Below are positions 1 to 59,210 of a stretch of 59,210 nucleotides of DNA, in pieces. The position numbers and the translations under genes were made by a program. The DNA is taken from NCBI GenBank assembly GCA_009909005.1, contig JAAAOG010000164.1:1-59210 (forward strand), given 5' to 3'. Source of the stretch: Alphaproteobacteria bacterium. Its GTDB lineage: Bacteria > Pseudomonadota > Alphaproteobacteria > DSM-16000 > Inquilinaceae. The notes beneath the pieces were generated by a model. That model did not search any database and was not told the origin of the DNA. It worked only from the letters and a program-made list of their open reading frames with translations. The number at the start of each line of letters is the position of its first letter. Position 1 is the stretch's first letter.

Positions 1-803
1 GCCGGGCGGTCCAGGCGGTCGAGCGGCGCCAGCGTCTCGGCATCGCGCAGCTCAATGTAGTCGACCGACCGAAAGCCGGCGGCCAGCAGGCTCTCGCGCG
101 CCGTGGCCAGGGCCTCGGCGGCCGGCGGCGTTCCGGCCTGCGCGGCGTCGGCGACCCGGCACAGGATGGCGTACAGGCGGTTGGCGACGGCTCGCTCGGC
201 CGGCGTGAGGTAGGCATTGCGCGAGGACATGGCGAGCCCGTCCGCCTCGCGGACCGTCGGCCCGCCGATGATGCGCACCGGGATATCGAGGTCGCGCACC
301 AGCCGGCGGATGACCTGCAGCTGCTGATAGTCCTTTTCCCCGAAGATCGCGGCGTCGGGCCCGGCCTGGAGCAGCAATTTGGTGACCACCGTGGCGACGC
401 CGGGGAACATCTGCGGGCGGAAGGTACCACACAGCCCTTCCGACACCCCGGCCACGCTGACGGTCGTCGAAAAGCCCTCCGGATACATCTCCGTAACCAG
501 CGGAGCATAAAGCAGATCGACGCCCTCGCCGGCCAGCAGGGCGGCGTCGCGCGCCTCCTGCCGCGGATAGGCGCCGAAATCCTCATGCGGTGCGAATTGC
601 TGCGGGTTGACGAAGATCGTGGCCACGACCCGGTCGCAGTGCTGCCGGGCGAGTTGCATCAGCGAGAGGTGCCCCTCATGCAGCGCCCCCATGGTCGGGA
701 CCAGCGCCACGGTCTTGCCGCCCTGCCGCCAGCGGGCGACGATGCGGCGCAGATCGGCGACGGTGCGGACGGTCGCCAGAGCGAGATCGGCAGCCGAGTC
801 CAT
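1..803 (-). CDS. panC: Pantothenate synthetase, cut by the window edge
   Basis: PanC joins pantoate and beta-alanine using ATP, the last step of pantothenate (coenzyme A precursor) synthesis in the cytoplasm. The frame starts at ATG 803 and leaves the window after 267 codons, so a short C-terminal part of the usual ~280 residues is missing. The nucleotidyl-transferase signature PTMGALHEGH is at residues 36-45, and the family motifs FGEKDYQQL and SSRNAYLT follow in the expected order. It lies 31 nt downstream of panB on the same strand, the usual panBC operon. Nothing in the visible part is broken. Confidence 0.96.
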   Translation of the reverse strand, partial: MDSAADLALATVRTVADLRRIVARWRQGGKTVALVPTMGALHEGHLSLMQLARQHCDRVVATIFVNPQQFAPHEDFGAYPRQEARDAALLAGEGVDLLYAPLVTEMYPEGFSTTVSVAGVSEGLCGTFRPQMFPGVATVVTKLLLQAGPDAAIFGEKDYQQLQVIRRLVRDLDIPVRIIGGPTVREADGLAMSSRNAYLTPAERAVANRLYAILCRVADAAQAGTPPAAEALATARESLLAAGFRSVDYIELRDAETLAPLDRLDRP

Positions 804-834
804 GGGCAATGCTCCGGTGTTTGGCGGGAGGCGG

Positions 835-1683
835 TCAGGCGGTTTCGGTGGCGGGGCGGCCGGGCCGGAAGCAATGCTCCGGCGCCGGGAAACGGCGGGC
901 CTTGACGTCCGCGGCATAGGTGGCGACGGCCTTGTCGATTTCGGCGGCCACGGCGCCGAAGCGCTTGACGAAGCGCGGCGCGAAATCCGGGAACAGGCCC
1001 AGCATGTCCTCGGCTACCAGCACCTGGCCGTCGCAGGCGGGCGACGCGCCGATGCCGATGGTCGGGATTGTCAGGCGCTCGGTGATGGTGCGGGCGACCG
1101 GCTCGGCCACCGCCTCGATCACCAGGCTGAAGGCGCCGGCCTCGGCGATGGCGATCGCGTCGTCGGTGAGGGTGCGGGCCGCCGCCTCGTCGCGCCCCTG
1201 GAAGCGGTAGCCGCCGACGGCGTGCACCTGTTGCGGCTCCAGCCCGATATGGCCCATCACCGGGATGCCGCGGGCGGCGAGGAACCGCACCGTCTCGGCC
1301 ATCTCCCGCCCGCCTTCCAGCTTGACCGCCGCCGCACCGGTCTCGGCCAGCACCCGGGCCGCCGCGCGATAGGCGTCGGCCGGGCAGGCCTGATAGCTGC
1401 CGAAAGGCATGTCGACCACGACGAGCGCCGTGCGGCTGCCGCGGACCACGGCGGCGCCATGCGCGATCATCATGTCGAGCGTGACGGGCAGGGTCGTCGG
1501 GAAGCCGTAGATCACCATGCCGAGCGAATCGCCGACCAGGAGGATGTCGACATGCGGGTCGAGCAGCCCGGCCATCGGCGCGGTATAGGCGGTCAGGCAG
1601 ACGACCGGCTCGCCGCCCTTGCGGGCGAGGATTGCGGGCACGGTCGCACGGGAAGGCCGGGCGGAGGGGCGGTCTGTGCTCAT
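835..1683 (-). CDS. panB: 3-methyl-2-oxobutanoate hydroxymethyltransferase
   Basis: PanB transfers a hydroxymethyl group from methylene-tetrahydrofolate to 2-ketoisovalerate to make ketopantoate, the first committed step to pantothenate. The 282-residue length fits the family (~265-285). Motifs include [11 protein letters not shown] (metal-binding Asp), the VDMPFGSY segment, KLEGG with the catalytic-region Glu, and MGHIGLEPQ. Transcription probably starts in the 82 nt between its ATG (1683) and the AT-rich gene ending at 1766, and runs into panC. The left edge of an AT-rich island lies just upstream, so the original promoter may have been replaced or moved. Confidence 0.97.
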
Positions 1684-1765
1684 GTCGAATATGTGGAAAA
1701 GCGATGCCTCAACCTATCTTCAATCCATCGATAACAACAAACCGGTGGCAGTGTCGATAAAAATA

Positions 1766-3181
1766 TTATGGCAAGGTTATGAAATTAAAATACTGTAATA
1801 GGACTATCGCTGCAAGTGCAGCAACGGACACTCCGAGAAATATGGAGGCAAGTACATATTTTCTCATGAATGAAAGCAGCTTATAAATTCTCTGTACGAA
1901 CCCGTTTCTGCCGATATCGAAAACAAATACAATGAGATAAATATATAATAGAACACCAACTATGAGCAAAAAAGATAACGGGTTTGATAATAAAAACTTT
2001 CCAACATGAATGAGAAGCTCATCTGGTTCAAAAGGCGCAGTAAATTTGGGAGTTAATCTTAAAGATCCGATAAGCGCGACTAGAAAGCTAAATACCGCTA
2101 AGAAGAATCCAATGACCCTCCAATGTGTATCCTTGAGCCGTTTAGCTCTATAGCCTGCAAGAAAGCTGCCAGCGTTGATAGAGTCAATCAAATTATCGGC
2201 TTTGATGGCATCAACCAATCTGGAATAATTATATTTCCACTGTGGATCAAGGTCTAGCCGTTTATCTTCACAATCTTGACCAAATGTCTGAATAAATGCT
2301 CTTGCATAGGCAAGGACACCTCTTGCACGAGCGTAGTCACAAACGTCCTTATTCCGCTTTAGTTGCAGAGTAGTGCGATAAAGAGCTCTAAGCGTAAAAT
2401 ATTTCCAAATTTCTTTTTCTTCATCACCCTCCCTATAAACGTCAAGCAATGTATCTGTAGTCTCATGATGATGTTGGTGCGTGTGCGATACGTCCTTCAA
2501 AAAATAGAATGATTGAGAGGCCAATGAAATAATATTCTCGTTAAATGGCTCTGCTAGCGGTATTATACAAGCTCCACGTTTGTTTGAATCTAATTCTAAT
2601 TTTAGCTCACCTGTTCTATCTAAGCGAAAATCAGTCTCCCACAAACAGAGTCCCTGAAGTTTCCTAGTGAGATCATTAAGAACATCATCATACAATTCAC
2701 CTAAGGAAAGTTGGCAGCTTCTTATTTCCCTGTTTGTTACCCAACCATTCAATAAGGCCTGATATGAACGAAATATATTTTTTAATGAATCATATTCTTT
2801 AGCATGGAAATTTATGTTCAGTTTTGAGGACTTATCTGTACAATACAAAGGATTGCTGACCTGTTTGCTTATGTCCTCGATAAAAAATACTTTGCCTTCT
2901 ATGAATTCGATAGGCCTCTGATTCTCACTCGTACCCTTCGCAAGCATAACAAACCATTTTACCCCCTCTGAATTAAAAAAATGTCGAAAGGGTAAAGCCA
3001 ACACCGCATCGCGCGTTACTCTTTCTCGATCTTGAAATACGAAAATATTCCTGCATTCTCTATCACTTATATTGGCGCTTTCAGCATGGGTAGGGTGTGA
3101 CGTTTGACCAATTAAATCAAAAGAAAGCCTACCCGTGACGGTAGGAATCCAAGCTTTGTAAACAAATTTTGACATATTCAT
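1766..3181 (-). CDS. Unknown AT-rich protein with three C-terminal membrane helices
   Basis: I do not recognise this protein. About the first 340 residues look soluble and polar, with a His-rich stretch (HTHQHHHETTD) near the middle. The last ~130 residues carry three hydrophobic helices (starting near VIGFFLAVF, FLLIVGVLLYIYL and VLASIFLGVSVAALAA), so it is probably anchored in the inner membrane by its C-terminus. An earlier ATG at 3220 would add 13 residues. I chose ATG 3181 because it follows a weak GGGA site and gives a more natural N-terminus; the choice is uncertain. The gene is much more AT-rich than the window and uses A/T-ending codons, which suggests transfer. It follows a 94-residue membrane gene on the same strand and is probably co-transcribed with it. 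A role in phage defence or cell-envelope conflict is possible but is only a guess from the island context. Confidence 0.8.
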   Translation of the reverse strand: MNMSKFVYKAWIPTVTGRLSFDLIGQTSHPTHAESANISDRECRNIFVFQDRERVTRDAVLALPFRHFFNSEGVKWFVMLAKGTSENQRPIEFIEGKVFFIEDISKQVSNPLYCTDKSSKLNINFHAKEYDSLKNIFRSYQALLNGWVTNREIRSCQLSLGELYDDVLNDLTRKLQGLCLWETDFRLDRTGELKLELDSNKRGACIIPLAEPFNENIISLASQSFYFLKDVSHTHQHHHETTDTLLDVYREGDEEKEIWKYFTLRALYRTTLQLKRNKDVCDYARARGVLAYARAFIQTFGQDCEDKRLDLDPQWKYNYSRLVDAIKADNLIDSINAGSFLAGYRAKRLKDTHWRVIGFFLAVFSFLVALIGSLRLTPKFTAPFEPDELLIHVGKFLLSNPLSFLLIVGVLLYIYLIVFVFDIGRNGFVQRIYKLLSFMRKYVLASIFLGVSVAALAAIVLLQYFNFITLP

Positions 3182-3235
3182 TGTATCCCAGCAAAACGGG
3201 CGCGAATACGTTGCGCCCATCTCAATTATATAGAT

Positions 3236-3520
3236 TTAATTTCTCTTACCAATAACAGAAAGGACAGCCTCTTGCGACAGACCACTTTGCGGCACCCACT
3301 GTCTCTTCTTCTTATCAAAAGCCAAACCGCGCTTTACCCAAGCATCCCTGCCCTCCTCAGGCGGCAACTTTAATTGGCCCCTGAGCGCACTACTATGGTC
3401 TGTTCGAAGCCTATTTCTGTTATAGTGATGATCTTCTGAAAAAAGAATCCGGAGGCCGATAATAAATGACGATACAAATATCATTATCAGAATGCCAACG
3501 ATAAGTGTGCTTAAAAGCAT
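3236..3520 (-). CDS. Unknown small single-helix membrane protein
   Basis: A 94-residue protein with one N-terminal hydrophobic helix (residues ~3-27) and a basic, hydrophilic remainder containing DKKKRQWVPQ, so most of it probably faces the cytoplasm. The start is well supported: on the minus strand an AAGGAGG ribosome-binding site lies 6 nt before ATG 3520. It belongs to the AT-rich island and is the first gene of a pair with the larger membrane protein downstream. I recognise no family. Pairing of a small helix protein with a larger C-terminally anchored protein suggests the two may interact in the membrane, but that is inference. Confidence 0.72.
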   Translation of the reverse strand: MLLSTLIVGILIMIFVSSFIIGLRILFSEDHHYNRNRLRTDHSSALRGQLKLPPEEGRDAWVKRGLAFDKKKRQWVPQSGLSQEAVLSVIGKRN

Positions 3521-3758
3521 GGCGAACCTCCTTCGATCGTTTTTGGGCGATCATTCTTCGATTGTGTAAACAGCGGTTTCGTTCTTGAGAGCTGTGAAGC
3601 TCTTTCGCTCACATAAGCTACCATACTTGACACTTCTGTGAAGGTAAGAGGTAGCTCAAGCTCTGTCAATGGGATATTAAAAGCCCCCCGTAAAAAATTG
3701 ATTTAAAACAGGATATTCCCAACGACGCCCTGCGGATCGTGGGGTAACCGAAAACACT

Positions 3759-4823
3759 TTAATTTATACACACTCGGCTTAAACCGCAACTAAGGCATAT
3801 GCGATAGAATGTCCCAATCGCTTGGTCGATGTCCCTCTCGCTGACGTCGAGATGCGTGACGGCGCGCAACACGTCGGGACCGCCCGGCAGCATGAACACG
3901 CCCGCCGCATGGCAGCGTTCGGCAAAGTCGCCGGCCTCCATGGCGGTGACCCGAAAGCGCACGATGTTGGTCGGCACGTCCTCCGGATCGATGGCGATCC
4001 CGGGGAGGCGGGCGAGGCCGGCGGCCAGCCGGCGGGCCTTGGCGTGATCCTCGGCCAGCCGGGCGCGGTGGTGCTCCAGCGCGTAGAGGGCGCCGGCGGC
4101 GATCACTCCGGCCTGGCGCATGGCGCCGGCCAGCATGTTGCGGAAGCGCCGGGCCCGGGCGATGAAGGCGGCGCTGCCGGCGAGGGCCGAGCCGACCGGC
4201 GCCCCCAGGCCCTTGGAGAAGCAGACGCTGACGCTGTCGAACGGCGCGGCATAGTCGGCCTCGGCAATGCCGGTGGCGACGCAGGCGTGCCAGAGCCGGG
4301 CGCCGTCGAGATGCATCGGCATGTCGTGGGCCCGGGCGACGTCCGCCACCGCCCGGATCGACTCCAGCGGCCAGATCGCTCCACCGCCGATATTGTGGGT
4401 GTTCTCCAGGCAGACCAGCTTCGGCAGCGGCGCCACGGTGGCCGGCATGAAGCGGTGCGGCCGGCGCGCCGCGGCGGCGACGTCCTCGGCGCCGAAAATG
4501 CCGTTGCGGCCCATCAGCGGCCGGATCATCAGGCCGGAAATGCCGCCCGGCGCCCCCGACTCGAGCCGGAAGATATGGGCGTTGATGTCGGTGAGGATGG
4601 CGTCGCCGCCCTCGGTATGGCTGCGCAGCGCCACCTGGTTGGTCATGGTGCCGCTCGGCATGAAGAGGGCCGCCTGTTTGCCGAGAAGTTCGGCCGTCCG
4701 CTGCTCCAGCGCGTTGACGGTGGGGTCCTCGCCATAGACGTCGTCGCCGAGCGGCGCCTCGGCCATGGCCCGGCGCATGTCCGGCGTGGGACGGGTGACG
4801 GTGTCGCTGCGCAGATCGATCAT
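3759..4823 (-). CDS. ltaE: Low-specificity L-threonine aldolase with altered C-terminus
   Basis: A pyridoxal-phosphate enzyme of fold type I that splits threonine or allo-threonine into glycine and acetaldehyde. The N-terminus [14 protein letters not shown] is typical, as are [24 protein letters not shown], the [10 protein letters not shown] segment, [10 protein letters not shown] and the PLP lysine in [12 protein letters not shown]. The family usually ends soon after the helix seen here as [12 protein letters not shown]. This copy continues with about a dozen unusual residues ([12 protein letters not shown]) encoded by AT-rich DNA at the island edge, so the original 3' end was probably replaced. 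The fold and active site look complete, so activity is likely retained. It follows a LysE-like fragment by 38 nt. Confidence 0.93.
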
Positions 4824-4861
4824 CGTTCAGTTCTTCCGGGGCCTGACGGCCCAACCATGAC

Positions 4862-5068
4862 TTACTGACCGGCACTGTGCGGCTGGCTGTCGGCCAGCAG
4901 CCAGGTGCCGAGGCCCAGCAGTCCGGCGCCCAGCAGGCCTTCCTGCCAACGGACAAAGGCCGGATTGCGGAGAAGCACGGATCTGGCCCGCGCCGCCAGC
5001 AATCCCAAGCTCGCCAGGAAAAGAAAACCGGCGGCCAGGAACAGCAGAATGGTGTCCAGGGTCGGCAT
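4862..5068 (-). pseudogene. Fragment resembling the C-terminus of a LysE/RhtB amino-acid exporter
   Basis: A 68-residue frame with two hydrophobic segments. The stretch LLAARARSVLLRNPAF, followed by GAGLLGLGTWLLAD, resembles the last loop and helix of LysE/RhtB exporters, which are usually ~205 residues. The opening MPTLDTILLFLAAG also resembles a LysE N-terminus, so this may be a gene that lost its middle by internal deletion, leaving the frame open. It lies between the polyamine permease (7 nt) and threonine aldolase (38 nt), and a threonine exporter beside a threonine aldolase would make sense. A genuine short membrane protein is the alternative. The assignment is from memory of the family. 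Confidence 0.5.
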
Positions 5069-5075
5069 CGGCGCC

Positions 5076-5987
5076 TCAAAGCGCTTCGGCGTCGCGGCGG
5101 CGGCTGACGAAGGCGGCGCGCAGGGCCAGCGCCCCGAAGGTCACGTACATCAGAAGGAAGGACAGGGCGGCGCCGAAGGGCCAGTCATTGGCCGATTTGA
5201 ACTGCCGCTCGATGATGTTGCCGATCATCTGGCTGTCCGGACCGCCGAGCAGGATCGGCGTCAGAAAGGTGCCGAGCGCCGGGATGAAGGTGATGATGAT
5301 GCCGGAGACGATGCCCGGCATGGCCAGCGGCACGGTCACGGAAAACAGGGTGCGCAACTGCCCGGCACCGAGGTCGAGGCTGGCCTCGACATAGGACTTG
5401 TCCATCCGCTCCAGCGCCGCGTAGAGCGGCAGCACCATGAAGGGCAGGTGGACATAGACCAGCCCGTAAATGACGGCGCCGTGATTGTAGAGGAGGTCGA
5501 GCGGCACGAAGTCCGGCAGCACACCGCCGAGCCCGATGGCGGCCAGGGCCCGGTCGGCAAGGCTCCAGAACCAGGCCAGAGTATCGTTGACATAGCCGTT
5601 GCGGCGCAGGACCGCGATCAGCGCATAAGTGCGGATCAGCAGATTGGTCCAGAAGGGCAGGATGATCAGCAGCAGCAGCAGCGATTTCCAGCGACTCGGG
5701 GCGAAACTGATGCCCATGGCCAGGGGGAAACCGACGACCAGGCAGATCACCGTGGTCAGCGCCGCGATCCACAGGCTCTGCCAGAGGATGCCGAGATAGA
5801 GCGGGTCGAGGGCCCGGGCATAGTTCGACAGGGTCCAGGTGATGGCGATGTCGACGATGCCGGCGACTTCGCCGAAACTGAGGACCCAGACGAACGCCAG
5901 GGGGATGAGGAAGAAGACGAGCAGCCAGAACGCCGCAGGGAGCGAGGTGAGAAGGAAGATGAGGGGGTTCCTCTTCCAGCTTTCCAC
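5076..5987 (-). CDS. Polyamine ABC transporter permease (PotB/PotH type)
   Basis: An inner-membrane permease subunit of the spermidine/putrescine importer family. The 303 residues show about six hydrophobic helices. The permease coupling loop is clear at residues ~201-229 (EASLDLGAGQ ... PLAMPGIVSG), which docks the ATPase. The segment FWTNLLIRTYA is typical of PotB/PotH. It lies 38 nt downstream of the matching binding protein. A functional importer also needs a second permease (PotC/PotI) and an ATPase (PotA/PotG). Neither is next to it; the positions they would normally occupy hold a LysE-like fragment and threonine aldolase. Confidence 0.93.
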   Translation of the reverse strand: MESWKRNPLIFLLTSLPAAFWLLVFFLIPLAFVWVLSFGEVAGIVDIAITWTLSNYARALDPLYLGILWQSLWIAALTTVICLVVGFPLAMGISFAPSRWKSLLLLLIILPFWTNLLIRTYALIAVLRRNGYVNDTLAWFWSLADRALAAIGLGGVLPDFVPLDLLYNHGAVIYGLVYVHLPFMVLPLYAALERMDKSYVEASLDLGAGQLRTLFSVTVPLAMPGIVSGIIITFIPALGTFLTPILLGGPDSQMIGNIIERQFKSANDWPFGAALSFLLMYVTFGALALRAAFVSRRRDAEAL

Positions 5988-6025
5988 GCCCGGACTCCCG
6001 GCGGACGGCTAGAGGGGGAAGGCTG

Positions 6026-7102
6026 TCAGGCCGCGCGCACGCGGGTCATCCCTTCGTTCATCAGGCGATTGACCTCTTCGCCCAGGTAAAGCGCCACCTC
6101 GCTGCGGTCGAGCACCGCCTCGGGCGGGAAGATGGCCGGGTTCGACAGGTAATCCTGGCTCATCAGCTGCCGTGCCGCAGCATTCGGCAGGGCGTAGTAG
6201 ACATACTCTGCAATCGCGGCGTGGACGTCTGCCTGCAGGATGTAGTTGATGAAATCGTGCGCGGCCTCGGGGTGCGGCGCCCCGGTCGGGATCGCCATCG
6301 AGTCTTCCCAGAGAATCGTGCCTTCCTGCGGCGTCGCATAGCTCAGGTCGTCGTCTTCCTCCATGACCTGCAGCACGTCACCATTGTATTCGAGCGCCAG
6401 ATCGACCTCGCCGGACAGCAGCAGGTCCTGGCCGTTGTCTCCCGCAATCGTCCGGATATTCTCCTTGGCACGGATCAGCAGTTCGACCGCCTCGTTGATT
6501 TTGGCAGGGTCGTCGGTATTGATCGAATGGCCGAGATACTTCATCGCCGGATGGATCAGGTCGGCCGGTTCGCTGAGCCAGGAAATCCGATCGGCATAGG
6601 CCTCGCTCCGGTCGAAGATGACGCCCCAACTCTGCGGCGGCGGCGAGACGGCGGATTTGCGATAGCCGATGCCGATCGTCCCCCAGAAATAGGGGACGGT
6701 GTGCTGCCGGTCGGGATCGAAGACGGTGTCCTGGAAGCGCGGATCGATGTTCGAGAAATTCGGGATGCGCGATTTGTCGATCGGCTGGATCATCTCGGCC
6801 AGGATCATCCGCTGGGCGAAGTCATTCGTCGGCACGATGACGTCATAGCCCGGATTCCCTTCGCGAAAGCGGGCGAACATCTCGGCATTGTCGGCATAGA
6901 GGTCGTAGCGGACGTCGATGCCGGTCGCCGCCGAGAACTCGTCCAGCGTGTTCGGGCCGATATAGGTGTCCCAGTTGTAGACATTGACCTGCCGCTCCTG
7001 GGCGCGGCCGATCTGTGGCCACAGGGGGACGGCGGCGGCGACGGCAAGGGATCCCTTGACGAACTGGCGGCGCGAGGCGCGTCCGAAGGCTCGACGGAAC
7101 AT
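6026..7102 (-). CDS. Polyamine-binding periplasmic protein (PotD/PotF type)
   Basis: The solute receptor for putrescine or spermidine uptake. A Tat signal is visible (ASRRQFVKGSLAVAAAVP) with a likely cut after GRA near residue 34, so it is exported folded to the periplasm. The mature start VNVYNWDTYIGP is the classical PotD/PotF opening, and DVIVPTNDF, PYFWGTIGIGY and ALEYNGDV follow in order. Its 358 residues match the family. It is preceded by a PuuA-like enzyme and followed by a permease, pointing to putrescine uptake and breakdown. An imperfect GC-rich hairpin lies in the 176 nt before its start. Confidence 0.94.
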   Translation of the reverse strand: MFRRAFGRASRRQFVKGSLAVAAAVPLWPQIGRAQERQVNVYNWDTYIGPNTLDEFSAATGIDVRYDLYADNAEMFARFREGNPGYDVIVPTNDFAQRMILAEMIQPIDKSRIPNFSNIDPRFQDTVFDPDRQHTVPYFWGTIGIGYRKSAVSPPPQSWGVIFDRSEAYADRISWLSEPADLIHPAMKYLGHSINTDDPAKINEAVELLIRAKENIRTIAGDNGQDLLLSGEVDLALEYNGDVLQVMEEDDDLSYATPQEGTILWEDSMAIPTGAPHPEAAHDFINYILQADVHAAIAEYVYYALPNAAARQLMSQDYLSNPAIFPPEAVLDRSEVALYLGEEVNRLMNEGMTRVRAA

Positions 7103-7228
7103 GGCGTCAGTCTCTCCTGCGATTCGCTGTGGTCCGGATCACGAAAAGGCTGCGCGAACGCTCCCGTCGCGGCGCGCTGGGCCTGAAAAAGCGCCGACAT
7201 CATCCGCGCGGGAGCAGATGAACAATCG

Positions 7229-7262
7229 GGGGCCCGGCTTGTCAATCGCAAGACCCGGCCCC
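7229..7262 (-). terminator. Imperfect GC-rich hairpin between the glutamine-synthetase gene and the binding protein
   Basis: The arms GGGGCCCGGCTTG and CAAGACCCGGCCCC can pair around a 7-nt loop, with one mismatch and one bulge. There is no T-run on either side, so it is not a classical intrinsic terminator. It may lower read-through or protect the 3' end of the upstream mRNA. Confidence 0.35.
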
Positions 7263-7278
7263 GGTCTTCATCACATCG

Positions 7279-8637
7279 CTACACATTGAGCAAGAGGTTC
7301 TCCCGCTCCCAGGAGCTGATGACCCGCTGATAGGCATCGTATTCGGCCAGCTTGACGAACCAGACCGCGTCCATGAACTTTTCGCCGAAGACGCTGCGCA
7401 GCGGGCGCGAGGAGCTGAACTTGTTCAGGCTGTCATAGAGATGGCGGGGCAGGGTGAAGGCCAGGCGCTTGGCGCTGCCGGTGACCGGGCTGGACGGTTC
7501 CAGCCCCTGCACCATGCCGAGATAGCCGCAGGCCAGCGAGCCGGCAATCATCAGATAGGGATTGGCGTCGGCCCCGGCGATGCGGTTCTCCACCCGGCGG
7601 GCCTCGGGGTGGGAAACGGGCACGCGAAAGCCGGTGGTGCGGTTGTCGCGGCCCCAATGGACATTGATCGGGGCGTCGCTCTTGGGATCGAGGCGGCGGT
7701 AGGAATTGACGTTGGGCGCGAAGAGCGGCATGGCGGCCGGAACGAATTTCTGCAGTCCCGCGATAAACGAAAGAAATAGCGGCGTATCGCTGCCGTCCTC
7801 ATGGGCGAAGAGGTTCTTGCCCGTCTCCCGGTCGACCACGCTCTGGTGGAGGTGCATGGCGCTGCCCGGCTCGAACTGCATCGGCTTGGCCATGAAGGTG
7901 GCGTAGACCTTGTGGCGCAGCGCCGCTTCCCGCACGGTGCGCTTGAAGAGCAGGACCTGGTCGGCAAGCTCCAGCGCGTCGCCATGGTCGAAGTTGATTT
8001 CGATCTGCGCCGCCCCGGCCTCGTGCGAGAGCGTATCGACGTCCAGCTCCATGGCATCGCAGAAATCGTAGACTTCCTCGAAGATCGGGTCGAATTCGTT
8101 GACGGCGTCGATGCCATAGGCCTGTCGCCCGGTTTCCGGCCGGCCGGAGCGGCCCATGGGCGGCTCCAGCGGGTAGTCGGGATCCTCGTTGATCTTGACG
8201 AGAAAGAATTCGAGTTCCGGGGCGACGATCGGGCGCCAGCCGCGCTCCTCGTAGAGAGCCAGAACCTGCCGCAGGACGTGACGGGGTGAAATCTGGACCG
8301 GAGAATTGTCGGCATAGACCGTGTCGCAGATCACCTGTGCCGTCGGCTCCTGATACCAGGGAACGACGCGGATTGTCTTGGGATCGGGGACCAGATAGAC
8401 GTCGATCGTCGCCGGATCGGTCACGTCTTCATTTGCCGGATAATCGCCGGTGACCGTCTGAACGAAGATCGCCTCGGGCAGGCGCATGCCCTGCGTCTTC
8501 AGGCCGAGCAGGAACTTGTCGTCGGGCAGGATCTTGCCGCGCGCAATGCCGTTCAGGTCGGGCACCATGCATTCGACCTCGGTGACACGGTGTTCCCGGA
8601 TAAACCGTTCGAATCTGTCGCTTTCCACGGTAGCCAT
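7279..8637 (-). CDS. Glutamine synthetase family protein, gamma-glutamylputrescine synthetase-like
   Basis: A 452-residue ATP-dependent ligase of the glutamine synthetase fold. Family marks are VPDLNGIARGKILP near the N-terminus, SHEAGAAQIEIN (metal-ligand Glu residues), GSAMHLHQSV, NSYRRLD, and RVENRIAGADANPY near the C-terminus. These fit the PuuA/GlnT group better than housekeeping GlnA: the adenylylation tyrosine segment of GlnA is not seen. With the polyamine receptor and permease downstream it probably glutamylates putrescine or another amine for catabolism. ATG 8637 was chosen over a longer frame (to 8712) because the family alignment starts near MATVESDRF. The substrate remains inferred. 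Confidence 0.88.
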   Translation of the reverse strand: MATVESDRFERFIREHRVTEVECMVPDLNGIARGKILPDDKFLLGLKTQGMRLPEAIFVQTVTGDYPANEDVTDPATIDVYLVPDPKTIRVVPWYQEPTAQVICDTVYADNSPVQISPRHVLRQVLALYEERGWRPIVAPELEFFLVKINEDPDYPLEPPMGRSGRPETGRQAYGIDAVNEFDPIFEEVYDFCDAMELDVDTLSHEAGAAQIEINFDHGDALELADQVLLFKRTVREAALRHKVYATFMAKPMQFEPGSAMHLHQSVVDRETGKNLFAHEDGSDTPLFLSFIAGLQKFVPAAMPLFAPNVNSYRRLDPKSDAPINVHWGRDNRTTGFRVPVSHPEARRVENRIAGADANPYLMIAGSLACGYLGMVQGLEPSSPVTGSAKRLAFTLPRHLYDSLNKFSSSRPLRSVFGEKFMDAVWFVKLAEYDAYQRVISSWERENLLLNV

Positions 8638-9023
8638 CTCTGTCAGTCGGCACGGGGTCCCGGCTCGTTGCCGTGTCGTCCGGCCCGGACGGGACCCGCA
8701 GGTAAGGCGCAATACCTTCGGAATATGGGGTTGCGACCGGTACGGTCACCCCGGGCGGACTCTGGCGCATTTGCGCCCGGCCGTCCCGGAAAAATGGCTT
8801 GAGCGGACAGCTTTCCCGTCCGTGGTCCAGAGGCAAGACACGGTCTGCGCCGGATGCAAGTGCAGCCTTCCTTTACAAAATCTTAAAAGGCATTTTATTG
8901 AAATTCCTCTTGCCATGTCCTGCCAGGGAAAGCGAATTCGAAGGCTTCCCGATTAACTGTTCTTTAGCGTTTGATTGCCAGGGTGTCTCCATCACTTATT
9001 GGCCTAGCATGGAGGACCAACCA
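8638..9023. other. Intergenic region between divergent polyamine and pilin genes
   Basis: This 386-nt gap separates a minus-strand start (8637) from the pilin start (9024), so it must hold two outward promoters. The left half is GC-rich. The right half (from ~8870) is AT-rich, with TTTACA at ~8872 as a possible -35 element and a CtrA-like site at 8953-8967. No coding frame in it is convincing. Confidence 0.6.
8953..8967 (+). promoter_or_regulatory. Possible CtrA-binding site upstream of the pilin gene
   Basis: The sequence TTAACTGTTCTTTAG matches the alphaproteobacterial CtrA consensus TTAA-N7-TTAA except for the final base. It lies 57 nt before the pilin start codon. In Caulobacter the pilin gene pilA is a known CtrA target, so the placement makes sense, but a single near-match can arise by chance. 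Confidence 0.35.
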
Positions 9024-9212
9024 ATGACACGCATGCTTCGTAAGTTCTGGGATGACGAAAGCGGCCCGACCGCCATCGAATATGGCCTGATCGCTGCCCT
9101 GATCGCCGTCGCCATCATTGCCGCCCTGGAGGCGCTGTCCGGCTCGCTTACCTCGATCTTCAACGGCGTTGCCACTGAACTCGACACGGCCGCGGGCAAC
9201 TTCACTGGGTAA
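9024..9212 (+). CDS. flp: Flp/Fap-type pilin
   Basis: A 62-residue precursor of the Tad pilus subunit. It has a short charged leader (MTRMLRKFWDDESG) followed by the conserved Flp core TAIEYGLIAALIAVAIIAAL, with Glu and Tyr at the positions typical of Flp pilins. The prepilin peptidase should cut after the glycine at residue 14. The start is fixed by a GGAGGACC ribosome-binding site just before ATG 9024. It stands alone ahead of cpaA with 225 nt between, so most transcripts may end after the pilin, giving the high pilin-to-machine ratio such systems need. A weak hairpin candidate lies near 9330. Confidence 0.95.
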   Translation: MTRMLRKFWDDESGPTAIEYGLIAALIAVAIIAALEALSGSLTSIFNGVATELDTAAGNFTG

Positions 9213-9437
9213 TCGCTTTTGCGCTGTTTGCGTAAGAGCTGTCTGGACTTTCGGTGACAAGGGCTGCCGGCGCCGTGCCAAGAGGGTCGACACTGTAGAG
9301 ACTTCATCTTGGCGACAACGGCACCCAGTCCCGCTTCGGGCGGGGGGCAAGGCCGGACCGGCTTGACCGGGTCGCTCCCCCCGTACCCCGGGTGCGGCAG
9401 CCCACGGCGAATATCACAAAGGCTGTAGGGCAGGGCC

Positions 9438-9935
9438 ATGATCTCAACCATGAGCCAAGTGATCCTCCTCGTGCTGGTCGGTCTCTTGGCATGGGGGGCC
9501 GTCAGCGATCTGCTGACGTTAACCATTCCCAACCGCGTTTCTGTGGCCATTATTGCGCTCTATCCGGCATGGGTTTTCGCAATGTGGCCGGCCGTCGATC
9601 CGCTGCTGGGTCTGGCCTGCGGGCTTGGCGTCCTGGCAGTCAGCTTCGCACTCTTCTGCCTGAAGATTTTCGGCGGCGGGGACGCCAAGTTCCTCTCCGC
9701 CATATGTTTGTGGGCCGGTCCCCATCATTTGGGGGCGGTTCTGCTGACAACGGCCGTCGCTGGCGGATTATTGGCAATCATTGTCCTTGCGTACTTGACC
9801 GTCAGGAATCGTGAGTTCACTATTGTGAGCCACGCATTAGCCAATTGCCAGACGATGGCACGCGAACCCACTCCCTACGGCATCGCGATTGGCCTTGGCG
9901 GTGTTCATCTCGTTTACCGCCTGGTCATGGTGTAG
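9438..9935 (+). CDS. cpaA: Prepilin peptidase of the Tad pilus (CpaA/TadV)
   Basis: A 165-residue inner-membrane aspartic peptidase that removes the leader of Flp pilin and the TadE-like pseudopilins. The two catalytic aspartates are in AVSDLLTLTIPNR (near residue 25) and the signature GGGDAKF (near residue 78). Several hydrophobic helices surround them. It lacks the N-terminal methylase domain of PilD-type peptidases, as is normal for CpaA. It begins the main pilus gene run, followed after 23 nt by cpaB. Confidence 0.95.
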   Translation: MISTMSQVILLVLVGLLAWGAVSDLLTLTIPNRVSVAIIALYPAWVFAMWPAVDPLLGLACGLGVLAVSFALFCLKIFGGGDAKFLSAICLWAGPHHLGAVLLTTAVAGGLLAIIVLAYLTVRNREFTIVSHALANCQTMAREPTPYGIAIGLGGVHLVYRLVMV

Positions 9936-9958
9936 TCGATCGCTTGGAGACTTGAGCA

Positions 9959-10939
9959 ATGTGGAAACGCGTTGTCGTGCTATTGGTTCTGGCTGCTGTG
10001 GTCGGCTACGGAACCATTCAACTCGCCCAGCGCTGGATGGCCAGCGAACGCGCGCAAAGGCGGGCGCCCGAGGCGCCGAGAGTGGAGGTCATCCGCGAAC
10101 CGGCCAATGTCGTCTATGTCCTGGTTGCCGATGAGGACCTGACCGTCGGCCATTTCCTGCAGGAGCGCGACATGCGCTGGCAGGCCTGGCCCGACGAGAC
10201 GCTGTCTCCGGCCTACATCATGCAGGATGATGAGGACACCGATCCGGCGCAGCAGTTCGTCGGCGCCGTCGTTCGCCAGCCCTTGACCGGCGGCGAGCCG
10301 CTGACCGAGAGCCGCATTGTCCGGCCGGGCGAGCGCGGGTTCCTCTCGGCCGTGCTCGGGCCCGGCATGCGGGCGGCGACAGTCCCGATCAATCCGCGCT
10401 CCGGGATTGCCGGGTTCATTTTCCCGGGCGACAAGGTCGATCTGATCCTCACGCATAATGTCTGTGACGAGGACGATCGGTTTGCCAGCGAAACCGTGCT
10501 GATCGACCTGCGCGTGCTGGCGATCGACCAGAATGTCAGCAACCACGAGGACGGCCCGCAGATCGGCACGATGGCCACTCTCGAAGTGACGCCGCGTCAG
10601 GCCGAGATGATCAACGTCATGCTGGAAATCGGGACATTGTCCCTCAGCCTGCGCAGTCTTGCCGACCCCTCGCAGCCGGAGGTTCTGGCCCGTCTGGCCA
10701 GCGGTGGCGACGGCGAGGCACCGAAATACGAGAGTTCCGACCCCTATTTCGGCGCAACGGCCCAGCTGGAGCCGGTGATGGGGCGGACTTTTACCGTGGA
10801 CAGCGATGTCTCGCAGCTTCTGGCGCCGTTCAGCCTCTTCGAAGAGCCGATGCCCGAGCCGATCGAGGTCGAAGTGGCGGCCGAGCCGGCTGAGGTGACG
10901 ATCATGCGGGGGAGTGCGGCCCAAACCGCGACGAACTGA
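9959..10939 (+). CDS. cpaB: Tad pilus assembly protein CpaB (RcpC)
   Basis: A 326-residue protein with one N-terminal membrane helix (VVVLLVLAAVVGYGTIQLA) followed by a periplasmic SAF domain at about residues 50-120 (VLVADEDLTVGHFL and the following strand region). The family is thought to help gate or stabilise the outer-membrane secretin. The segment RAATVPINPRSGIAGFIFPGD with GDKVDLILTH is typical. The C-terminal ~80 residues are acidic and poorly conserved. It is followed by the secretin gene after 17 nt. Confidence 0.93.
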   Translation: MWKRVVVLLVLAAVVGYGTIQLAQRWMASERAQRRAPEAPRVEVIREPANVVYVLVADEDLTVGHFLQERDMRWQAWPDETLSPAYIMQDDEDTDPAQQFVGAVVRQPLTGGEPLTESRIVRPGERGFLSAVLGPGMRAATVPINPRSGIAGFIFPGDKVDLILTHNVCDEDDRFASETVLIDLRVLAIDQNVSNHEDGPQIGTMATLEVTPRQAEMINVMLEIGTLSLSLRSLADPSQPEVLARLASGGDGEAPKYESSDPYFGATAQLEPVMGRTFTVDSDVSQLLAPFSLFEEPMPEPIEVEVAAEPAEVTIMRGSAAQTATN

Positions 10940-10956
10940 CAAAGAGGACCCATGCC

Positions 10957-12348
10957 ATGACCCTTGTCTTACGCATATGTATCGCCGCCCTGTTGGCGGG
11001 GGCGGCCGTCCTGACGGCGCCAAGGGTCATGGCCCTGGAAATACTTCGGAGCGAGCAGACCCGGCTCGCGCTCGAAGCCGGCAATGGGCAGCTGGTGCGC
11101 CTGGATGCGCCTGCCGCCTCGGTCCTCATCGCGGACCCGGCGATCGCCGATGTCGCATCCGTCTCGCCGAACGTCCTGTGGGTCTACGGGATCCTTCCCG
11201 GCGAGACCAATGTCTTCGTGGTCGATCCGAACGACAACGTCCTGGCCCGACTGGAGCTGACGGTGACGCAAAGCGTCCGGCAGGTGAGCCGGGCGCTCGG
11301 CGAAGTCTCGCCCGGGGGCCGTCTGGGCGTGTCCCCGGTTGGGGAGAACGGACTTCTGCTGTCCGGGCAGGCCCGGTCGCCGTCGGAAGCCGCGGATGCG
11401 GAGCGGGTGGCCGGCACATTCGTGCCGCCGGAGAACGTCATCAATCGTTCGACCATCGTCGGGCCGACACAGATCAATCTGCGGGTCACGGTGGCCGAAG
11501 TGGCCCGGGACACGGCACGGGACCTGGGGATCCGGTTCTCGGCGTTGATCGAGGAAGGAAACTTCATCACGCAGTTCACGACGCTCGGTCTGACGAGTTT
11601 GCCGTCCGTGACGGGTGCGGGAAATCTGCTCGCCGAGAGCTTTTCCTCTGGCGGTACCAATATCAACTCGGTCATTCAGGCGTTGCAGGAAAGCGACCTC
11701 GCGACAATCCTCGCGGAACCCAATTTGACAGCGCTTTCCGGGCAGACAGCGGAATTCCTGGCGGGCGGCGAGTTCCCGATTGCCGTCGCACAGGAGGACG
11801 ACACGATAAGCGTGGAGTTCAAGGAGTTCGGGGTCTCGCTCACTTTCCTGCCAACCCTGCTGAACGACGGACGGATCAATCTCCGCGTGCGGCCGGAGGT
11901 CAGCACGATCTCAACCGAGTTTGCCGTCGACATTGGTGGGATTACCATTCCGTCCCTGATTACGCGCCGGGCGGAAACGACAGTCGAACTCGCTTCGGGG
12001 GAGAGTTTCGCGATTGCCGGACTGTTCGACAGCCGGACGCAATCCGGCGAAGACGTTGTCCCGTTTCTTGGCAATATTCCGATCATCGGAAACCTGTTTC
12101 GTTCCGATGAGTTCATGCGCAACGAAACGGAACTGGTGATTGCCGTCACGCCCTATCTCGTCGAGCCCGTGAATAGCCCCAACGATGTCCTCCTGCCGAC
12201 CGATCGCCTGTCGCAGCCGACAGAACTAACGATTGGTCAAGGGATTTTGGGTAATCCTCCGTCAACCAGCGTCCGATCCACCCCCGATGCGCTTCCGGCA
12301 TTCGCCGGCGGCCGGATCGACACCCAGGCAGGGTTTATTCTCGAATGA
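10957..12348 (+). CDS. cpaC: Tad pilus secretin (CpaC/RcpA)
   Basis: A 463-residue outer-membrane secretin through which the pilus passes. It has a signal peptide (cut near VMALE, residue ~28), an N-terminal pilus-formation domain, a BON-like region, and the secretin core. Core marks include ILAEPNLTALSGQTAEFLAGGEFP, the family hallmark, and the C-terminal GNIPIIGNLFRSDEF followed by ELVIAVTPYLV. Its stop overlaps the cpaD start in ATGATG, so the two are translationally coupled. Confidence 0.96.
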   Translation: MTLVLRICIAALLAGAAVLTAPRVMALEILRSEQTRLALEAGNGQLVRLDAPAASVLIADPAIADVASVSPNVLWVYGILPGETNVFVVDPNDNVLARLELTVTQSVRQVSRALGEVSPGGRLGVSPVGENGLLLSGQARSPSEAADAERVAGTFVPPENVINRSTIVGPTQINLRVTVAEVARDTARDLGIRFSALIEEGNFITQFTTLGLTSLPSVTGAGNLLAESFSSGGTNINSVIQALQESDLATILAEPNLTALSGQTAEFLAGGEFPIAVAQEDDTISVEFKEFGVSLTFLPTLLNDGRINLRVRPEVSTISTEFAVDIGGITIPSLITRRAETTVELASGESFAIAGLFDSRTQSGEDVVPFLGNIPIIGNLFRSDEFMRNETELVIAVTPYLVEPVNSPNDVLLPTDRLSQPTELTIGQGILGNPPSTSVRSTPDALPAFAGGRIDTQAGFILE

Positions 12349-13007
12349 TGCGCGCCTCCGGATACGCTTTCGACCGCAAAGCCAGCGCTTCCGCCATCGC
12401 GCCCCGCATGGCCGTTGCCGCTATTCTCTGCCTCGCTCCGCTGGGCCTGGGCGCCTGTGTGCCGACCGAGCTGGACCGCACGACGCGGCCTGTCACCGAG
12501 TTTCAGGTCGAGCAGGTTCGCATGGCCCGCGATTTGACCTTCCTCCCCGGCGATGTGGCCCTGGACCCCGGCAACGAAGCGCAGCTGGATGCCTTCCTGG
12601 CCCAGGTCTCGCCAACAGCCGATGACCGGATCGCCGTCATCGGCCATGGTCCGCTCGGCGAAGCCCGGGCCCGGGCGACCGCCCTGGCCCTGCAGACCCG
12701 GGGGGTCACGCCCGATCGCACGGTTGCCGTCCGCGGCGCGGGCGACGGGGTCACCCTGTCCGTCGAGCGGACGCTGTATCAGGCGACCGCATGCCAACAG
12801 TCGACCGACGTTCGCGAACCTGCCGGTGGGACGCGGCTGCCCAGCCCCGGCTGCGCAACGGCCGATAATCTCGCCCGCATGATCGCTCAGCCGTCCGATC
12901 TCCTGCAGGGGCGCGAGACGTCGCCGTCGCCGGCCCGCCTGCCCGTCGCCGCCGTCGAGGCGTACCGGCGGGGTGAAATCATAAGCCTTGAGGGGTCGGG
13001 GGAATGA
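12345..13007 (+). CDS. cpaD: Tad pilus lipoprotein CpaD
   Basis: A 220-residue outer-membrane lipoprotein of the CpaD family, thought to act as a pilotin or partner of the CpaC secretin. The signal peptide ends in LGLGAC, a lipobox with Cys near residue 37. The following domain has an OmpA-like or pilotin-like pattern, and the C-terminal part contains the family motif PGCATADNLARMIAQPSDLL. It overlaps cpaC upstream and cpaE downstream (both ATGA-type), so tight coupling is likely. Confidence 0.93.
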   Translation: MMRASGYAFDRKASASAIAPRMAVAAILCLAPLGLGACVPTELDRTTRPVTEFQVEQVRMARDLTFLPGDVALDPGNEAQLDAFLAQVSPTADDRIAVIGHGPLGEARARATALALQTRGVTPDRTVAVRGAGDGVTLSVERTLYQATACQQSTDVREPAGGTRLPSPGCATADNLARMIAQPSDLLQGRETSPSPARLPVAAVEAYRRGEIISLEGSGE

Positions 13008-14218
13008 ACTCGCTTACCAAGATGTCATCTGCGAAAGCGGCTGGCCGGGGACCGTCAGAACCGATCCTCGCTTTTGCCTGCGATGAAGACACGCTGGATG
13101 CCATCGCCCGCGTCGTCCCCGGCGGCCGGCGGGGCGTCGAGGTCCGCGAAGGCGGGACGAATGCCGCAATCTCCGCCGTCCAGCAGGGCGCCCAGCCGGA
13201 GCTCCTGATCGTCGACATATCCGACTCGACCAAAGCTGTCGCGGATGTCTCGACCCTCAGCTCGTTCTGCGGTCCGGATACCACCCTCCTGGCAATCGGG
13301 GTCGAGAACGATGTCGGGGTCTACCGGTCTCTCATCGGGGCCGGGGCGACCGACTATCTCGTCAAACCGGTCACCAGCCAGGATCTGCGCCGGACGATCC
13401 TCGCCGCCACGCGCGTCGACGCGCAGGAGGAACAACGCCAAGCCGGGCGGCTCAGTGCGTTGATCGGCGTCCGCGGCGGCGTCGGCGCCAGCAGTCTGGC
13501 GGTCAGCACGGCCTGGATCCTGGCGCATGAGTACCGCAAGCAGGTCGCGCTGGTCGATCTCGACCTGTACTTCGGAACAATCCCGCTGGCGCTGGATATC
13601 GAGCCCGGCAACGGTCTGCGCAGTGCCCTGGAGAATGCGGATCGCATCGACTCTCTTTTCGTCGCCAGCGCATTGGTCAATGTCAGCGACACCCTGTTCG
13701 TCCTCGGCGGCGAGGAACCGCTCGATGAGAATTTCGAGGTCAGGCCGGAAGCCCTGGACCTGCTTATGGCGGAGCTTCGGCGGATTTTCGACGTGGTCAT
13801 CGTCGATTTGCCCCGTCACATGATTCCGGCGTCGGCCATGAGCCTGTCGACGATGAACGCCATCACATTGGTCAGCGATCTCTCCTTGTCCGGGCTCAGG
13901 GATGCCACCCGCATCAAGACAAGCCTGTCCAAGATCGCGCCCGATGCGGAAGTGATGGTCGCGGCCAGCCGTGTAGGCCTGGAGAAGGGCTACGAATTGC
14001 CGGTGGCCGACTTCAAGCGGGGCCTGGACGCCACGATCGACTTCATGCTGCCGGAAGATACCAAGGCCGCCAAGGTCACCCTGGCGGGCAAGCCGCTGGC
14101 TTCCGGCCTCAAGAACGCAAAGGCGAGCAACGCACTGCGTGATCTGGCTCGCCGCACGGCCGCCATCGAAGCACAGGCCCGGAATCGGTGGGCCTGGCTC
14201 CCCCTTCGGAAGTCCTGA
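13004..14218 (+). CDS. cpaE: Tad pilus localisation ATPase CpaE (TadZ)
   Basis: A 404-residue MinD/ParA-like protein that helps place the pilus machine in the cell. The N-terminal ~130 residues form a receiver-like domain (ILAFACDEDTLDAI ... GATDYLVKPV). The ATPase domain starts at IGVRGGVGASSLAVS. This is a modified deviant Walker A loop without the usual lysines, as is common in CpaE/TadZ. The LVDLDLYFG and DVVIVDLPRHM motifs follow. Start overlaps the cpaD stop; cpaF follows after 3 nt. Confidence 0.94.
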   Translation: MNSLTKMSSAKAAGRGPSEPILAFACDEDTLDAIARVVPGGRRGVEVREGGTNAAISAVQQGAQPELLIVDISDSTKAVADVSTLSSFCGPDTTLLAIGVENDVGVYRSLIGAGATDYLVKPVTSQDLRRTILAATRVDAQEEQRQAGRLSALIGVRGGVGASSLAVSTAWILAHEYRKQVALVDLDLYFGTIPLALDIEPGNGLRSALENADRIDSLFVASALVNVSDTLFVLGGEEPLDENFEVRPEALDLLMAELRRIFDVVIVDLPRHMIPASAMSLSTMNAITLVSDLSLSGLRDATRIKTSLSKIAPDAEVMVAASRVGLEKGYELPVADFKRGLDATIDFMLPEDTKAAKVTLAGKPLASGLKNAKASNALRDLARRTAAIEAQARNRWAWLPLRKS

Positions 14219-14221
14219 TCC

Positions 14222-15886
14222 ATGTTCGAGTCCCGTCAGCAGAGCGCCAGCTCCAATATGCTCCGGCCCGTCTCCCTTGACGACCCGCGCGGGAACGGTG
14301 CGACGCCGGTCGATCCAAGTGCCGACTCGTCCGCACAGCTGAGTCCGCGGTTGTCCGGTCTCTTCGACCGTCTCAAGCCGGTTCTGTCTCAGCGGATTTC
14401 GCAATCGGACGCGCGGAAGCTGTCGCGAAAGGAACTGATCGGGCAGGTCAGCGACCTGATTATCGATATCCTGGACGAAGAGCAGGAGCCGCCGAGCCTG
14501 AGCGACCAGCGCCGCCTTGTGGCGCTTTCGGTCGACCACGTCCTGTCCGGCGAGGCGAATGGTGCGGCGGCGGGGCGCGATGACCAGTCGGCTCTGGAAC
14601 GTCCGCGTGGCAGCGGCGCGGGGGGAAAGCCCTCGCTTGAGGAAGCCAAGCGCCGGGTGAAGCCCCTGGTGCTCGAACGGATCGACGTCGGTGCGGCGTC
14701 CAACCTGGATCATGCTTCGCTCGTTCGGGAACTGCGCAGCGTCGTTTCGGAAATCCGCGAGGAGCTGCGGATCCACCTGACCCAGCACGAGCAGAACGAG
14801 CTGGTGACGGCACTCGTCGACGACATGATCGGCCTGGGACCGCTGGAAGCGTTGCTCTCGGATGGCTCGGTCACCGATATCATGGTCAACGGTCCGAGCC
14901 AGATTTACATCGAACGCAGCGGCAAGCTGGAGCTGACGGATATCAAGTTCCAGGACAATGCGCACGTCCTCAATGTCGCCACGCGGATCGTCACGCGCGT
15001 CGGACGGCGTGTGGACGAATCCTCGCCGATCTGCGACGCCCGTCTGGCCGACGGCAGCCGCGTAAACGTCATCATCCCGCCGCTGGCGATCGACGGCCCG
15101 TCGATCTCGATCCGGAAATTCTCCAAGAAAACCATCACCCTCGATGTGATGGCGAAGAACGGCACGCTGGCGGCAAAGATGGCGATGCTGCTGAAGATCG
15201 CCTCGCGCTCGCGCCTCAACATCCTGATCTCCGGCGGCACCGGGTCCGGTAAGACGACGCTGCTCAACGCGATGTCGCAGATGATCGATCACGGCGAGCG
15301 GATCGTCACGATCGAGGATGCGGCGGAGTTGCAGCTGCAGCAGCCGCATGTCGTCCGCCTGGAGACGCGGCCGCCCAATCTGGAAGGCCGGGGCGAGGTG
15401 ACCATGCGCGGGCTCGTCAAGAACGCTCTGCGCATGCGGCCGGATCGCATCATCGTCGGCGAGGTGCGCGGCCCCGAGGCCCTCGACATGCTGCAGGCGA
15501 TGAACACTGGCCATGACGGGTCGATGGCGACGGTTCACGCCAACAAGCCGAGGGATGCGCTGACCCGTCTGGAGAACATGGTCAACATGGCCGGGGTCAA
15601 CCTGCCCAGCAAGGCCGTGCGCACGCAGATCGCCAGCGCGGTCGATATCATCGTCCAGGTTGCCCGCATGCGCGACGGCGTCCGGCGCGTCAATTCCGTG
15701 ACGGAAGTTGTCGGCATGGAGGGCGATGTGGTGATCACGCAGGATCTCTTCACTTTCGAGTTCCAGGGCGAGGATGAGCGCGGGAAATTGCGCGGCTCCT
15801 TCCGCCCCTCCGGCGTCCGTCCGCATTTCTTCCCGCGCGCCGACTATTTCGGCCTTGGGCAGGCTCTCCTGGAGACGGTCTCATGA
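14222..15886 (+). CDS. cpaF: Tad pilus motor ATPase CpaF (TadA)
   Basis: A 554-residue hexameric secretion ATPase that drives pilus extension (and in some Tad systems retraction). Walker A is [10 protein letters not shown] near residue 340, the Asp box region is [11 protein letters not shown], and Walker B is [16 protein letters not shown], followed by [13 protein letters not shown]. The N-terminal ~150 residues are longer and more variable than in many homologues (typical ~450-500 in total). It is co-oriented and almost contiguous with cpaE and overlaps tadB at the ATGA at 15883. Confidence 0.97.
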
Positions 15887-16884
15887 GTCCCGGCAGCGAA
15901 ATACTCGGGGTGCCCCTCATCATCGTCATCCTGGGTCTGGGGATGGGCGGGGTTATCCTGCTCATCGGTTTCGCGGTCACCGCAGCGAACAGCGCCCAGC
16001 ACCGGATCGACGAGCGAGTGTCGACAGTCGTCGATCGGGCGCGGCCGAAATCCGCGACTGTCGAGACAAATCTGCGTCATCGCGAGCAGACCACCGGCAT
16101 CGGGATCCTCGACCGGCTGATCAAGCTCCTGCCGCGGCCGCGTCTCCTTGAAAAACGATTGATACGCACCGGACTGAACGCCGGGATCGGTCACTATGTT
16201 CTGGCCTGCCTGATCACAGGGCTTTCAAGCGCCTTCCTGGCTGTCGTTCTGGTCGGTCTGCCCATGGCGTTGGCCGGTCTGATCGGTGTGATTCTCGGCG
16301 TCGGCCTGCCGCATATGGCGGTCGGCATGATGGTCAAGCGTCGTAGCGAGCGGTTCATTGCGTTGTTCCCGGAAGCGATCGACCTGATCGTCCGGGGGCT
16401 GCGATCCGGTTTGCCGGTCACGGAATCGCTGCATACCGTCATGAACGAGATTTCCAATCCCGTAGGTGGCGAGTTCCGGCGGATCGTCGACAGCCTGGCT
16501 CTGGGCAAGACGCTGGAAGATGCCATGTGGGACGCGGCGGACAGGGTCGAGGCTCAGGAATTCCGGTTCTTCGTCGTCAGCATGTCGGTGCAGCGGGAGA
16601 CCGGCGGCAATCTGGCGGAAACGCTGGACAACCTGGCCGATATTCTGCGGCGACGGCGGCAGACGAAGCTGAAAATCCGAGCGCTTTCCTCCGAGGCGCG
16701 GGCCAGTGCCATGATTATCGGTGCGCTGCCCTTTGTCATGTTTGGCCTGATCTACCTGGTCAATCCTGAGTATCTGCAGCCTCTGTTCACGGAACTCGTT
16801 GGACAAATCATGCTCGGTGTCGGGCTTCTGTGGCTGACGCTCGGGTTTGTGATTATGGCCAAGATGGTCCGGTTCGAAATTTGA
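15883..16884 (+). CDS. tadB: Tad pilus platform protein TadB
   Basis: A 333-residue inner-membrane protein with a type II secretion F domain, part of the platform that the motor ATPase acts on. It has an N-terminal helix (VPLIIVILGLGMGGVILLI), a pair of central helices, the cytoplasmic F domain (FPEAIDLIVRGLRSGLPV, the family hallmark), and C-terminal helices. It overlaps cpaF by four bases and is followed by tadC after 15 nt. Confidence 0.95.
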   Translation: MSPGSEILGVPLIIVILGLGMGGVILLIGFAVTAANSAQHRIDERVSTVVDRARPKSATVETNLRHREQTTGIGILDRLIKLLPRPRLLEKRLIRTGLNAGIGHYVLACLITGLSSAFLAVVLVGLPMALAGLIGVILGVGLPHMAVGMMVKRRSERFIALFPEAIDLIVRGLRSGLPVTESLHTVMNEISNPVGGEFRRIVDSLALGKTLEDAMWDAADRVEAQEFRFFVVSMSVQRETGGNLAETLDNLADILRRRRQTKLKIRALSSEARASAMIIGALPFVMFGLIYLVNPEYLQPLFTELVGQIMLGVGLLWLTLGFVIMAKMVRFEI

Positions 16885-16899
16885 TCGGGGACTGCGGCA

Positions 16900-17850
16900 A
16901 TGGACCTGACCCTTGAGAATATCATTCTTGCCATGGCGGGCATGACTGCTGTCCTGACGGTGGTTGCCGTCTGGTCGGCACTTCTGCCCCGCGAAACGAT
17001 GGGGGATCGTGGCAAGACACTGATCCAGCGACGACAAGCCCTGCTCGATGAGGCCTTGGGACCGAGAAAGCGAACCCAGTCAATCCAGGCCCTGAATTTC
17101 ATGCGGGCTGTGGTGTCGCGGCTCCAGATGCTGAGCAGTCACCACATGGATGAGTGGACGTTGAGTCTGGCGCGCGCCGGACTTCGCTCCAACGAAGCCA
17201 TGATCGGGTACCTCTTTGCGAAGGCGGCGTTGCCGGTCGGCGCCGCGGCGACGGCGGCATTCTTCGTGTTCGTCGCCGGGATGGGCGATCTGTCTTCCAC
17301 CATGAAGATGCTGGTCGTTGTCGGGGCGGGCTGCATTGGGGCTCTGATTCCCGGCATCTACATCCGAAATCTGGCGAACAAGCGGCGCAAGCAGTTGCTG
17401 AAGGCCTTGCCGGATTCACTCGATTTGATGGTGATTTGTGCCGAGGCGGGACTGAGCCTCGAGTCGTCTCTGCAGCGTGTCTCACGGGAGATCGCCCGGA
17501 CCTGGCCTGAGATGGCGGACGAACTCAGTCTGACCGCTATCGAAATCGGCTTCATGCCCGATCGGCATCAGGCGCTGGAGAACCTCAGCAATCGGTGCTT
17601 CCTGAACGGCGTTCGCGGCCTCGTCAACACGCTCATTCAGACGGAAAAATACGGCACGCCGTTGGCCCAGTCGCTGCGCGTGCTGGCCGCCGAACTGCGG
17701 AACGAGCGCATGCTGAGGGCCGAGGAAAAGGCGGCGCGCCTGCCGGCGACGCTGACCGTGCCCATGATTATCTTCATTTTACCCCCGCTGTTCGTGGTCC
17801 TGATCGGGCCGGCCGTCCTGAGCCTGATCGACTCCCTGAGCGGCTTCTGA
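16900..17850 (+). CDS. tadC: Tad pilus platform protein TadC
   Basis: A 316-residue paralogue of TadB with a type II secretion F domain. Its hallmark is LPDSLDLMVICAEAGLSLES near the middle, with TEKYGTPLAQSLRVLA following. N-terminal, central and C-terminal hydrophobic helices place it in the inner membrane, where it should form a heteromeric platform with TadB. It is the last gene of the plus-strand cpaA-tadC run. A hairpin lies 13 nt after its stop. Confidence 0.95.
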   Translation: MDLTLENIILAMAGMTAVLTVVAVWSALLPRETMGDRGKTLIQRRQALLDEALGPRKRTQSIQALNFMRAVVSRLQMLSSHHMDEWTLSLARAGLRSNEAMIGYLFAKAALPVGAAATAAFFVFVAGMGDLSSTMKMLVVVGAGCIGALIPGIYIRNLANKRRKQLLKALPDSLDLMVICAEAGLSLESSLQRVSREIARTWPEMADELSLTAIEIGFMPDRHQALENLSNRCFLNGVRGLVNTLIQTEKYGTPLAQSLRVLAAELRNERMLRAEEKAARLPATLTVPMIIFILPPLFVVLIGPAVLSLIDSLSGF

Positions 17851-17862
17851 ACAGGTCAGGCA

Positions 17863-17883
17863 GCCCGTGTTGGCGGCACGGGC
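17863..17883 (+). terminator. Hairpin after the tadC gene
   Basis: GCCCGTG and CACGGGC pair perfectly around a 7-nt loop just after the tadC stop and ahead of a convergent gene. There is no T-run, so termination may be partial or need other factors. Confidence 0.35.
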
Positions 17884-18133
17884 GGCATGACGGAGACCGG
17901 AAGGGGCGCCCTGTCCGACAGGCGCTTGTCCGGATGAGGTGGCAGGGCGCCGGCTGAGCCGGCCTCCATCGGATTGGAAACGAAGGGTGATGGTGATGGC
18001 TGCGGGAACCCGAGCGGCCAAGAACAGCGAGTCCGGCCCGGCTTCGAACGGGCACCGGCCGGCATCCATTCGTTTCCACCAGGCTTTGCTGAGCGGATCC
18101 GGCGGGTCAGAAGGTCCGCCATTACGCTCTTCC

Positions 18134-18994
18134 CTAGTTGGCGATCGCCGGGGCCCCCGCACCGCCGATCGCGGCCGCCCGGTCTCCGGAAGCCGGAATC
18201 CGCTTCAGCCGTTCAAAATAGGCGAGCTGACGGGGGATGTCACCTTCCTCTTCGACGGTTCTCAGCACATCAGCGGCTTCGCCTTCCCGGTCGGCGAAGG
18301 TCAGGATCATCGCCAGGGTCCGGCGATGACGCGCCGTGGCCTGCGGGTGGGCGGCCGATTCGCGGGCCAGGCGGATCGCGTCCCCGTGGTCCCCCTCCAG
18401 CGACCTCGACAGGGCCAGGTTGGATTTGAGGGTCAGATCCGTCGGTCGCTGCGACAGGCCGCGCGTATAGAACCGCTGGGCCTGGTCGTGCTGTCCCAGC
18501 ATGTCGTGCGCGACGCCCATGCTGTTGAGCAGCCGCGGGTCGGCGCCGCCGCTCTGTGCCGCCGCGTCCAGGTAGTCCAGGGCCTCCCGGGGCCGGCCAA
18601 GGGCAATGAGCGCATTGCCGAGGCCGCGCCTGACCTCCGGGTTCCCCGGATTGATTTCCAGGGCCGTGCGATAGGCGCCCGCTGCCTGTTCGTAGGAGCC
18701 GAGGCGGGAGAGCGACGCGCCCAGGCGCAGCAGCGGCGCCACGGCGTTCGGTTCGAGCAGATGGGCGCGGCGATAGAGGCTGATGGCCGTGGCCGTATCG
18801 CCGCCGGCGAGCGTGTAATCGCCGAGCCGCATCAGCGTTTCGACCCGATCAGCCCCGGCGTCGACGCTGGACTCTCCGGTTCGTCCGGGACCGGAGGGCG
18901 AGGCGGTGCCGTCCGGCGTCTGGGTGCAGCCTGCCAGCCCCAGGCCGAGCAGGCAGGCGATAATTGCTGTCTTGGGCAGAAGTGGTCCAATCAT
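18134..18994 (-). CDS. tadD: TPR-repeat lipoprotein, TadD-like
   Basis: A 286-residue lipoprotein with a signal peptide ending LGLAGC (lipobox Cys near residue 22) followed by about five tetratricopeptide repeats (for example AAGAYRTALEINPGNPEVRRGLG and AQRFYTRGLSQRP patterns). TadD proteins of this type help the secretin assemble in the outer membrane. It is on the opposite strand to the rest of the locus, between tadC and the TadE-like genes. ATG 18994 was chosen over a longer frame because it directly precedes the signal peptide. Confidence 0.82.
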   Translation of the reverse strand: MIGPLLPKTAIIACLLGLGLAGCTQTPDGTASPSGPGRTGESSVDAGADRVETLMRLGDYTLAGGDTATAISLYRRAHLLEPNAVAPLLRLGASLSRLGSYEQAAGAYRTALEINPGNPEVRRGLGNALIALGRPREALDYLDAAAQSGGADPRLLNSMGVAHDMLGQHDQAQRFYTRGLSQRPTDLTLKSNLALSRSLEGDHGDAIRLARESAAHPQATARHRRTLAMILTFADREGEAADVLRTVEEEGDIPRQLAYFERLKRIPASGDRAAAIGGAGAPAIAN

Positions 18995-19044
18995 GTGATC
19001 CACAGGTCCATGCCGGCAGTGATTCCGCAGCGTTCCTTCCAACT

Positions 19045-19060
19045 TTTAGCCGATTCTAAA
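19045..19060. promoter_or_regulatory. Inverted repeat between divergent tadD-like and TadE-like genes
   Basis: TTTAG and CTAAA form a 5-nt inverted repeat around 6 nt, directly before the start codon at 19063 and about 50 nt from the minus-strand start at 18994. The site could be an operator shared by two divergent genes. It is short and may be chance. Confidence 0.25.
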
Positions 19061-19062
19061 CG

Positions 19063-19650
19063 ATGATGACCACAAGAGTTAGCATTACTTCCGCTGCCGT
19101 TGCGAAAATTTCGCCCCGGCGTCGGGCGGTCGGTCGTAACGAGGAGGGCTCGGCGGCGGTCGAGTTCGCCCTCACCTTGCCGATCCTGCTGGTGGTTTTG
19201 CTGGGCATCATTGAGCTGTCAATGCTGACCTTCGCAAACTTGATGCTGGATGCCGGGGTCCGCGATGCGGCGCGCTACGGGCTGACCGGTCAGCAGGCCG
19301 ACCAGCCGGCGGTTCGCTACAACGAAATCGAGCGGCTGGTCCGTCACCGTACCGCCGGCTTGGTGACCGACCTGAACTTCGAGATCTACACTTTCCCGGA
19401 CGGTTTTGGCTCCATTGACATGGCCGACCTTGGGTCGGCTACCCAGGTGACAGTCCAGGAACAAGTGAACGGCGATGGCGATACGGTCCAGACCATCGAA
19501 AACGCCGACGGCGCCGATCAGGTCGTCTTGTACAGGGCGTTCGGGAAGTATGAGATGCTGACGCCGGTATTTCCAGGTTTCCTCAATAACGACGACAGCC
19601 TCACGCTTGAGGCGAGCTTCGCCTTTCGCAACGAGCCAGGGGAGTGGTAG
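19063..19650 (+). CDS. tadE: TadE-like pseudopilin, first copy
   Basis: A 195-residue protein with the TadE signature: a basic leader, then GSAAVEFALTLPILLVVLLG, one helix that resembles a pilin N-terminus, and a periplasmic domain with DAGVRDAARYGLTGQ. CpaA is expected to process it at the Gly before SAAVEFAL. Such pseudopilins probably prime or cap the pilus. No good ribosome-binding site precedes ATG 19063. It ends 4 nt before the second TadE-like gene. Confidence 0.9.
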   Translation: MMTTRVSITSAAVAKISPRRRAVGRNEEGSAAVEFALTLPILLVVLLGIIELSMLTFANLMLDAGVRDAARYGLTGQQADQPAVRYNEIERLVRHRTAGLVTDLNFEIYTFPDGFGSIDMADLGSATQVTVQEQVNGDGDTVQTIENADGADQVVLYRAFGKYEMLTPVFPGFLNNDDSLTLEASFAFRNEPGEW

Positions 19651-19654
19651 GCCG

Positions 19655-20323
19655 ATGCATGCGGGGGGGGCAGTCCGACATTGGCGCGGACATTGGTCCG
19701 GGCGGGCCCGGGATTGCGCGGCGCGTCTGTGTGATCAGGCAAAGCGGTACCTCCATCGCGATCGGAACGGGGCGATGGTCATCGAGTTCGCCTTCGTCAC
19801 GCCGGTACTCCTTCTGATCATGCTGTCCTGCATGGACCTCGGCCGATTGATTCTCGCCTATCAGAAGACCCAGGTGACGGCCAACACGATCGGCGACCTG
19901 GTGTCGCGTGCCGAGCCGTCGGAGAACACCGAAACCGGGATTTGCTCGTCATTGGCGGCGGCGAATTTTGCGCTGCGCCCGTTCGTTCTCCAAGGAACCG
20001 ATTCAATTTCCGTCTCGTCGATCACCATCGAAGGGCAGGGCGGCGGTGCCGTGACGGTTGTCCGCGACTGGCAGGCCAGTGTTTCGGGAAGCGGCGGCAG
20101 CTGCACCGTGGTGCAAAGCGAGCAGTCGCTTGCGGCGGTGCCGATGGGGCTGGTGACCGATCTCGAGGAAAACGAGACCGATAACATCATTTACACCCAG
20201 GTCAATTTTGTCCACGAAGCCTGGTTCTGGTCTTTCCTCGACACGGACCCGGCCCACCCGATCCTCCGGCAATCGATCCATAAGCCGCGGGTCGCGCCTT
20301 TGAGTTCGATCGCGTCGGGGTAA
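19655..20323 (+). CDS. TadE-like pseudopilin, second copy
   Basis: A 222-residue TadE/TadF-like protein with a longer basic leader (~42 residues) followed by NGAMVIEFAFVTPVLLLIML and MDLGRLILAYQKTQVTAN, the pattern of the second pseudopilin in Tad loci. Two cysteines (in GICSS and GGSCTVV) may form a disulphide in the periplasm. ATG 19655 was chosen over an upstream start that would overlap the first copy. A TadG protein with a von Willebrand domain, often the third gene here, is not present in the window. Confidence 0.86.
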   Translation: MHAGGAVRHWRGHWSGRARDCAARLCDQAKRYLHRDRNGAMVIEFAFVTPVLLLIMLSCMDLGRLILAYQKTQVTANTIGDLVSRAEPSENTETGICSSLAAANFALRPFVLQGTDSISVSSITIEGQGGGAVTVVRDWQASVSGSGGSCTVVQSEQSLAAVPMGLVTDLEENETDNIIYTQVNFVHEAWFWSFLDTDPAHPILRQSIHKPRVAPLSSIASG

Positions 20324-20416
20324 CGGGGGCGTGCGGCGCTTTGCGTCGCGACGGCGCAGCGGCGCTTTGTTAGCGTGAGAGGCGCGTTGGTTACTGCTGA
20401 CGAGGGTTTGACGGCA

Positions 20417-21772
20417 ATGCCGCTCTCGGTGCGCAGGCCCGGCGTGGCCGGGCAGTTCTATCCGGCGACCGAGGCCGTGTTGCGCGCGGCCGTCGACGGG
20501 TTCGTCGCTTCGGGCCGCGGCTGGCCGATGCCGGCCAAGGCGGTCATCGCCCCCCATGCCGGCTACCCCTTTTCCGGCCCGGTGGCCGGGACCGCCTTCT
20601 CCGCGCTTCGCCGGCACGAGACCATTGTGCGCCGCGTGGTTCTGGTCGGTCCGGCCCACCGGTTCCCGGTGCCGGGCGTCGCCTTTCCGGCGGCCGACAG
20701 TCTGGAGACGCCGCTTGGGGCGGTCACGGTGGACCGTGCCGCCTTGTCGCTGCTCGACGGTCTGCCCGGGGTTGGCCTGCTGGACGAGGCCTTCGACGGC
20801 GAACACGCGCTGGAGGTGCTGCTGCCATTCCTGCGGGTGCAGTTTCCGCAGGCGGCGGTCGTGCCGCTGCTGGCCGGCGGGGCGTCGACGGCGTTGATGC
20901 GCGCGGTGCTCGACCGCCTCTGGGGCGGTCCGGAGACGCTGATCGTCGTCAGCTCCGACCTCAGCCATTTCCACGGCTATGACGAGGCCCGCCGCCGCGA
21001 TGCCGGGACGGCCGGGCTGATCGAAACCCTGAGCCCCGAGGACCTGAACGGCCGGCAGGCCTGCGGCCATCGTGCCATCAACGGGCTGCTCGCCTGTGCC
21101 CGGGCGCGCGATCTGCGGGCGACGGCGCTCGACCTGCGCAGTTCCGGCGACACGGCCGGGCCGCGTGACCGCGTGGTCGGCTACGGCGCCTTTGCCTTCG
21201 AGGAAGCGGAGGGGGCCTGCTTGCCGGAGGACCTGCGTCGGTACCTGCTCGACGCGGTGGCCAGGGCGCTCCGGGGCGTCGTCGACGGCCATGGCGCGGC
21301 GTCCGAGACAGAGGCTGCGGACCTGCCGCAGGCCTTGCGGGCCCGCCGCAACACGTTCGTGACGCTGGAGCTCGACGGAAGCCTGCGCGGCTGCGTCGGC
21401 AGCCCGACCCCGCAGCGCGGCCTGCATGACGACGTCATGCGGAACGCCGTGAAGGCGGCGACGGCCGATCCGCGCTTCAATGCGCTCACCGCCGACGAAC
21501 TGCCGCACGTCTCCGCGAGCATTTCGATCCTCAGCACCCCGCGGCCGATCGCCTGTGCCGACGAAACGGCGCTGCTCGCGGAACTGCGGCCCGGCATTGA
21601 CGGGGTGATCCTGGAAGACGGCGGCCGACGGGCGCTGTTCCTGCCCAAGGTGTGGAGCCTGATCCCCGATCCCCGGCAGTTCCTCCGGCACCTCAAGGCG
21701 AAGGCCGGGCTACGGGACGACGCCTGGTCACCCGACACCAGGGCCTGGCGCTTCACCGCCGAAAGCTTCTGA
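20417..21772 (+). CDS. MEMO1-AMMECR1 fusion protein (AmmeMemoRadiSam B+A)
   Basis: A 451-residue fusion. Residues ~1-265 are MEMO-like: RPGVAGQFYP, IAPHAGYPFSGPVAG, LVGPAHRFPVPG and SSDLSHFHGYDEA carry the likely metal-binding His/Asp residues. Residues ~285-450 are AMMECR1-like, with RNTFVTLELDGSLRGCVGS and FLPKVWSLIPDPRQFLRHL. In many genomes both proteins occur with a radical SAM enzyme, the AmmeMemoRadiSam set, whose reaction is still unclear. No radical SAM gene is in the window. ATG 20417 follows a GAGGG site with 10-nt spacing; a GTG at 20375 is the alternative. Confidence 0.88.
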   Translation: MPLSVRRPGVAGQFYPATEAVLRAAVDGFVASGRGWPMPAKAVIAPHAGYPFSGPVAGTAFSALRRHETIVRRVVLVGPAHRFPVPGVAFPAADSLETPLGAVTVDRAALSLLDGLPGVGLLDEAFDGEHALEVLLPFLRVQFPQAAVVPLLAGGASTALMRAVLDRLWGGPETLIVVSSDLSHFHGYDEARRRDAGTAGLIETLSPEDLNGRQACGHRAINGLLACARARDLRATALDLRSSGDTAGPRDRVVGYGAFAFEEAEGACLPEDLRRYLLDAVARALRGVVDGHGAASETEAADLPQALRARRNTFVTLELDGSLRGCVGSPTPQRGLHDDVMRNAVKAATADPRFNALTADELPHVSASISILSTPRPIACADETALLAELRPGIDGVILEDGGRRALFLPKVWSLIPDPRQFLRHLKAKAGLRDDAWSPDTRAWRFTAESF

Positions 21773-21778
21773 TTGACT

Positions 21779-22348
21779 CTACCGAGCTGGCCGGTCCCGG
21801 GGCGAAGCACGGTAGAGCACATGCGGCCGCAGGGGGTGGCCGGGCGGCAGGGACGGGTGGTCGAAATCGTCCGCCGGGTCGTGGCGCAGGCCGAGGCGCG
21901 CCATGACCGCCCGCGATCGCTGATTGGCGCGGGTGGTGAAGGAGACGATTTCCGAAAGGCCCAGCCGGTCGAACCCATAGGTGAGCGCCAGCCGGGCGGC
22001 TTCGGTCGCATAGCCGCGGCCCCAGTGTTCGGCGGCCAGGCGCCAGCTTATCTCCACACAGGGCGTGAAATGCGCCTGGAACTGCGGCACGGACAGGCCG
22101 ACAAAGCCGACGAAAGGCGCGACGCCCGCGACCTCCAGCGCCCACCAGCCGAATCCGCGCTCCCGGATTTGGGCGCGGATGCGGGCAGCGAGGGCATCGC
22201 TCTGCGCCCGGTCGAGCCGCGCCGGCAGGAACGCCATCACCCGCGGATCGGCGTTCAGGGCGGCGAAGGCCGGCAGGTCCTCGTCCCGCCAGTCACGCAG
22301 CAACAGCCGCGGCGACTCGAGCGGGAGCCAGGGGTCGGATTGGGACAT
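21779..22348 (-). CDS. GNAT family N-acetyltransferase (RimJ/RimL type)
   Basis: A 189-residue acetyl-CoA-dependent transferase. The opening LESPRLLLRDWRDEDLPAF is typical of the RimJ/RimL branch, EISWRLAAEHWGRGYATEAA contains the acetyl-CoA pyrophosphate loop (WGRGYATEA), and the helix after it ends with MARLGLRHD. The acceptor cannot be told from sequence: it may be a protein N-terminus, an antibiotic or a small amine. It converges with the MEMO fusion (6-nt gap) and follows serA on the same strand by 14 nt, so co-transcription with serA is likely. Confidence 0.88.
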   Translation of the reverse strand: MSQSDPWLPLESPRLLLRDWRDEDLPAFAALNADPRVMAFLPARLDRAQSDALAARIRAQIRERGFGWWALEVAGVAPFVGFVGLSVPQFQAHFTPCVEISWRLAAEHWGRGYATEAARLALTYGFDRLGLSEIVSFTTRANQRSRAVMARLGLRHDPADDFDHPSLPPGHPLRPHVLYRASPRDRPAR

Positions 22349-22362
22349 CGGCTCGGCGCCGT

Positions 22363-23634
22363 TCAGTAGAGATGGCGGGCACGGATCGTCCCGGCGATGT
22401 GGCGCAGGGCCTCGAGGATGGCCGGCGGGTCCATGGCACCCTCGGCATCGACGACGACATAGCCGATATCGCCATCGGTCTGCAGGTATTGGGCGGCGAT
22501 GTTCAGGCCTCGTGACGAAAAGACATCGTTCATCTGCAAGAGAACGCCGGGTACATTCCGGTGGATGTGGAGAAACCGCACGCCGCGGTCCTTGACCGGC
22601 AGCGAGACTTCCGGGAAATTCACCGCGCCGACTGTCGAGCCGTTGTCAGAGTACTTGATCATTTTTTCCGCGACTTCCAGGCCGATATTCAGCTGCGCCT
22701 CCTGCGTGCTGCCGCCGACATGCGGCGTCAGGATCGTGTTGTCCAGCCCCTGCAGCGGGCTTTCGAACGGGTCGTCGTTCGTCGCAGGCTCTCGCGGGAA
22801 GACGTCGATCGCCGCACCGGCGAGATGCCGGTCGCGCAAGGCCGCGGCCAGCGCATCGATGTCGACCACAGTGCCGCGCGAGGCATTGATGAGATAGCTG
22901 CCTTCCGGCATGGCGCGGATTTCGGCAGGACCGATCATCCCCCGCGTCGCCGGCGTTTCCGGCACGTGCAGGGTGACGATCTGGGCGGCGGACAGCAGCT
23001 CGCCCAGGCTGGTGCAGGGCATGGCATTGCCCAGCGCCATTTTCGGTTCGATATCGAAATAACGCACCTGCATGCCCATGGCCTCCGCCAGGACCGACAG
23101 CTGCGAGCCGATATGGCCATAGCCGACGATCCCCAGCACCTTGCCGCGGAGCTCGAAGGCGTTCTTCGCCGTCTTGTCCCAGCGGCCGGCATGGGCCAGG
23201 GCGGATTTCCGGGTTATGCCGCGCAGCAGCATGACGATTTCGCCGATCACCATTTCGGCAACCGAACGGGTGTTGGAATAGGGAGCGTTGAAGACGGGAA
23301 TGCCGGCGGCCCGGGCCGTTGTGAGGTCGACCTGATTGGTGCCGATGCAGAAGCAGCCGATGCAGAACAGTCGCCGGGCCGCCGCCAGGACGCTGCCGGT
23401 CAGCTGCGTGCGAGAGCGGATGCCGACGACATGCGCCTGGGCGATCCTCTCCGTCAGTGCCGCCTCGTCGAGTGCCTCGGACAGGGCCTCGACATTGCTG
23501 TAGCCGGCGGCTTTCAGCCGCTCGATGGCGCTCTTGTGCACGCCCTCCAGGAGCAGGATGCGGATGTTGCCTTTCGGCAGCGAAAGGCGGGCCGGCGGGC
23601 CCGCACTCGCGGCGCCGGGCGGACGGTCGGTCAC
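22363..23634 (-). CDS. serA: D-3-phosphoglycerate dehydrogenase with ACT domain
   Basis: SerA oxidises 3-phosphoglycerate with NAD+ to open serine synthesis. The 423-residue form matches the E. coli-like class of ~410. The NAD-binding loop is VLGIVGYGHIGSQL, catalytic Arg lies in INASRGTVVD, and the catalytic His is in LTPHVGGSTQEAQ. The C-terminal ~80 residues (FLHIHRNVPGVLLQMNDVF and after) form an ACT domain likely to bind serine for feedback control. GTG 23634 was chosen because an AGAGGA site lies just upstream and the longer frame adds low-complexity sequence unlike the family. Confidence 0.94.
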   Translation of the reverse strand: MTDRPPGAASAGPPARLSLPKGNIRILLLEGVHKSAIERLKAAGYSNVEALSEALDEAALTERIAQAHVVGIRSRTQLTGSVLAAARRLFCIGCFCIGTNQVDLTTARAAGIPVFNAPYSNTRSVAEMVIGEIVMLLRGITRKSALAHAGRWDKTAKNAFELRGKVLGIVGYGHIGSQLSVLAEAMGMQVRYFDIEPKMALGNAMPCTSLGELLSAAQIVTLHVPETPATRGMIGPAEIRAMPEGSYLINASRGTVVDIDALAAALRDRHLAGAAIDVFPREPATNDDPFESPLQGLDNTILTPHVGGSTQEAQLNIGLEVAEKMIKYSDNGSTVGAVNFPEVSLPVKDRGVRFLHIHRNVPGVLLQMNDVFSSRGLNIAAQYLQTDGDIGYVVVDAEGAMDPPAILEALRHIAGTIRARHLY

Positions 23635-23874
23635 GGCAGTCCTCTGGTCGCTGGACGGCAGATGCTCATGCCCAGGGGATAGCGCGTCCCGGGCGGTGGA
23701 GTCGAGGCGGGCGGTTGACGCGGCCGCAGGCCGGCCGGTGTTTTGAAGCAAGGACCAGGCCAGGAAGGCCGGCGCGAGGCCGGTTGTCCGCGGCCTCGCG
23801 CCCAGGAAGAGGAATCTTATTACTTCAACCGATAGGTATTCGCCGATGAGTGTGGCGGTACTATCGTGTTCACC

Positions 23875-24594
23875 CTACGCAGCGAGGGCCATGGGCTCGC
23901 GGGTCAGCCATTGCCGCATGGCCGCGGTGGTCGCGTCGGGCTGTTCCAGCGGGGCCAGGTGCCCGGCATCCGGGATGACCGTCATCTCGGCGTCCGGAAT
24001 CCGGGCGGCGAAGTCCCGGTGCTCATCGACCGAGGTGAGGGCGTCGTTGGCGCCGACCATGACCAGGGTCGGGCAGGTGATCCGCGGCAGCAGGTCTTCG
24101 TGCGACCGGCGCTTGGCCGCCGCTTTCTGATGGGCGCGGAACGTCGTCGCACCGCCTTCATAGGCCATGCGGGCCATGCGCTCCAGAAACACTGTATCGC
24201 CGCTGCGGCTCGGTGCGACGAAGCGCGGAAGAACCTCCCGCCACATCGCCAGATAGCCGGTTTCCGACTTCTTGATCATCATGTGCCGCCGTCGGGCCAT
24301 GGCGGGCCGCTCGGGATACGGTGTTGTTGCAAAAAGCCCGAGCCGCAGAATGCGGTGCGGGGCGCGTCGATACATCTCAAAGCAGATGTAGCCACCCATG
24401 GAATACCCCGCCAGCGCGAAGAATGGCGGCGCATCGGCCAGGATTTCGTCGGCGATAGCGCCCAGGTCCTCATGCGCGGGCAGGGGCGAGACCCAGCAAT
24501 CGGCGACGTCTTCAAGAGCGTCGATCTGCTTTTGCCAGAGCAGGCGGGTGCTCGACAGACCCGGGACGAGGAGGAGCGGAATACGATTGTGCAT
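23875..24594 (-). CDS. Alpha/beta-fold hydrolase
   Basis: A 239-residue single-domain hydrolase. The oxyanion region is LLLVPGLSSTR, the nucleophile elbow is AGYSMGGY (Ser), the acid is in MVGANDALTSVDEHRD, and the catalytic His is in PDAGHLAPLEQPDAT. The triad is complete, so it should be active as an esterase or C-C bond hydrolase, probably in the cytoplasm as there is no signal peptide. The substrate cannot be inferred: flanking genes are serA and an XRE regulator. Its start at 24594 faces a 733-nt AT-rich gap. Confidence 0.88.
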   Translation of the reverse strand: MHNRIPLLLVPGLSSTRLLWQKQIDALEDVADCWVSPLPAHEDLGAIADEILADAPPFFALAGYSMGGYICFEMYRRAPHRILRLGLFATTPYPERPAMARRRHMMIKKSETGYLAMWREVLPRFVAPSRSGDTVFLERMARMAYEGGATTFRAHQKAAAKRRSHEDLLPRITCPTLVMVGANDALTSVDEHRDFAARIPDAEMTVIPDAGHLAPLEQPDATTAAMRQWLTREPMALAA

Positions 24595-25327
24595 AGGAAT
24601 CTCCCTCTTGGTTGCACGCCGACGCGGTGTCGGCGGCTGGGAACAATTTTCCTATGCACGCAGCAGCGTCCGATAGTGGGCAGGCGTTTTCGGCGGTCGT
24701 GGCATCCCGCGCGGGGCTCGCGATTCCATGCCCGGGCATGCACCTGCGACAGTATGCCGCAGCCTGCACGATGTCCGGTTCTTGGCTTGGCTTGTGAAAT
24801 AATAAAGGGGTCATCAAAGATATTTCTATTTTGTGCGCGGGCGCAGAGTCGTTGAAATCGATTACAAGGCCATTTGCGACGCCAAATTTTTTACAGTTTT
24901 TTCTTACTACATAAATAAGATTTTACTGGTTCATCATGAATTCTCATGTGTCGTAGAGTTTATAAAATACAATCCAGCACTTTTTCACGGTTCTTGAATG
25001 GGCGTGTGCGATATCTCCTAAAAATGGCGGGAAATCTTAAACAATGTGACTGGTTATCCCAGATTTATTTATAGAGTCCGGTCGATATCAAAAAGAATAT
25101 CTGACAAATTTGGAAACAAGAAAACAATATTATTTTATATGACTCGGATATGCCCCCGTAATGTCCTGTTCCGCGAATCGCCGGCGGTTGGACGAGGTGG
25201 GGAGTGGCCGCCGGCCAAGCTCCCGCTAAAGGTATAGGAATTATCATATAGCCGTGTTATAAGACGCTTATCGCGTTAGTCCGTTCAGGCCCCGCTTGCC
25301 GGCGCGGCCACGGTTGAGGAGAGAACG
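24595..25327. other. AT-rich intergenic region upstream of an XRE regulator
   Basis: A 733-nt gap with no convincing gene. The first ~200 nt are GC-rich leader DNA for the minus-strand hydrolase. From about 24800 to 25150 it is strongly AT-rich (runs such as TTTTTTACAGTTTTTTCTTAC), then GC content rises before the regulator start at 25328. A 63-residue frame at 25046-25237 is AT-biased and lacks a ribosome-binding site, so I did not call it. The stretch may hold promoters, a small RNA or the remains of transferred DNA. Confidence 0.5.
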
Positions 25328-25774
25328 ATGAAGGTAGGCAGGAAGCCCGGTCCCCGGAAGAAAGAGCCCGGACCCAATCCTATCGACGTGCATGTCGGTC
25401 TGCGGTTGCGGCAGCGCCGGACATTGATCGGAATGAGCCAGGAAACGCTGGCCAAGCATCTCGACATGTCGTTTCAGCAAGTCCAAAAGTACGAGTGTGG
25501 CGCAAACCGGATCAGCGCCAGCCGGCTTTTCCTCCTCACGAAAATCCTGAACACGGATATTTCGTATTTCTTTGAAGGGCTGCCGCACGCCGGCGGCGAG
25601 GAAAGCCGGGAGACCGACGGCGTTTCGATGAACTCGATGCTCAAGCGCGAAACCATGGAACTGGTCCGCGCCTATATGGCGATCCAGGATCCGCAGGTCC
25701 GCGCACAGCTCTATCAACTCACCCGCATGGTCGGGGATTCCTTTGAAGAGGACGAGCAGAAAACCGCAGCCTGA
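25328..25774 (+). CDS. XRE-family helix-turn-helix regulator
   Basis: A 148-residue DNA-binding protein. After a basic N-terminus the helix-turn-helix lies at about residues 23-80 (RRTLIGMSQETLAKHLDMSF and QQVQKYECGANRISASRL), typical of cI/SinR-like folds common in alphaproteobacteria. The C-terminal ~50 residues (ELVRAYMAIQDPQVRAQLYQL) probably mediate dimerisation. A GAGGAGAG site precedes ATG 25328. The large AT-rich region upstream may hold its operator if it is autoregulated. A hairpin follows its stop. Targets are unknown. Confidence 0.92.
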   Translation: MKVGRKPGPRKKEPGPNPIDVHVGLRLRQRRTLIGMSQETLAKHLDMSFQQVQKYECGANRISASRLFLLTKILNTDISYFFEGLPHAGGEESRETDGVSMNSMLKRETMELVRAYMAIQDPQVRAQLYQLTRMVGDSFEEDEQKTAA

Positions 25775-25793
25775 GCCGGTTTTCGGCATCGAG

Positions 25794-25817
25794 GGGGCGG
25801 CATTGACACCGCCCCTT
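25794..25817 (+). terminator. Hairpin after the XRE regulator
   Basis: GGGGCGG and CCGCCCC form a perfect 7-bp stem with an 8-nt loop, 20 nt after the regulator stop. Only two T residues follow, so it is a weak intrinsic terminator candidate. Confidence 0.45.
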
Positions 25818-25977
25818 CGCGCGTGTCGCGTGGCGTGGGAGTCCTATTTCCTGAGGAACGGCCCTGCGGGACGGAGGTCTGCAACAGGTTTCGTTCCGGC
25901 CCATGCAGATAATTCTACAAGATCGAACCGTAAAGCCAGCCGGTACTGTCACCCTGAGAAGCGTGCCGCCGGGCACG

Positions 25978-26003
25978 AAAAAAAGGCCGCCTGCGGGGCG
26001 GCC
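25978..26003 (-). terminator. Intrinsic terminator for the propionyl-CoA synthetase gene
   Basis: Read on the minus strand, GGCCGCC and GGCGGCC pair in a 7-bp stem with a 5-nt loop, followed by seven T residues. It lies about 220 nt beyond the prpE stop in the convergent gap. Confidence 0.7.
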
Positions 26004-26223
26004 CTTCCAGTTTCTTAAGGGAGGCATCTAAGAGAAATCGGCGGGGACCGGCACGTGCCGTTCTGCCGATAACCCCATCCTGTGCCCGGATCGCTGAAGA
26101 ACCGGTAAAGATCGACCGAATTTGCTTACTTTCGCAAATCGGTCGGCCACCGCCCGCTGCCGGAGACAGCGGGCGGCCGGTATCGTCGGCGCGAAAGGCC
26201 GTTCGCCTGCTGGGGGCGGGCGG

Positions 26224-28128
26224 TCAGGCGGCCTTCACGCCGGCATAGCCGACCTTCTGCAGGGCCTCGCGGATTTCGTCCAGGATGACCGGATCGTCGA
26301 TGGTCGCCGGCATCTTGAACTCTTCACTGTCGGCGATCTTCTTCATGGTGCCGCGCAGCACCTTGCCCGAGCGGGTCTTGGGCAGGCGATCCACAACGGT
26401 GCAGGTCTTGAAGGCGGCGACGGCGCCGATTTGCTCGCGCACCATCTTGACGCATTCGGCGCAGACGTCGCTGTGGGACTTGCTGACCCCGGACTTCAGG
26501 ACGATGAAGCCCACCGGCATCTGGCCCTTCAGTTCGTCGGCGGCACCGATGACCGCCGCCTCGGCGACGTCGGGGTGGGCGGAGAGGATTTCCTCCATGC
26601 CGCCGGTCGACAGGCGGTGGCCGGCGACGTTGATCACGTCGTCGACCCGGGTCATGACGTGGACATAGCCGTCCTCGTCAACGAAGCCGGCGTCGCCGGT
26701 CATGTAGAAGCCCGGGAACTCGTCGAAATAGGCCTTGCGGCAGCGATCGTCGGCCTGCCACAGGGTCATGAGGGTCCCCGGCGGCATGGGCAGCTTGGCC
26801 ACCAGCGAGCCGACATCGCCGGCCGGCACGTCATGGCCGTCCGGACCGACGGCGTGGATGTCCCAGCCGAAACCCGGCTTGCAGGCCGAGCCGTACTTGA
26901 CCGGGAACAGCTCGGTGCCCAGCGGATTGCCGGCGATCACCCAGGCGGTTTCCGTCTGCCACCAATGGTCGATGACCGGCACCTTCAGGTTGTTCTCGGC
27001 CCATTTGATCGTGTCGGGGTCCGACCGCTCGCCGGCCAGGAACAGCGCCCGGAAGTGCGAGAGGTCGTAACTCTTCATCAGCTCGGCATTCGGGTCTTCG
27101 CGCTTGATGGCGCGAAAGGCCGTCGGCGCCGTGAACATGGTCGGGATCTTGTGCTGGCTGATCACCCGCCAGAAGGTGCCCGCATCCGGCGTGCCGACCG
27201 GCTTGCCTTCGAAGACCACCGTCGTCGCACCGTGCAGCAGCGGGGCATAGACGATATAGGAGTGTCCGACCACCCAGCCGACATCCGAAGCGGCCCAGAA
27301 CACCTCGCCCGGGTCGCAGTTGTAGAAGTTCTTCATCGTGTACTTCATGGCGACGGCGTGGCCGCCATTGTCGCGCACGATGCCCTTCGGGTTACCCGTG
27401 GTGCCGGAGGTATACAGAATGTACAGCGGATCGGTCGCGGCGACCGGCACGCAGTCGGCCGGCTCGGCCTTGCCGGTGATCTCCGTCCAGTCATGGTCGA
27501 AGCCGGGTTTCAGTGGGGCCTCGGCCTGCGGACGTTGCATGACGATCGTCCCGTCCACCTTGTGCTCGGCTTGGTCGATGGCGCCGTCGAGCATCGGCTT
27601 GTAGGGGATCACCTTCGCCCCCTCGATGCCGCAGGAGGCGCTGACGATCACCTTCGGCTTGGCGTCGTTGATCCGCGTCGCCAACTCATTTGGTGCGAAG
27701 CCGCCGAACACGACCGAATGGATGGCGCCGATGCGGGCGCAGCCCAGCATCGCCACCAGCGCCTCGGGCACCATCGGCATGTAGATGATCACCCGGTCGC
27801 CCTTTTCGACGCCCAGCGAGCGCAAGGCGCCGCCGAATTTCGCCGTCAGGTCCTGGAATTCCCCATAGGTGATCTTGCGGACGGTGTTGGTCACCGGGCT
27901 GTCGTAGATGATCGCCGGCTGGTCGGCGCGGCCGCGTTCGACATGACGGTCGACGGCGTTATAGCAGGTGTTCAGTTCGCCGCCCACGAACCAGCGATAA
28001 AACGGTGCATTGCTGCCATCCAGGACCTTGTCCCACTTCTTGTACCAGTCGATCTCTTCGGCGGCCTTGCCCCAGAAGCCTTCCGGGTCGTTGATCGATT
28101 GGCTGTGCACTTCGGCGTAGCGCCCCAT
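26224..28128 (-). CDS. prpE: Propionyl-CoA synthetase
   Basis: A 634-residue adenylate-forming enzyme that activates propionate with ATP and coenzyme A. The opening SINDPEGFWG, FVGGELNTCYNAVDRHVE and VIVSASCGIEGAKV are typical of PrpE and separate it from acetyl-CoA synthetase. The AMP-binding signature is YTSGTTGNPKGI, and the hinge/catalytic lysine lies in LPKTRSGKVLRGTM, which is also the usual acetylation site. ATG 28128 is preceded by GGGAAAGGAAAA. No prpB, prpC or prpD genes are nearby, so the fate of propionyl-CoA is not shown in this window. Confidence 0.93.
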   Translation of the reverse strand: MGRYAEVHSQSINDPEGFWGKAAEEIDWYKKWDKVLDGSNAPFYRWFVGGELNTCYNAVDRHVERGRADQPAIIYDSPVTNTVRKITYGEFQDLTAKFGGALRSLGVEKGDRVIIYMPMVPEALVAMLGCARIGAIHSVVFGGFAPNELATRINDAKPKVIVSASCGIEGAKVIPYKPMLDGAIDQAEHKVDGTIVMQRPQAEAPLKPGFDHDWTEITGKAEPADCVPVAATDPLYILYTSGTTGNPKGIVRDNGGHAVAMKYTMKNFYNCDPGEVFWAASDVGWVVGHSYIVYAPLLHGATTVVFEGKPVGTPDAGTFWRVISQHKIPTMFTAPTAFRAIKREDPNAELMKSYDLSHFRALFLAGERSDPDTIKWAENNLKVPVIDHWWQTETAWVIAGNPLGTELFPVKYGSACKPGFGWDIHAVGPDGHDVPAGDVGSLVAKLPMPPGTLMTLWQADDRCRKAYFDEFPGFYMTGDAGFVDEDGYVHVMTRVDDVINVAGHRLSTGGMEEILSAHPDVAEAAVIGAADELKGQMPVGFIVLKSGVSKSHSDVCAECVKMVREQIGAVAAFKTCTVVDRLPKTRSGKVLRGTMKKIADSEEFKMPATIDDPVILDEIREALQKVGYAGVKAA

Positions 28129-28289
28129 CTTCGTTTTCCTTTCCCAGAGTGAAGTCTTTCCGGCTCCAAGATCCGGGCCGGAATTCGGCAATGGTCCGGA
28201 CGGCACGGTGCCTCGTCAACCCTTTGTGCCGTGGGCCAATAATGCGGGCAATTACGAGAACCTGGACCGTGCCGCTGCCATGATCTGTG

Positions 28290-29201
28290 TCAAGCTTCAT
28301 CGGGCTCGGCTTTCTTGTGCCACGCAGCAAAGATCGCCGTTGGCAAAAGCCGGCCGATACTCTCTTCCGGCAGCACCATCTCGCCGCTCTCCACCGCCCC
28401 GTCCAGCCCGTCCAGGTGGTGCGACAGCGCATGGTGGAGAGCGAGGAAGGACAGCTGCACCGCATAGGCGGTGAGAATGACAAAAAGCGGATCGGTACCG
28501 AGAAGCTGCCGGCAGGCGGCGAGCAGGCGCGGCAGGTCCTCATGGAAGCGCCAGACCTCGCCCTTCGGCCCGCGGCCGTATTTCGGCGGGTCGAGGATGA
28601 TACCTTCATAATGCCGGCCGCGCCGCACTTCACGTTCGGCGAAGCGGACCGCATCGTCGACCAGCCAGCGGATCGGCCGGTCTTCCAGGCCGGCCTGCCT
28701 CTGGTTCTCCACCGCATAGCCGATCGCCTTTTTCGAGGCGTCGACATGGGTGACCCGGGCACCGGCCCGGGCGGCGATCAACGAGGCGAGCCCGGAATAG
28801 CCGAACAGGTTGAGCACCGCCGGGGGCTGATCGGTCTCGGCCCGGCGGGCGGACAGGGCCGCGGCGATGCGGCGCCAATGCACGGCATGCTCGGGGAAAA
28901 AGCCGAGATGCCGGAAAGGCGTACAGCGCGCCACAAAGGCGAGATCGCCATAGTGCAGCACCCAGCTGTCCGGCAGGGCGGGGCCGTGCTGCCAGGTTCC
29001 GCGCTCCTCGCCCTCGCCGGCTTCGAACACGGCATCGGCCCGCCAGTCGTTTTCGGAAAGCCCGGGCGGCCAGAGCGCCTGCGGCTCGGGCCGGATGATG
29101 CGGTAGGGACCGGCCCGTTCCAGCTTGCGCCGGTTGCCGCTGTCGAGCAGGGCGTAGTCGCTCCAGTCATCGGCGATCAGCAGGCGCGGGACCATGGGCA
29201 T
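28290..29201 (-). CDS. SAM-dependent rRNA methyltransferase, RlmI/RlmK-like
   Basis: A 303-residue class I methyltransferase. The SAM-binding loop is VLNLFGYSGLASLIAARAGA, the acidic end of strand two is VTHVDASKKAIGYA, and the catalytic motif is ILDPPKYGRG. These fit the RlmI/RlmK family that methylates 23S rRNA, but the N-terminal PUA domain of E. coli RlmI is not obvious here, so the target is uncertain. ATG 29201 has GAGG 10 nt upstream; another ATG is two codons on. It is followed by prpE after a 161-nt gap and is divergent from the kinase-like gene. Confidence 0.88.
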   Translation of the reverse strand: MPMVPRLLIADDWSDYALLDSGNRRKLERAGPYRIIRPEPQALWPPGLSENDWRADAVFEAGEGEERGTWQHGPALPDSWVLHYGDLAFVARCTPFRHLGFFPEHAVHWRRIAAALSARRAETDQPPAVLNLFGYSGLASLIAARAGARVTHVDASKKAIGYAVENQRQAGLEDRPIRWLVDDAVRFAEREVRRGRHYEGIILDPPKYGRGPKGEVWRFHEDLPRLLAACRQLLGTDPLFVILTAYAVQLSFLALHHALSHHLDGLDGAVESGEMVLPEESIGRLLPTAIFAAWHKKAEPDEA

Positions 29202-29392
29202 CGGCACGGAGCCTCGAAACGGAAGGCCTGGGAGAAAGCGGGCAGGGCCGCCCCTGTCCCGCAATAAAGGGCTTCGCGTGGCGACCGAAAAGGCCGGGGA
29301 TGCGGGACTGGATCAAAGATCCCGATTGTTGCATCCCGTCGAATGACGCAGACTGCGCACCGCTGCCGGCCCCCCGACTGCAAGCGCGACCC

Positions 29393-30949
29393 ATGCCCGC
29401 TTCCCCGTCTCATGCCCGCCTGCAGGTGCATTTCCGCCCCGAGGGTACGCTCCTGCAGGCTGCCGGGCCGCTGGCCGCGGCGGCAGCCCGGTCTGCTGCG
29501 GGAGCGGCCGATGGGCGGACGCTTGTCCGCGCGCTGATCGATACGGCGGTCGGCGGCGATGCCTGCGAATGGATGCGCCGCGCCGCGGCGGAGCCGCTGA
29601 TCGCCGCCATTCTGGCCGGGGACGCGGTTTGCGACGCGACGACGATCACGCGGGACGACGGCGTGCGATTGCTGACCCTGTTCGCCGAAGCCACCGCGGA
29701 TGGGGCGCGCCGCCTGACGATCGGCGAAATGCCTCTGCCTGCCGGGCTCGACGCCTCGCCCATCGAAGGCGTCGACCTGTTGCAGGACATTGTCGATGCC
29801 GTGCCGGTGACCATCAGCATCAAGGATGCCGAACGCCGCTATGTCTTCGTCAATCGCAGCTGGGAGCGGTTCTATGGCGTCGACCGAGGGCAGGTGCTGG
29901 GCAAGCGGTTCGAGAGCCTGACGCCCGGCCGGATCGTTGCCGGGACCTTCGACGATCACAGCAGCCATGTCGAGAGCCGCGACGAACAGGTGCTGGCGAA
30001 TGGGCAGAGCCTGGCAGACCAGGAGGAGTATGTCAGCGGCATCGACGGCGCCGAGCGCACGCTGCTCAGCAGCAAGCTGCCGCTCGTCGATGCCGACGGC
30101 CGGCCGCGCGGCATTCTCTCCGTCACCCATGACATCACCGCCCGCAAGGACCAGGAACTGGCGCTGGCCCGGGCCAAGGCGGAGGCGGAAGCCGCAGACC
30201 GCGCCAAGACCGAATTCCTCACCGTGGTCAACCAGGAGACGCAGGGCCCGCTGGCCGAGCTTCTGGCTGCGGTGGCCCGCGCCCGGGCCGGCATCGGCGA
30301 TACGGCCGGTGCCGGGGCCGGGGAGCTTGAGGACATCGAACGCTGCGGCCGGCAGCTGCGGCGGCTGATCGACGACCTGCTGGACCTCTCGGCACTCGAT
30401 CTCGGCACGGCAACCCTCCGGCCGGGACCGATGGACCCGCGCGTCGCCATCGAAGCCGTGGTGGCAGGGCTGCGGATGGACGTTGCCGCCAAAGGGCTGA
30501 CGCTCGACGTGCGGGTGGCGGCGGAGGTCCCGGCGCTGGTGATTGCCGACGAGATCAGGGTCCGCCAGGTGCTTGCCCGGCTGCTTGAAAATGCCCTGCG
30601 CTTCACGCGCGAAGGCGGCATCGTCGTTCTGTGCTCCGTCAGCGGATCACACGCGGGTCAAGGCCCGCCGACGGCGGCGGCCGGACAGAGCCTGGTCTTT
30701 TCGGTTGATGATACCGGGCTTGGCATCCCGGCCGACCGTCAGGCCTATATATTCGCCCCCTTCACGCGCCTGGATGCCGCGGCGCGCTCCGGTGATCGCG
30801 GCCCCGGCCTGGGCCTGGCGATTGCCGGCCGGCTGGTCGCGGCGATGGGCGGGGAGATCGGCGTCGAGAACCGCGACGCCGGCGGCAGCCGCTTCTGGTT
30901 TGCCGTGCCGGTCCGCACCTGGCAGCCACAGCCCGGCCCGCGAGAGTGA
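29393..30949 (+). CDS. PAS-domain histidine-kinase-like protein lacking the phospho-acceptor histidine
   Basis: A 518-residue cytoplasmic protein with a variable N-terminus (~1-120), a PAS domain (~130-255, with DAVPVTISIKDAERRYVFVN), a dimerisation helix region and a C-terminal ATPase domain. ATPase motifs are intact: N box LLENALRFTREGG, G1 FSVDDTGLGIPADRQ, F box IFAPFTR, G2 GPGLGLAIAGRL. In the H box, where kinases have SHELRTPL, it reads NQETQGPL, so the phosphorylated His is Gln281 (codon CAG, 30233-30235). It may be a pseudokinase, an allosteric partner of another kinase, or act through an unknown residue. No response regulator is nearby. Confidence 0.86.
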   Translation: MPASPSHARLQVHFRPEGTLLQAAGPLAAAAARSAAGAADGRTLVRALIDTAVGGDACEWMRRAAAEPLIAAILAGDAVCDATTITRDDGVRLLTLFAEATADGARRLTIGEMPLPAGLDASPIEGVDLLQDIVDAVPVTISIKDAERRYVFVNRSWERFYGVDRGQVLGKRFESLTPGRIVAGTFDDHSSHVESRDEQVLANGQSLADQEEYVSGIDGAERTLLSSKLPLVDADGRPRGILSVTHDITARKDQELALARAKAEAEAADRAKTEFLTVVNQETQGPLAELLAAVARARAGIGDTAGAGAGELEDIERCGRQLRRLIDDLLDLSALDLGTATLRPGPMDPRVAIEAVVAGLRMDVAAKGLTLDVRVAAEVPALVIADEIRVRQVLARLLENALRFTREGGIVVLCSVSGSHAGQGPPTAAAGQSLVFSVDDTGLGIPADRQAYIFAPFTRLDAAARSGDRGPGLGLAIAGRLVAAMGGEIGVENRDAGGSRFWFAVPVRTWQPQPGPRE

Positions 30950-30992
30950 CGCACGCAACGCCTGGCACTGGCACTGGCAATGGCAACGGCAA

Positions 30993-32129
30993 TCAGCCGG
31001 AGGGCTCCAGCTGCGATTTCAGGGAGAGGCGGCGCAGCAGATCCTTCAGCGTCAGCACGCCGGCCAGGCGGTTGCCGTCCTCGACCACCATCAGCCGGCC
31101 GCGCTGGCCTTCCTGCATGCGCTGCAGGGCGGCGTCGGCGGGCGTGTCCGGGCGTATCGTGTTGGCGTCGGAACAGCGGTCGACGACCTCCGCGATCCGC
31201 CGCGTGCCCCAGTCCTCCCGCGGCACCTGCTTGACGTCCTTGATGGTGGCGCAGCCGACCAGCCGGCCGTCGCGGACGATCGGCACCAGGTCATGGCCGT
31301 ATTCGTACAGATAATCGTCGACGAAGGACCGGACGGTGATGTCGCCGGATGCCGTCACCGGGTCGCGCGACATGAAGCGGGACACGGTCTCGCCCTTCAG
31401 GTCCTCCTGCTGCAGGAGGCGCTGATAGCCGGCACTGGCGGCGCCCTGCAGGAAAAGGCCGATCAGCACCCACCACATGCCGCCGACGACATTGCCGCCG
31501 ACCGCGTTGAGGGCGCCCAACGCCATCAGGGCGATGCCGATGCCCTGGCCGATGCGCGAGGCCACCTTCGTCGCCCAGCGCAGATTGTCGCGCCACCACC
31601 ATAAGGCCGCCCGCAGCACCCGGCCGCCGTCGAGCGGGAAGCCCGGCAGCATGTTGAAGGCGGCCAGCAGCAGATTGATCAGCCCGAGATAGTTGGGCAC
31701 CGCGGCGATGTGCTCCGGCACGCCGGCGGTCAGCATGCCGGCGGCGACCGCGTAGAACACGGCGCCGAGGACGACGCTGGCGATCGGGCCGGCGATCGCC
31801 ATCCAGAACTCGGTCTTCGGGTTGGGCGGCTCCATCTCCATCTCGGCCACGCCGCCGAACAGGAAGAGGGTGATGCCCCCCATCGGCAGGCCGTGCGCGC
31901 GCGCCACCAGCGCATGCGAGAACTCGTGGAACAGCAGCGAGAAGAACAGCCCGATCATCCCCGCCACGCCCAGCGCCCAATACGTCCCCGGCGGCAGGTC
32001 GGGAAAGAAGGCCGGAAAGAAGCCGGAGGCGAGCGACCACGTCACCAGAATGGCGAGGAAAAGCCAGGTGACGTTCGCGCGGACCTGAAAGCCGAAGATC
32101 CGGAACAGGGTGAAGTTGCTGCCGAACAT
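30993..32129 (-). CDS. Site-2 protease family membrane metalloprotease with CBS domains
   Basis: A 378-residue M50 peptidase. The zinc-binding motif is LLFHEFSHALVARAHG and the third ligand lies in NMLPGFPLDGGRVLRA. About six hydrophobic helices place the active site in the membrane. The C-terminal third carries two CBS repeats (starting near VSRFMSRDPVTASG and IRPDTPADAALQRM), which bind adenine nucleotides and probably regulate activity. Such proteases cut membrane-anchored regulators, but no anti-sigma factor or other obvious substrate is encoded nearby. It is divergent from the bd oxidase genes with 237 nt between. Confidence 0.93.
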   Translation of the reverse strand: MFGSNFTLFRIFGFQVRANVTWLFLAILVTWSLASGFFPAFFPDLPPGTYWALGVAGMIGLFFSLLFHEFSHALVARAHGLPMGGITLFLFGGVAEMEMEPPNPKTEFWMAIAGPIASVVLGAVFYAVAAGMLTAGVPEHIAAVPNYLGLINLLLAAFNMLPGFPLDGGRVLRAALWWWRDNLRWATKVASRIGQGIGIALMALGALNAVGGNVVGGMWWVLIGLFLQGAASAGYQRLLQQEDLKGETVSRFMSRDPVTASGDITVRSFVDDYLYEYGHDLVPIVRDGRLVGCATIKDVKQVPREDWGTRRIAEVVDRCSDANTIRPDTPADAALQRMQEGQRGRLMVVEDGNRLAGVLTLKDLLRRLSLKSQLEPSG

Positions 32130-32366
32130 GAGCCCGCCGTCGGTTGCCGGGACGGCGCCGATGCCGGCCGGGGCGGCCGGGGCGCCGGCAAGTCAATCCG
32201 GAACAATCGATGCACGCCGCGGTTCCCGCTGCGGCATGCGGGCGGGCGGGCGTTTCGTCGCAAACCGGTGCTTCGGCTGCGGGCCCGGATCCATCTTGGA
32301 CGTGTTCCAGACAGCCGTGCACGGGTCTGCCGCCGCACGGTCCCTGTCACCAAAGGGTGCGACGTC

Positions 32367-33782
32367 ATGGACTTTGATCCGCTGTTGCTGTCACGGATCC
32401 AGTTCGGGTTCACGGTGGCGTTCCATATCCTCTTTCCGGCCTTCACCATCGGCCTGGCCAGCTGGCTGGTGGTGCTGGAGGCGCGCTGGCTGTTCTCCAA
32501 GCGCGAACGGTTCCGGACACTCTACCGCTTCTGGGTCAAGGTGTTTGCCGTGTCCTTCGGGCTCGGCGTCGTGTCGGGCGTGGTGATGAGCTACCAGTTC
32601 GGCACCAACTGGTCGGCCTTCTCCGACATGGCGGGCAATATCGTCGGTCCGCTGATGGGCTACGAGGTGCTGACCGCCTTTTTCCTTGAGGCGTCGTTCC
32701 TCGGCATCATGCTGTTCGGCTGGAAGAAGGTCGGCAACCGGCTGCACTTCCTTGCCACCAGCATGGTGGCGCTCGGCACCTTGATCTCGGCCTTCTGGAT
32801 CCTTTCGGCCAATAGCTGGATGCAGACGCCGTCAACCTTCGAGATGGTCGACGGCCGCGCCGTGCCGACCGACTGGCTGGCGGCGATCTTCAACCCGTCC
32901 TTCCCCTATCGCTTCGCCCACATGGTGATGGCCGCCTATCTGACCACGGCCTTTGCCGTGGCCGGCATGTCGGCCTGGATGCTGCTGCGCGACCCGGCCA
33001 ATCGCGGCGCCCGCACCAGCCTGTCCATGGCGCTGTGGTTCGCGGTGATCTTCTCGCCGGTGCAGATCCTGCTCGGCGATCTGCAGGGCCTGAATGTGCG
33101 CGACTACCAGCCGGTCAAACTGGCTGCCATGGAGGGCCATTGGCAGAACGAGCCGGGCGAGGGCGTGCCGCTGGTGCTGTTCGGCTGGCCGGACGAGGAG
33201 GCCGAGCGCAATCTCTGGTCGGTGGAAATTCCGAACCTGTCCAGCGTCATCATCACCCACAGCTGGGACGGCCAGTTCCCGGCCCTGACGGAATTTCCCG
33301 AGGAGAACCGGCCGCCGGTCGCCATCGTCTTCTGGTCGTTCCGGATCATGGTGCTGATCGGTTTCCTGATGCTCGGCCTCGGCCTCTGGAGCCTTTATCT
33401 GCGCTGGCGCAAACGGCTCTACCGCTCGCGGACCTTTCTGTACGCCACTTTCGCCATGCTGCCCTCCGGCTTCGTCGCCGTGCTGACGGGGTGGATCACG
33501 GCCGAGGTCGGCCGCCAGCCCTGGGTGGTCTACGGCCTGATGCGGACGTCGGAGGCGGTGTCGCCGGTATCGGGCGAGGGCGTTGCCTTCTCCCTGGCGC
33601 TGTTCGTCGTGGTCTACGCCATCATCTTCGGTGCCGGCACCTATTACCTGTTCAAGCTGCTGGCGCAGGGTCCCGAAGACACGGGGCCGGACGAGGGCTC
33701 GCCCCCCTTCGAAACCCGCCGGCCGAAGCGGCCCCTGTCCCGTTCCGAAGACCGGCTGGAAGAGCCGGGCCCCGCCGAGTGA
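32367..33782 (+). CDS. cydA: Cytochrome bd-type quinol oxidase subunit I (CioA-like)
   Basis: A 471-residue subunit carrying haems b558, b595 and d, and oxidising quinol with oxygen as acceptor. The N-terminal SRIQFGFTVAFHILFPAF includes the conserved His ligand; FAHMVMAAYLTTAFAVAG holds another. The Q-loop is short (GWPDEEAERNLW), the cyanide-insensitive CioA form rather than the long E. coli CydA form. ATG 32367 was chosen over a much longer upstream frame because family homology starts at MDFDPLLLSR. It is followed by subunit II after 27 nt and by a DUF2474 gene, a complete oxidase operon. Confidence 0.95.
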   Translation: MDFDPLLLSRIQFGFTVAFHILFPAFTIGLASWLVVLEARWLFSKRERFRTLYRFWVKVFAVSFGLGVVSGVVMSYQFGTNWSAFSDMAGNIVGPLMGYEVLTAFFLEASFLGIMLFGWKKVGNRLHFLATSMVALGTLISAFWILSANSWMQTPSTFEMVDGRAVPTDWLAAIFNPSFPYRFAHMVMAAYLTTAFAVAGMSAWMLLRDPANRGARTSLSMALWFAVIFSPVQILLGDLQGLNVRDYQPVKLAAMEGHWQNEPGEGVPLVLFGWPDEEAERNLWSVEIPNLSSVIITHSWDGQFPALTEFPEENRPPVAIVFWSFRIMVLIGFLMLGLGLWSLYLRWRKRLYRSRTFLYATFAMLPSGFVAVLTGWITAEVGRQPWVVYGLMRTSEAVSPVSGEGVAFSLALFVVVYAIIFGAGTYYLFKLLAQGPEDTGPDEGSPPFETRRPKRPLSRSEDRLEEPGPAE

Positions 33783-33809
33783 TACGGCCTGCCTGAGAGG
33801 AGGGCGAAA

Positions 33810-34853
33810 ATGGTGGAAATGGCTGCCGGCTATGAAGGCCTGACGTTCTGGCTGCCGCTGATCTGGTCGGCGCTGATCGCTTTTGCCGTCGCCATGTATG
33901 TGATCATGGACGGCTTCGACCTCGGCGTCGGCATTCTCTTCGATGCGCCGCAGGAGGAAGCCTGGCGCGACAAGATGATGCTCTCGGTCGCGCCGATCTG
34001 GGACGGCAACGAGACCTGGCTTGTGCTGGGCGGCGGCGGTCTGCTGGCGGTCTTTCCGCTGGCCTATGCGCTGCTGCTGCCGGCGCTCTACCTGCCGCTG
34101 ATCGTCATGCTGATCGCCCTGGTCTTCCGGGGCGTCGCCTTCGAGTTCCGGTTCAAGGCGGTCAAGCACAAGGGCGTCTGGAACCGCTCCTTCCATTACG
34201 GCTCGCTGGTGGCGACCTTCGCCCAGGGCATGGTGCTGGGCGCCTTCGTCCAGGGCTTCGCCGTCGAGGGCCGCTCCTTTGCCGGCGGCATGTTCGACTG
34301 GCTGACGCCGTTCAGCATCCTCACCGGCGCCTGCCTGGTGGCCGGCTATGGGCTGCTCGGCGCCTGCTGGCTGGTGATGAAGACGGAGGGCGCGCTGGAG
34401 GCCTGGGCGCGGCACTGGGCGCAACGGTTCCTGGTGGCCGTGATCGTCGGCATGGCCGCCGTCAGCCTCTGGGTGCCCTTCCTTTCCCCGGAGATCGCCG
34501 ACCGCTGGTTCTCCTTCCCCAATATCGTCATGCTGCTGCCGGTGCCGGCGCTGACGGCGGTGGTCGCCCTGGCGCTGTTCCGGACCCTGCGGACCGGCAG
34601 GACGGGGACGCCCTTCGCGCTCACCATCGTGCTGTTTCTGCTCGGCTATCTTGGCCTGGCGATCAGCCTCTTCCCCTATCTGGTGCCGCCCGACGTGACG
34701 ATCTGGGAAGCCGCGGCCCACAGCTCCTCGCAGATGTTCGCACTGGTCGGCTTCATCGTCGTCATCCCGATCATCCTCGGCTACACCGCCTACACCTATT
34801 GGGTGTTCCGCGGCAAAGTCGCCGAGGACCTGGCGGAGGAGGGCTATCACTGA
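33810..34853 (+). CDS. cydB: Cytochrome bd-type quinol oxidase subunit II (CioB-like)
   Basis: A 347-residue membrane subunit with about eight helices that pairs with subunit I. The signature YVIMDGFDLGVGILF is at residues ~30-45, followed by MMLSVAPIWDGNETWLVLGG, typical of CydB/CioB. ATG 33810 is preceded by AGGAGGGC. Its stop overlaps the next start in TGATG (34851-34855), so the small third gene is translationally coupled. Confidence 0.96.
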   Translation: MVEMAAGYEGLTFWLPLIWSALIAFAVAMYVIMDGFDLGVGILFDAPQEEAWRDKMMLSVAPIWDGNETWLVLGGGGLLAVFPLAYALLLPALYLPLIVMLIALVFRGVAFEFRFKAVKHKGVWNRSFHYGSLVATFAQGMVLGAFVQGFAVEGRSFAGGMFDWLTPFSILTGACLVAGYGLLGACWLVMKTEGALEAWARHWAQRFLVAVIVGMAAVSLWVPFLSPEIADRWFSFPNIVMLLPVPALTAVVALALFRTLRTGRTGTPFALTIVLFLLGYLGLAISLFPYLVPPDVTIWEAAAHSSSQMFALVGFIVVIPIILGYTAYTYWVFRGKVAEDLAEEGYH

Positions 34854-34996
34854 TGGCGGAGGATCAGGGCCATCCGGCCGGCGACAGCGAGCGGCAGGGG
34901 ACGTGGCGGCGGCTCGCCTGGTTCGTCGGCCTCTATGTTGCAGGGTTGTTGACCATGGCAGCGGTGACTTACAGTCTGCGGCTGATGATCGTCTAG
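34853..34996 (+). CDS. DUF2474 small membrane protein of the bd oxidase
   Basis: A 47-residue protein with one hydrophobic helix (RRLAWFVGLYVAGLLTMAAV), typical of DUF2474, a small protein encoded with CioAB and likely to act as CydX does in stabilising the oxidase. It begins at the ATG overlapping the cydB stop. Short length makes homology uncertain, but the position and helix pattern support the call. Confidence 0.85.
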   Translation: MAEDQGHPAGDSERQGTWRRLAWFVGLYVAGLLTMAAVTYSLRLMIV

Positions 34997-35014
34997 CCGC
35001 AGGCTGGAGGCACC

Positions 35015-35968
35015 CTGAAAGCGTCGCGCATCCCGCAGGCCGTTTTCGTCAATGCGCGCAGCGGCAGCGCATCCGAGCCCGGGCTGGCCGCGCTTCAGGA
35101 CGCCCTGGACAGCGCCTGCGGTGCGCAGCGCGGCATCCGTGTCGAGGCGCTGGAACCACAGGAGATGTCGCGGCGCCTGGCCCGGCTCGACCCGGACGGC
35201 GGCCCGGTCCTGATCGGCGGCGGCGACGGCACCATCCGTGCGGCCGCCGAAAGGCTGGCGGTCGGGGGTCCGCCGCTCGGCATCCTGCCTCTCGGGACGA
35301 TGAACCTGCTGGCCCGCGATCTCGGGGTGCCGGACGATCCTGTCGCCGCCATCGATGCACTGCTCGACGGCGAGATCCGGTTCATCGATCTCGCCCGGGC
35401 CAACGACCAGGTCTTTCTCTGCGCGGCGATTGCCGGCGTCGTTCCCGAGCTGGCCGAACTGCGGGAAGCCGGCCGGGCAGCCGACAGCCCGCTCGGCGCC
35501 ATGCGCTCGCTTCTCGCGCAACTGCGGGAAACCAGCGGGACCGGCTTCGAGCCGCGGCACTTCGTGCTGACCCCGCTTCAGAGTCCGCCCCGCGCGGTCG
35601 AGGCGCTGGCCGTGACGATCGTCAACAATCGCTTTGCCGAGACGCCGGTCTTCGGACAGCCCATGCGCCGCGACCGGCTGGATGCCGGCATGCTCTCCGC
35701 CTATGTCATCGCGCCGGAGACCGGAGGCGACCTTCTTCGGCTGATCGCGCGGATCATTCGCGGCAGCTGGGTGACCGACCCCTGCGTGACGCGGATCGAC
35801 GACGCGGGCTTTTCGCTGCGGCTGGCCGGGATGGAGGAAGGGCTTGTCAGCCTGGACGGGGAACCGATGGCCATGGCCATGCCTTTTTCCTTCCGTCTGG
35901 AGCCGCGGCGGCTCGCCTGCATCGCGCCGCTGCCGGCTGCGTCCGACGAGGATCCGGCGTATGACTGA
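35015..35968 (+). CDS. Diacylglycerol kinase-family lipid kinase, probable CTG start
   Basis: A 317-residue kinase of the DAGK/YegS family that phosphorylates a lipid or lipid-like substrate. The ATP-binding motif GPVLIGGGDGTIRAAAE and PPLGILPLGTMNLLARDL are clear. The family N-terminal motif appears as AVFVNARSGSA, upstream of the first in-frame ATG (35165). No ATG, GTG or TTG codon is in frame between the stop of the preceding gene (34996) and 35165. CTG 35015 follows a GGAGG site (35006-35010), so translation most likely begins there. It overlaps the metallophosphoesterase start (ATG 35961). Confidence 0.85.
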   Translation: MKASRIPQAVFVNARSGSASEPGLAALQDALDSACGAQRGIRVEALEPQEMSRRLARLDPDGGPVLIGGGDGTIRAAAERLAVGGPPLGILPLGTMNLLARDLGVPDDPVAAIDALLDGEIRFIDLARANDQVFLCAAIAGVVPELAELREAGRAADSPLGAMRSLLAQLRETSGTGFEPRHFVLTPLQSPPRAVEALAVTIVNNRFAETPVFGQPMRRDRLDAGMLSAYVIAPETGGDLLRLIARIIRGSWVTDPCVTRIDDAGFSLRLAGMEEGLVSLDGEPMAMAMPFSFRLEPRRLACIAPLPAASDEDPAYD

Positions 35969-36752
35969 AACCGCGGCCCGCCAGGGCCAGGGCATGACGA
36001 TCCTGCACCTGTCCGACCTGCATTTCGGCCGGATCGATCCGCATGCGGTCGGCCTGCTGGCCGAACATATTGCGGCCGATCACCCTGACGTCATCGTCAT
36101 CAGCGGCGATCTCAGCCAGGCCGGCCGCCGGCACGAGTTCCAGGAGGCGGCGGCCTTTCTGCAGACCCTGGCGGCGCCGGTGCTGGTCGTGCCCGGCAAC
36201 CACGATGTGCCGGCGCGCAATCTCTGGGGGCGGTTCACCAGCCCCTATCGCCGCTACCGCATCGCCATTGCCGATGAGCTGATGCCGTGCCTGGACATCG
36301 ACGGGGTGCGCCTGGTCGGCGTCAACAGCGCCCGGCCGGTGGTGCGTCACTGGAACTGGGCGCACGGACGGGTGTCGACCCGCCAGCTGGTGGAACTCGA
36401 TCGGCTGTTCGCCCAGCCGGGCGGCGAGGCGGCGCGGGTACTGGTCATCCATCATCCGCCGATACCGCCGGCAGAATCGACGGTGAAGAGCCGCGTTGAG
36501 AATATCGGCCGGCTTCTCGATCGTCTGCCGGCCTGGCGGATCGATGTCGTCCTGTCCGGCCATCTCCATGAGGCCTTTCATCACGTCCATGATATCGCCT
36601 CGCAGCAGGGCGAGCGCCGCAGCGTCAGCTTCGTCGGCGCGGGCACGGCCCTGTCGACGCGCCTGCGCCGCTCCGGCCGGGGCGCCAATCGCATCCGCAT
36701 CGGCCCGGACGGAATCGATGTGGCGCATGTTTCGCTTGGCGAGATGGGATGA
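35961..36752 (+). CDS. Calcineurin-like metallophosphoesterase
   Basis: A 263-residue phosphoesterase of the class III cyclic nucleotide phosphodiesterase (CpdA-like) type. The five metal-binding blocks are in order: LSDLHFGR, VISGDLSQAG, VVPGNHDVP, VLVIHHPP and LSGHLHEAFHH. There is no signal peptide, so it acts in the cytoplasm. Its start overlaps the lipid kinase stop by 8 nt, so the pair is coupled and may work on related phospho-compounds, though the substrate is unknown. ATG 35994 is a possible alternative start. Confidence 0.9.
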   Translation: MTETAARQGQGMTILHLSDLHFGRIDPHAVGLLAEHIAADHPDVIVISGDLSQAGRRHEFQEAAAFLQTLAAPVLVVPGNHDVPARNLWGRFTSPYRRYRIAIADELMPCLDIDGVRLVGVNSARPVVRHWNWAHGRVSTRQLVELDRLFAQPGGEAARVLVIHHPPIPPAESTVKSRVENIGRLLDRLPAWRIDVVLSGHLHEAFHHVHDIASQQGERRSVSFVGAGTALSTRLRRSGRGANRIRIGPDGIDVAHVSLGEMG

Positions 36753-36883
36753 TTGCGGTCTTCCCTGTGACCGGCACGTCAACGCTCGCCTTTCATAGGG
36801 CATTGTTCTGCGATCTTCAGGGATTTGAAACAAAGCTGGATGAGACTCCCATCCGGAATCAAAGCGGAAAGGGAATTCAATCC

Positions 36884-37972
36884 ATGGTCAAGGCCGGGCT
36901 CGCAAGGGTGTCGCAGTCCCAGGGGACCGACCGGTCACGCGTTCAGCTCCTTGCTCTCGCTTTCGCCTGTCTTCTCCTCGTCGCGATGTCCGGTTGCGAC
37001 GAACCGCCGGCCGAAACGACCGAGAGCACGGCGGCCGGCGATGAAGAGCCGGCGGCAAGCGCCGCATCCGACGGGGTCGGGACAACCGGCGACGGTCAGG
37101 ATGACCCGCACACCGTCGCGCTGGTCATGAAGACTTTGACCAATCCCTTCTTCGTCGAGATGGAACGGGGGGCCCGCGAGGCCGAAGAGGATTTCGGCAT
37201 CACGCTGGTCGTCCGGACCGCGGCCCAGGAAACGTCGATCGAGCAACAGATTGCCATCGTCGACGACCTTATCCGCTCGGACATCGATGCGATCGTGATC
37301 GCGCCCGGCGATTCCGTCCGCCTGATCCCGGTCCTGCGCCAGGCCCAGGAGGCCGGGGTCGTTGTCGTCAATATCGACAACCGGCTGGACCCGCAGTTCA
37401 TGGCCGAGGCCGGGCTGACCGGCGTGCCCTTCATCAGCGTGGACAATGAAGAGGGGGCCTATCTTGCCGCGCGGCACATCGTCGACCAGGTCGACGGGCC
37501 GGCCGAAGCCGTGATCATCGAGGGCATCCGCGATGCCGACAATGCCCAGGCGCGGCGGCGCGGGGCCGAGCGGGCCTTTGCCGAATCGCCGGAGGTCACG
37601 GTGGTGGCACGCGAAACGGCCAATTGGAAGATCGATGAGGGCTATGCCGTCGCGCGCCAGCTGCTCACCGCGCATCCCGATGTCGACCTCATCTTCGCCG
37701 CCAACGACATGATGGGGCTGGGCGCCATCCAGTACCTGCACGAAGCGGGCCTGACGGGCGACGTCCGGGTCGCCGCGTTCGACGCGCTCGATGAAGCGCT
37801 GGATGCCGTTCGCGACGGAACCCTCTCGGCAACCATCGACCAGCGTGCCGCGACCCAGGGCTATCTGGGCATCGACTATGCGGTCCGCATGCTGAATGGC
37901 GAGGAGATGCCGGACGAGACCATGGTGGATGTCCAACTCGTCACCCGGGAGTCGCTGGCTGGCGCGCCATGA
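36884..37972 (+). CDS. Sugar-binding lipoprotein of the RbsB/LuxP type
   Basis: A 362-residue periplasmic binding protein (type I fold). It has a signal peptide ending in VAMSGC (lipobox Cys near residue 35) and an acidic linker of ~45 residues, so it is membrane-tethered rather than free. The core opens with VALVMKTLTNPFFVEMERGA, with DAIVIAPGD, VVVVNIDNRLD and LIFAANDMMGLGA following as in ribose-binding proteins. No permease or ATPase gene is adjacent. The next gene is a sensor kinase, so it probably presents a ligand to that kinase. ATG 36884 has an AAAGGGAA site upstream. Confidence 0.9.
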   Translation: MVKAGLARVSQSQGTDRSRVQLLALAFACLLLVAMSGCDEPPAETTESTAAGDEEPAASAASDGVGTTGDGQDDPHTVALVMKTLTNPFFVEMERGAREAEEDFGITLVVRTAAQETSIEQQIAIVDDLIRSDIDAIVIAPGDSVRLIPVLRQAQEAGVVVVNIDNRLDPQFMAEAGLTGVPFISVDNEEGAYLAARHIVDQVDGPAEAVIIEGIRDADNAQARRRGAERAFAESPEVTVVARETANWKIDEGYAVARQLLTAHPDVDLIFAANDMMGLGAIQYLHEAGLTGDVRVAAFDALDEALDAVRDGTLSATIDQRAATQGYLGIDYAVRMLNGEEMPDETMVDVQLVTRESLAGAP

Positions 37973-37982
37973 GCGCAGGTGT

Positions 37983-38024
37983 CTTTCGCGGGCCGGCGTC
38001 ACGCTGAGCGCCGACCGGCGAAAG
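37983..38024. repeat. Long imperfect inverted repeat before the sensor kinase
   Basis: CTTTCGC and GCGAAAG pair at the ends, with GGCCGGCG and CGCCGACC partly pairing inside, giving a long stem-loop between the binding-protein stop and the kinase start. With no T-run it may act as an attenuator or a processing site setting the ratio of the two proteins. Confidence 0.4.
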
Positions 38025-38112
38025 ATGTCCTGGGGTTATCCCTTTCCATGCCGACTGCCCTGCAATAACCTACTGGAAGACTTTCTGGGCCTGCCTGAGA
38101 GCAGCGTGCTCC

Positions 38113-40416
38113 ATGAAACGACGCAATCTGACCCTGTTTAGACGCTTTATTATCTATTTGATGGCATTGAGTGTGATTCCTCTTGCTCTTCTGGGCGGTG
38201 TTTCTTACTACTTTTCACGCCAAACAGTCGAGAAGCTTTCCGACCGCTTCGTTGCCGAGGTGCTGGCCGGGCGACGCGACCTCCTGGAATTGCAGGCCCG
38301 GCAGATCGAAAGCCTGGTTGCCAATATTTCCGGTGTCGAAGGCATCGTGTCCGCTCTGCGGGAAACATCCGCGGCCGCCGATACCTATACACGGCTCGCG
38401 ACCCAGGCCCGTATCGGCTATATTCTCAACGGGTATCTGAATATTGAGGGGCTCGTGTCGATCGATATTCTGGCTGCCGACGGCCGGCATTTTCACGTCG
38501 GCGAGACGCTGGATGTCGAGATCGGCGACGGGGCCCGCGCGGCGCAGGTCTTCGACCGGGCGGCGGCCAGCGACCGGCCGGTGCACTGGTTCGGCGTCGT
38601 CGACAGTCTCAACGCCAATTCCAGCCATCGCCAGGTCATCTCCGCGGCGAAGATCGTCTGGGGCGTCGACCGGCAAACGGTCAGCCGCTATCCCATCGCC
38701 GTCGTTGTCGTGAACTACAGCCTCGACACGCTACGCAACCAGTTGAGCGGCGTGGACCTCGGCAGCGATTCGGCGCTCATGGTCATTGATGCGCAGGGCC
38801 GCCTTCTCTTTCACCCCGAGGACGGGCGCGTCGGCCGCCGCGTGTCGGAGTCGCTGATCGCCGCCCTGGCGGCGGAGGGCGAAAGCGGCTCGGTCACCCT
38901 CGGCGGCATCGACATGGCCGTGTTCAGCGTCCGCATCGAGCGCACCGAATGGCGCCTGGTGGCGGCCATTCCGCAGCACACACTGTCGGCGCCGACCACC
39001 GTGATCGGCGGTGCAACGGTGGCCAGCCTGTTCCTCTGCCTTGTCGTTGTCGCCGGCGCCGCGACGCTCTACGCGCGCCGGGTGGTCGACCCGATCAAGG
39101 CGGTGACGGAGCGGTTCCGGGCCGCCCGCGCCATGCCGGACCGGCCGGTGGAAGCGCTGCCGGTCCGCGGCGACGACGAAATCGCCGACCTTGCCGGGGG
39201 TTTCAACGCCTTCATGCAGGCGGTGGCCGAGCGCCGCGCCGCGGCCGACGCGCTTGTTATCAGCGAGGAACGCTACAGCCTGGCGATGCGCGGCGCCAAT
39301 GACGGTCTCTGGGACTGGGACCTGGAAACCGACACCCTCTATCTGTCGCCGCGCTGGTTCCAGATGCTGGGCCTGGAGGAGGCTGGCGGCCCCGGCGCGC
39401 CGGCGGCCTGGCTCGGCCGCATTCACCCGGAGGATCGGGGCGCGGTGGAGGCCGGCATCCGCGCGCACCTGGACGGCGAAACCGCCCATTTCGAAAGCGA
39501 GCACCGCGTCCGCCATGCCGACGGCAGCTGGATCTGGTTCCTGGCCCGCGGCCTCGCCGTCCGCAATGAGGCGGAGGCGCCGCAGCGCATGGCCGGGTCC
39601 TGCACCGATATCACCGAGAGGAAGGCGGCGGCCGAGCGCCTGATCCGGGCGCGCGACGATGCCGAAGCCGCAAACCGGGCCAAGTCCGAATTCCTGGCAA
39701 TGATGAGCCATGAGCTCCGGACGCCGCTCAACGCGATCATCGGCTTTTCGGATATGATCGCCGAGGAGCTTTACGGCCCGCTCGGCGATGCGCGGTACAT
39801 GCATTATGCCCAGGACATCAAGGCCTCCGGAGAGCGGCTGCTCGGCAATATCAACATGATCCTCGATCTGTCGAAGATCGATTCGGACCAGATCGAACTC
39901 AACGAGGATCTCATCTCGCTGGCCGATCTGGCGCGCCTGCCGCAGCGCATGCTGGCCGGGATGGCGGCGAAGGGGGGTGTCTACCTGCGCTGCTGCATCC
40001 CCGCCGACCTGCCGGTGGTGCGCGGCGATGCCCGGCTGATCGAGCAGGCGGTCACAAACCTCATGTCCAATGCCGTCAAGGCCAGCCATCGCGGCGGCAC
40101 GGTCGAACTTTCCGCCGCGCGCGATGTCGATGGCAGCGTGACACTCCAGGTTGCGGACCAGGGGATCGGCATGAACCCCGACGAGATCGAGATTGCCGTG
40201 ACGCCTTTCGGCCAGGTCAGCAGCGGTTATTGCCGCACCCAGGAGGGCACCGGTCTCGGCTTGCCGCTCAGCAAGCGGATTATCGAGAAGCACGGCGGCA
40301 CCCTGACCATCCGCAGCGCCAGGGGCGCAGGCACGGTCGTCCGGGCGCGTTTTCCGGCGTCCCGGGTGGTGGCGGAAACCGCACCGCTTCCGGCCCCCCG
40401 GGTCCGCAGCGGTTGA
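38113..40416 (+). CDS. Membrane sensor histidine kinase with periplasmic, HAMP and PAS domains
   Basis: A 767-residue sensor. TM1 is at residues ~11-33, a large periplasmic domain follows (~35-295, probably a dCache-type fold), TM2 at ~297-318, HAMP to ~370 (ARRVVDPIKAVTERFRAAR), a PAS domain with PAC at ~383-505 (ANDGLWDWDLETDTLYLSPRW), then the kinase core. The H box is intact (FLAMMSHELRTPLNAI, His533), as are the N box (NLMSNAVKASHRGG), G1 (VADQGIGMNPDE) and G2 (EGTGLGLPLSKRIIEKHGG). No response regulator or receiver domain is encoded next to it. The upstream binding lipoprotein is its probable partner. Confidence 0.94.
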   Translation: MKRRNLTLFRRFIIYLMALSVIPLALLGGVSYYFSRQTVEKLSDRFVAEVLAGRRDLLELQARQIESLVANISGVEGIVSALRETSAAADTYTRLATQARIGYILNGYLNIEGLVSIDILAADGRHFHVGETLDVEIGDGARAAQVFDRAAASDRPVHWFGVVDSLNANSSHRQVISAAKIVWGVDRQTVSRYPIAVVVVNYSLDTLRNQLSGVDLGSDSALMVIDAQGRLLFHPEDGRVGRRVSESLIAALAAEGESGSVTLGGIDMAVFSVRIERTEWRLVAAIPQHTLSAPTTVIGGATVASLFLCLVVVAGAATLYARRVVDPIKAVTERFRAARAMPDRPVEALPVRGDDEIADLAGGFNAFMQAVAERRAAADALVISEERYSLAMRGANDGLWDWDLETDTLYLSPRWFQMLGLEEAGGPGAPAAWLGRIHPEDRGAVEAGIRAHLDGETAHFESEHRVRHADGSWIWFLARGLAVRNEAEAPQRMAGSCTDITERKAAAERLIRARDDAEAANRAKSEFLAMMSHELRTPLNAIIGFSDMIAEELYGPLGDARYMHYAQDIKASGERLLGNINMILDLSKIDSDQIELNEDLISLADLARLPQRMLAGMAAKGGVYLRCCIPADLPVVRGDARLIEQAVTNLMSNAVKASHRGGTVELSAARDVDGSVTLQVADQGIGMNPDEIEIAVTPFGQVSSGYCRTQEGTGLGLPLSKRIIEKHGGTLTIRSARGAGTVVRARFPASRVVAETAPLPAPRVRSG

Positions 40417-40435
40417 TCGCAGCGGCAACCCGGCC

Positions 40436-41077
40436 TCACGCGCCGTAGTCGCGGAATTTCTCAAGCACGCGGGTCATCTCGTCGGCTGGCAGGATCACGG
40501 GCTCGCCGACTTGCACGGCCCGCCAGTACTGCGCCGCCAGCGTCTCGACCTCCACCGCCAGGGCCAGCGCCTTTCGCAATTCCGTGCCGATCGCGATCAT
40601 GCCGTGATTGGCCAGCAGGCAGGCCTTGCGGTCGGCCAGGGCTGCCAGCGCGGCCTGGGAGAGCTCCGGCGTGCCGAACGTGGCATAGTCGGCGCAGCGG
40701 ATGCTGTCGCCCCCCGCGACCGCGATCATGTAATGGACGGCCGGGATCGGCCGGCGCAGGCAGCTCAGGGTCGTGCAGAACATGGCGTGGCAGTGGACGA
40801 CCGCTCCCGCCTCCGGTCGGGCCGCCAGGATATCGGCGTGAATCCGCCATTCCGTCGAGGGCCTGCCCTTGCCCTCGAGAACCGTGCCGTCGAAGCCGAT
40901 GCGCAGGAGGTCGGCCGGCTCCAGCGTCTCATAGGGCCGGCCGGAGGGGGTGATCAGCAGCCCTCCTGCGGCGGCCCGGCAGCTGACATTGCCGGAGGTG
41001 CCCTGGTTCAGCCCCAGCCGGTTCATTTCCAGCGCCGTGGCGATCACGGCTTGTCTTGCACCGTCGTCCTGCATCAC
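40436..41077 (-). CDS. Class II aldolase, L-fuculose-phosphate aldolase-like
   Basis: A 213-residue zinc-dependent aldolase of the FucA/AraD/MtnB family. Motifs: LNQGTSGNVSCR (phosphate-binding), LITPSG, STEWRIHADILAARPE, the metal ligands in VVHCHAMFCTTLS, and LLANHGMIAIG. All zinc ligands appear present. The usual substrate in this group is fuculose- or rhamnulose-phosphate, but related members use other sugars, so the exact reaction is uncertain. It converges with the sensor kinase (20-nt gap). With the nearby sugar-binding lipoprotein it hints at a sugar theme. Confidence 0.88.
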   Translation of the reverse strand: MMQDDGARQAVIATALEMNRLGLNQGTSGNVSCRAAAGGLLITPSGRPYETLEPADLLRIGFDGTVLEGKGRPSTEWRIHADILAARPEAGAVVHCHAMFCTTLSCLRRPIPAVHYMIAVAGGDSIRCADYATFGTPELSQAALAALADRKACLLANHGMIAIGTELRKALALAVEVETLAAQYWRAVQVGEPVILPADEMTRVLEKFRDYGA

Positions 41078-41143
41078 AAACTCGGCTTTGCCCGGCCGGG
41101 ATCAGGCCGGAAGAGGCGGATTGAGCCGCGGGGAGCGTACAGA

Positions 41144-41302
41144 ATGGACTGGACGTCGCTGATCTATCTGCTCGGTGCCTTCATCCTCGTGGCCCCGGCG
41201 GCCTGGTTCATCATCCGGCGCGGCCGGGCGCCCCTCTACATCGCCCTCTGGCTCGGCATCGCCCTGGTCCTGGCCATTCTCTATCAGTGGACCGGGGGCT
41301 GA
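41144..41302 (+). CDS. Small two-helix membrane protein of unknown function
   Basis: A 52-residue protein with two hydrophobic helices (LIYLLGAFILVAPAAWFII and LYIALWLGIALVLAILY) joined by a short basic turn (RRGRAP), so a hairpin with cytoplasmic loop is likely. A GGGAG site lies 8 nt before ATG 41144. Its 3' end overlaps the convergent CinA-like gene by 19 nt (41284-41302). I do not recognise a named family. Confidence 0.7.
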   Translation: MDWTSLIYLLGAFILVAPAAWFIIRRGRAPLYIALWLGIALVLAILYQWTGG

Positions 41303-42069
41303 GCCTCCGCCGTCGCGTCGGGCTCGGCCAGCGGCTCCTCGCCAAGCGCGCGGATCATCAGCGCCACCGCCGCCGTCGCCGCCTCCAGCCGATCCGGGTC
41401 GGGCGAGCGCAGGACCAGGCTGACGCCCAGCCGGTCGTTGCGATAGAAAGGATAGCTGCCGATCGCGACATCCGGAAATTCCTCCTGGAGGCGGCCGAGC
41501 GGCGCGGCGACCAGGCCTTCCGTCAGGTGGGAGGACAGGGTGCGCGACAGGATCGGCGGGCCCGCCGCCAGATGCGGGACTACCATGTCGACCATGGCCC
41601 GGAAGATCGCCGGCACCCCGGCCAGCACATAGACATTCTCCACCCGGAAGCCGGGTGCGGCGCTGACCGGATTGTCGATCAGCCCGGCGCCGCGCGGGAC
41701 ATCCGCCATGGTCAGCCGCGCGGCGTTCAGCTTGTCCGGCGGATAGTGCCGTTCCAGCCGGCGCACCGCCTCCGGATCGCGGTCCAGCGGCAGATCGAAG
41801 GCCGCGGCAATGCTGGCGGCGGTGATGTCGTCATGGGTCGGTCCGATGCCGCCGGAAGTGAAGACATGGTCGAGCCGCGCCCGCAATGTGTTCACGGCTT
41901 CGATGATGGCGTCCCGCTCGTCGCTGACGATGCGCACCTCGACCATGGCAATGCCGGCGCGGCCCAGCCGCTGCGCCAGATAGGGCAGGTTGGCGTCCTG
42001 GGTACGGCCGGACAGGATCTCGTTGCCGATGATGACGAAGCCGGCACGCGGGGAGTGGGAGGCAGCCAT
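41284..42069 (-). CDS. CinA-like competence/damage-inducible protein A
   Basis: A 261-residue protein with the molybdopterin-binding-like domain of CinA (AGFVIIGNEILSGRTQDANLP, FTSGGIGPTHDDITA, and VYVLAGVPAIFRAMVD). It lacks the C-terminal nicotinamide-mononucleotide amidohydrolase domain of full-length CinA, as many alphaproteobacterial short forms do. The N-domain of CinA has been linked to ADP-ribose pyrophosphatase activity. It converges with and slightly overlaps the small membrane gene at 41144 and is divergent from map, with 211 nt between. Confidence 0.92.
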   Translation of the reverse strand: MAASHSPRAGFVIIGNEILSGRTQDANLPYLAQRLGRAGIAMVEVRIVSDERDAIIEAVNTLRARLDHVFTSGGIGPTHDDITAASIAAAFDLPLDRDPEAVRRLERHYPPDKLNAARLTMADVPRGAGLIDNPVSAAPGFRVENVYVLAGVPAIFRAMVDMVVPHLAAGPPILSRTLSSHLTEGLVAAPLGRLQEEFPDVAIGSYPFYRNDRLGVSLVLRSPDPDRLEAATAAVALMIRALGEEPLAEPDATAEAQPPVH

Positions 42070-42280
42070 GAGCGCGGGTCAGTGGTCGATGAACACGCAA
42101 TCAACCTTATCCTGTCACAGGGAAGTCGGAAAGACATGCGGCCCTTGGTATCGACCGCCGGATTGTCCGGCCTTGCCGGGCCCACCACCTAGAAAAGGGC
42201 CGTGGCGTTTCCGGCGCGGCTGGTCTGCCTGCCCCCTCCGATGGTAATTTCCCCGCTCCCGTTGCTTTGTGCCTCGCCTC

Positions 42281-43111
42281 ATGACCCTGACCCAAACGGC
42301 CGAGAACCCCGCCGTCAGCGGCAAAATCAAGATCCACGGAACCCAGGCATTCGAGGGCATGCGCCGTGCCGGCCGGCTGGCGGCGCGGACGCTCGACTTC
42401 ATCACGCCGCATGTGGTTCCGGGGACCAGCACGGCGGCGCTCGACCGGCTGTGCGAATCCTTCATCCGCGACAATGGGGCGGTGCCGGCGCCGCTGAATT
42501 ATCGCGGCTATCCGAAGGCCACCTGCATCTCGCTCAACCATGTCATCTGCCACGGCATCCCCGGCGACCGGCGTCTGCGCGACGGCGATATCCTGAATAT
42601 CGACGTGACGGTCATCCTCGACGGCTGGCATGGCGACACCAGCCGGATGTTCCTGGCCGGCGACAAGACCAGCGTGCGGGCCCGCAAGCTGGTCGACGTC
42701 ACCTATGACGCCATGATGCGCGGCATTGCCGCCATCCGTCCCGGCGCGTCGGTCGGCGATATCGGCCATGCCATTCAGACCTACGCCGAATCGCAGCGCT
42801 TTTCCGTGGTGCGCGATTTCTGCGGCCACGGGCTGGGGCAGGTGTTTCACGCGCCGCCCAGCATCCTGCATTTCGGCTCGCCGGGCGAAGGGCCGATCCT
42901 GTCGGAGGGCATGTTCTTCACGGTCGAGCCGATGATCAATGCCGGGCGCTGCGAGGCCAAGGTCCTGTCCGACGGGTGGACCGCGGTCACCCGCGACAAG
43001 AGCCTGTCCGCCCAGTTCGAGCACTCGGTCGGGGTGACGGCAGACGGCGTCGAGATATTCACCCTGTCGCCGGCGGGCTTTACCAAACCCCCTTATGTGA
43101 AAGCGGCCTAG
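42281..43111 (+). CDS. map: Type I methionine aminopeptidase
   Basis: Removes the initiator methionine from new proteins. The 276 residues include the metal ligands in ILNIDVTVILDGWHGDTSRMF (two Asp), FCGHGLGQVFH (His), FTVEPMINAG (Glu) and QFEHSVGVT (Glu), in family order. The segment GYPKATCISLNHVICHG is the substrate-binding His region. ATG 42281 follows a GTG at 42269 that could be an alternative start. RadC follows after 4 nt, so the two are probably one transcript. Confidence 0.96.
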   Translation: MTLTQTAENPAVSGKIKIHGTQAFEGMRRAGRLAARTLDFITPHVVPGTSTAALDRLCESFIRDNGAVPAPLNYRGYPKATCISLNHVICHGIPGDRRLRDGDILNIDVTVILDGWHGDTSRMFLAGDKTSVRARKLVDVTYDAMMRGIAAIRPGASVGDIGHAIQTYAESQRFSVVRDFCGHGLGQVFHAPPSILHFGSPGEGPILSEGMFFTVEPMINAGRCEAKVLSDGWTAVTRDKSLSAQFEHSVGVTADGVEIFTLSPAGFTKPPYVKAA

Positions 43112-43115
43112 TCCG

Positions 43116-43868
43116 GTGAGCCGCGCGCCGCCCTCCCCCGGGACCTCGGAACGCCAGGCGTCGCTGCTGGCCGGGGAGGAGCGCGGCGAGGAGGAGGTGC
43201 CGCATTATCGCGGCCATCGCGACCGGCTGCGGCAGCGCTTCCTGCAGGCCGGACCCGACAGCCTCGCCGATTACGAACTGCTGGAGCTGCTGCTGTTCGG
43301 GGCGATTCCCCGGCGCGACGTCAAGCCGCTGGCCAAGCAGCTGTTGGAGCAGTTCGGCTCGCTGGGCGGCGTGGTGGCGGCCGACGCGATCCAGCTGGAG
43401 CGCCGGGCGGGGCTCGGGCCGTCCTCGGTCGCGGCGGTCAAGGTGGTCGCGGCCATCGCCACGCGGATGCTGAAGGAACAGGTCGCCGAAAAGCCGGTGC
43501 TCAGCTCCTGGGCGCAGCTGATCGACTATCTGACCCTGGCGATGAAATACGAAAAGGCGGAGCAGTTCCGGCTGCTGTTCCTCGACCGCAAGAACCAGCT
43601 GCTCGCCGACGAGGTCCAGCAGCGCGGCACGGTCGACCACGCGCCCGTCTATCCGCGTGAAGTGGTCAAGCGGGCCCTGGAGCTGCACGCCAGCGCCCTG
43701 ATCATGGTCCACAACCACCCCTCCGGCGATCCCGCCCCCTCAAAGGCCGATGTCGAGATCACCCGCCAGGTGTCCAAGGCGCTCGCGGCGGTCAATGTCG
43801 TGCTGCACGACCACCTGATCGTCGGCCGCAAGGGCCACACCAGCTTCAAGAGCCTGAATTTGTTGTAA
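43116..43868 (+). CDS. radC: RadC/JAB-domain protein
   Basis: A 250-residue protein of the RadC family. The N-terminal helix-hairpin-helix region (HYRGHRDRLRQRFLQ, LADYELLELLLFGAIPRRD) is followed by a JAB/MPN metalloprotease-like domain with LIMVHNHPSGDPAPSKAD, carrying the JAMM zinc ligands. Despite the old name its role in DNA repair is doubtful and the substrate is not known. GTG 43116 lies 4 nt after the map stop. An AT-rich, probably acquired gene follows. Confidence 0.94.
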   Translation: MSRAPPSPGTSERQASLLAGEERGEEEVPHYRGHRDRLRQRFLQAGPDSLADYELLELLLFGAIPRRDVKPLAKQLLEQFGSLGGVVAADAIQLERRAGLGPSSVAAVKVVAAIATRMLKEQVAEKPVLSSWAQLIDYLTLAMKYEKAEQFRLLFLDRKNQLLADEVQQRGTVDHAPVYPREVVKRALELHASALIMVHNHPSGDPAPSKADVEITRQVSKALAAVNVVLHDHLIVGRKGHTSFKSLNLL

Positions 43869-43995
43869 GAAAAAATCTATGCCGGTCATTCTATGGTAAT
43901 CATCGCTTTCTTGTCTAATTTTATGGCCATATTGACTTGGAAGGGGGTTTAATACTATTTTGCGATAGTATAAGCCTTTCTGGGAGTTGATCGAA

Positions 43996-44496
43996 ATGCC
44001 GGCTTTCAATTGGGTGGCTATCCTAAGTCTTGGTGTGGTGGGATTAGGTTTCCTTTTAGCCTTCCTCGCCTATCGATTGCTGGATAAAGCGCAAGAGGCT
44101 CCTTATTTGGACGATTCTATTATAAAGAGTATAAGAGCCTACATGATATTTTCTGTAGTGATTGTGATAGTGGGGCTGGCATCGGAAGCAGCCCGTCACA
44201 TTATGACTATCTATCATTCGCCAGACTATGCAACGAAGTCTGATATAAATGCAATTTCAGCTCAGCTTTTGGAGGCGCAGGAAGCGCGAGAAGACCTAAG
44301 AAGGTTGATAGAGGGTGCGAGCCGTAATCAGCAAGCGACCCTCAGTAGTTTTGACAATGATCTTAGGCAGATAAGCGGCATGGCAAATTATCTTCGTGAA
44401 AGGGTTGATGGAGCTTATGATAGGATAAGTAGAATTGAAAGTGATTTTCGTGGATGGCAACGCAGAGTGCTTGAGGCTAGTCCCTTGCAGGATTAA
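43996..44496 (+). CDS. Unknown AT-rich two-helix membrane protein with coiled coil
   Basis: A 166-residue protein with two hydrophobic helices (ILSLGVVGLGFLLAFLAY and YMIFSVVIVIVGLASEAA) followed by a long charged helical tail (ISAQLLEAQEAREDLRRLIE and NYLRERVDGAYDRISRIES) likely to form a coiled coil. ATG 43996 has a GGGAG site with 9-nt spacing; TTG 43987 is possible. Base and codon use are AT-biased, unlike the radC gene before it, so it was probably acquired. It stands alone between radC and a convergent aldose epimerase. I recognise no family. Confidence 0.75.
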   Translation: MPAFNWVAILSLGVVGLGFLLAFLAYRLLDKAQEAPYLDDSIIKSIRAYMIFSVVIVIVGLASEAARHIMTIYHSPDYATKSDINAISAQLLEAQEAREDLRRLIEGASRNQQATLSSFDNDLRQISGMANYLRERVDGAYDRISRIESDFRGWQRRVLEASPLQD

Positions 44497-44505
44497 AATA
44501 AAAAT

Positions 44506-45390
44506 TCAGGAATTAATGACCCGGAAGCGGACGCGGCCGGCCATGCGCTCGCCCGGGAACAGCACCCGGAGCCCGGTATTGGTGAACCCGCGGGCGCGCA
44601 GATTGACCGCGTCATTGGCATGGCTGGCCGGCTCCACACAGAAGAAATCTTCGTGCGGCGGGTTGTAGATCACCAGATTGCCGAAGACGCGATCGGCCTC
44701 GATCGCCAGCGACAGCCCTGACGGCCAGTCGATTCGCGCCTCGCCCGTCCAGCCGCCGAAGCAATTGTCGACGACGATGTCGTTGATCACCCGCCCCGCA
44801 GAGAAATTCCAGGCATCGGGGAGGGCAATGGGTCGGCTGGGCAGTTTCCATTCGTCGTTCTCCCAGACATGGCCGAGGCCGGCCGTCAGCACCGTTCCGG
44901 AGGGTTTGGGGAAGAAGGGATGCAGGCCCAGGCCCGCCGCCATGAGAAAGGTCGAATCATTGGTCACCGAAATCATCGCCTCCAGCCCGTCATCGCGCAG
45001 CCAGAAGGTCTCGGAGGCGGTGTAGCACCAGGGCCAGTCGGCGGCGTCATGGCGAAAGGACAGGGTGACCGCGTCGCCGTGCCGGTCGGTCACCGACCAG
45101 TTGCCGCGCCAGCCATGGCCATGAATCACATGGGGTTCCGGCGGAAAATTGCAGGGTAACGTGTGCAACTGACCGGCAAAGACGAATTGTGCGTATCCGA
45201 TACGATTGGAGAATGGCACCAGCGGAAAACATGCCATATCTAAGGGGTTGACAGAATTGGTCGGAGTCGGTCGCATTAACGGAGTCGGCGTATCTTCGGT
45301 AGAATGTAATTCGAAAGCTCTAATAGAGCCCCCGTTGGCTGCATCGAGGACGAGCCGAAAAGGTAGCTTTTGCAACGAGATCAGTGACAT
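44506..45390 (-). CDS. Aldose 1-epimerase family protein
   Basis: A 294-residue mutarotase-like enzyme that interconverts alpha and beta sugar anomers. The catalytic region His lies in VIHGHGWRGNW, a second His in AAGLGLHPFFPKP, and the catalytic Glu in DFFCVEPASHANDAVN. These fit the galactose mutarotase-like (YeaD/YihR-like) branch. ATG 45390 was chosen over a longer frame. The first ~70 codons are more AT-rich than the rest. It is divergent from the xylulokinase-like gene, so they share the 144-nt region between. Confidence 0.87.
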   Translation of the reverse strand: MSLISLQKLPFRLVLDAANGGSIRAFELHSTEDTPTPLMRPTPTNSVNPLDMACFPLVPFSNRIGYAQFVFAGQLHTLPCNFPPEPHVIHGHGWRGNWSVTDRHGDAVTLSFRHDAADWPWCYTASETFWLRDDGLEAMISVTNDSTFLMAAGLGLHPFFPKPSGTVLTAGLGHVWENDEWKLPSRPIALPDAWNFSAGRVINDIVVDNCFGGWTGEARIDWPSGLSLAIEADRVFGNLVIYNPPHEDFFCVEPASHANDAVNLRARGFTNTGLRVLFPGERMAGRVRFRVINS

Positions 45391-45534
45391 CTTATGCTGT
45401 GTCTCTTCATTTGGCGTGCTATTGTCACATTGTTGAGTGCCGGACACGCACGGACGCGAGAGTACTCGACGTTTCAACTCAATCAACAAAAATCGGCACG
45501 CAGGAGCCGATGAGTCAGGAGTGAAAGCCGTCCC

Positions 45535-47010
45535 ATGTACCTTGGTGTTGAGTTGGCGCGCCGAGCCGTCAAGGCGCTTCTCGTCGATGACGCGCAGAAC
45601 GGTCTGGCGCGGTCCGCCGCCCCCTTTTCCGTCAGCCGGCCGAAGCCGGATCGGGTGGAACTCGATCCCGACGACCTGTGGGAGGCATTACGAACCGCTC
45701 TCGGCAAGCTCCGCAAGGCACAGCCGCAGGCCTTCGACGCCGTGAAGGGTATGGGGATCGGCTCCGACCTTCACGGCACGATCCTGGTCGACGCGGAAGA
45801 CCGGCCGGTCTCCCCCGCCATCCTGGACGAGGATCGCCGTGCGAGCGAGGAAAGCGAGGCCCTTGCCGGGGATTTTCCGGCGATCGCCGCCCGGACCGGC
45901 CACATTCCGGGGCCGGGCCATGCAGCCGCTGTCGTCCGCTGGCTTGTCGTGCATGAGCGCAAGGCCTGGGCCGCCGCGGCGAGGGTCCTGCAGCCGAAGG
46001 ACTATCTCTTGCTCCAGCTGACCGGACGGGCCGTGGCCGACCCGTCCGATTCGTCGTGGACGCTCTGGGTTGACCCCGCGGCGCGCGGCTGGTGCGAGGA
46101 AGCCCTGACCGCTTCCGGCATGCCGGTCGACAGGTTGCCGGAGATGGCCCCGGCACGCAGCGTCGTCGGTCCGATTGATCCGGATGCGGCCCGGGACCTT
46201 GGTCTGCCCGCGGGTGCCATGGTCACGCTCGGCTGCGGCGGCGATGCCGCCCGGGCTCTGAGCGTCGGGGCGATCGAGGGTGGGGCCGGCTTCGCTGCGC
46301 TGGGCGAGGCGGGCGGACTGGTTGCGACCCGCGGCGATTCGCCGGCGGAAGGGTCGGGGCCCGGGATCGTGCGGTCGTGCCATGCCCTTGAAGGCGTGTG
46401 GCTGGATAGTGCGCCGATCCTCGATGCTGCCGGTTGCCTGGCCTGGCTGGCCGGACTGACCGGTGCCTCGAACGAGCAGGCGCTGCTGGCGGAAGCCGGA
46501 CAGGTCGATCGCGATACCGGATCGCTGCTGTTCCTGCCCTTCCGATCCGGTGCTGCCGATCCCTTTCACGATCCCAACGCCAAGGGCGTCCTTTATGGGC
46601 TGGTCGAGACGACCCGTCGGGCCGACCTGACGCGGGCCGTGCTGGAAGGGATGGCCATGGCCTATGCCGAAGGCAAGGAGGCTCTGGCGGCGGCCGGTCA
46701 TGCCATCGGCGAACTGTCGGTCACCGGCAGCGATGTCCGTTCGCCCTTCTGGGGCCGGATCCTCGCCTCGGCCCTTGGTACGCCGCTGATCTTCCACAAG
46801 GACGGCAGCAGCTATGCCGCGGCGTTCGGTGCGGCGCGGCTGGCGCGGCTGGCTCTGACGCAGGAGTCGGCGCAACAGGTCTGCACCCGGCCGGCGGCCG
46901 ATTTCACGGCGCAGCCGGTATCCTCGCTGGCCGGCCGCTACACCGCCAAGCGGGAGAGTTTCCGGAAGCTGTTCCGCGCGCTGCAGCCGAGTTTCGCCGA
47001 TCTGCCATAA
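45535..47010 (+). CDS. Xylulokinase-like FGGY protein with eroded catalytic motifs
   Basis: A 491-residue protein that aligns end to end with E. coli XylB (from memory), including VSRPKPDRVELDPDDLW, SDSSWTLWVDPAARGW and DPFHDPNAKGVLYGL. Key active-site motifs differ. XylB IDLGTSGVK is VELARRAVK here, so Asp6 is Glu and the phosphate loop is lost. GQMHG is SDLHG, LWNDGR is LDEDRR, GGGDNAAG is GCGGDAAR (catalytic Asp233 aligns with Gly236), LGTSGV is LGEAGG, and GGGARS is GSDVRS. It may be a pseudoenzyme or have a changed activity. The frame is intact for the full length, arguing for selection rather than decay. Confidence 0.88.
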   Translation: MYLGVELARRAVKALLVDDAQNGLARSAAPFSVSRPKPDRVELDPDDLWEALRTALGKLRKAQPQAFDAVKGMGIGSDLHGTILVDAEDRPVSPAILDEDRRASEESEALAGDFPAIAARTGHIPGPGHAAAVVRWLVVHERKAWAAAARVLQPKDYLLLQLTGRAVADPSDSSWTLWVDPAARGWCEEALTASGMPVDRLPEMAPARSVVGPIDPDAARDLGLPAGAMVTLGCGGDAARALSVGAIEGGAGFAALGEAGGLVATRGDSPAEGSGPGIVRSCHALEGVWLDSAPILDAAGCLAWLAGLTGASNEQALLAEAGQVDRDTGSLLFLPFRSGAADPFHDPNAKGVLYGLVETTRRADLTRAVLEGMAMAYAEGKEALAAAGHAIGELSVTGSDVRSPFWGRILASALGTPLIFHKDGSSYAAAFGAARLARLALTQESAQQVCTRPAADFTAQPVSSLAGRYTAKRESFRKLFRALQPSFADLP

Positions 47011-47291
47011 GGCAGGTGCCGCGACCGCACGCCGGGACAGACGAGACCGAGCGCGCCGCTCCCGTCGGACGGAATGCCTTGTCCGGCCGGGTGCGGCACT
47101 GATTTGCCCGGGCGGGAAACCGAAACACTTGTCGGCTGACGATCACGCAATTATCGTAGCGCCGCCATGGGCGATGCGCCTGTGGTGCATGCCGGCCGGC
47201 ACGAGACGCTGGTCAGAGAGCTCCAAGAAAACTTGATCATAGGGAAGAGTCGTCCCGGGCTGGTGGGCCAGCCAGCAAGGATAAGGCGAGG

Positions 47292-48218
47292 ATGGAATAC
47301 TTTCTTCAGCAGCTGATCAATGGTCTGACTCTTGGAGCAATCTACGGTCTGATCGCCATCGGCTATACGATGGTCTATGGCATTATCGGCATGATCAACT
47401 TTGCTCATGGCGATATCTACATGGTCGGCGCTTTTATTGCGCTGATGGGGTTCCTGCTTCTCGGCTTCAGCGACGTCGCCTATCTCTCAATTCCGATCGC
47501 CATCCTTCTGGTTCTGGCCTTCGCGATGCTGTTTACCAGCGTCTATGGCTGGACGGTGGAGCGGCTGGCCTATCGGCCGTTGCGCGGCTCGTTCCGCCTG
47601 GCGCCGCTGATTTCGGCCATCGGCATGTCGATTTTCCTGCAGAACTATATCCAGCTGCTGCAGGGTGCCCGCGTGAAACCGCTGCCGCCGGTGGTGCAGG
47701 GCGGCCTGAACCTGACGACGCCGATCGATGGCGGCTTTGCGGTGACCATCAGCTATTTGCAGATCATCATCATCGTGATGACGGTGGTCCTGATGACTGC
47801 CTTTACGCTGCTGATCGCCAAGACCTCGCTTGGCCGCCAGCAGCGAGCCTGCGAACAGGACAAGCTGATGGCGGCACTGGTCGGCGTCGATGTCGACCGG
47901 ACGATTTCCATTACCTTTGTCACCGGGGCTGCGCTGGCGGCCGTCGCCGGCCTTATGCACGTCATGTACTATGGCGTCATTCACTTCTACATCGGTTTCC
48001 TTATCGGTATTAAGGCCTTCACCGCTGCCGTCCTTGGCGGCATCGGCTCGCTGCCCGGCGCCATGCTGGGCGGCCTGCTCATCGGCTTTATCGAGGCCTT
48101 CTGGTCCGGCTATTTCTCCGTTGAGTACAAGGACGTGGCCGCGTTCTCCATCCTGGTGCTGGTCCTGATTTTCCGGCCCACCGGCCTGCTCGGGAAACCC
48201 GAGATCGAGAAGGTCTGA
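47292..48218 (+). CDS. livH: Branched-chain amino acid ABC permease LivH
   Basis: A 308-residue inner-membrane permease with about eight helices. The opening LINGLTLGAIYGLIAIGYT and MVYGIIGMINFAHGDIYMVG are typical of LivH, and TAAVLGGIGSLPGAMLGGLL is the coupling region near the C-terminus. It heads the liv operon: livM begins 4 nt after its stop. A 281-nt gap upstream holds its promoter, though no clear elements are visible. The full set HMGFK is present, so uptake of leucine, isoleucine and valine is likely. Confidence 0.96.
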   Translation: MEYFLQQLINGLTLGAIYGLIAIGYTMVYGIIGMINFAHGDIYMVGAFIALMGFLLLGFSDVAYLSIPIAILLVLAFAMLFTSVYGWTVERLAYRPLRGSFRLAPLISAIGMSIFLQNYIQLLQGARVKPLPPVVQGGLNLTTPIDGGFAVTISYLQIIIIVMTVVLMTAFTLLIAKTSLGRQQRACEQDKLMAALVGVDVDRTISITFVTGAALAAVAGLMHVMYYGVIHFYIGFLIGIKAFTAAVLGGIGSLPGAMLGGLLIGFIEAFWSGYFSVEYKDVAAFSILVLVLIFRPTGLLGKPEIEKV

Positions 48219-48222
48219 GCCG

Positions 48223-50400
48223 ATGAACGTCCCTGCAAGCTCCACCGGCCCGGCATCCGGCGCGGCTGCCGGTGCCGCCGAAGGTCCGGCCGGGCCCGCG
48301 CCGCCGGCCGGCACAGGCCTGTTCCGCGCAATCGCGCGGGAGGTATTGCTGGCCGGCCTGTTGGCCTTCGGTCTGTTCATCACGGTGGTCGGCATTCAGA
48401 CGGTCGAGTCGGCCGGCCGGCTGATCATCGAATTCCGCTTCGCCGACGTCGCCGTGGCCGTGGCGCTGGTGATGCTGGGCCGGCTCGGCGGCGCCCTGAT
48501 CGCCGCCGGCTATCCCTTGCCGGTGATGGTGGGCGGCGGGCTGATCGCGGCGATCGGCATTGTCGTGCCCTTTCCAAGCCTTGTCCTGAAGATCGCCTGT
48601 CTGATCGGCGCGATCCTGCTGGCGCTCTATGCGGCCTTCAGGACCCGGGTTCCGCCAACCATCCTTTTCGGCCTGGTGGGTGGGGCGCTGATCCTCGCGC
48701 TGGCCCTGAATCTGCTGACCGATGTCAGCGGCGTGCTCGACATCGTGCTGATCTGGTATGGCGGCCTGACCCTGGGTGTCAGTCTGGTGAGCCGACCGGC
48801 CCTGGCGGAGCGCGGGCCCAGCCTCTTCGGCATGCCGCTCTGGATCCCCGCCGTCCTTGCCGCCGGCGCCGTCGCCCTGGCCATTGTCGTGTCGCAGCTG
48901 GCGACGGACCGCGAGCCGGTGGTCATCGAAACCCGCGACGGGCCGATGGCCGTCCTGCCGATGGAGCCGACCGCCGACGCGGTCGGGCAATATGTCGACG
49001 TCCCCCTGGCCGGTGGCGGGACGACCGAGCTGTACGCGTTCCAGCGTCCGCCGGAAGGCGTACGTACGGCCCGGATCGAGACGCCGGACGGAGACGCGTA
49101 CAGCGTCGCACTGGCCGAGCTCTGGTTCATCGACAGCAACACGGTCGGGCTGTTCGTTCTGTTCTACGTCTTCGTGGTGATCGCCGTCGTCATCGCCTAT
49201 CGCTTCCGCAATCTCATCGCCGTCAGCGATATGCCGGATGCGGCGACGGCCATGGACCAGGCGAGTCTGAAGGTTCAGGAGACCACGCGCTATATCGCCT
49301 TCGGCGGGCTGGCCTTTGCGATTCTTCTGCCCTTCATCTTCAACGACCGGTCTTCGGTCGACCTGGCGACGCTGGTCCTGACCTACATCATGCTGGCCTG
49401 GGGGCTGAACATCGTGGTCGGCCTTGCCGGCCTGCTCGACCTCGGCTTCGTCGCGTTTTACGCCGTCGGCGCGTACTCGTACGCCCTTCTCGCCGTCAAT
49501 TTCGATCTGAGCTTCTGGGCCTGCCTGCCGCTCGCCGGGGCGTTCGCGGCGCTCGCCGGGCTGATCCTCGGCTTTCCGGTGCTCAGGCTGCGCGGCGACT
49601 ATTTCGCCATCGTGACGCTCGGCTTTGGCGAGATTATCCGGATCATCCTGCTGAACTGGTACACGTTCACCGGCGGCCCGGACGGGATTATCGGCATTCC
49701 GCGTCCCTCCTTCTTCGGCATTGCCGATTTTACCCGCCGGCCGGATGAGGGCGAGCTCGCGTTCCACACCCTGTTCGGGCTGGAATATGACAGCCTGCAC
49801 CGGATCATCTTTCTTTATTACCTGATCCTGGCGCTCGCCCTGCTCGTGTGCCTGGTCAGCATCCGCCTGCGCAATCTGCCTCTCGGCCGTGCCTGGGAAG
49901 CGTTGCGGGAGGATGATACCGCCTGCCAGGCGCTGGGCATGAACCGGCGCAATGCCAAGCTGGCCGCCTTCACCATCAGCGCCATGTTCGGCGGCTTCGC
50001 CGGCTCCTTCTTCGCGACCCGCCAGGGCTTCATCAGCCCGGAAAGCTTCACCTTCCTCGAATCGGCGATCATCCTGATGATCGTCGTCCTGGGCGGCCTG
50101 GGCAGCCTTGCCGGCTGCGTGCTGGCGGCGCTGCTGGTCATCGGCCTGCCGGAGTTCTTCCGGGAGCTGGAGCAGTACCGCATGCTGCTGTTCGGCGCCG
50201 CCATGGTGGCGATCATGCGCTGGCGGCCGCGCGGACTTCTGTCGCATCGGGATCCGAGCGTGCGTTTCTTCGATCCCAAACGACAGCGAAGACGCGGGGC
50301 AACAGCCGCCAAGGGCGAGGCGCCGGCAGGGGCTGCAGCGGCCGGCGAGAGCCCGGCAGCCACGCGGCCGGCGACGACCGGCGTGGGGACGGCGCCATGA
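48223..50400 (+). CDS. livM: Branched-chain amino acid ABC permease LivM with very long N-terminal extension
   Basis: A 725-residue permease, against ~320-500 for usual LivM. The canonical core begins near residue 353 (ETTRYIAFGGLAFAIL) with LNIVVGLAGLLDLGFVAFYAVGAY, LRGDYFAIVTLGFGEIIRI and the C-terminal VVLGGLGSLAGCVLAALLV. The N-terminal part has a 30-residue Ala/Gly/Pro lead, about seven further helices, and a non-membrane loop (~residues 225-305, after a helix starting near VLAAGAVALAIVV) that may be periplasmic. The last ~35 residues are Ala-rich. The frame is continuous with neighbours (4 nt after livH; ATGA overlap with livG), so the extension is part of the gene rather than a misread. 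Confidence 0.93.
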   Translation: MNVPASSTGPASGAAAGAAEGPAGPAPPAGTGLFRAIAREVLLAGLLAFGLFITVVGIQTVESAGRLIIEFRFADVAVAVALVMLGRLGGALIAAGYPLPVMVGGGLIAAIGIVVPFPSLVLKIACLIGAILLALYAAFRTRVPPTILFGLVGGALILALALNLLTDVSGVLDIVLIWYGGLTLGVSLVSRPALAERGPSLFGMPLWIPAVLAAGAVALAIVVSQLATDREPVVIETRDGPMAVLPMEPTADAVGQYVDVPLAGGGTTELYAFQRPPEGVRTARIETPDGDAYSVALAELWFIDSNTVGLFVLFYVFVVIAVVIAYRFRNLIAVSDMPDAATAMDQASLKVQETTRYIAFGGLAFAILLPFIFNDRSSVDLATLVLTYIMLAWGLNIVVGLAGLLDLGFVAFYAVGAYSYALLAVNFDLSFWACLPLAGAFAALAGLILGFPVLRLRGDYFAIVTLGFGEIIRIILLNWYTFTGGPDGIIGIPRPSFFGIADFTRRPDEGELAFHTLFGLEYDSLHRIIFLYYLILALALLVCLVSIRLRNLPLGRAWEALREDDTACQALGMNRRNAKLAAFTISAMFGGFAGSFFATRQGFISPESFTFLESAIILMIVVLGGLGSLAGCVLAALLVIGLPEFFRELEQYRMLLFGAAMVAIMRWRPRGLLSHRDPSVRFFDPKRQRRRGATAAKGEAPAGAAAAGESPAATRPATTGVGTAP

Positions 50401-51272
50401 CGGACGGGATGCAAGGGGCCGGCGATCCGCCGCTGCTTGAGGTCGAACACCTGACCATGCGCTTCGGCGGTCTGGTGGCCATCGACGATGTTTCGTTCTC
50501 GGCGGCCGATCGCGCCATCACGGCGATCATCGGGCCGAACGGCGCCGGGAAGACGACCATCTTCAACTGCCTGACCGGCTTCTACAAGCCGACCGAGGGC
50601 ATGCTGCGGCTGCGCCGGGGCGGGAAGGACTATCTGCTGGAGCGGATGGAGGGGCACGACATCGCCCACCATGCCGGCATTGCCCGGACCTTTCAGAATG
50701 TCCGGCTCTTCCAGCGCATGAGCGTGCTGGAGAACCTGCTGGTCGCCCAGCACAATGCCCTGATGAAGGCGTCGGGGATGTCGATTCTCGGCCTGATCAG
50801 CGCGCCCTCCTACCGCAAGGCCGAGGCCGAGGCCATCGATCTTGGTGCCTATTGGCTCGACCAGGTGGGGCTGCTGTCCCGCGCCGATCTGGAGGCCGGG
50901 CACCTGGCCTATGGCGACCAGCGGCGCCTGGAAATCGCCCGGGCAATGTGCTCGCGGCCGTCGCTCCTGTGCCTCGACGAGCCGGCCGCCGGCCTCAATC
51001 CGCGCGAAACCGGAGAGCTCAACGGGCTCATCCAGATGATCCGGGACGAGCATCGCGTCGGCGTGCTGCTCATCGAGCACGACATGAGCGTGGTCATGCG
51101 CATCTCCGAACACGTGGTCGTGCTCGATTATGGGCGAAAGATTGCCGACGGCGACCCGGAAGCGGTCCGCCGCGACCCGGCGGTGATTCGTGCCTATCTG
51201 GGCGAGGAGGAGGATGAGGAGCTGCCGAGCGAGGTTGCCGGCGATATCGTCGACCATGCGGCCGGCGGGTGA
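50397..51272 (+). CDS. livG: Branched-chain amino acid ABC ATPase LivG
   Basis: A 291-residue ATP-binding subunit. Walker A is IGPNGAGKTT, the Q-loop region includes GIARTFQNVRLFQRM, the signature region is modified to LAYGDQRRLEIARAM as is usual in LivG, Walker B is LLCLDEPAAGLNP, and the H-loop is VLLIEHDMSVVM. The ~20-residue acidic C-terminal tail is longer than usual. Overlaps livM by four bases and is followed by livF after 9 nt. Confidence 0.96.
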   Translation: MTDGMQGAGDPPLLEVEHLTMRFGGLVAIDDVSFSAADRAITAIIGPNGAGKTTIFNCLTGFYKPTEGMLRLRRGGKDYLLERMEGHDIAHHAGIARTFQNVRLFQRMSVLENLLVAQHNALMKASGMSILGLISAPSYRKAEAEAIDLGAYWLDQVGLLSRADLEAGHLAYGDQRRLEIARAMCSRPSLLCLDEPAAGLNPRETGELNGLIQMIRDEHRVGVLLIEHDMSVVMRISEHVVVLDYGRKIADGDPEAVRRDPAVIRAYLGEEEDEELPSEVAGDIVDHAAGG

Positions 51273-51281
51273 GGGAGAGAC

Positions 51282-52013
<732 letters not shown>

Positions 52014-52031
52014 GGACGGAGAAGGGCGGGC

Positions 52032-52382
52032 ATGGAAGCAATCATCGGGACGACCATTCCGGTTTTCATCGGCCTGACCCTGGTGCTGTTCGGCGGCGCC
52101 GGGTTCCTGACCGGCCAGGCCCTGGCCAATGGCTGGCAGACGGGCTGGAAACTGGTGCCTTATTGCCTGCTCCTGACCTGCGGCGACCGCTTTCTCGTCT
52201 ATGGTCTGTTCGACGGCGAGCTGCTGTCGCTCAGCGGCTATGCTGTCGATTTTGTGGTGATCCTGGCCCTCGCGCTGACCGGCTATCGGCTGACCAAGGC
52301 CCGGAAGATGGTTTCGCAATACCCCTGGATCTACGAACGCGACGGCCTGTTCGGTTGGCGCGACCGTCATCACGCGCGTTGA
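52032..52382 (+). CDS. Small membrane protein of the liv operon (DUF6867-like)
   Basis: A 116-residue protein with three hydrophobic helices and a polar C-terminus (SQYPWIYERDGLFGWRDR). I recall proteins like this (DUF6867) in alphaproteobacterial liv operons between livF and the binding-protein gene; the position here fits. Function is unknown; an accessory to the permease is the simplest guess. A good RBS (GAGAAGGGCGGGC) precedes ATG 52032. Confidence 0.8.
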   Translation: MEAIIGTTIPVFIGLTLVLFGGAGFLTGQALANGWQTGWKLVPYCLLLTCGDRFLVYGLFDGELLSLSGYAVDFVVILALALTGYRLTKARKMVSQYPWIYERDGLFGWRDRHHAR

Positions 52383-52526
52383 CCTGCCCGCAAAGGGAGC
52401 GGCGCACGGCCCCCTCGCAAGGATATTGAAATTTATCAAAATTCCCGACAGGCTACGGCTTGCCGTTGCCGGCTCAAAGACGGCCGGTGCTGTACATCAA
52501 GCGAGCAAACAGGGAGTGCAAGGGAT

Positions 52527-53642
52527 ATGCGGAGTGTCAAGCGGAGCCTGCTGGGTGGCGTGGCTGCCATCGCCATGGCGGCGGCCTTCGGGTCGTCGGC
52601 TGCCGATGCCCAGACGATCATCGCCACCGCCGGACCGATGACCGGCCAATACGCCACCTTCGGCGAACAGATGCGCAACGGCGCCGAACTCGCCGTGGCC
52701 GACCTCAATGCGGCCGGCGGCCTCCTCGGCGAGGAGGTGGAACTCCGGATCGGTGACGATGCCTGCGACCCGCGTCAGGCCGTTTCGGTGGCCAACGAGT
52801 TCGTCAATGACGGCGTGGTCTTCGTGGCGGGCCATTTCTGCTCCGGCTCCTCCATCCCGGCCAGCCAGGTCTATACCGAGGAGGCGATTCTGCAGATCTC
52901 CCCGGCCTCGACCAACCCGGCGCTGACCGACGAGGGCGGCGACAATGTCTTCCGGGTCTGCGGGCGCGACGACCAGCAGGGCTCGATCGCGGCGGCCTAT
53001 ATTGCCGAGGTCTTCCCGGACGCGAATATTGCCATCGTTCACGACCGCACCGCCTATGGCAAGGGCCTGGCCGACGCGATGCGCGACGCGCTGAACGCGC
53101 TGGGCGTGGAAGAGACGGTGTATCAGGCCTATACCGCCGGTGAGAGCGACTACTCGGCCCTGGTTACCCGCCTGAATCGCGAGGCGATCGACGTTCTTTA
53201 TGTCGGCGGCTACCACACGGAGGCCGGGCTGATGGCCCGCCAGATGCGCGAACAGGGCATGGAGACGCAGCTGATCTCCGGCGACGCGCTGGTGACCGAA
53301 GAGTTCTGGGCGATCACCGGCGATGCCGGCGAAGGCACGCTGATGACCTTTGGCCCGGACCCGCGCGAGTTCCCGGCCGCCTCCGAAGTGGTCGAGCGCT
53401 TCCGCGCCCAGGGTATCGAGCCGGAAGGCTACACGCTCTACACCTACGCGGCGATCCAGGCCTATACGCAGGCCGTCGAAGCAGCCGGCAGCACCGATCT
53501 GGATGCCGTGATTGCGGCGCTCCGCGACAACTCCTTCGAGACGGTCATCGGAGACCTGACCTTCGACGACAATGGCGATATCGAGCAGCCGGCCTATGTC
53601 TTCTACGAGTGGGAAGACGGCAACTACAGCCAGCTGAACTAA
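52527..53642 (+). CDS. livK: Branched-chain amino acid-binding protein (LivJ/LivK type)
   Basis: A 371-residue periplasmic receptor. A signal peptide is visible (LLGGVAAIAMAAAFGSSAADAQ, cut after ADA near residue 28), then TIIATAGPMTGQYATFGEQM, GDDACDPRQAVSVANEFVND, VAGHFCSGSSIPASQVYTEE, and STNPALTDEGGDNVFRVCGRD, typical of LivJ/LivK. The Cys pair (DAC ... HFC) is conserved in this family. It closes the liv operon and is followed by a strong terminator. Confidence 0.96.
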   Translation: MRSVKRSLLGGVAAIAMAAAFGSSAADAQTIIATAGPMTGQYATFGEQMRNGAELAVADLNAAGGLLGEEVELRIGDDACDPRQAVSVANEFVNDGVVFVAGHFCSGSSIPASQVYTEEAILQISPASTNPALTDEGGDNVFRVCGRDDQQGSIAAAYIAEVFPDANIAIVHDRTAYGKGLADAMRDALNALGVEETVYQAYTAGESDYSALVTRLNREAIDVLYVGGYHTEAGLMARQMREQGMETQLISGDALVTEEFWAITGDAGEGTLMTFGPDPREFPAASEVVERFRAQGIEPEGYTLYTYAAIQAYTQAVEAAGSTDLDAVIAALRDNSFETVIGDLTFDDNGDIEQPAYVFYEWEDGNYSQLN

Positions 53643-53680
53643 GAGCCAGCTGAAGGAAGAGAAGGGCCGTCAAGAGCAAG

Positions 53681-53713
53681 AAAGGGCCCGGGAGCGATCC
53701 GGGCCCTTTTCCT
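53681..53713 (+). terminator. Intrinsic terminator of the liv operon
   Basis: AAAGGGCCCGG and CCGGGCCCTTT form a perfect 11-bp stem with a 7-nt loop, followed by TTTCC. It begins 39 nt after the livK stop and may also serve the convergent gene ending at 53783. Confidence 0.9.
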
Positions 53714-53782
53714 TTCCGTCCCCACCGTTTTTTCCCACCGGCCGGCCGGTCCCCTTTCGACCGGCGCTCGCACCCGGGTCGA

Positions 53783-54319
53783 CTACCAGTCGCGCACCGG
53801 CCCGTTGTCGACATGCACGAATTCGGCGCGCGGATAATAGCCGACACCGCCGGCCTGCAGCGAGAGGGCGGCCTCCCGCAATCCGTAGATCGAATAATGC
53901 GGCAGGGTCACATCGGCCGCCCGGCCGTACATGTGATAGCTGTTCCGGGCAACACCGCGTCGCGTGGCGGCAAGATGGGCGTTGGTTTGAGGCGAGCGAT
54001 ACCCGCTGATGATATGCAGCGGATCGGATGCGCCGGTCCGCTGCCACAGCGCATAGAGGATATCGACAAGGCCGGGGTCCATGTCGATGACATGATCGTT
54101 CCGGCTGTCGCGCATGAAATAACTGATTCGTGCGAGCCCATCCGGATTGTACCAGCCGTCGACCCAGTATTCGACGTCGAGGCTGGCAAGCGAGCGCGGA
54201 TCGTAAAGCGAGAGCTGTCTGCGCGTCGAAGGGATGGCCAACCCGGACCGGGGAAGTGCCGTCAGTGCGGCGGCGGTGGTCAGGGAGTAGGTCAGGAAGT
54301 CCCGACGTGCGAGTGTCAT
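53783..54319 (-). CDS. Tat-exported DUF882 (peptidase M15-like) protein
   Basis: A 178-residue protein with a Tat signal (LARRDFLTYSLTTAAALTAL) exported to the periplasm. The mature part has the DUF882 pattern of D-Ala-D-Ala carboxypeptidase-like M15 enzymes: ISGYRSPQTNAHLA, NSYHMYGRAADVTLP with the His/Asp metal ligands, and a C-terminal FVHVDNGPVRDW. A role in peptidoglycan trimming is likely. ATG 54319 directly precedes the twin-arginine motif; an ATG at 54328 is three codons upstream. Confidence 0.9.
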   Translation of the reverse strand: MTLARRDFLTYSLTTAAALTALPRSGLAIPSTRRQLSLYDPRSLASLDVEYWVDGWYNPDGLARISYFMRDSRNDHVIDMDPGLVDILYALWQRTGASDPLHIISGYRSPQTNAHLAATRRGVARNSYHMYGRAADVTLPHYSIYGLREAALSLQAGGVGYYPRAEFVHVDNGPVRDW

Positions 54320-54735
54320 GGCCTCCACCAGCTTGTTTTGTGTCTAGCCGGAAGCTCAGGCAGAACCCAAGCCTGGATAGGGATTTCTTAAGACCAAGAC
54401 CTGTCTGCAGGAACGAAAACGGGATTGCAACGGAAATTTCGCCCTCGACAGCCCCCTTTGCGATAGGTCAAACTTCCTCAAGGGATTCGTCTGGCTCGGG
54501 AGCCGGCCAATATTGCCCAATGCCGCGTTGGGTCTTCGCCGGCGCGGCGGCGTTGCTTCGGTCGAATGCCGCAGGGTGGCCGGCCTTTGTCAGGGCAAGT
54601 AGCGTGACTTCTATACCAGAGATCGGCCGGCAACATGATTTGTCGTTAAAGTGTCATCAAGACCGATGAACGCTTCGTTAACCCCGGGCTCCTGGTTGCC
54701 GACCAGCGGCTGATCCAAAGAAGGACCGTTCGACC
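54320..54735. other. Intergenic region between divergent DUF882 and CapA-like genes
   Basis: The 416-nt gap must hold two promoters. I see no convincing coding frame, tRNA or terminator. The part near 54640-54690 is relatively AT-rich and contains GTTAAAGTGTC and GTTAACC, the latter near the CapA-like start. These might be regulatory, but no full consensus is met. Confidence 0.5.
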
Positions 54736-55905
54736 GTGACCCGCCTCTTTCGCGCTTTGCTCGTGAGTGTGGTGATGACAGCGCCGCTGGCCGCCGGCTG
54801 CGTCGAGCCGGCCCCGCTTGAAACGGCCCGCCCTGCCGGTGCCGAGAACGTGCCGACCCCGTCGCCGGCGCCCGAGCGACCGGCGGCAGGGCCTGCCGGG
54901 ACCGTGACGCTGGTGGCCGTCGGGGACATCATGATGGGTACCGATTTTCCCCAGAATTTCCTGCATCCGGCGCTGCAGCCGGGCAGCAGTGCCGATGCCG
55001 TTCTGGAGCCCGGACTGCTCGACCTGCTGCGCGGCGCGGACATCGCCTTCGGCAATTTCGAAGGCACGCTGTTCGACGGGTCCGGCGCCCACAAGACCTG
55101 TGGGAACCCGGCCAACTGCTATGTTTTCCGCAGCCCGGAGTTCTATGCTGAAATTCTCGCCGATGCCGGGTTCGATGCCGTCTCGCTGGCCAACAACCAC
55201 AGCGGCGACTTCCTGGATGCCGGCCGGGCGGCGACGCGCCATGCCCTGACGCGGGCGGGAATCGCCTATGCCGGACATGATTCGCCCGGCCATCGCACCG
55301 CGACCGTCGTCGTCGACGATGGCCTGCGGGTCGGAATCGCCGCCTTCGCGCCCAATCCCGGCACCCTGCCGATCAACGACATTCCGGCGGCGGCGACCCT
55401 CGTGACCGAACTGGCAGCCGACCACGATATCGTGCTCGTCTCGTTCCATGGCGGGGCGGAGGGCAGCGGCGCCTTTCGCGTGCCCCGGCGCACGGAGATC
55501 TTTCTCGGCGAGAACCGCGGCGACGTGTTCGCCTTCTCGCGGGCGATGATCGATGCCGGTGCCGATGTAGTGATCGGCCACGGGCCGCATGTGCCGCGGG
55601 CGGTGGAGGTCTATCGCGACCGCTTCATCGCCTACAGCCTCGGCAATTTCTGGACCTATGCGCGCATGAATATCCGCGGCCTGGGCGGACTGGGACCGGT
55701 CGCGGCGCTCGTCCTGGCGCCGGACGGCCGGCTGCTGGCGGCGCAGATTCACTCGACCCGCCAGCGCGACCGCGGCATCCCCTTCCTCGACCCCACCAAC
55801 GAATCGGCCGCCGTCATTGCCCGGCTGACCGCCGAAGACTTTCCGGAGATCACGGTGACCATCGCCCCGGACGGCCGGGTGACCGCACCCGGTCTTGAAG
55901 ACTGA
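54736..55905 (+). CDS. CapA-family lipoprotein (poly-gamma-glutamate synthesis-like phosphoesterase fold)
   Basis: A 389-residue protein with a signal peptide ending PLAAGC (lipobox Cys near residue 22) and a Pro-rich linker, then a metallophosphatase-like CapA domain: LVAVGDIMMGTD, AFGNFEGTLFDG, VSLANNHSGDFLDAG, VLVSFHGGAEGS and VIGHGPHVPRAVEVY, followed by YSLGNFWTYARMN. The family includes CapA of poly-gamma-glutamate capsules but most bacterial members have other, unknown roles, and no capB or capC gene is present. GTG 54736 is used; AAGAAGGA precedes it. Confidence 0.88.
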   Translation: MTRLFRALLVSVVMTAPLAAGCVEPAPLETARPAGAENVPTPSPAPERPAAGPAGTVTLVAVGDIMMGTDFPQNFLHPALQPGSSADAVLEPGLLDLLRGADIAFGNFEGTLFDGSGAHKTCGNPANCYVFRSPEFYAEILADAGFDAVSLANNHSGDFLDAGRAATRHALTRAGIAYAGHDSPGHRTATVVVDDGLRVGIAAFAPNPGTLPINDIPAAATLVTELAADHDIVLVSFHGGAEGSGAFRVPRRTEIFLGENRGDVFAFSRAMIDAGADVVIGHGPHVPRAVEVYRDRFIAYSLGNFWTYARMNIRGLGGLGPVAALVLAPDGRLLAAQIHSTRQRDRGIPFLDPTNESAAVIARLTAEDFPEITVTIAPDGRVTAPGLED

Positions 55906-56026
55906 AGGCGCGGAAAAGGGGCGGGTGCGTTAAGAGGGCCTTAATATCCGGCTGTCACCCTGGATGACGCACAAAAACACCCTGCCGGACCGGGACACGG
56001 CCCGGCGGGCGATCGGGAGATCGATC

Positions 56027-56233
56027 ATGGCCGTGGCAACGCCGATTCCCCCGCCACTGCCGACCACCACGGTCGTGGCGCCGGCACCGATCCTGAAACA
56101 GGCACGTAGCCCGCACGCGGTGAAGACCCTGACGCCCAGAGCCGTGGATGCGCCGGAGAAGAGCGAGAAGGTGACGGGTTTCGACTCGCGCCGGCAGCAG
56201 CGGCGCGGCGATTCGCTCGACCTGTCGGCCTGA
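56027..56233 (+). CDS. Short protein of unknown function
   Basis: A 68-residue protein, proline-rich at the start (TPIPPPLPTTTVVAPAPI) and basic at the end (RRQQRRGDSLDLSA). ATG 56027 is preceded by GGGAG with 7-nt spacing. An ATG at 55964 would add 21 residues but lacks such a site. The tail resembles short tails in alphaproteobacterial small proteins, but I cannot name a family, and expression is uncertain. Confidence 0.5.
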   Translation: MAVATPIPPPLPTTTVVAPAPILKQARSPHAVKTLTPRAVDAPEKSEKVTGFDSRRQQRRGDSLDLSA

Positions 56234-56275
56234 ACCTCCTATGTTCTGACGGGAAGGTCAGAGCCCGGCGGCCGG

Positions 56276-56626
56276 CTAACGCGCCAGAGGCGCGTCCGCC
56301 TCTTCCGGCGGCACGATCTGCGGCCCGGCCGTCTCCAGCGAACCCGCCTGCGGATCGAGGACGTAGAGCCGCGTTTCGCCGTCCGGCATGACGGCATGAA
56401 TCACGACGTAATTCTGCGTGGCGGCCAGCTCGGCGATCCGGGCACCGGGCGGCAGGCCGGCGTCGACCGCCCGCAGCTGCGGGAGGGCCGAACGCGGCCC
56501 CTCAGGCTCAGAAAAAAAGGCGCGGCGCAGCAATTCGCCAACCAGAACCGCGGCGAGGAGGACGATCAGCACGCCCATAATGACCACGGAACCTTTCAAC
56601 AGACGGATTTTTGCCGATCCGGCCAT
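56276..56626 (-). CDS. Small membrane-anchored protein (DUF6476-like)
   Basis: A 116-residue protein with one N-terminal helix (LLKGSVVIMGVLIVLLAAVL) and a soluble C-terminal domain (AELAATQNYVVIHAVMPDGE, LYVLDPQAGS) that may be periplasmic. Proteins of this kind occur next to rluD in alphaproteobacteria. The start at ATG 56626 overlaps the proposed rluD start at 56625 on the other strand, inside the palindrome GGCCATGGC. Function is unknown. Confidence 0.75.
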   Translation of the reverse strand: MAGSAKIRLLKGSVVIMGVLIVLLAAVLVGELLRRAFFSEPEGPRSALPQLRAVDAGLPPGARIAELAATQNYVVIHAVMPDGETRLYVLDPQAGSLETAGPQIVPPEEADAPLAR

Positions 56627-57656
56627 GGCGGAGCCCTTCAGTCCGGGAGAGGACGGCGACGACGAGATTGACGAAGATACCCCAATGGCGGGAGATCGCC
56701 GCCATGTGGTGATTGCCGGGGCGGGGACCGACCGGCTCGACCGGGCGCTGTCTGCGGCGCTGCCCGATATCTCCCGGTCCCGGCTCAAGGCGCTGATCCA
56801 GGCCGGGCATGTCTGGCACGGCGACCGGAGAATAGGGGACCCGGGCGCCAGGGTCAAACCGGGTCAAAGTTTCGACATTATCGTCCCCGAGCCTGTTTCT
56901 CTGTCAGTCGAACCGCAGGATATCGACCTTCCCATCCTTTTCGAGGACGAGGCCGTTCTGGTCGTCGACAAGCCGGCCGGGCTGGTGGTGCATCCGGGGG
57001 CCGGGCAGCCCGACGGAACTCTCGTCAATGCCCTGCTGTTCCATTGTGGCGACCGGCTCTCCGGGATCGGCGGCGTTCTGCGGCCCGGGATCGTCCACCG
57101 CCTCGACAAGGACACCAGCGGGCTGATGGTCGTGGCCAAGACCGACGAGGCGCATATGGCGCTGTCACGCCAATTTGCCGATCGCTCCCTGAGCCGCGCC
57201 TACCACGCTCTTGTGCAGGGTATCCCGCGTCCGGCCGAGGGGGAATTGAGCTGGCCGATCGGCCGCGATCCGGGTGATCGCAAACGCATGGCGGCCCTGG
57301 CGCGCGGCGGCAAGCCGGCGCTGACGCGATACCGGCGACTGCAGTGCTTCGGCGACGCGGCGGCCCTGTTGGACTGCACGCTGGCGACCGGGCGGACCCA
57401 CCAGATCCGCGTCCACCTCGCCCGGCTGGGGCATCCGGTGATCGGCGATCCGGTCTACGGCCGGCCGGTGCGCCGGCGCGATGCGGCCGGTGCGGTGATG
57501 CGGGACTTTCCGCGACAGGCGCTGCATGCCCGGCAATTGCGCTTTCGCCACCCGCGGACCGGCGAGCCGGTCACCTTCGACAGCGACCTGCCCGCCGATA
57601 TGGCCCGATTGCGCGGCGATCTGGCCCGGTCCGAAAACCCCTGTTCGGGTCGGTAA
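56625..57656 (+). CDS. rluD: RluD-type 23S rRNA pseudouridine synthase
   Basis: A 343-residue enzyme that converts uridines to pseudouridine in 23S rRNA (helix 69 in the RluD case). An S4 RNA-binding domain (DRLDRALSAALPDISRSRL, KALIQAGHVWHGDRR) precedes the catalytic domain with IVHRLDKDTSGLMVVAKT, in which the Asp is catalytic, and LATGRTHQIRVHLARLGHPV. Start options are ATG 56580, 56625 and 56685; none has a strong ribosome-binding site. I chose 56625, whose codon overlaps the divergent gene start. RpoH follows after 107 nt, a common order in alphaproteobacteria. Confidence 0.93.
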   Translation: MAEPFSPGEDGDDEIDEDTPMAGDRRHVVIAGAGTDRLDRALSAALPDISRSRLKALIQAGHVWHGDRRIGDPGARVKPGQSFDIIVPEPVSLSVEPQDIDLPILFEDEAVLVVDKPAGLVVHPGAGQPDGTLVNALLFHCGDRLSGIGGVLRPGIVHRLDKDTSGLMVVAKTDEAHMALSRQFADRSLSRAYHALVQGIPRPAEGELSWPIGRDPGDRKRMAALARGGKPALTRYRRLQCFGDAAALLDCTLATGRTHQIRVHLARLGHPVIGDPVYGRPVRRRDAAGAVMRDFPRQALHARQLRFRHPRTGEPVTFDSDLPADMARLRGDLARSENPCSGR

Positions 57657-57763
57657 AAAAGATTTAGGATGTTGCAGTGTGTCATGCGCGGCGCAGCCAA
57701 AAACATCCTTGTAATTCAGAAAGATTGCTGTGGCCAGGGGCGCAGTGCGTGAACGGGGATTAG

Positions 57764-58651
57764 ATGATGGCACAGGTTCCCAGCCCGCCAGTCGTCAGTT
57801 CGGAGAACAATCTCGCCCGGTATCTCCAGGAGATTCGGAAGTTCCCGATGCTGGAGGCCGAGGAGGAATACATGCTCGCCAAGTCCTGGCGGGAGCATGA
57901 GGATGTCGACTCGGCGCACCGGCTGGTGACCAGCCATTTGCGGCTGGTGGCGAAGATCGCCATGGGCTACCGCGGCTATGGCCTGCCGCTGTCGGAACTG
58001 ATCTCCGAAGGCAATGTCGGCATGATGCAGGCGGTCAAGCGCTTCGACCCGGATCGCGGCTTCCGCCTTGCCACCTATGCGATGTGGTGGATCCGCGCGG
58101 CGATCCAGGAATACATCCTGCACAGCTGGTCGCTGGTGAAGATGGGCACCACCGCGGCGCAGAAGAAGCTGTTTTTCAATCTGCGCAAGCTGAAGGGGCA
58201 GATGCAGGCGATCGAGGACGGCGACCTGCCGCCCGAGACCGTCAACCGCATCGCCACCGAACTCGATGTCCCGGAACAGGACGTCATCAACATGAACCGG
58301 CGGCTGGGCAGCCCGGACCATTCCCTCAATGCCCCCTTGCGGGCCGACAGCGAGGGCGAATGGCAGGACTGGCTGGTCGACGAGACCGACAACCAGGAGA
58401 CCCGGCTGGCCGACCAGGAGGAACTCGGCAAGCGGCGCAAGCTGCTGGACGGGGCCATGAAGCACCTGAACGATCGGGAACGTCATATCCTCACCGAACG
58501 GCGCCTGCGCGACACTCCCACGACGCTGGAAGATCTCAGCCAGGAATACGGCATCAGCCGCGAGCGGGTGCGGCAGATCGAGGTCCGCGCCTTCGAAAAG
58601 CTGCAAAAGGCAATCCGCAACGCGGCCCTGGAACAGCGCCTCGCCAGCTGA
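57764..58651 (+). CDS. rpoH: RNA polymerase sigma factor RpoH (sigma-32)
   Basis: A 295-residue heat-shock sigma factor. Region 2 is clear (LRLVAKIAMGYRGYGLPLSE, GFRLATYAMWWIRAAIQEYI), the RpoH box is QKKLFFNLRK, and region 4 ends with YGISRERVRQIEVRAFEKLQ. It should direct polymerase to heat-shock promoters for chaperones and proteases. Two adjacent ATG codons begin it at 57764. The 107-nt gap before it must hold its promoter, but I saw no confident consensus. Confidence 0.97.
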   Translation: MMAQVPSPPVVSSENNLARYLQEIRKFPMLEAEEEYMLAKSWREHEDVDSAHRLVTSHLRLVAKIAMGYRGYGLPLSELISEGNVGMMQAVKRFDPDRGFRLATYAMWWIRAAIQEYILHSWSLVKMGTTAAQKKLFFNLRKLKGQMQAIEDGDLPPETVNRIATELDVPEQDVINMNRRLGSPDHSLNAPLRADSEGEWQDWLVDETDNQETRLADQEELGKRRKLLDGAMKHLNDRERHILTERRLRDTPTTLEDLSQEYGISRERVRQIEVRAFEKLQKAIRNAALEQRLAS

Positions 58652-58716
58652 GTCGGCGCGGCAAGGGCGCCATCCCGCGGCATGAGCCGCGCGCGGGGCG
58701 TCGGCGATATGTCGTG

Positions 58717-59210
58717 TCAGGAGCCGAACACGGCGTCGCGGGTCGGTGCGTCGAGGATGCGGTCGAGCCAAAGGTCAAGCGTTTGCCGGTCAGCCGCTTC
58801 GATGCGGTCCCGGATATCCCCGGGCACCGGGCCGAAACGGCGCTCCAATAGGCGGAGCAATGTCCGCACCTGAGCCCGGTGCTCGCCCGCATTCATGCCT
58901 TCGGCCACCCCCTTGGCCATGCCTTCGGCTTCGCCCTTGGCCATTCCCTTGGCCATGCCTTCGGCTTCGCCCTTGGCCATGCCTTCGGCTGTCCATTCCT
59001 CGCGCCACCGCTTGATTTGCGTCGAAAGCATTGCCCTCGTCTCCCTCAGATCGCCGGGAACGGCGAGCCGCACGCCCGCCGCGTCGATCGCATCCCTGAC
59101 CAGTTCCGTGAAAAGCCGCTTCAACTCCTCATAGCCGGGATGGCTGCGGAACCAGTCGATGACCGCGTCGATCAGCGGCACCAGGGTTTCCGGCTCCTGG
59201 CGCTGCTCCA
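58717..59210 (-). CDS. Rpn-family nuclease C-terminal part with EGMAKG repeats, cut by the window edge
   Basis: The visible 164 codons are the C-terminal half of a longer gene that continues past the right edge: the frame stays open through to 59210 (reading EQRQEPETLVPLIDAVIDW). The pattern fits Rpn (recombination-promoting nuclease, PD-(D/E)XK) or DUF4351 proteins: a middle LFTELVRDAIDAAG region, a low-complexity repeat of EGMAKGEA units, and a C-terminal LLRLLERRFGPVPGDIRDR. The nuclease motifs lie outside the window. Such genes vary quickly and often have transposon-like behaviour. Confidence 0.8.
   Translation of the reverse strand, partial: EQRQEPETLVPLIDAVIDWFRSHPGYEELKRLFTELVRDAIDAAGVRLAVPGDLRETRAMLSTQIKRWREEWTAEGMAKGEAEGMAKGMAKGEAEGMAKGVAEGMNAGEHRAQVRTLLRLLERRFGPVPGDIRDRIEAADRQTLDLWLDRILDAPTRDAVFGS
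58894..58989 (-). repeat. Tandem 12-nt repeat inside the Rpn-family gene
   Basis: Units beginning CATGCCTTCGGC or close variants occur at 58894, 58918, 58942, 58954 and 58978, with a perfect 24-nt copy at 58918 and 58954. They encode alternating (A)EGM and AKG residues. Unit number in such arrays often changes by slippage between strains. Confidence 0.85.

Follow-up and report, generated by a model that had tools for sequence, protein, structure and literature searches.

A full-length xylulokinase relative with an altered active site, probably a lineage-specific pseudo-xylulokinase, in a genome of the Inquilinaceae

The gene at 45535..47010 (+ strand) of the window, by which we mean the whole stretch of 59,210 nucleotides analysed here, encodes a relative of the xylulokinase XylB in which the motifs for ATP, phosphate and catalysis have all been replaced. 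The protein is probably a lineage-specific pseudo-xylulokinase, which would have kept its fold, lost the use of ATP after the pathway it served was broken, and been retained for binding or regulation. Annotating this gene as xylB would credit the organism with xylulose phosphorylation, an assignment that is almost certainly wrong.

Fold and active-site motifs

The open reading frame runs from an ATG to its stop codon without any internal stop and encodes 491 residues. Both FGGY domains are found at their expected extents (Pfam FGGY_N, E 2e-39; FGGY_C, E 2e-21), and the protein aligns over its whole length with the XylB proteins of Escherichia coli (2itm) and Brucella ovis (5vm1). The latter is the closest solved sequence (E 6e-88), followed by the former (E 3e-78). 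The NCBIfam model for XylB, TIGR01312, also spans the protein from end to end, with a score of 306.5 bits that falls 74 bits short of the equivalog cut-off (380.25). An AlphaFold (AF2) model has a mean pLDDT of 90.2 and a pTM of 0.91, and superposes on 5vm1 with a Foldseek E of 5.7e-45 (Z 48.3, rmsd 2.7, 481 residues); the sole stretch with pLDDT below 50, residues 338-340, lies in the loop that reads GERTP in kinases. The two-domain fold is predicted to have been kept, and in this respect the protein resembles the known XylBs (E. coli 2itm/2nlx, Brucella ovis 5vm1), with 33-45% identity. An earlier, sequence-only reading of this DNA had described a full-length XylB relative with an intact frame, in agreement with the frame, the domains and the end-to-end alignment, and the structural alignment to XylB that it had proposed as a check is provided by the match of the predicted model to 5vm1.

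The changes in the active site were defined by comparison with the E. coli and Brucella XylBs and 36 homologues (38 XylB/FGGY sequences), kinase residues being given in E. coli numbering and all coordinates being on the + strand. Catalytic Asp6 and the first phosphate loop, D-L-G-T-S-G, are replaced by E6-L-A-R-R-A11 (45550..45567; D6>E, G8T9S10>ARR). The substrate loop G-Q-M-H-G has become S77-D-L-H-G81 (45763..45777; G75Q76M77>SDL, H78 and G79 being kept), and W-N-D has become D98-E-D100 (45826..45834; W96N97>DE, D98 being kept). At G235-G-D237 (46237..46245) a glycine occupies the position of catalytic Asp233 and an aspartate follows it (GDNA>GGDA), in an alignment that is ungapped across the motif. 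The second phosphate loop, S252-L-G-T-S-G, reads A255-L-G-E-A-G260 (46297..46314); G335-E-R-T-P reads G339-A-A-D-P343 (46549..46563), overlapping the low-confidence segment of the model; and the adenosine loop G-G-G-A-R reads G398-S-D-V-R402 (46726..46740; G395G396>SD). Counted by hand, the ligand motifs change in net charge from about -3 to about -7; two arginines are new in the first phosphate loop and a glutamate in the second. Every motif that the sequence-only reading had named as altered (Asp6, GTS, QMHG, WND, Asp233 and GGG) is indeed changed in this alignment, but that list had missed two others, the second phosphate loop (LGTSG>LGEAG) and the GERTP loop (GERTP>GAADP).

These motifs are essentially canonical in all 36 homologues, also those encoded in genomes of this family, as well as in the E. 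coli and Brucella proteins, and the few departures seen are all in distant members (L022, for example). Two XylB matches with canonical motifs, L014 (G041:C1:263356-264810) and L104 (G606:C1:2199180-2200637), have one TAA inside the matched stretch. In a leave-one-out comparison of 21 canonical XylBs, each keeps 25 of 25-27 ligand-site invariants, whereas the protein of the window keeps 7/25, so that chance variation can be excluded. A local frameshift is excluded as well: the other two frames near the first motif hold no XylB sequence, and the alignment with the nearest homologue has no internal indels beyond two of one residue each.

In the FGGY kinase SePSK, alanine mutants of D8, T11 and D221, which are the equivalents of D6, T9 and D233, each have a much lower substrate-stimulated activity (PMC4880283). 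As every ligand motif is altered here, and as single mutations already cripple SePSK, a working sugar kinase is very unlikely. The non-kinase role that had been suggested for this protein on seeing its motifs is thus, as far as sequence can tell, very probably correct in its negative part.

Distribution, rate of evolution and selection

Orthologues with the same replacements were looked for and not found in the order (17 genomes), the class (385 genomes, a second sample being nearly identical to the first), the phylum (398 genomes) and plasmids, nor did a pattern scan of contigs reveal any. None of the full-length relatives recovered by the order, class, phylum, plasmid and pattern searches is closer than 45% identity, and none of the plasmid matches, as listed and before alignment, exceeds 43% identity over the full length. 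The motif replacement therefore appears private to the source genome (G000). It had been proposed earlier that the same replacements be looked for in orthologues, and orthologues with restored motifs had been named as a refutation; the orthologues that exist do keep the canonical motifs, which counts against a conserved family-wide role but speaks for a loss confined to this lineage. The altered XylB is known so far from one genome only.

The gene has also evolved at an unusual rate. Canonical XylBs from the genera of the family are mostly 60-77% identical to one another (that of G008 is lower), whereas the protein of the window reaches only 34-44% identity with each of them. Its maximum-likelihood branch measures 1.26-1.36, against 0.17-0.48 for the other XylBs, and is thus about three or more times longer. 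The corresponding branches of two neighbouring genes are ordinary, at 0.60 for the epimerase (0.56-1.19 in others) and 0.19 for RadC (0.22-0.36 in others), which rules out a generally fast-evolving genome or region; the acceleration is specific to the XylB-like gene.

Two lines of evidence suggest that this acceleration took place under constraint. Among the 21 canonical sequences 89 alignment columns are invariant, 25 of them in ligand motifs and 64 elsewhere; the protein keeps 7/25 of the former and 46/64 of the latter (Fisher p=2.4e-4, the ligand sites having been listed from knowledge of the family with the alignment already in view). For the XylB-like branch, omega=1 is rejected by a codon model (LRT 52) that favours low values; at omega 0.1 the fit is 2.7 log units below the best. 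Omega is rough here, synonymous sites being saturated, the branch length being at its upper bound and the model allowing no variation of rates among sites. The model is not improved by a late neutral phase added to the branch, and it becomes about 20 log units worse when neutral drift follows a branch of ordinary length; the site classes of the late-phase model were built on G235 and G236 instead of G236 and D237, a one-codon slip from which little effect is expected. The intact frame by itself says less. In neutral simulations with about 211 replacements a stop-free frame survives in 0 to 7.5% of cases, the gene being GC-rich, which makes the absence of stops weak evidence of selection when taken alone. 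The sequence-only reading had held that the frame is probably under selection, and it does look so from the site contrast and the codon model, for one sequence and with synonymous sites saturated.

Genome context and possible roles

The source genome (an assembly of 4.2 Mb in 230 contigs, 96% complete) contains no FGGY_N match other than the XylB-like protein, whereas matching relatives often have several; a paralogue of an intact XylB is accordingly not what we see, as there is no second copy. The genome is without any FGGY kinase with intact motifs, and hence without a glycerol kinase of this family, and relatives of the same family have up to eight XylB/FGGY-type matches. In three relatives (G003, G009 and G005) xylA directly follows xylB. 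No xylose isomerase was detected in the 230 contigs of the 96% complete assembly with a relative's XylA as query (E<=1e-30) or with TIGR02630, and tblastn with XylA found no remnant of the gene in the 281 bases (47011..47291) that separate the XylB-like gene from livH. A xylose isomerase in the genome is a supporting context feature of XylB rather than a strict requirement.

On the other side, the gene is flanked by a divergent aldose 1-epimerase gene (44506..45489, - strand; Pfam Aldose_epim E 1e-28), the product of which has its catalytic motifs intact (HGHGW, GLGLHP, D..F..W and EP.SH). The same head-to-head pair is found with a canonical XylB in G003, G006, G007 and G360, and the XylBs of family members have this neighbour in common with the XylB-like gene. 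The divergent pair is ancestral and was inherited from the kinase era. Since it also occurs with intact kinases, the epimerase says little about the role of the altered protein, and the earlier suggestion that this neighbour points to a sugar ligand is weak. Recent foreign import is not supported, as the nearest relative of the epimerase (54%) is that of G007, a family member in which the genes are laid out alike.

The history that we favour would begin with an ordinary XylB encoded head-to-head with an aldose epimerase, xylA adjoining xylB. Loss of the isomerase would have removed the need for xylulose phosphorylation, after which the cleft would have been rebuilt and the protein kept for a role needing a folded clamp and no phosphoryl transfer, a clamp that the two domains may still form. 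In FGGY kinases the two phosphate loops meet around the phosphates, and it is for this reason conceivable that a contact between an arginine of the first loop and the glutamate of the second could close the cleft without ATP. Because its substrate side has gained acidic residues (while keeping His80, Gly81 and Asp100), the ligand of the protein, if any, probably differs from xylulose. The most likely job would be that of a sensor or scaffold which binds a small polyol or sugar, a partner protein, or both. The fully specified version, that of an ATP-independent, ligand-gated sensor or scaffold whose cleft is closed by the Arg-Glu contact in a lineage that has abandoned xylose isomerization, is unlikely to hold in all its parts.

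A sensor or scaffold role would have precedents. Yeast Gal3, a galactokinase paralogue that serves as a sugar sensor, is a parallel in concept; it differs in having a GHMP fold, in still binding ATP and galactose, and in coexisting with the active paralogue Gal1. Closer in fold are GlpK with IIAGlc (1gla) and LsrK with HPr (5ya0), both among the fold matches of our model, in which the FGGY fold offers a docking surface to a regulator, although both are active kinases. Finally, Arabidopsis FLN1 and FLN2 are fructokinase-like proteins that have no kinase activity and are kept for a role exerted through partner proteins (PMC5864856). They belong to the unrelated pfkB fold, carry extra insertions, act in plant plastids and are conserved across plants, whereas the protein described here is a singleton.

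The evidence must also be weighed against three other readings. The gene could be a decaying relic, a kinase made useless by the loss of xylA and drifting without having yet acquired a stop codon or a frameshift. The absence of xylA, the long branch, the lack of the new motifs in any orthologue, the loss of 18/64 structural invariants and the occasional survival of the frame in neutral simulations of so GC-rich a gene are all compatible with drift. Drift should, however, strike ligand and non-ligand invariants alike, which the site contrast contradicts, and the codon model prefers a long constrained branch by some 20 log units over an ordinary branch with a late neutral phase; with a fold predicted at high confidence and a frame free of frameshifts added to this, we consider a relic rather unlikely. 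An improbable reading is that the acidic cleft, once rebuilt, became the site of another reaction on a sugar or polyol, probably one that needs no ATP. The pocket has indeed acquired several new acidic residues, rather than being emptied at random, and His80, Gly81 and Asp100 of the substrate side are retained, but we found no known FGGY-fold enzyme of such chemistry, and a single sequence does not allow a conserved set of new residues to be defined.

We judge it highly improbable that the protein has remained a sugar kinase in which Glu6 takes the place of Asp6 and the displaced Asp237 that of Asp233. Asp to Glu is a conservative change and the new aspartate adjoins the catalytic position; against this, the protein has also lost the two phosphate loops, the GER motif and the adenosine loop, the single SePSK mutants have a much lower activity, and an enzyme supplying xylulose was not detected in the genome. 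The pseudo-xylulokinase retained for binding or regulation thus seems the probable outcome of this comparison.

Pseudoenzymes as such are already known, and what is new here is a xylulokinase without catalytic and nucleotide motifs whose close relatives keep them; no report of a pseudo-xylulokinase was found in the literature searched, a search that left subscription journals largely outside its scope. If the protein is a functional pseudoenzyme, it would be a clear case of lost catalysis in the FGGY family, with intact family neighbours and a likely genomic cause in the loss of xylA, and would offer a clean system in which to ask why a kinase fold persists without the use of ATP.

Flanking genes

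Downstream of the XylB-like gene lie livH-livM-livG-livF and a binding protein gene (47292..53642, + strand), which encode a branched-chain amino-acid ABC transporter. We treat them simply as neighbours of the XylB-like gene. In G005 (L092:5289-7285) the epimerase gene stands head-to-head with livH and no xylB lies between them, xylB and xylA being located elsewhere; in the window these two genes stand on either side of the XylB-like gene. The order epimerase - XylB-like - livH seen in the window could have originated by deletion of xylA.

On the far side of the epimerase gene, after radC, a 169-aa ORF with a TTG start (43987-44496) encodes a protein with a hydrophobic N-terminal half and matches no Pfam family. 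The livM ORF of the window is longer (725 aa) than that of G005 (499 aa), and the two align in blocks at about 37-139 and 320-719. The 180-200 or so residues between these blocks are unmatched in G005, whereas the alignment with G010 runs through them, and they are therefore common to at least one relative.
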